DNA of 20,212 bases, taken from positions 1,658,863 to 1,679,074 of the forward strand of contig LS998015.1 in the NCBI GenBank assembly GCA_900498245.1, written 5' to 3'. Positions within the stretch are counted from its first letter, which is position 1. Each line of letters starts with the position of its first letter. Source of the stretch: Candidatus Zixiibacteriota bacterium (GTDB taxonomy: Bacteria; Zixibacteria; MSB-5A5; GN15; PGXB01). Under the pieces are notes generated by a model. That model saw only the letters and a program-made list of their open reading frames with translations, had not been told where the DNA came from and ran no database searches. Positions 1-20,212 of the stretch are shown one piece after another. The translations under genes were made by a program, and so were the position numbers.

Positions 1-296
1 CGATAAAGAGATATGCCGTTGGTCTTCATCGCCAGAAGTTCGTTGCGGCGGGCCAGTAAGCCGACCGAAATCAGCACTGCCAGAAGCACAAAAACCGGCA
101 GGAATGATTTGAATATCCAGCCGCTAAAATATATATAATATGTCAGGATCTGTCCGGCGGATACATGATTTTCGATAAAACCGCGCAGTTCCTCGACCAT
201 ATTGATGATCACAATCAGCACGCCGAACGATATTGAAATCATCAGAAGCCAGGTGATAAAATTCCGTAAGAGGTAGCGATCAAGAACCTTGATCAT
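1..296 (-). CDS. lptG: LptG, LPS export permease (N-terminal part, cut by window edge)
   Basis: The first 98 codons of a YjgP/YjgQ-family permease are visible; the gene continues past position 1. In this family LptF and LptG form the inner-membrane channel that, with the LptB ATPase, pulls LPS out of the membrane toward the periplasmic bridge. The sequence starts MIKVLDRYLLRNFITW, the typical cytoplasmic helix leading into membrane segment 1. A second hydrophobic segment follows at about residues 66-82, then RRNELLAMKTNGISLY, the conserved LptG cytoplasmic coupling region that meets the ATPase. The ATG lies one base after the lptF stop codon, so the two genes are almost certainly one operon, as is usual. 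Assignment to LptG rather than a second LptF rests on its position after lptF and on this motif. No LptB gene is visible. Confidence 0.88.
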   Translation of the reverse strand, partial: MIKVLDRYLLRNFITWLLMISISFGVLIVIINMVEELRGFIENHVSAGQILTYYIYFSGWIFKSFLPVFVLLAVLISVGLLARRNELLAMKTNGISLY

Positions 297-297
297 A

Positions 298-1617
298 TCA
301 TTTCCTGAAGAAGGCGAAGAGAGGTTTTTCTGTAATTACTTTCACCAGCAGGTAAAGTCCGATGGCGCCCACCAGAAAATTGGCCGACCACATGGCCATG
401 AATGGCGAGACTATATCGTTGTCGGCAAGGTCTTCCCCGCCGATCAGGAACGCCCAATAAAGAGTGAAAATAAAGATTGAAATGGTGGCCGAGATTCCCA
501 TTCCGCCGCGCCTGGAAAGAATTGCCAGCGGCGCCCCGATCAGAATGAAAGCAAAAGAGGCGGCCGGGATGGAATATTTTTTGTAGATTTCAATCTCATA
601 TTTATCGACAATCATATTTTGTTCTTCTATCTGCTCTGATTCCCGCTTCACTTTTATATATAGATTCTTCATATCGGCTTTCAAGAGCAACATTGAAGCG
701 GAATCTTTTACCAGAGAGGCTCCGGGGTAATTCAGACTGTCAGAGAAAAGGAAGGCCATTTTGTTTTCAACGGTATTCTCGATATGTTCCCTGAAGGGCG
801 GAATTACGGAACGGGCCTGATGGACGGTTTCCTTCATCATGGCGATATCCATTTCTCGATCCGTCCGCAAAGATGATTCGGAACGTTTTAATTGGGACCC
901 GACACCGCCTACGTTAATAACTTGCTCTTTAAAATCGACTTTACGGTAGTTGGCCGGGTCTTTTGTATCGAGCATGTGAAGTTCCCCGTCATAGAGGGTA
1001 AATTGAATGGTTGCGCCGTTGTCGATATATTTCATTTTTCCCGATTTGGCAATTACGATTCGAGGGTGAGCGGGGTCTTTGGTTTCATTTATACGGACTC
1101 CTTCGACTTCGGATGTTTGATAATCGATTTTATTCAGAAGGATAATATATCCTGAGACGTCGGTAATGAAAACTCCCGGACGAAAAATCAGGGTCGGCCG
1201 CATAGAACGGATATCCCCTTCCAGAACTCGCGCTTGATGGTTCAGATCGGGCAGGATTTTATCATTAAATTCGATCATACCGACAGTTAATATACCAGCG
1301 GCGACCATCAGGGGGACCAGAACCCTCAAGAGGTTTACGCCGGAGGCTTTTATGGCAAGAATTTCCGAATCGGAGGTCATTCTTCCGAAGGCCAGAAGGG
1401 TGGCCACCAACACGCCCATCGGGACGGCCAGCGCCAGCATCCAGGCCAGGTTGAGAAAAATGAGTTCCATGACAATAAATACCGAAAGGTTCTTGTCAAT
1501 CACCAATTCCACGATTTTCGGAATGGTTTCCAGGATTAGAATGAAGGTTATTATAAAGACCGAAAACAGAAACGGGGGGATATGCTCCAGTAATATGTAT
1601 CGATTTAGAATTTTCAT
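298..1617 (-). CDS. lptF: LptF, LPS export permease
   Basis: A permease of the YjgP/YjgQ family, partner of LptG in the LptB2FG transporter that extracts LPS from the inner membrane. From the chosen ATG the protein is 439 residues and begins MKILNRYILLEHIPPF, the usual family start. Membrane segments follow at about residues 15-35 and 50-85. Next comes the coupling region MTSDSEILAIKASG, a long soluble periplasmic region (about residues 130-340, the beta-jellyroll that receives LPS), and three C-terminal membrane segments. An in-frame GTG at 1665 has a better SD (GAGGG, 7-base spacing) and would add 16 mostly hydrophobic residues. I prefer the ATG at 1617 on homology, although it has no clear SD. 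The gene is divergent from the YhaM-like gene at 1715. Length and domain order are normal for the family. Confidence 0.9.
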   Translation of the reverse strand: MKILNRYILLEHIPPFLFSVFIITFILILETIPKIVELVIDKNLSVFIVMELIFLNLAWMLALAVPMGVLVATLLAFGRMTSDSEILAIKASGVNLLRVLVPLMVAAGILTVGMIEFNDKILPDLNHQARVLEGDIRSMRPTLIFRPGVFITDVSGYIILLNKIDYQTSEVEGVRINETKDPAHPRIVIAKSGKMKYIDNGATIQFTLYDGELHMLDTKDPANYRKVDFKEQVINVGGVGSQLKRSESSLRTDREMDIAMMKETVHQARSVIPPFREHIENTVENKMAFLFSDSLNYPGASLVKDSASMLLLKADMKNLYIKVKRESEQIEEQNMIVDKYEIEIYKKYSIPAASFAFILIGAPLAILSRRGGMGISATISIFIFTLYWAFLIGGEDLADNDIVSPFMAMWSANFLVGAIGLYLLVKVITEKPLFAFFRK

Positions 1618-1714
1618 AGCCAGCCAAATATATAATATGATTATCGGCAGATAAAGAAAAATCACTTTGCGGCCCTCGGAATTATGATTATCTTCATTTT
1701 ATCCGTTACGGCTT

Positions 1715-2635
1715 ATGATTAAAGATTTTATTGCCAATGAAGTTGCCACCGCGTACTTGTGCGTGCGCAGGCGGGAAGTAAAAGAATATTCCGGGAGCAA
1801 TTTTATCTCTTTTGAATTCGGAGATGCGTCCGGCCGAATAGCCGGGGTTTGGTGGGAACCGGACCGCAACGCTTTGGAGGAACTTCAGGAAGGCGATGTA
1901 GTAAAGGTTAAAGGTCTGGTCAGCGATTATAAGGGAAAACCGCAACTTAAGGTGGAGAAAATGCGGGTGGCCAAAGAAGAAGAATATTCGCTGGAAGATA
2001 TCCTGCCGCGCTCCAAGTTCAGCGATGATGAATTGCGCGGAAAAATCATCGGACTGGTGGCGCGGATAGAAAATGGTTATGTCAGGAAACTGGTGGAGTC
2101 ATTCTGGAATGACGCGCCATTTCGTGATGAATATATGAAGGCCGCGGCGGGAAAACTTTGGCATCATGCCTGTATCGGCGGGCTGGCGGAACATTCTATC
2201 AATGTTACGGAAATTTGCCTGGATATGGCGCGCAAATACCTTTTCCTGGACCGGGATCTTCTTATTTTCGGGGGGCTGTTTCATGATATGGGCAAAATTT
2301 CGCAGTATGCAATCAAGTCGTTTATAGATTATTCCGATGAGGGTCGATTAATCGGGCATATTTGCTGGGCCGACCATTTGATTGCCAAGAAAGCCGAGGA
2401 AATTGATTCCTATCCGCCTAAGCTATTGATGAAGCTTCGCCATTTAATAATTTCGCATCAGGGGCAGCTTGACTATGCTTCGCCTATAGTGCCCCAGATA
2501 CCGGAGGCGTTTGTCTTGTTCTATGCCGACGAAATCGACTCCAAAATGGGAGCGATTGAGAGAATCAGGGAAAAGAGCGGGCCCGGCTGGTCGGAATATG
2601 TCAAGCTTCTGGACAGATTTTTATATTTTGGCTAA
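1715..2635 (+). CDS. YhaM-like OB-fold/HD-domain 3'-5' exoribonuclease
   Basis: A 306-residue protein with the architecture of YhaM/CBF1: an N-terminal OB-fold nucleic-acid-binding domain (about residues 1-85, ending GDVVKVKGLVSDYKGKPQLK) and a metal-dependent HD phosphohydrolase domain (about 140-300). Visible HD residues are H151 and H160 in the WHHACIGGLAEH stretch, the H190-D191 doublet in LFHDMGK, H248 in ISHQG, and D272 in LFYADEID, the usual order of HD metal ligands. Family members are 3'-5' exonucleases acting on RNA and sometimes DNA. The length matches the family (about 310). The gene is divergent from lptF and abuts the ABC ATPase gene, whose ATG follows this stop codon directly, so the three genes 1715-4158 are probably cotranscribed. 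The function is inferred from family; a general HD hydrolase with an OB-fold is the alternative. Confidence 0.88.
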   Translation: MIKDFIANEVATAYLCVRRREVKEYSGSNFISFEFGDASGRIAGVWWEPDRNALEELQEGDVVKVKGLVSDYKGKPQLKVEKMRVAKEEEYSLEDILPRSKFSDDELRGKIIGLVARIENGYVRKLVESFWNDAPFRDEYMKAAAGKLWHHACIGGLAEHSINVTEICLDMARKYLFLDRDLLIFGGLFHDMGKISQYAIKSFIDYSDEGRLIGHICWADHLIAKKAEEIDSYPPKLLMKLRHLIISHQGQLDYASPIVPQIPEAFVLFYADEIDSKMGAIERIREKSGPGWSEYVKLLDRFLYFG

Positions 2636-3406
2636 ATGAATTGTTCTTACCCTATGTCAGATTCCCAATCTACCGTTATTCTTGAAACTCGCGGTGTGAG
2701 CCGATATGTCGGCAAGAATCAAGATTCTGTAAAGGCGGTTGATAATATCACTTATTCCTTTAGAAAAGGGGAAATTTACAATATAATCGGCCCATCGGGG
2801 GCAGGAAAATCGTCGTACTTAAGACTCCTTAATCGTCTTGATGATCCGACGGAAGGGGAGATTGAATTTCGCGGGCGATCCCACAAATCATACCCGCCGA
2901 CTGAACTGCGGCAGAAAATTGGAATGATTTTTCAGGTTCCATACCTGTTTCCGGGAACGGTAATGGGAAATCTGGAGTACTGCTGTCCGGTCAAAGGGCG
3001 CGGCAATTACGAGACCGGAGTATTAATCGATGCTTTGGGGCGAGCTGGTCTCGGAACGGAATTCCTCGAACGCGATGTAAGCGGATTATCGCTGGGAGAG
3101 CAGCAAAGAGTGGCCGTTGCCAGGGTGCTAGTAATGGCACCGGAAGTGCTATTGCTTGACGAGCCGACATCATCACTGGATCCGACATCAGCCAGGAAAA
3201 TCGAGCAATTGATTCTGTCTCTGAGCCAAGATTTGGAATTGACGGCGATAATCGTAACGCATAATCCGGAACAGGCTCTGCACATGGGGGGTGAAACCCT
3301 TCTATTGGTGCGAGGAAAATTGATTGAATCCGGTTGCACGGAACAGGTTTTGAGAAATCCCCGGAGCGATTTGGGACGGAAATATATTGACAGAGAATTG
3401 GTATGA
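2636..3406 (+). CDS. fetA: FetA-like ABC transporter ATP-binding protein
   Basis: A single ABC ATPase domain of 256 residues. Walker A is GPSGAGKS (residues 52-59), the Q-loop is IFQ (about 98-100), Walker B is VLLLDEP (171-177), and the H-loop histidine is in IIVTHNPEQ. The signature is LSLGEQQ (151-157), where the usual LSGGQ has its third residue replaced by leucine. The next gene, overlapping by four bases, encodes a UPF0014/FetB permease, and FetA(YbbL)-FetB(YbbM) pairs are the usual partners. The E. coli pair has been linked to iron export and peroxide resistance; transfer of that substrate here is inference. The ATG at 2636 touches the previous stop codon, suggesting translational coupling. 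An in-frame ATG at 2654 is an equally possible start, and neither has a clear SD. Confidence 0.82.
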   Translation: MNCSYPMSDSQSTVILETRGVSRYVGKNQDSVKAVDNITYSFRKGEIYNIIGPSGAGKSSYLRLLNRLDDPTEGEIEFRGRSHKSYPPTELRQKIGMIFQVPYLFPGTVMGNLEYCCPVKGRGNYETGVLIDALGRAGLGTEFLERDVSGLSLGEQQRVAVARVLVMAPEVLLLDEPTSSLDPTSARKIEQLILSLSQDLELTAIIVTHNPEQALHMGGETLLLVRGKLIESGCTEQVLRNPRSDLGRKYIDRELV

Positions 3407-4158
3407 TGGCAACGAATTATTTTCAGGTTTTAATGGCTCTCCTTTTGGCGGTCCTGGCCCTAATCCTAATTTTCCTAAAGAAGATACCGATTTTGGGAGA
3501 CGCCGCCTTGGGCACAGTTCGTTCGTTTGTTCAGCTGGTCGCGGTAGGTTATATATTGGAATTTATTTTTAATTCCAAATCGATTTGGCTGACTGTTCTT
3601 TCAGTCCTCATAATGTTGATCGTCGCGGCATATACGTCAAGCAAGAGAGCCGAAAAGTTCAAATCCGGCTTTAGGATAGCTTTTATTTCCCAGAGTACCG
3701 GATCACTCATAACAATTGGACTTATGTTGATTTTAGGAATTATATCACCGGACGCCCGGTATATAATCCCGCTGGCCGGTATGATTATCTCCAATTCCAT
3801 GAATGCTTCGGCAATTACTTTCAACCGAATCGGATCGGATCTGACCGGACACAGATTAGCGGTAGAGACATCACTTTCCCTGGGAAAATCGTGGCAGGAA
3901 GCGGCGCGTCCTTTCTATAAGGATGCGGTTAAAGCAGGCATGATATCAATTCTGAATTTCATGGAGACGGTCGGCATCGTGGCCCTTCCGGGGGCGATGA
4001 CCGGCATGATTCTGGCGGGAATCTCTCCCTTAAAGGCGGTTTTATTTCAGATAATCGTGGCATATATGCTTTTATCCGCCACTACCATCACCACCATCTT
4101 GTCGGCCCAGATGTCAGTACGACGGTTTTTCAGTGCCGCCGACCAGCTGATACAGTAG
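3403..4158 (+). CDS. fetB: FetB-like ABC transporter permease (UPF0014)
   Basis: A 251-residue polytopic inner-membrane protein of the UPF0014/YbbM (FetB) family with about seven hydrophobic segments. Family landmarks are LGTVRSFVQLVAVGYIL near residue 40, the conserved PLAGMIISNSMNASAITFNR stretch at about residue 120, and the METVGIVALPGAMTGMILAG stretch near residue 190. It is the membrane half of the exporter formed with the ATPase encoded just upstream, and its ATG overlaps that gene's TGA (ATGA). A second ATG follows immediately at 3406. Length is normal for the family. E. coli FetAB has been connected to iron homeostasis, but the substrate here cannot be read from sequence. A hairpin terminator lies about 55 bases downstream, so this is probably the last gene of the transcript. 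Confidence 0.85.
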   Translation: MMATNYFQVLMALLLAVLALILIFLKKIPILGDAALGTVRSFVQLVAVGYILEFIFNSKSIWLTVLSVLIMLIVAAYTSSKRAEKFKSGFRIAFISQSTGSLITIGLMLILGIISPDARYIIPLAGMIISNSMNASAITFNRIGSDLTGHRLAVETSLSLGKSWQEAARPFYKDAVKAGMISILNFMETVGIVALPGAMTGMILAGISPLKAVLFQIIVAYMLLSATTITTILSAQMSVRRFFSAADQLIQ

Positions 4159-4211
4159 TTCTGAGTATTATCTTTCTTCTTGATTTTCAATCATTTTTGA
4201 CTAAATTAGCC

Positions 4212-4236
4212 AATCCGGTTTCACCGGGTTTTTATT
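4212..4236 (+). terminator. Rho-independent terminator after fetB
   Basis: The arms AATCCGGT (4212-4219) and ACCGGGTT (4223-4230) can form an 8-bp stem with one G-T pair and a three-base TTC loop, followed by a short T-rich run. It sits between fetB and the tRNA gene, where a terminator for the upstream operon is expected. The stem is short and the T run is broken by an A at 4234, so strength is uncertain. Because it lies only six bases before the tRNA, it may instead be part of the tRNA leader. Confidence 0.55.
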
Positions 4237-4241
4237 CGCCA

Positions 4242-4329
4242 GGAGAGGTGTCCGAGCTGGTCGAAGGAGCATGCCTGGAGAGCATGTAAACGAGTAATCG
4301 TTTCCTGGGTTCGAATCCCAGCCTCTCCG
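4242..4329 (+). tRNA. tRNA-Ser (anticodon GGA)
   Basis: A complete class II tRNA cloverleaf of 88 nt. The acceptor stem is GGAGAGG with CCTCTCC, and the D stem is TCC/GGA. The anticodon stem is CATGC/GCATG around the loop CTGGAGA, giving anticodon GGA, which reads the serine codons UCC and UCU. A long variable arm, AAACGA-GTAA-TCGTTT, is typical of serine tRNAs. The T arm is CTGGG-TTCGAAT-CCCAG. The discriminator base is G, as expected for serine. The 3' CCA is not encoded, so it must be added by CCA-adding enzyme. The gene is plus-strand, between the fetAB operon and the dapF-like gene string. Confidence 0.97.
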
Positions 4330-4360
4330 CTTTATTTTGCGCAGACAATATTTAGATGTT

Positions 4361-4370
4361 AAGGAAGGAG
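4361..4370 (+). promoter_or_regulatory. Strong Shine-Dalgarno sequence before leader ORF
   Basis: AAGGAAGGAG lies 10 bases before the ATG at 4381 and is one of the best SD matches in the window. The downstream dapF-like start codons (4445, 4463) have no recognisable SD of their own. This site therefore probably loads ribosomes onto the short leader ORF, and through it onto the dapF-like gene. Confidence 0.6.
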
Positions 4371-4380
4371 ATTTTTATAA

Positions 4381-4485
4381 ATGCCCCAGCCCAATCTTTC
4401 GGCGGTAAGACTAAAATGGCTTTTTTCTTTACAACCGTCTTCAAATGAATATCTTGACGACCATGAAAAGATTACCCTTTTTTAA
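4381..4485 (+). CDS. 34-codon leader ORF overlapping the dapF-like gene
   Basis: A short ORF with a strong SD, starting MPQPNLSAVRLKWLFSLQPS and ending EKITLF before TAA. It is too small to assign by homology. It overlaps the first codons of the dapF-like gene in another frame, stopping 20-40 bases inside it, an arrangement suited to termination-reinitiation coupling. Its last codons cross a run of six T bases. Reading +1 at that run would join the leader directly to the KYQCLGNDF segment of the DapF-like protein. This could mean a programmed +1 shift, a natural frameshift in an older longer N-terminus, or an assembly error in the homopolymer. The peptide is not rich in lysine codons, so a classical lysine attenuator is not supported. 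Whether it is translated is unknown. Confidence 0.4.
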   Translation: MPQPNLSAVRLKWLFSLQPSSNEYLDDHEKITLF

Positions 4486-5314
4486 ATATCAATGTCTTGG
4501 CAACGACTTCATAGTAATCGATCAAATCAGAAAGATCAGGTCGATTTCCAAGCCGGAAAAGCTGGCTATCGAGATTTGTTCAAGGAATTTCGGCGTGGGA
4601 GCCGACGGTATTCTGCTATTATCTCGTTCAAAGAAGGCCGACTGCAGGATGGAGATATACAATTCTGACGGAAGTTGGGCTGAAAAATCGGGAAATGGTT
4701 TGCGGATAGCGGGTGCCTATTATTATTCGAGTTATTTTCGTAAGAAGAAGATCTCCATTGAGACGGCCACAGATATTGCCGGAATCGAGATCAAGCGGGC
4801 AGATGGCAATGAATTCGGCATCAAGGTATCACTGGGGCGGCCCAAATTCGAAGCGAACAATGTTCCGGTAAAATCGAAATATAAATTTCATATCAGCAGA
4901 CCGGCGAAAATTCAGGGGAGAAATATTGAAATCACGGCACTTTCGGTCGGGAATCCCCATGCGGTGATCTTTGTTGAAGACTTTGACTTTGAATGGAAAG
5001 TGATTGGGCGGGAAATTGAAAATGCCTCGATTTTCCCCCAGCGTACCAATGTAGAATTTGCCAGGGTGATCAACAGGAAAAAGGTAGAGCTCAATGACTG
5101 GGAAAGGGGCGCCGGGGCGACCGGATCATCCGGTACCGGAGCGGCGGCAGCGGTGGTGGCCGGAGCCATAAAGGGCTTGACGGAGCGCAAAGCAGAAGTG
5201 GTATTTCCGACCGGTTCACTCTATATCGATTGGTCAATCGATAACGATCAAATATATTTGACCGGACCGGTAAAATTTATCTGCCGGGGTGAATGCCTAT
5301 CCTCCGTAATGTAA
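4463..5314 (+). CDS. DapF-like protein with both catalytic cysteines replaced by serine
   Basis: A 283-residue member of the diaminopimelate epimerase (DapF) family, two-domain pseudo-symmetric fold. DapF interconverts LL- and meso-diaminopimelate for lysine and peptidoglycan synthesis, using two cysteines as acid/base pair. Family motifs are clear: LGNDFIVID near the start, NSDGS, VGNPHAVIFVED, RTNVEF and WERGAGATGSSGTG. The usual CGNG is SGNG here (serine 76, codon TCG at 4688-4690), and the usual ACGTG is SSGTG (serine 223, codon TCC at 5129-5131). Both catalytic cysteines are therefore serine, while the residues that normally hold diaminopimelate are kept. Cysteine-less active sites are expected to lose or greatly change racemisation, so annotation as an active DapF is unsafe. 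The start MKRLPFFKYQ fits family N-termini; an in-frame ATG exists at 4445. The downstream gene overlaps by 22 bases. Confidence 0.85.
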   Translation: MKRLPFFKYQCLGNDFIVIDQIRKIRSISKPEKLAIEICSRNFGVGADGILLLSRSKKADCRMEIYNSDGSWAEKSGNGLRIAGAYYYSSYFRKKKISIETATDIAGIEIKRADGNEFGIKVSLGRPKFEANNVPVKSKYKFHISRPAKIQGRNIEITALSVGNPHAVIFVEDFDFEWKVIGREIENASIFPQRTNVEFARVINRKKVELNDWERGAGATGSSGTGAAAAVVAGAIKGLTERKAEVVFPTGSLYIDWSIDNDQIYLTGPVKFICRGECLSSVM

Positions 5315-6639
5315 AATTTATTGCTTCTTACATGTCTCCAGTCCCCAAAAAATTGAATAAGCCCTTGAATACTTTCTTATTTCGTCGGTTTTCTCGGACA
5401 TTTTTGGACTATTGGTGGCACATTCGTCTATTCTCGAAGAATGTCCGGCTCTTCCTGTTGGGGACCTTCCTGGTGGCGATGACGACGGCCTGCGGTCAAT
5501 TGCTGTTCAATCTGTATCTAAAGGAACGTGGCGCTGATGAGTCTTTTATTGGGACATTTTTATCGGCGGGGGCGCTGGGAACAGCGATCGTTGCGATACC
5601 GGCGGCTTTTGTTATGAGGCGAATCAGGCTTAAAATGATTCTGATTTTTTCTACGGTTATTTATGCTATGACCGTTTTCCTCATTTCACGCTTCACAATA
5701 GGCAATTTTATTATCTTAATATCGCTTATTTCAGGTATGGCCTTGACCTTTAATCGGATTGCGGCCGCGCCTTTTTTTATGAGAAATTCCAGTCCCCGAG
5801 AAAGGACCTATATTTTTTCCTTTAATTTCGGGGTGACTCTGATCGCGGGGATGATCGGCTCACTGGCATCGGGATGGATGGTAGAGCAGTTGTCGAAGCG
5901 TCTGCCGGAGATAATTAAGGCATATCAGTGGACTTTCATTGCCGCGGTTTCTCTGGGGCTCTTGGCACTTATCCCTTTTTCACTTCTGAGCCCGGCAAGC
6001 CCGGGCCGAGAGGATAAGGAAGCCGATTTTTCCTGGACTCACATGAAGAAAAAAGCCAGGCTATATGCCAAGATTCTTACCCCGCAATTTATGGTGGGAA
6101 TGGGCGCGGGACTAATTATTCCTTTTTTAAATTTATATTTTCGTGACCGATTCGGCCAACCGCCGGACAAAATCGGCCTGTTCTTTTTTGCCGTAAATGC
6201 CACCATGCTAATCGGAATCTTGGCCGGGCCGCTCATGGCCAGGAAATTGGGAATGGTCCGAACCATTGTTCTGACAGAGCTTTTGTCTATACCATTCATG
6301 ATGATTCTGGCCTTTACATATTCTCTTCCGCTGGCATTCATGGCGTTCCTGATGAGAGGAGCGCTTATGAATATGGCCCAGCCGCTCGGCTCCAATCTGA
6401 GCATGGAACTGGTAAGCAAAGCGGAGCACGCCCTCGTAAATGCTCTATTGACACTGGCTTGGACAGGGTCATGGATGATTTCGACGGCCATAGGGGGACA
6501 TCTGATCGACCGGTATGGATACACCCTGCCGTTACTAATAGCTGTTGGTCTATATATAATTTCTGCTATATTGTATTATTTATTTTTCCGGGGAACGGAA
6601 AGGAATGCCGGTAGAGGATATATGGTGGAGATGAATTAG
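5293..6639 (+). CDS. Major facilitator superfamily (MFS) transporter
   Basis: A 448-residue polytopic protein with about 12 hydrophobic segments in two halves separated by a charged central loop (near residues 235-260). The stretch AIPAAFVMRRIRLKMILI matches the MFS loop 2-3 region, where small and basic residues follow segment 2; the second half repeats the theme with GPLMARKLGMVRTIVLTE. It is most like drug/metabolite-efflux type MFS proteins; substrate and direction cannot be read from sequence. The N-terminus before the first membrane segment is unusually long, about 50 basic residues. The ATG at 5293 overlaps the dapF-like gene and has GGGGTGA just before it; an alternative ATG at 5332 would shorten the tail. 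The overlap implies co-expression with the DapF-like protein. Confidence 0.85.
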   Translation: MPILRNVKFIASYMSPVPKKLNKPLNTFLFRRFSRTFLDYWWHIRLFSKNVRLFLLGTFLVAMTTACGQLLFNLYLKERGADESFIGTFLSAGALGTAIVAIPAAFVMRRIRLKMILIFSTVIYAMTVFLISRFTIGNFIILISLISGMALTFNRIAAAPFFMRNSSPRERTYIFSFNFGVTLIAGMIGSLASGWMVEQLSKRLPEIIKAYQWTFIAAVSLGLLALIPFSLLSPASPGREDKEADFSWTHMKKKARLYAKILTPQFMVGMGAGLIIPFLNLYFRDRFGQPPDKIGLFFFAVNATMLIGILAGPLMARKLGMVRTIVLTELLSIPFMMILAFTYSLPLAFMAFLMRGALMNMAQPLGSNLSMELVSKAEHALVNALLTLAWTGSWMISTAIGGHLIDRYGYTLPLLIAVGLYIISAILYYLFFRGTERNAGRGYMVEMN

Positions 6640-6640
6640 T

Positions 6641-6955
6641 ATGTCTAGAGAGAACTTTAAATTATCGCGAGATGATATTGCCCGCCAAATACATTATGCC
6701 ATCAGGGAACTTCACCCTGATCACCAGTTGGACGGCAATATTGTTCACAAGATGATAATTGAGTCTGGGGATAAGGGTACGGCCCTGATATTTCCCGCCG
6801 GAAATTTCGCCGAGATAAATGGTTTTGAGCCGAAGAAATTTGTGCGCGATCTCTATAGGACGCTCAATCTTGAAATGGAAAAGAATCTTCACGACAAGTT
6901 CCTTTTTGAGATACTTGTCGATGACAATTTCATTCACTTCAAACTGATGGATTAA
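6641..6955 (+). CDS. Small protein of unknown function (104 residues)
   Basis: I do not recognise this protein. It is 104 residues, soluble, with no signal peptide, membrane segment or cysteine. It looks alpha/beta: a predicted N-terminal helix (SRDDIARQIHYAIRELHPDH), a central strand-rich stretch (TALIFPAG), a helix around KKFVRDLYRTLNLEMEK, and a C-terminal strand pair (FLFEILVDDNFIHFKLMD). The ATG is 2 bases after the MFS stop codon and an SD-like GGAGA lies 8 bases upstream, so it is very probably a real gene. It sits immediately before argS (8-base gap), so it is likely cotranscribed with the transporter and the synthetase. No function is proposed. Confidence 0.7.
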   Translation: MSRENFKLSRDDIARQIHYAIRELHPDHQLDGNIVHKMIIESGDKGTALIFPAGNFAEINGFEPKKFVRDLYRTLNLEMEKNLHDKFLFEILVDDNFIHFKLMD

Positions 6956-6963
6956 AATAGTTC

Positions 6964-8772
6964 ATGGCAGACAATTTGAGGCAGACGGCCGCCAAAATTA
7001 CGGCCGAGGCATTTATGATTTTATTTCCCGACCTGAAGGATGCCTTGCCACATCTTTTTGCTTTTCACGCCGGCCAGATATATGACAGAATGGAAGCTCC
7101 CAAGAATCCCAAAATGGGGAATTATGCCTTGCCCCTTTTTGAAATTGCCAAAAGCCTTAAAAAAAACCCGGTAGAACTCAATAAAGAACTGGTGGAGAAA
7201 CAGACTCTGATTGTGCAGAATCATTCCGACTATTCTCATTTTAATTTCGAGGCAGTCGGGGGGTTTAACAATGTTCGAGTCCGGGTGGATATGTTGGCCG
7301 AATACACTTTGGGTGAAATTATCAACCAAGGCCGGGAATATGGGTCATCGGAACAAGGGAAGGGCAAAACCGTTGTAATCGATTTTTCCTCGCCCAATAT
7401 TGCCAAGCCATTTGGTGTGGGTCATCTGCGTTCGACAGCAATCGGCAACGCCCTTTACAGGATTTATAAGAAACTCGGCCATGAGGTTATTGGCATTAAC
7501 CATCTCGGTGACTGGGGAACCCAATTCGGGAAAATGATTGTGGCCTATAGAAAATGGGGCAACGAGAGCCAATTGAAAAATGACCCTGTCCGCAATTTGT
7601 ATGAGTTATATGTTCGATTTCATAGGGAAGAAAAGGGAAATCCGGCCCTGGCCGACGAGGGGCGCGAAGCCTTTAAGGCCCTGGAAGAGGGCCAATCGTC
7701 GGCAGTTGCCCTGTGGCAGAAATTCAAAGATTATTCCCTCGAATATTTTCAAAAAATTTACGCCATGCTGGGGGTTCATTTTGACTTCAACACGGGAGAA
7801 TCCTTCTATAACGACAAAATGGAGCCGGTTATTGAGCGGCTGCAGAAGGCCGGACTCACGACAGTATCTGAAGGGGCCCTTATTGTCCCTTTGGAGGAGT
7901 ATGGATTACCACCCTGCTTACTGAAACGCGCCGATGGCGCCACTCTATATGCCACCCGGGATCTGGCAGGCATATTATATCGCTCTGAAAATTTCCATTT
8001 TGATAAAGCCCTTTATGTTGTCAATACCGGGCAAAGGATTCATTTCAGGCAGGTCTTTACGGTAATTGAACTTCTGGAAGAAGCCGAACGTATCCCTCTT
8101 GAAAAACGGATCGCTCATCGCCTAATACACGTTGAATTCGGCTGGATAAAATTTGATGATGCCGTGATGTCGACTCGTGAAGGCAATATAATCTTTCTGG
8201 AAGAAGTTTTGGACAAAGCAACTCGTCTGGCCAAAGAGAAAATCCTGGAAAAGAATCCCGATCTCAAAGAGGTGGAAAAGACTGCCCGGCAGATTGGCAA
8301 CGGCGCCGTGATTTTTGCCGATTTGTCGACCCGAAAGGAAAAGGATGTTAATTTTGACTGGGACAAGGTGCTGAGTTTTGAGGGCGAGACAGGGCCATAT
8401 TTGCAGTATACTCACGCCCGTTTATCATCGCTCTTACGGCACTACGGTAAGAACATAACCGGCAAAATTGATTATTCACGACTGAATTTTCCCGAAGAAG
8501 GGCGGGTTATTGAACTTATTTATAAATTTCCCGAGACGATTGCGGAGGCCGCCTCCGGATTCGAGCCGTTTATCATTGTTTCCTATCTCCTGGAGTTGGC
8601 CGCGGCCTTTAATAAAATTTATCAGCGGAAAGATGAACAGGGACGAATCGATAAGATCATATCGGATGATATAAAATTGACCGAAGCCAGAATGGCCCTG
8701 GTGCATTCGGTGCGAATCGTCATAGAAGAAGGCCTTTATTTATTGGGCCTGGAAGCACCTCATGAAATGTAA
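6964..8772 (+). CDS. argS: Arginyl-tRNA synthetase
   Basis: A 602-residue class I synthetase that charges tRNA-Arg with arginine in the cytoplasm. Visible parts are the N-terminal Add-1 domain (about residues 1-110), which binds the tRNA D-loop; the catalytic Rossmann core from about 135, with SSPNIAKPFGVGHLRST; the HLGDWGTQFGKMI segment typical of ArgRS; AVMSTREGN in the place of the KMSKS loop (canonical KMSK is commonly absent in ArgRS); and the C-terminal anticodon-binding domain ending LYLLGLEAP. The HIGH motif reads GVGH, with glycine for the first histidine. Length is normal and no break is seen, so it is probably the functional housekeeping enzyme. The ATG has no obvious SD. The EPSP-synthase-like gene follows after 14 bases. 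Confidence 0.96.
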   Translation: MADNLRQTAAKITAEAFMILFPDLKDALPHLFAFHAGQIYDRMEAPKNPKMGNYALPLFEIAKSLKKNPVELNKELVEKQTLIVQNHSDYSHFNFEAVGGFNNVRVRVDMLAEYTLGEIINQGREYGSSEQGKGKTVVIDFSSPNIAKPFGVGHLRSTAIGNALYRIYKKLGHEVIGINHLGDWGTQFGKMIVAYRKWGNESQLKNDPVRNLYELYVRFHREEKGNPALADEGREAFKALEEGQSSAVALWQKFKDYSLEYFQKIYAMLGVHFDFNTGESFYNDKMEPVIERLQKAGLTTVSEGALIVPLEEYGLPPCLLKRADGATLYATRDLAGILYRSENFHFDKALYVVNTGQRIHFRQVFTVIELLEEAERIPLEKRIAHRLIHVEFGWIKFDDAVMSTREGNIIFLEEVLDKATRLAKEKILEKNPDLKEVEKTARQIGNGAVIFADLSTRKEKDVNFDWDKVLSFEGETGPYLQYTHARLSSLLRHYGKNITGKIDYSRLNFPEEGRVIELIYKFPETIAEAASGFEPFIIVSYLLELAAAFNKIYQRKDEQGRIDKIISDDIKLTEARMALVHSVRIVIEEGLYLLGLEAPHEM

Positions 8773-8786
8773 GATGGAAAGGAACA

Positions 8787-10160
8787 ATGGATAAAACGAT
8801 AACGACGATTAGGCACCTGCCTGAAACGCTTTCAGGGGGAAACGATTATTATTTGACCCAAGGTGCCATAATTCTGTCTCTTTTCTGCGACGGGGAGACA
8901 ATCATAAGCGACTATGACGACAGCGGCGCGACCGATTCCACGTTGGAATTTCTCAGGGAATTCGGATTGAATTATGAAAAGTCATGGTCGCAGATAGGCA
9001 TAAGGATGCCCAATGGCTTTGCACCTTCGCCAAAGCGAGAGTATGAATTTGAAGGGGGGGCCTACCCGCTTGGCCTCATTCTGGCCGTCCTGGCCGGGAA
9101 AAATATTGAGAGCCAGATTCATTATACGGAAAAAGTCGGCGGACATTATATAGATACAATTCTACGATCGATGGTCAATTTCGGCATCGGGTTGAAGCAC
9201 GACCTGAAGGAGCGAATCATCACCATTTCTCCATCGGTCCTGGAACCGATCGAACAGAAGATTTCATCGCCATTTCCCCATTTGAAGGACATGCTCTTAG
9301 TCCTGGGCATCAGTTCCGGGAAATCCGTCGCCATCCGCGAGGAGTATTTGACCAGCAACAGTCTGGAAAACCTCATCTTGGGGTTAGGCGGGAAAGTTAC
9401 GGAGCGAGAATCCAAGCGGGAAATCATGGATGATCCGGATGATCCGAGAAGGCGTTTCCGTCGCGAACGGCCGGGCTACCGCAGGGAAATTATGCTTCAT
9501 CCGTCGGCGAAATTACGGGGTACAAGTGTGAAAATACCCCAGAGCCAATTTATGATGATTCATTTATTGACACTGGCGGCCTTGAAGCGAGGGCATCATC
9601 ATTTTTCCGAGATTCCATATAGCCCGGAAATAATCCGCTGGATGAATTACCTGAAGTCGGTCGGGATCGAAATAACGGAACATCGGAAAAAGACCGAGGA
9701 CGGTCTCAAGGTGGTTGACCTGGAAATAAAATCACGGGAGTTCAAGGCCCGGAGAGCATCGGGCGAGACGGTCGCAGGGCTCATAGAATATATTCCTTTG
9801 ATGGCACTTTTGGCCGCATTAAGTCCCGAAACCAGTCTGATCCGCGGCATCAGGGAGTATGATCTTATTTATACCGGGGCTTTGGGAAGAGTCGCCGAAA
9901 ATTTGGGTAAGATGGGTGTCAAGTGCGGTGTTTTTGAAGATGGTCTGGTGATTGAGGGAACCAAGGAATTAAACGGCGCGGATTTCGGTCCCTTTATCAG
10001 TCCAGGAGTCGCTCTGGCCTTCTATATCGCGGCATTGGCGGGGCATGGGCAATCGCACTTTGCCGGATTTGATATTGTCAAAAATAATTACGGCAGGTTT
10101 GTAGAAGCTTTGGAAAAGAGTTCATTGTACAAGGTCAAGTTATCGGATCAATCAGAATAA
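8787..10160 (+). CDS. EPSP-synthase-like protein with degenerate active site
   Basis: A 457-residue protein resembling 3-phosphoshikimate 1-carboxyvinyltransferase (AroA/EPSP synthase, EPT/RTPC fold). AroA-like landmarks recur in order: LSLFCDGETIISDYDD (residues 31-46, as in AALAEGETTI), GGAYPLGLILAVLAGK (90-105, where AroA has GNSGTTMRLLLGLLAG), SQFMMIHLLTLAALKRG (253-269), EYIPLMALLAAL (334-345, AroA DEIP), IREYDLI (355-361, AroA KESDRI) and SPGVALAFYIAAL (405-417, AroA DHRIAMA). Key residues are lost: the N-terminal lysine-serine pair aligns to Y-Y, the following arginine to glycine, DEIP aspartate to glutamate, KESDR arginine to leucine and DHR arginine to glycine. An unusual acidic-then-arginine-rich insert lies at about 211-233. 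EPSP synthase activity is unlikely. The SD AAAGGA precedes the ATG. My alignment is by eye. Confidence 0.72.
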   Translation: MDKTITTIRHLPETLSGGNDYYLTQGAIILSLFCDGETIISDYDDSGATDSTLEFLREFGLNYEKSWSQIGIRMPNGFAPSPKREYEFEGGAYPLGLILAVLAGKNIESQIHYTEKVGGHYIDTILRSMVNFGIGLKHDLKERIITISPSVLEPIEQKISSPFPHLKDMLLVLGISSGKSVAIREEYLTSNSLENLILGLGGKVTERESKREIMDDPDDPRRRFRRERPGYRREIMLHPSAKLRGTSVKIPQSQFMMIHLLTLAALKRGHHHFSEIPYSPEIIRWMNYLKSVGIEITEHRKKTEDGLKVVDLEIKSREFKARRASGETVAGLIEYIPLMALLAALSPETSLIRGIREYDLIYTGALGRVAENLGKMGVKCGVFEDGLVIEGTKELNGADFGPFISPGVALAFYIAALAGHGQSHFAGFDIVKNNYGRFVEALEKSSLYKVKLSDQSE

Positions 10161-10205
10161 GACCGCCTGATACAACTAATTTCGTAAAATCCTCCAATAG
10201 AGTCT

Positions 10206-11555
10206 ATGGCGAAAGTTGAGCATATCACCGAAGGCCCCATATACCCGACAATTTTGCGTCTGGCCTGGCCAATTCTGGCGGCGATGTTTCTTGAGTTCGC
10301 ACTGTCATTGGCGAATTATTTCTGGGTCGGCTTTCTGGGGACGGCGGAGCAGGATGCGGTGACCTCATCAATGGTGGTCACCTGGACTGTCTATGCGACA
10401 ATTTCCATAATTGTGATCGGAATTACGGCGCTCGTTTCCCGGGCAATCGGGGCGGGCGAAAAGGAACGCGCCGCCTATGTTTCCAAGCAGGGATTATTGA
10501 TGGCAATCGGGGCGGGAGTGTTTTTTTCCACGCTTGGCATAATTGCATCCCCTCACATAATGCAGTTTCTCAAGGCCGGTCCCACGGTTATGAAAATAGG
10601 GACGCCATATTTAAGAATATTCTTCATAGGCGTTGGGTTCTTTTACATAAATGATGCTTTCGGCGCCATTTTCCGCGCCTCCGGCGATACCCGATCGCCG
10701 ATGTACTCTTATATCAGCGCCACCATACTTAATATAATACTGGATCCGCTTCTAATTTTTGGCATAGGGCCGTTTCCGAAGATGGGCGTGCCGGGAGCGG
10801 CTATTGCCACGGTCATTTCAATCTTTGCCGGTTTTCTCATTTTTATCGGACTGATTCTGAAGAAAAAATTGGAGTTTTCGCTGGGAGGGTGGTATCGGAT
10901 CAAGCCGGATTTCAAAATGATGGCCAAAATATTTAAGATAGGCATCCCGATTTCGATACAAAATATCATCTTTACCTGCGTCTACTGGTTCATTATTCAG
11001 ATCGTTCATCGCTTCGGCTCGCCGGCCGGCGCCGCCATGGGGATAGGCAATCGAATGGAATCCTTGTCATTCCTGATTTCATTCGGTTTCTCAGTGGCGG
11101 CCTCAACTCTGGTAGGGCAGAACCTTGGGGCAGAGAAGCCGGATCGGGCCGCTAAATGTGCCTGGGCGACGGTAAAATTGATTGCTCTGGAGACGGGATT
11201 AGTTTCAACGATATTCCTGACCATTCCGGGGGTGATAACGGGGGCGTTCACATCAGATCCCGCTGTTCATGTTATTGCGCGCGACTATCTGATCATTCTT
11301 GGTTTATCGCAAGTATTCATGGGTATTGAAATCGTTCTCGAAGGCTCGTTTTCCGGCGCCGGGAACACCTTGCCGCCGATGATAGTTTCCATCCCCTTTT
11401 CAATAGCCCGCCTGCCGTTGGCCTATTTTTTATGTTTTTCGCTCAATATTGGCATCAATGGGGTGTGGTGGACATTGACAATTACGTCATTTTTTAAGGC
11501 CATCATACTTTTCTTCTGGTTTCGGAAAGGGAACTGGAAAAAGAAGAAATTGTAG
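10206..11555 (+). CDS. MATE family efflux transporter
   Basis: A 449-residue polytopic inner-membrane protein with about 12 hydrophobic segments in two homologous halves, typical of the MATE (multidrug and toxic compound extrusion, MatE) family. Landmarks are ILRLAWPILAAMFLEFALSL near residue 15, the GITALVSRAIGAGEKERA stretch (about 76-93) recalling the conserved first-half MATE motif, and its second-half counterpart VAASTLVGQNLGAEKPDRA at about 298-316. MATE proteins export drugs or metabolites in exchange for sodium or protons. Nothing in the sequence identifies the substrate. The C-terminus is strongly basic (lysine-rich). The ATG has only a weak SD; the gap to the preceding gene is 45 bases and I see no terminator in it, so readthrough from upstream is likely. 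Confidence 0.93.
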   Translation: MAKVEHITEGPIYPTILRLAWPILAAMFLEFALSLANYFWVGFLGTAEQDAVTSSMVVTWTVYATISIIVIGITALVSRAIGAGEKERAAYVSKQGLLMAIGAGVFFSTLGIIASPHIMQFLKAGPTVMKIGTPYLRIFFIGVGFFYINDAFGAIFRASGDTRSPMYSYISATILNIILDPLLIFGIGPFPKMGVPGAAIATVISIFAGFLIFIGLILKKKLEFSLGGWYRIKPDFKMMAKIFKIGIPISIQNIIFTCVYWFIIQIVHRFGSPAGAAMGIGNRMESLSFLISFGFSVAASTLVGQNLGAEKPDRAAKCAWATVKLIALETGLVSTIFLTIPGVITGAFTSDPAVHVIARDYLIILGLSQVFMGIEIVLEGSFSGAGNTLPPMIVSIPFSIARLPLAYFLCFSLNIGINGVWWTLTITSFFKAIILFFWFRKGNWKKKKL

Positions 11556-11596
11556 ATTATATTATGGAAATATGAAGGCGAGAATTCAGAGTTAAT

Positions 11597-12538
11597 ATGC
11601 AAATCGGGTTGGCGGAATTGGTTCAGGAAAAAAAACACGCCGCACCGGCCGGTCATCCTGAGAACGCGCACAGGGTTTCGTTCGCTCTGGATCATGTACG
11701 CAAATCCGATCTGGGATCGAAATTAGTCTTCTGGCGGCCCACAGGTACGGATCCAAGTTCTATCATTGACAGAGTACACGACCCCAAATATATTTCATTT
11801 CTGAGACAAATCGCCGCAAATGGCGGAGGCTATCTTGACGGCGATACCTATGTTACATCGGGAAGTTTCGAAGCTGCCTGGGAGACCGCCGCGGCCGCGG
11901 CCGAGGGAGTGGGTGAAATAATCTCGGGTAAAATCAAAAGAATCATGTTGGCAGGGCGCCCCCCGGGGCATCATGCGGAACATCAGCGTGGAATGGGCTT
12001 CTGCCTTATAAACAATACAGCTGTTGCCGCCGAAGCGGCGGTTGTTAATTATCATTTGGAAAGGGTCGCGGTTATCGATTGGGATGTCCATCATGGGAAC
12101 GGCACGCAACATATGTTTTATGACAGGCCGGACGTTTTTTATATTTCTCTGCACCGCTTTCCATTTTATCCCGGTTCCGGAGCGACATCAGAAAGGGGTT
12201 CGGGAAAGGGGGAAGGTTATACATTGAATATTCCCCTGCCGCAGGGAACAGGAGGAGATGCGTATATGTATGCATTTACTGAGATTATATCTCCGGCACT
12301 GAAGAAGTACGAGCCGCAAATCATTATTATCACGGCCGGATTTGATGCGCACCGCGATGACCCTCTGGGCGGAATGAACCTTGGAGGGGAGACTTTCGGA
12401 GAAATGACCAAAATCCTGGTCGGTCTGGCAGAAAAATATTGCGACGGGAAAATATTTTCGCTTTTCGAAGGGGGATACAGCCCTTCGGGGAATGCGGAAT
12501 CATTATATTTTCATTTGATGGAATTGTCGAGGAAATGA
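11597..12538 (+). CDS. Histone deacetylase family (HDAC/acetoin utilisation/APAH-like) hydrolase
   Basis: A 313-residue zinc-dependent amidohydrolase of the HDAC superfamily. Residues seen in order are the GHPENAHR N-terminal motif (19-26), RPPGHHAEH with catalytic histidines 125-126, DWDVHHGNGTQ with zinc ligands D163 and H165, FYISLH (181-186), PLPQGTGGD (214-221), AGFDAHRDDPLGG with zinc ligand D250, and EGGY with the transition-state tyrosine 294. The active site is complete, so this should be a working deacylase. The bacterial substrate may be an acetylated protein, polyamine or acetoin-related compound; sequence alone does not decide. The ATG at 11597 has only a distant SD-like GAAGG. 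The downstream FAH-family gene overlaps the stop codon of this one. Confidence 0.93.
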   Translation: MQIGLAELVQEKKHAAPAGHPENAHRVSFALDHVRKSDLGSKLVFWRPTGTDPSSIIDRVHDPKYISFLRQIAANGGGYLDGDTYVTSGSFEAAWETAAAAAEGVGEIISGKIKRIMLAGRPPGHHAEHQRGMGFCLINNTAVAAEAAVVNYHLERVAVIDWDVHHGNGTQHMFYDRPDVFYISLHRFPFYPGSGATSERGSGKGEGYTLNIPLPQGTGGDAYMYAFTEIISPALKKYEPQIIIITAGFDAHRDDPLGGMNLGGETFGEMTKILVGLAEKYCDGKIFSLFEGGYSPSGNAESLYFHLMELSRK

Positions 12539-13299
12539 TGGAAAGATATGTAAGATTTGATACTGCCGAAGGAATCCGCTGGGGAGTTCTCGGCGAGGGC
12601 CATATCACGGAAATAACCTGTAATCCGGCGTTAGGATACGAATTAACCGACATTTATCATCAACCATCACAAATCAAGCTTTTGGCGCCGGTGGAGCCGA
12701 GCAAGATTGTATGTGTGGGATTGAATTATCGGGAACATGTCAAGGAGTCGCAATCGGCTACCAAAGAGCCGGATGAACCGGTGCTATTTCTCAAGCCTCC
12801 GTCGGCGCTTCTTGGACCCGGGGAGAAAATAATCTACCCCGAAATGGCCCAGAGAGTCGATTATGAAGCGGAATTGGGAGTTATAATCGGCCGGGAATGC
12901 AGCAATATCGCCGAAGTTGAAGCCGAAGATTATATTTTCGGTTTTACTTGTGTCAATGATGTCACCGCCCGGGATCTTCAGAAGAAAGATGTCCAGTGGA
13001 CACGGGCCAAGGGCTTCAATACTTTCTGCCCTGTCGGTCCGTGGATTGTCGATAAATTGAAATATAATGATCTCCTGGTCGAGTCATATCTGAATGGGGA
13101 ACTGAAACAATCCTCTCGAACCTCCATGATGATTTTTCCGGTGGCCGTCCTGATCAGTTTCATTTCGAAGGTTATGACCCTTATGCCGGGCGATTTAATT
13201 TCGACCGGGACTCCGGCGGGAATCGCGCCGATGCAGGTCGGCGATAGAATCGAGGTCCGCATTGAGGGGATTGGATCACTGGCGAATGACATTGCGTAA
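12538..13299 (+). CDS. Fumarylacetoacetate hydrolase (FAH) family protein
   Basis: A 253-residue enzyme of the FAH superfamily (2-keto-4-pentenoate hydratase / 2-hydroxyhepta-diene-dioate isomerase type, YcgM-like). Landmarks are VGLNYREHVKES, VDYEAELGVIIGRE carrying the metal-binding E-x-E, CVNDVTARDLQ carrying the metal-binding aspartate, RAKGFNTFCPVGPW, and the C-terminal ISTGTPAGI...MQVGDRIEV. Members are Mg/Mn-dependent and act on 2-oxo diacids (hydrolysis, isomerisation or oxaloacetate decarboxylation); which applies here is open. Two ATGs are adjacent, at 12535 and 12538; the second begins MERYVRFDT and is 4 bases after GAGGA, the better spacing. It overlaps the HDAC-family stop codon, so the two are translationally coupled. 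The next gene starts inside its last codons. Confidence 0.9.
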   Translation: MERYVRFDTAEGIRWGVLGEGHITEITCNPALGYELTDIYHQPSQIKLLAPVEPSKIVCVGLNYREHVKESQSATKEPDEPVLFLKPPSALLGPGEKIIYPEMAQRVDYEAELGVIIGRECSNIAEVEAEDYIFGFTCVNDVTARDLQKKDVQWTRAKGFNTFCPVGPWIVDKLKYNDLLVESYLNGELKQSSRTSMMIFPVAVLISFISKVMTLMPGDLISTGTPAGIAPMQVGDRIEVRIEGIGSLANDIA

Positions 13300-15088
13300 G
13301 ACCATCTTAAACCTATCAGCGGTGGTAATAATATTAAGTCCGAAAATCCGGGCATTTGATACGCTTAAAGTTGCCGCCGCTTTAGATACTGCCAATAAGG
13401 AAGTATACGGGGCGGTCGAATATCAACTGCCCGCAACTCCCCCATTGAGATCCGTCGAATTTCAATTGTTTGCTAACGTCTATTCCTCCGACACGACCCC
13501 CTATATGCGCGAGATTAGAGGAATGGCGGATTATTTTCGCCAGAAGAAGCAATTTTTCGGCATTAGAATTGATTCCTTTTTTATCGACGGCGCCGATCGC
13601 AGTGCCGAACTAAAAATCAATTATACAAACGCGACACTTCCCGGATCAAACGATGAAATATTCAACAACAAAAGGGTAAAGATCTATTTCCACACCATGA
13701 TACCTGAGCCCGGTGACAGATTGTCGTATTTGCGCGGAAATTACCTCCTTGACGGTTGGTTCCCGTCGCCGGCAATCATTAAAAGTGACGGGAGTTGGTA
13801 CAACCCGTATTATGGGGGATTTACGGAATTGGTAGGGGAATATTACATATTCGATGTCACATTCGACGCTCCGGCGGGCCTGTCATGCATCGCTCCCGTA
13901 CCTCCGGCCGAATCAACTCTAACCGAGGGCATATTATCATATCATTATCAATTCGGACCGGCGCACGATTTTGCCTTGATCCTGTCGTCTGAATACATTT
14001 CGGATAGTGCCGTTGTCGGCGGGACTACTATCAGATATTATTACCGGGATTTTGAAAGATCGGCTGTGCCGGCCCTGAAAGAATCGGTTCGAAGGGCGAT
14101 GGAGTATATGACGGATCACGTCGGACCTTATAAATACAAATATCTGAATTACGCTTATATCGATTTTTCTTTCGTAGGCGGATTGGAACTTCCGGCCTTG
14201 ATATCGATTTCATCGCCGCGCGGATCCGGCCTGGTTTCCAGATTGGGGTCATTAACCGCAACCCATGAGACGGTTCATCAGTGGTTCTACGGCATGATCG
14301 GTTCCGATCAGTGCCGGGCGCCGTGGATGGATGAATCAATATCGGATTTCTTTACGCAGAAAATCCTGAATTTTCGTCGAAGCGGGCCCTACCAATTATT
14401 GGATTTCTGGAACATTACATTTTCGGAGCGGGATTATCTTCGCCTTGGCGCGGCAATGGCTTCCGATGGACTGACTGTCACCGCCCCGGCCTATTCATTT
14501 ACGAATGACTTGGATTATTTCGGAACAATCTACAGCCGGGGAGCACTGACAATCGAGACTTTCGAGAATATCATGGGGGAGGGAGCCGCTCAAATATTCT
14601 GGCGGCATTATTATGACAAATTTCTATTCAAGCATCCCGATTATGATGCTTTTATGCAAACGGTTGGGGAAATTGCCGGCGACAATATGGTTGATATGAT
14701 CGGACCGCTCTTTAACAGTAATGAGAAAATCGATTATTCTGTTTCCGAACTCGAAAATCGTAAATTGGATTCGGTCTCTTATGAAATTTCATTTATTTTG
14801 CGGAAGACGGTGAATCTTGAATATTCCGTGCCTTACCGGATTATTCTCTATGACGGCGGAGTGCTTGACTATCACTGGGCTTCGGAATTTTCCTCGGAGC
14901 GAGTAGTGAAGCGATTGCCTTACCCGGCCCGGGTTGTCATAGTGGATCCAGACAGCAAATTGACAATTGATACCGATCTGATGAATAATTCCGAGCTATA
15001 TAGCGGCGACAATCGACCGGGGTTGCGTTTATCATCGGGCCTGACATTTCTATTAGAATCTTTTTTAAGCATGTTGGGGGGAATTTAA
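13286..15088 (+). CDS. Secreted M1-type zinc metallopeptidase
   Basis: A 600-residue exported peptidase of the M1 (gluzincin, aminopeptidase N-like) clan. The N-terminus MTLRKTILNLSAVVIILSPK is a probable signal peptide. The domains are an N-terminal beta-rich M1 region and a thermolysin-like catalytic domain with GGLELPAL (the GAMEN counterpart), H327-E328-T-V-H331 and the third zinc ligand E350 in WMDESISDFF: HEXXH followed by 18 residues and E, the M1 hallmark. A likely catalytic tyrosine lies in IYSRGALTIE downstream. After that come a short beta region and a hydrophobic C-terminus (SGLTFLLESFLSMLGG), which could be a membrane tail. All active-site groups are present. The ATG is inside the end of the FAH gene (14-base overlap); a TTG at 13262 would spoil the signal peptide. 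The substrate is unknown. Confidence 0.9.
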   Translation: MTLRKTILNLSAVVIILSPKIRAFDTLKVAAALDTANKEVYGAVEYQLPATPPLRSVEFQLFANVYSSDTTPYMREIRGMADYFRQKKQFFGIRIDSFFIDGADRSAELKINYTNATLPGSNDEIFNNKRVKIYFHTMIPEPGDRLSYLRGNYLLDGWFPSPAIIKSDGSWYNPYYGGFTELVGEYYIFDVTFDAPAGLSCIAPVPPAESTLTEGILSYHYQFGPAHDFALILSSEYISDSAVVGGTTIRYYYRDFERSAVPALKESVRRAMEYMTDHVGPYKYKYLNYAYIDFSFVGGLELPALISISSPRGSGLVSRLGSLTATHETVHQWFYGMIGSDQCRAPWMDESISDFFTQKILNFRRSGPYQLLDFWNITFSERDYLRLGAAMASDGLTVTAPAYSFTNDLDYFGTIYSRGALTIETFENIMGEGAAQIFWRHYYDKFLFKHPDYDAFMQTVGEIAGDNMVDMIGPLFNSNEKIDYSVSELENRKLDSVSYEISFILRKTVNLEYSVPYRIILYDGGVLDYHWASEFSSERVVKRLPYPARVVIVDPDSKLTIDTDLMNNSELYSGDNRPGLRLSSGLTFLLESFLSMLGGI

Positions 15089-15991
15089 ATGCTCAAGATT
15101 TTCGGCAACTTCTCCCGACTTCTAAGGTACCGCTCGCTGTGGCTATATCTTTTCCTTATGAAACTGATATTTTCGTTCTTATTGGTAGTTCCGTTCTTTC
15201 TGGAATCCAATGGCCGGCTGGCCTCGTCGGTGCATTCCGGTTCCCTCATTACTGATTGGAATATCGGTGTTCTGGTAGAGCTATTCACAAAGCAAAGTGA
15301 ATTACCTGTGGCCTTTTTGCTTTTCATTTTTGCCGGAGGTACAATTTTTGCGGTTCTCATGCAGTTTTTGAACGGCGGCATTTATTTCCAGATAGTCTCC
15401 GGCGAGAAGGAGGTCATTGGCAGGCGCGAATTTTTCGCCGAATGCGGGGCGAATTTTGCGATGCATTTGAAAATAGCCCTTTTCATGATGGTCGTATATC
15501 TGGTTTTGCTCCCGGCGTCGCTATTTTTAATTAATATGATTGGTGTGGCGGGACAGAGTCTCATGGGCGCGGCCGCTCTCGTTTTCCTGCTTATAAAGGG
15601 GGGGATAATTTTCCTGATATTCCTGGCGGCGTCCATATTTTCCGATTCGGTGAGGGCAGCATCGGCCGCCCACCCGGACTGGCCGTTCAAAGAGATTCTA
15701 AAATCGGGCTCCGTTTTCTTTCGGCCGAATATGACAAAAGCTCTCGGGATATTTTTGGTCACTTATGTTCCGTTTGTCCTGATATGGATAGCGGCGGAAT
15801 CTCTCTCATGGGGGGCCGTAGGTCTTTTTGGGGGAATGGCTGGAATAGTTGTCGAATTTCTGCTTTTTCAAGTTTCATCATTTGCCAGGACCGGTCAGAA
15901 ATTGTGGTATCTAATCAATTTCGGATTAAAATATAAAGATGCCGATCCGGGGCGGTTCCTTCCCGAACAGGTGCAGCTTGAACTCGATTGA
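15089..15991 (+). CDS. Polytopic membrane protein of unknown function
   Basis: A 300-residue integral membrane protein with about six to seven hydrophobic segments (roughly residues 17-38, 73-96, 124-150, 158-182, 212-232 and 240-262). I do not recognise a named family with certainty; the overall pattern, a first segment after LLRYRSLWLYLFLMKLIFSF and long membrane segments with small soluble loops, resembles generic DUF-type inner-membrane proteins. A soluble loop near residues 186-206 (SAAHPDWPFKEILKSGSVFF) and the hydrophilic C-terminus FGLKYKDADPGRF are the only distinct polar parts. The ATG follows the M1 stop codon directly and has GGGGGAA just upstream, implying coupling with the peptidase. 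The two may act together at the envelope, but that is inference. Confidence 0.75.
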   Translation: MLKIFGNFSRLLRYRSLWLYLFLMKLIFSFLLVVPFFLESNGRLASSVHSGSLITDWNIGVLVELFTKQSELPVAFLLFIFAGGTIFAVLMQFLNGGIYFQIVSGEKEVIGRREFFAECGANFAMHLKIALFMMVVYLVLLPASLFLINMIGVAGQSLMGAAALVFLLIKGGIIFLIFLAASIFSDSVRAASAAHPDWPFKEILKSGSVFFRPNMTKALGIFLVTYVPFVLIWIAAESLSWGAVGLFGGMAGIVVEFLLFQVSSFARTGQKLWYLINFGLKYKDADPGRFLPEQVQLELD

Positions 15992-16057
15992 TTGAGCCAA
16001 ATCAACAGTGTTGATTATCTTATCAAGTTTTGCGATATTCTTTCCGAGGATGCCAGG

Positions 16058-17257
16058 ATGACGGAAAGACTCTATCTGAACGATGCTTATCTTTATGATT
16101 TCAGGGCCGCCGTGGTGGGGGTGAGGTCGACGGACCGCGGGTTTGAAGTTCTGCTGGACAGGACCGCCTTTTATCCGGAAGCCGGGGGGCAATTGTTCGA
16201 CCGGGGGTTTATGGACCAAATTCCGGTCTCGGCGGCGTACGAAACCGATTCCGATGATATTGTTCATATCCTTGATACGTGGTCGGTGCCGATTGGTACG
16301 ATTGTGCATGGAGTTATTGATGAGAAAAGAAGACGGGAAAATCGCTGCAAACATACCGGTCAGCATATTTTGTCACGGGCCTTTATTGAGACGGTGGGGG
16401 CGGAGACGGTCAGTTCGAGATTGGGGGAAATTGAATCAACGATAGAACTTTCGGCCAGTGATCTCAGCGATACGGTTATAAGAAATGCGGAGGATCTGGC
16501 AAACGACATAATCTTAAAGAATCTGCCGGTAAATATCGCATACTACAATTTGGAGGAATTGAAGAGTCTCCCGGTCCGCAAAATTCCGGATAGAGAAGGA
16601 AAATTCCGAATAATACAAATAGGTGACTTTGACTTTACGGCCTGCGGAGGAACCCACTGCCGAAATACGGGTGAAGTCGGATTGGTCAAAATAGTAGGAC
16701 AGGAGAAACTTCGGGGACATCTGCGAGTGATTTTTCTGGCGGGGGGGAAGGCCATCGAAGATTATGGCGAAAAGAATCAGGTTATTGAAGGGCTGACGGG
16801 GAAATTCACGTGCCATTTTCGGGATCTGCCGGCCGCTGTCGACAGACTAATGGAACAGGAAAAGACGCTGCGGCGAGAGGTAAATCGCCTTCGTACTATC
16901 AATCTCTATAATGATATTTCGAAAAGACTACTATCCGCGCCAAAAGTCGGAGACACAATCTTATTTTATGGGGAATATGACGAGAGCGACCCCAAAATCT
17001 TGAAAGAAACGGGACTTAAATTATGTCAGGAGCAACCGGCTCTTTTGATTCTTGCGTTTGAAGATAAGGTCCTGATAGTTTCATCGGAAAGGACCGGATT
17101 CCCGGCATCGAAAGTTGCGCAGAGGCTCATGGGGGCATGCGGCGGTAAGGGAGGTGGCAGTAGTTCATTTGCCCAAGTCGGAGGATTACCCAGGGAAAAA
17201 AGGGAGGAGATAAAAAGGGCTTTTATGGAAATGATTCGGGATGAAATCGATCGTTAA
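16058..17257 (+). CDS. AlaX-type alanyl-tRNA editing protein with DHHA1 domain
   Basis: A 399-residue free-standing relative of the AlaRS editing module (AlaX-L type). Such proteins hydrolyse Ser- or Gly-tRNA(Ala) in trans, protecting against serine misincorporation. Order of parts: an N-terminal AlaRS-like beta domain with DRTAFYPEAGGQLFDRG (35-50), zinc-binding HTGQH (99-103) and CGGTH (196-200) of the tRNA_SAD editing domain, a coiled-coil-like stretch (about 250-285), and a C-terminal DHHA1 domain ending GGKGGGSSSFAQVGG. All four metal ligands are present. The aminoacylation domain of AlaRS is absent, so it is not alaS itself. The ATG at 16058 has GAGGA 7 bases upstream; an in-frame TTG at 15992 would add 22 residues but lacks an SD. 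LptD overlaps its last 17 bases. Confidence 0.92.
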   Translation: MTERLYLNDAYLYDFRAAVVGVRSTDRGFEVLLDRTAFYPEAGGQLFDRGFMDQIPVSAAYETDSDDIVHILDTWSVPIGTIVHGVIDEKRRRENRCKHTGQHILSRAFIETVGAETVSSRLGEIESTIELSASDLSDTVIRNAEDLANDIILKNLPVNIAYYNLEELKSLPVRKIPDREGKFRIIQIGDFDFTACGGTHCRNTGEVGLVKIVGQEKLRGHLRVIFLAGGKAIEDYGEKNQVIEGLTGKFTCHFRDLPAAVDRLMEQEKTLRREVNRLRTINLYNDISKRLLSAPKVGDTILFYGEYDESDPKILKETGLKLCQEQPALLILAFEDKVLIVSSERTGFPASKVAQRLMGACGGKGGGSSSFAQVGGLPREKREEIKRAFMEMIRDEIDR

Positions 17258-20212
17258 TAATATTCGGTTTATTTTTGCCGCAATAATCATCTATAGTGGT
17301 ACAGTCGCGGCGCAGGAAGATAAGGCTTTTTACCTGGATCATTCCGATGTTTTTGAAATTATAAGGGGCGCGGTCAAGGATACCATTTATATTTCCGGTG
17401 CGGTGGCCTTTTCCCGCGAAGGGGGCAAACTTCTGGCCGATTCGGCTGTCTGGGTTAGAGGGGAAACCATAATTCTTCGCGGGCACGTGTATGTGCAAGA
17501 TTCATCGTATGAACTGACAGCCGACCGGGTTGACTATGATATTAAAAATGATCTGGCCTATGCCAGGGGCAAGGAAGTTACCATAATCTCCGGTAAGGAT
17601 TCGGTCAGAGCGATCGGGACAAATGCATATTTTTCGCGAGACTCATCATTATTCAGAATGAAAGAAAGACCGTCGCTTTATTTTCATTATCCCGACACTG
17701 CCCGGATGATCCGAGTCGATGCGGACAGAGTTGCTCTGGATGCAAAGGATCGTATTGGGTACGCGGATGGCAAAGTTATTATTAAACAGGCCGAGACCGA
17801 ATCACACTCAGGGCATGCCATTATGTACGCCGCTAATGATGTTCTGGCTCTGACCGATCATCCTTCTGCTAAGAGAAAAGATTCGGAGGTGCAAGGTGAT
17901 ACACTAGTCATAACATCGGATCAGTCGGCCGTAAAGGAAATTTATGTAATCGGCGATGCGCAGGGAGATTTCAAGGAGCCGGCAGGAAAGGATACGACCA
18001 TTAGCGATGTATCTCAATTGAAAGGAAACGAGATCATTTTCGGGTTTGAGAAGGGGGAAATAACGAATATTCAGGCCGCCGGGCAAGCTTACTCCTTTTA
18101 CTCGCCGGGGACAAAAGACAGCACTGAAATTGTCAAAAATAATGTTTCGGGAGATACCATCAATTTATTTATCGAAAGCAAAAAACTTAATGTGGTCAAT
18201 GTTATCGGCGGGGCGGAAGGGGAATATCTAAGCGGGAAATTCAAGCCGGGCGATTCGGGGGTGGTTTTTGTCGAAGATACCGTGAAATACAGAGCGAATG
18301 AAATAACTTACGCCGTCAAGGATTCCACCATCACCCTTTTAGGTAATGGGGCGGTTGAAAATCGCAATATGTCCCTGACTGCGGCTAAGGTGAACTACAA
18401 TGTGGCCAATCAACTGGTGACCGCGCATGACGATTCCGCACGTGTCGATACCACCCTGACTTATATTCCCGTGATATTAAAAGATGGTTCGGAACAGCTT
18501 CTGGGCTCATACCTGGAATACTCCATAAAAACCGAGAGGGGCATGATTTGGAAGTCAAAGTCCGAATATCAGGAGGCCTATTATCGCGGGAAGGAGCTGT
18601 TTCGCGAAAATAAGGAAGTTTATTTTGTCGAAAATGGTACTTATACCAGCTGTAATGAAGAGGAGCCACATTATCATTTCCTGGCGCACAATATGAAAAT
18701 GATGCAAAATAATAAGATCATCGCACGACCGGTAATATTTTATATTGAAAAAGTCCCCATTCTGATCGCCCCCTATTATATTTTTTCTATCAAAACCGGG
18801 CGGCACTCCGGATTTCTGCCCTTTCGGCTGGGGAATTTCGAGCGGGGCGCCGGTTCAATTAGCAACGTCGGCTACTATTGGGCCGCTTCTCAATATTGGG
18901 ATATTCAGGCGTCGCTCGACTACTATGAAAATTTCGGTTTTGCTTATCACAGCACGATGAATTACAACTGGCGCTATCATCTTGCGGGTTCGGTCTCCGG
19001 TTCATATGCCAATCAATCCAATCTAACGGCGCTCGGGGAAAACACTGTTAAGCGGTGGCAAATTCGGTTCACACACAGTCAGACCGTTTCGCCGACCTTT
19101 GATATTCGCGCCGACGGTACATTTTTATCAGACAGGAGTTACTATTCCGATTTCTCGACTGATTTGAATGAGCGGCTCAACCGCAACCTGCGTAGCCAGA
19201 TTTCTTTGAATAAGAGGTGGAGCGGGGCCTCTTTGAGCGCCCAATTTGTGCATACCGTCAACCTTGACCAAGACTCTCGCAGTGATGATTACCCGACCGC
19301 GACATTCTCTATCCCGTCCCGCGCCATATTCGCCGCTCCTACGAGTGTTGGGACAGGAGAAGTCACGCGGAAATGGTACAACAACTTCTATTTCGGGTAT
19401 TCGTCGTCTATTCATAATTTTGCCTCCCGCGTGACTAATGCCGACAGTACCCACAGCCGGAAAGCATATTTGACTGTCGATCATTATCCCAGTTTGTCAA
19501 TGTCCCCGATAAGCATATTTCACTATCTCAGAATCGGTCCATCGTTCCGCTATCAGGAAACCTGGTATAAGGTATTTCCGACGGACCAGAGTCGTCTTGC
19601 CGGGATTAATACTTCACCCTGGTATCGCCGATATGCCTACGGAGCATCGATATCTGCGGCTACCGATATTTATGGGACAGTATACCCCAAAATCCTCGGT
19701 CTGGAAGGGTTGCGGCATGTTCTCACGCCGAGCGTGACATATTCGTGGGCCCCGGAAATAACTAAGAATGATAACGTTAGAAACTACACCGGCGCGGGCG
19801 GCGGCGGCGCCAAGTCGAGAACGATAACCTATAGCCTGAATCAGCTGTTTCAGGCCAAAATCAAAAAGGGTGAGGCCACGCGCAATATCGATCTTCTTTC
19901 CATTTCCAGTTCGTTGAGTTATAATCATGAAGCGATCGGTCGGAAGTATTCCGCGCTGAGCACTTCGGCGCAGACATCGCTTTTGGGAAATCTGCGAATT
20001 TCCGCGCAAATGGTGCATAGTCTGTATAAACCGGGAACCGATGAACTTCACTGGACTTCCCCATATTTGGAGAGTTTCACCATTCAATCGACTTTCAGCA
20101 CGGGCGGCAGTCTTAACGATTACGGTATTCCCGACACCGCTATCGCGTCATCGTCATTTCCGGCAACCCCTTTGCCCGGCAAAACTTCATCGCGCAAGGG
20201 AGGGAATTGGAG
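17241..20212 (+). CDS. lptD: LptD/OstA outer-membrane LPS assembly protein (C-terminus cut by window edge)
   Basis: An open frame runs to the window end without a stop (990 codons seen), beginning MKSIVNNIRFIFAAIIIYSG, a probable signal peptide with AAQ cleavage context. It contains OstA/LptA-like jellyroll repeats (about residues 30-440), where strand-turn units such as ISGAVAFSREGGKLLADSAV recur, then the LptD landmark TSCNEEEPHYHF near residue 470, VPILIAPYYIFSIKTGRHSGFLPF (500-527) and the start of the outer-membrane beta-barrel with many aromatic alternating strands. LptD inserts LPS into the outer leaflet; LptFG, its inner-membrane partners, sit at the other end of the window. It is longer than E. 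coli LptD (784 residues), mostly because the soluble N-terminal part is long. In the visible part the only cysteine is C471. It overlaps the AlaX gene by 17 bases. Confidence 0.93.
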   Translation, partial: MKSIVNNIRFIFAAIIIYSGTVAAQEDKAFYLDHSDVFEIIRGAVKDTIYISGAVAFSREGGKLLADSAVWVRGETIILRGHVYVQDSSYELTADRVDYDIKNDLAYARGKEVTIISGKDSVRAIGTNAYFSRDSSLFRMKERPSLYFHYPDTARMIRVDADRVALDAKDRIGYADGKVIIKQAETESHSGHAIMYAANDVLALTDHPSAKRKDSEVQGDTLVITSDQSAVKEIYVIGDAQGDFKEPAGKDTTISDVSQLKGNEIIFGFEKGEITNIQAAGQAYSFYSPGTKDSTEIVKNNVSGDTINLFIESKKLNVVNVIGGAEGEYLSGKFKPGDSGVVFVEDTVKYRANEITYAVKDSTITLLGNGAVENRNMSLTAAKVNYNVANQLVTAHDDSARVDTTLTYIPVILKDGSEQLLGSYLEYSIKTERGMIWKSKSEYQEAYYRGKELFRENKEVYFVENGTYTSCNEEEPHYHFLAHNMKMMQNNKIIARPVIFYIEKVPILIAPYYIFSIKTGRHSGFLPFRLGNFERGAGSISNVGYYWAASQYWDIQASLDYYENFGFAYHSTMNYNWRYHLAGSVSGSYANQSNLTALGENTVKRWQIRFTHSQTVSPTFDIRADGTFLSDRSYYSDFSTDLNERLNRNLRSQISLNKRWSGASLSAQFVHTVNLDQDSRSDDYPTATFSIPSRAIFAAPTSVGTGEVTRKWYNNFYFGYSSSIHNFASRVTNADSTHSRKAYLTVDHYPSLSMSPISIFHYLRIGPSFRYQETWYKVFPTDQSRLAGINTSPWYRRYAYGASISAATDIYGTVYPKILGLEGLRHVLTPSVTYSWAPEITKNDNVRNYTGAGGGGAKSRTITYSLNQLFQAKIKKGEATRNIDLLSISSSLSYNHEAIGRKYSALSTSAQTSLLGNLRISAQMVHSLYKPGTDELHWTSPYLESFTIQSTFSTGGSLNDYGIPDTAIASSSFPATPLPGKTSSRKGGNW

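What the first reader, a model, noticed from the sequence alone, without database searches (positions are those of the whole stretch)
4463..5314. DapF-family protein with both catalytic cysteines replaced by serine
Both signature motifs are intact around the active site, but CGNG has become SGNG (codon TCG at 4688) and ACGTG has become SSGTG (codon TCC at 5129). These cysteines are the acid/base pair of DapF, and neither serine codon looks like a single sequencing error of a cysteine codon. Substrate-holding motifs (NSDGS, VGNPHAV, RTNVEF, ERGAG) remain, so this may bind diaminopimelate or a similar amino acid without racemising it, or run another reaction such as elimination or isomerisation. 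The divergence is coherent, with an intact full-length frame, which argues for a kept function.
Basis: partly seen in the sequence, partly recalled or inferred. Interest (0 to 1): 0.8.

Follow-up and report, generated by a model that had tools for sequence, protein, structure and literature searches.

The report
Double-serine DapF of Zixibacteria
An uncultured-bacterium relative of the cell-wall enzyme diaminopimelate epimerase has serine in place of both cysteines thought essential for its chemistry; the change is shared by a whole bacterial order, looks functional, and sits in a phylum that seems to lack the usual pathway for the enzyme's substrate.

Summary
Window 4463-5314 (+) encodes a 283-aa DapF (TIGR00652, 241 bits vs cut-off 115) with Ser76 and Ser223 in place of the catalytic cysteines. 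It is the only DapF hit in a complete 3.5-Mb Zixibacteria-type genome. It is no error: among 108 near-full-length DapFs of the phylum 74 are Ser/Ser, 18 Cys/Ser, 4 Ser/Cys, 12 Cys/Cys, and no other residue occurs. Substrate-binding residues are kept (74/74 Ser/Ser proteins), dN/dS is about 0.03-0.19, and the tree needs at least 3-4 (site 1) and 7 (site 2) Cys/Ser changes, including apparent returns to Cys. So serine and cysteine look interchangeable in a working enzyme. Unexpectedly, DapB is undetected in all 132 genomes of the phylum and DapA in 128, while MurE keeps the DAP/lanthionine motif DNPR. Most likely: a DapF-fold epimerase using a Ser/Ser acid-base pair on DAP or a DAP-like diamino diacid (salvaged DAP or lanthionine) for MurE. 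Activity and substrate are inferred, not shown. Engineered single Cys-to-Ser mutants of relatives keep under 0.1% activity, so a natural Ser/Ser lineage is surprising and directly testable.

The parts
4463..5314 (+). dapF-like gene, 283 aa (P0001), the only DapF-family gene found in the genome
   Evidence: model pLDDT 86, best structural match Anabaena DapF 9mro Z 36.9
4688..4690 (+). Ser76 codon TCG, in place of catalytic Cys73 (H. influenzae numbering); N-cap of helix 77-92
5129..5131 (+). Ser223 codon TCC, in place of catalytic Cys217; just before helix 224-236
4502..4504 (+). Asn14 (Asn11 of H. influenzae DapF), substrate-contact position
   Evidence: invariant in 116 aligned DapFs
4607..4609 (+). 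Gly49, equivalent of Gly47 of Anabaena DapF (Gln44 in H. influenzae), proposed to allow lanthionine
   Evidence: Gly in 108/108 Zixibacteria DapFs; role from PMC12039745
4661..4675 (+). NSDGS, substrate-binding loop (Asn67)
4685..4687 (+). Lys75 next to Ser76; Lys/Arg in 63/65 proteins of the order, not basic in Cys enzymes
4949..4960 (+). GNPH, substrate-binding motif (Asn164)
5042..5059 (+). RTNVEF, substrate-binding motif (Asn196)
5102..5116 (+). ERGAG, substrate-binding motif (Glu214, Arg215)

Best explanation
P0001 is a catalytically active DapF-fold epimerase whose acid/base pair is Ser76/Ser223 instead of two cysteines. It binds a DAP-like diamino diacid with the standard DapF residues, inverts the alpha-carbon lying between the two serines, and supplies the meso form to a DNPR-type MurE for peptidoglycan. 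Because DapA, DapB, a true DapL, Ddh and LysA were not found in this genome, the substrate is probably not DAP made by the normal route, but salvaged DAP or lanthionine. Shown: sole copy, strict Ser (or Cys) at both sites, kept binding residues and fold, purifying selection, repeated Cys/Ser exchange, missing pathway genes, MurE motif. Inferred: catalytic activity, substrate, and how the serines are made basic enough (helix N-cap position; in this order also a basic residue 75 beside Ser76).
For: Sole DapF in a complete genome. Of 108 near-full-length Zixibacteria DapFs 74 Ser/Ser, 18 Cys/Ser, 4 Ser/Cys, 12 Cys/Cys, never a third residue. In the 74 Ser/Ser proteins Asn14, Asn67, Asn164, Asn196, Glu214, Arg215 and Thr220 are all invariant. 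dN/dS 0.03-0.19. At least 3-4 changes at site 1 and 7 at site 2; single-origin trees rejected (AU p 1e-4 for Ser/Ser, 1e-76 for Ser at site 2, 0.0015 at site 1); apparent Ser-to-Cys returns inside the Ser/Ser clade in L014 and L021/L051. Model of standard DapF fold, both serines at helix N-termini as the cysteines are in DapF. Ser as one of the two bases is known to work in this fold: Ser/Cys 4-hydroxyproline epimerase (PMC4113996). MurE motif TSDNPR, the mDAP carboxylate-binding motif (PMC3829189). Gly49 in 108/108, the position proposed to let Anabaena and Arabidopsis DapF accept lanthionine (PMC12039745); these are also the nearest solved structures.
Against: No activity was measured. Cys-to-Ser mutants of PddB, and as cited there M. 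tuberculosis DapF, keep under 0.1% activity (PMC8225329). No natural Ser/Ser racemase of this fold was found in the papers searched. With DapA and DapB undetected there is no known source of LL-DAP, and no lanthionine synthase was identified. Four genomes of family f17 have the same MurE family but no DapF match, so DapF is not strictly required for a DNPR MurE. F. nucleatum shows that a DapF homologue without a DAP pathway can be a histidine racemase (PMC11602996).
Confidence: 0.5

Rival explanations
1. It acts on a DAP-like substrate but runs another reaction: one serine serves as the single base for a beta-elimination, dehydration or isomerisation.
For: In the proline racemase superfamily a Ser/Thr pair gives a dehydratase and Cys/Thr a dehydratase (PMC4113996; PMC8142540). 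PhzF, the same fold, is an isomerase (established knowledge).
Against: Both serines are strictly kept, where a one-base reaction should free the second site; Cys/Cys and Ser/Ser orthologues keep the same binding residues and mostly the same neighbour gene and interconvert on the tree.
Confidence: 0.17
2. It is a racemase of another amino acid, as the Fusobacterium DapF homologue is a histidine racemase.
For: DapA, DapB, a true DapL, LysA and Ddh not found in this genome; precedent PMC11602996.
Against: All residues that hold DAP are kept; histidine racemase model NF052224 scores 16 bits against a cut-off of 400; a MurI homologue is present, so D-glutamate need not come from DapF.
Confidence: 0.15
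3. It is a non-catalytic binding or partner protein, comparable to E. coli DapF as partner of RppH.
For: Two bases replaced; single Ser mutants of relatives nearly inactive; an E. coli RppH-DapF complex is in the PDB (6d13).
Against: A scaffold would not be expected to keep only Ser or Cys at both positions and an intact active site in 74/74 proteins. RppH was not searched for.
Confidence: 0.13
4. It is a decaying gene or a sequence error.
For: The standard DAP route is missing, so DapF could be dispensable.
Against: Single intact copy across the order, dN/dS 0.03-0.19, Ser kept through synonymous codon turnover.
Confidence: 0.02

Closest known systems
DapF, diaminopimelate epimerase (TIGR00652; Anabaena 9mro, Arabidopsis 3ejx, H. 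influenzae 1gqz)
   Same: Sequence family, fold (Z 36.9, 35.8, 32.8), substrate-binding residues, helix N-cap position of the two acid/base residues
   Different: Both catalytic cysteines are serine; DapA and DapB not found in the genome
H. influenzae DapF C73S and C217S mutants (2q9h, 2q9j)
   Same: Serine at one of the same positions; same fold
   Different: Engineered single mutants; here both sites are serine naturally and across an order
Ser/Cys 4-hydroxyproline epimerase and Ser/Thr trans-3-hydroxyproline dehydratase of the proline racemase superfamily (PMC4113996)
   Same: Same overall fold; a natural serine as general base
   Different: Proline-type substrates, about 13% identity; no Ser/Ser pair described in the passages read
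F. nucleatum histidine racemase HisR (PMC11602996)
   Same: DapF homologue in an organism without the DAP pathway
   Different: Cys/Cys; only 18% identity in the structural alignment; poor match to its model here (16 bits)
EcL-DER and MMP0739 aspartate/glutamate racemases (PMC8142540)
   Same: Cofactor-independent racemases in which a catalytic Cys is naturally replaced by a hydroxyl residue
   Different: Glutamate-racemase type fold; one Cys kept, the other Thr

Membership tests
DapF (diaminopimelate epimerase) | Sequence match above the curated DapF equivalog cut-off | tested here: met
   TIGR00652 241.3 bits, cut-off 114.65; PF01678 171.5 bits, cut-off 34.7
DapF (diaminopimelate epimerase) | Two catalytic cysteines | tested here: not met
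   Ser76 and Ser223
DapF (diaminopimelate epimerase) | DAP-binding residues | tested here: met
   Asn14, Asn67, Asn164, Asn196, Glu214, Arg215, Thr220 invariant in Ser/Ser proteins
DapF (diaminopimelate epimerase) | DapF fold | tested here: met
   AlphaFold2 pLDDT 86.1, pTM 0.85; 9mro Z 36.9, rmsd 1.9 over 268
DapF (diaminopimelate epimerase) | DAP biosynthesis pathway in the genome | tested here: not met
   No DapA, DapB, Ddh or true LysA; no strong DapL
DapF (diaminopimelate epimerase) | Epimerises LL-DAP to meso-DAP | not testable with these tools
   Needs an enzyme assay
Histidine racemase (HisR type) | Match to the HisR equivalog | tested here: not met
   NF052224 16 bits, cut-off 400
Bifunctional DapF / glutamate racemase | Match to NF038284 | tested here: not met
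   85.7 bits, cut-off 350; separate MurI homologue present
PhzF / YddE | Match to PhzF family models | tested here: not met
   Pfam returned PF01678 only; PhzF structures align at 12% identity, Z 26, well below DapF
Proline racemase superfamily | Match to proline racemase models | tested here: not met
   Pfam returned the DapF model only; NCBIfam returned DapF-type models and a weak histidine-racemase match; structures at 11-14% identity

The most novel reading that the evidence does not exclude
A whole phylum without DapA and DapB builds a non-DAP (for example lanthionine) peptidoglycan, and its DapF became an epimerase for that residue that works with a Ser/Ser pair: cofactor-independent amino-acid epimerisation without any thiol.
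Probability: 0.22. Interest if true: 0.88.

Novelty: new variant of a known kind. Interest (0 to 1): 0.72.

Why it matters
The thiol/thiolate pair is regarded as the heart of DapF-type catalysis, and engineered Cys-to-Ser variants are almost dead. [quoted passage not shown] The missing DapA and DapB across a phylum also raises what the third residue of its peptidoglycan is.

Tried and rejected
Sequencing error or pseudogene: rejected by conservation and dN/dS. A second canonical dapF in the genome: none found. Ddh bypass: no match above cut-off in 40 genomes. LysA: the 182-bit hit of this genome lies next to a spermidine-synthase-like gene and matches lysine/ornithine decarboxylases far better (302 vs 103 bits), so it is not LysA. 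D-glutamate supply by DapF: a MurI homologue is present. A substitute cysteine: Cys39 is invariant in Ser/Ser proteins, but it is also common in Cys/Cys DapFs (ICDR motif); no other cysteine is invariant. MurE motif as a predictor of DapF state: DNPR was read in every MurE where the motif could be extracted, also in DapF-less f17. Neighbour genes: an aminotransferase of the LysN/ARO8 type is upstream of dapF in 28 of 41 loci, in Cys and Ser lineages alike, but aromatic and tryptophan genes lie nearby too, so it does not name the substrate. Literature: no report of natural Ser/Ser DapF or of DAP metabolism in Zixibacteria was found. A requirement that Ser76 be preceded by a basic residue: true in this order only, not in f5, f7, f11, f19.

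Full report
WHAT IS THERE. The window holds an intact dapF-like gene at 4463-5314 (+), 283 aa. It matches TIGR00652 DapF at 241 bits (cut-off 115) and PF01678. Ser76 (TCG, 4688) and Ser223 (TCC, 5129) stand where DapF has its two catalytic cysteines. The window lies in a 3.5-Mb single-contig genome, 98.9% complete; its nearest named relative is a Zixibacteria bin (73% DapF identity). No other DapF was found in that genome.

HOW WIDESPREAD. DapF was collected from the phylum (132 genomes) and the residues read. Families f1-f5, f11 and f19 are Ser/Ser; f9, f10, f12, f13, f14 Cys/Ser; f7 Ser/Cys; f6, f8, f15, f16 Cys/Cys; f18 mixed. Exceptions inside the order: one Cys/Ser (L014) and two Ser/Cys copies in one bin (L021, L051). 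In 108 near-full-length proteins: 74 Ser/Ser, 18 Cys/Ser, 4 Ser/Cys, 12 Cys/Cys, no other residue. DapFs of other phyla fetched here are Cys/Cys wherever both motifs could be read; that sample is small.

SELECTION AND HISTORY. At the serine sites codons vary freely among TCN (and once AGC) while the residue stays. Pairwise dN/dS is 0.03-0.19. A tree built without the motif columns needs at least 3-4 changes at site 1 and 7 at site 2. Trees with one origin are rejected: Ser/Ser p = 1e-4, Ser at site 2 p = 1e-76, Ser at site 1 p = 0.0015 (groups were chosen after seeing the data, and long branches are present). The L014 and L021/L051 cases look like returns to cysteine. Cysteine and serine thus seem interchangeable in a maintained enzyme.

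ACTIVE SITE. Asn14, Asn67, Asn164, Asn196, Glu214, Arg215 and Thr220 are invariant in all 74 Ser/Ser proteins. The predicted structure (pLDDT 86, pTM 0.85) is a standard DapF; both serines precede helices, the place to which the low pKa of the DapF cysteines is attributed (PMC12039745). Best match is Anabaena DapF (Z 36.9, 1.9 A over 268 residues), then Arabidopsis DapF. These two enzymes turn over lanthionine as fast as DAP, while H. influenzae DapF does so poorly; the authors point to Gly47 against Gln44. The Zixibacteria proteins have Gly there, 108 of 108. Within the order Ser76 goes with Trp72, Lys/Arg75 and Ile82; a basic neighbour could help ionise serine, but other Ser76 families lack it.

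PATHWAY. DapB was not found in any of 132 genomes with two models (11 of 14 controls positive). DapA was found in 4 of 132, two above the cut-off (14 of 14 controls positive). A tblastn query joining DapA, DapB, DapL, LysA, MurI and the neighbouring aminotransferase agreed: this genome has MurI and the aminotransferase; its DapL-region hits are at about 25-32% identity, as expected of generic aminotransferases, and its LysA-region hit is the decarboxylase named below. Ddh: none above cut-off in 40 genomes. The LysA-like gene of this genome is a lysine/ornithine-type decarboxylase beside a spermidine-synthase-like gene. LysA above cut-off occurs only in f6, f7, f15 and f16, lineages whose DapF keeps cysteine at site 2; in f16 it lies in a murein-peptide salvage cluster (carboxypeptidase S13, LysA, alanine racemase, NlpC/P60, LD-carboxypeptidase, dipeptide epimerase-type enolase, amidase), which would explain LysA without DapA and DapB. 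MurE of this genome reads TSDNPR, the motif that binds the free carboxylate of meso-DAP; MurE of E. coli and Anabaena also uses meso-lanthionine well (PMC12681378).

INTERPRETATION. The best reading is an epimerase of DAP or a DAP-like diamino diacid with a Ser/Ser acid/base pair, working for MurE. Precedent: in the proline racemase superfamily a natural Ser/Cys pair epimerises 4-hydroxyproline and a Ser/Thr pair dehydrates 3-hydroxyproline (PMC4113996). Against it: single Cys-to-Ser mutants of PddB, and as cited there of M. tuberculosis DapF, keep under 0.1% activity (PMC8225329). Nothing here shows activity. Whether the substrate is salvaged DAP, lanthionine or something else is open.

STATUS. 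By sequence, fold and binding residues the protein belongs to the DapF family; it fails the defining catalytic-cysteine feature and the pathway context, so it should not be filed as an ordinary DAP epimerase. It is a new variant of a known kind.

Noticed in passing
phylum-wide; this genome G000:C1: DapA undetected in 128 of 132 and DapB in 132 of 132 Zixibacteria-type genomes, though MurE is of the DAP/lanthionine type.
   Followed up: partly
L290:5519-15031 (G116), also L288, L296, L297: LysA lies in a murein-peptide salvage cluster in f6, f15 and f16, suggesting lysine from scavenged DAP.
   Followed up: partly
L115-L144 (MurE of families f1-f4): The GKGHE motif of MurE reads GKG(A/S/D/C/I)E in this order wherever it was read, while the other families read keep His.
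   Followed up: no
G119-G122 (family f17): Four genomes of 92-94% completeness have a MurE (DNPR where read) but no DapF match.
   Followed up: no
L021 and L051 (G058): One bin has two diverged Ser/Cys dapF copies on separate contigs; duplication or mixed bin.
   Followed up: partly
L272:6926-8146, L295:3615-4835 (G000:C1:1642612): A LysN/ARO8-type aminotransferase directly precedes dapF in most of the phylum, but lies 19.5 kb upstream in this genome.
   Followed up: partly
window 4242-4330: tRNA-Ser (GGA) about 130 bases upstream of dapF.
   Followed up: no
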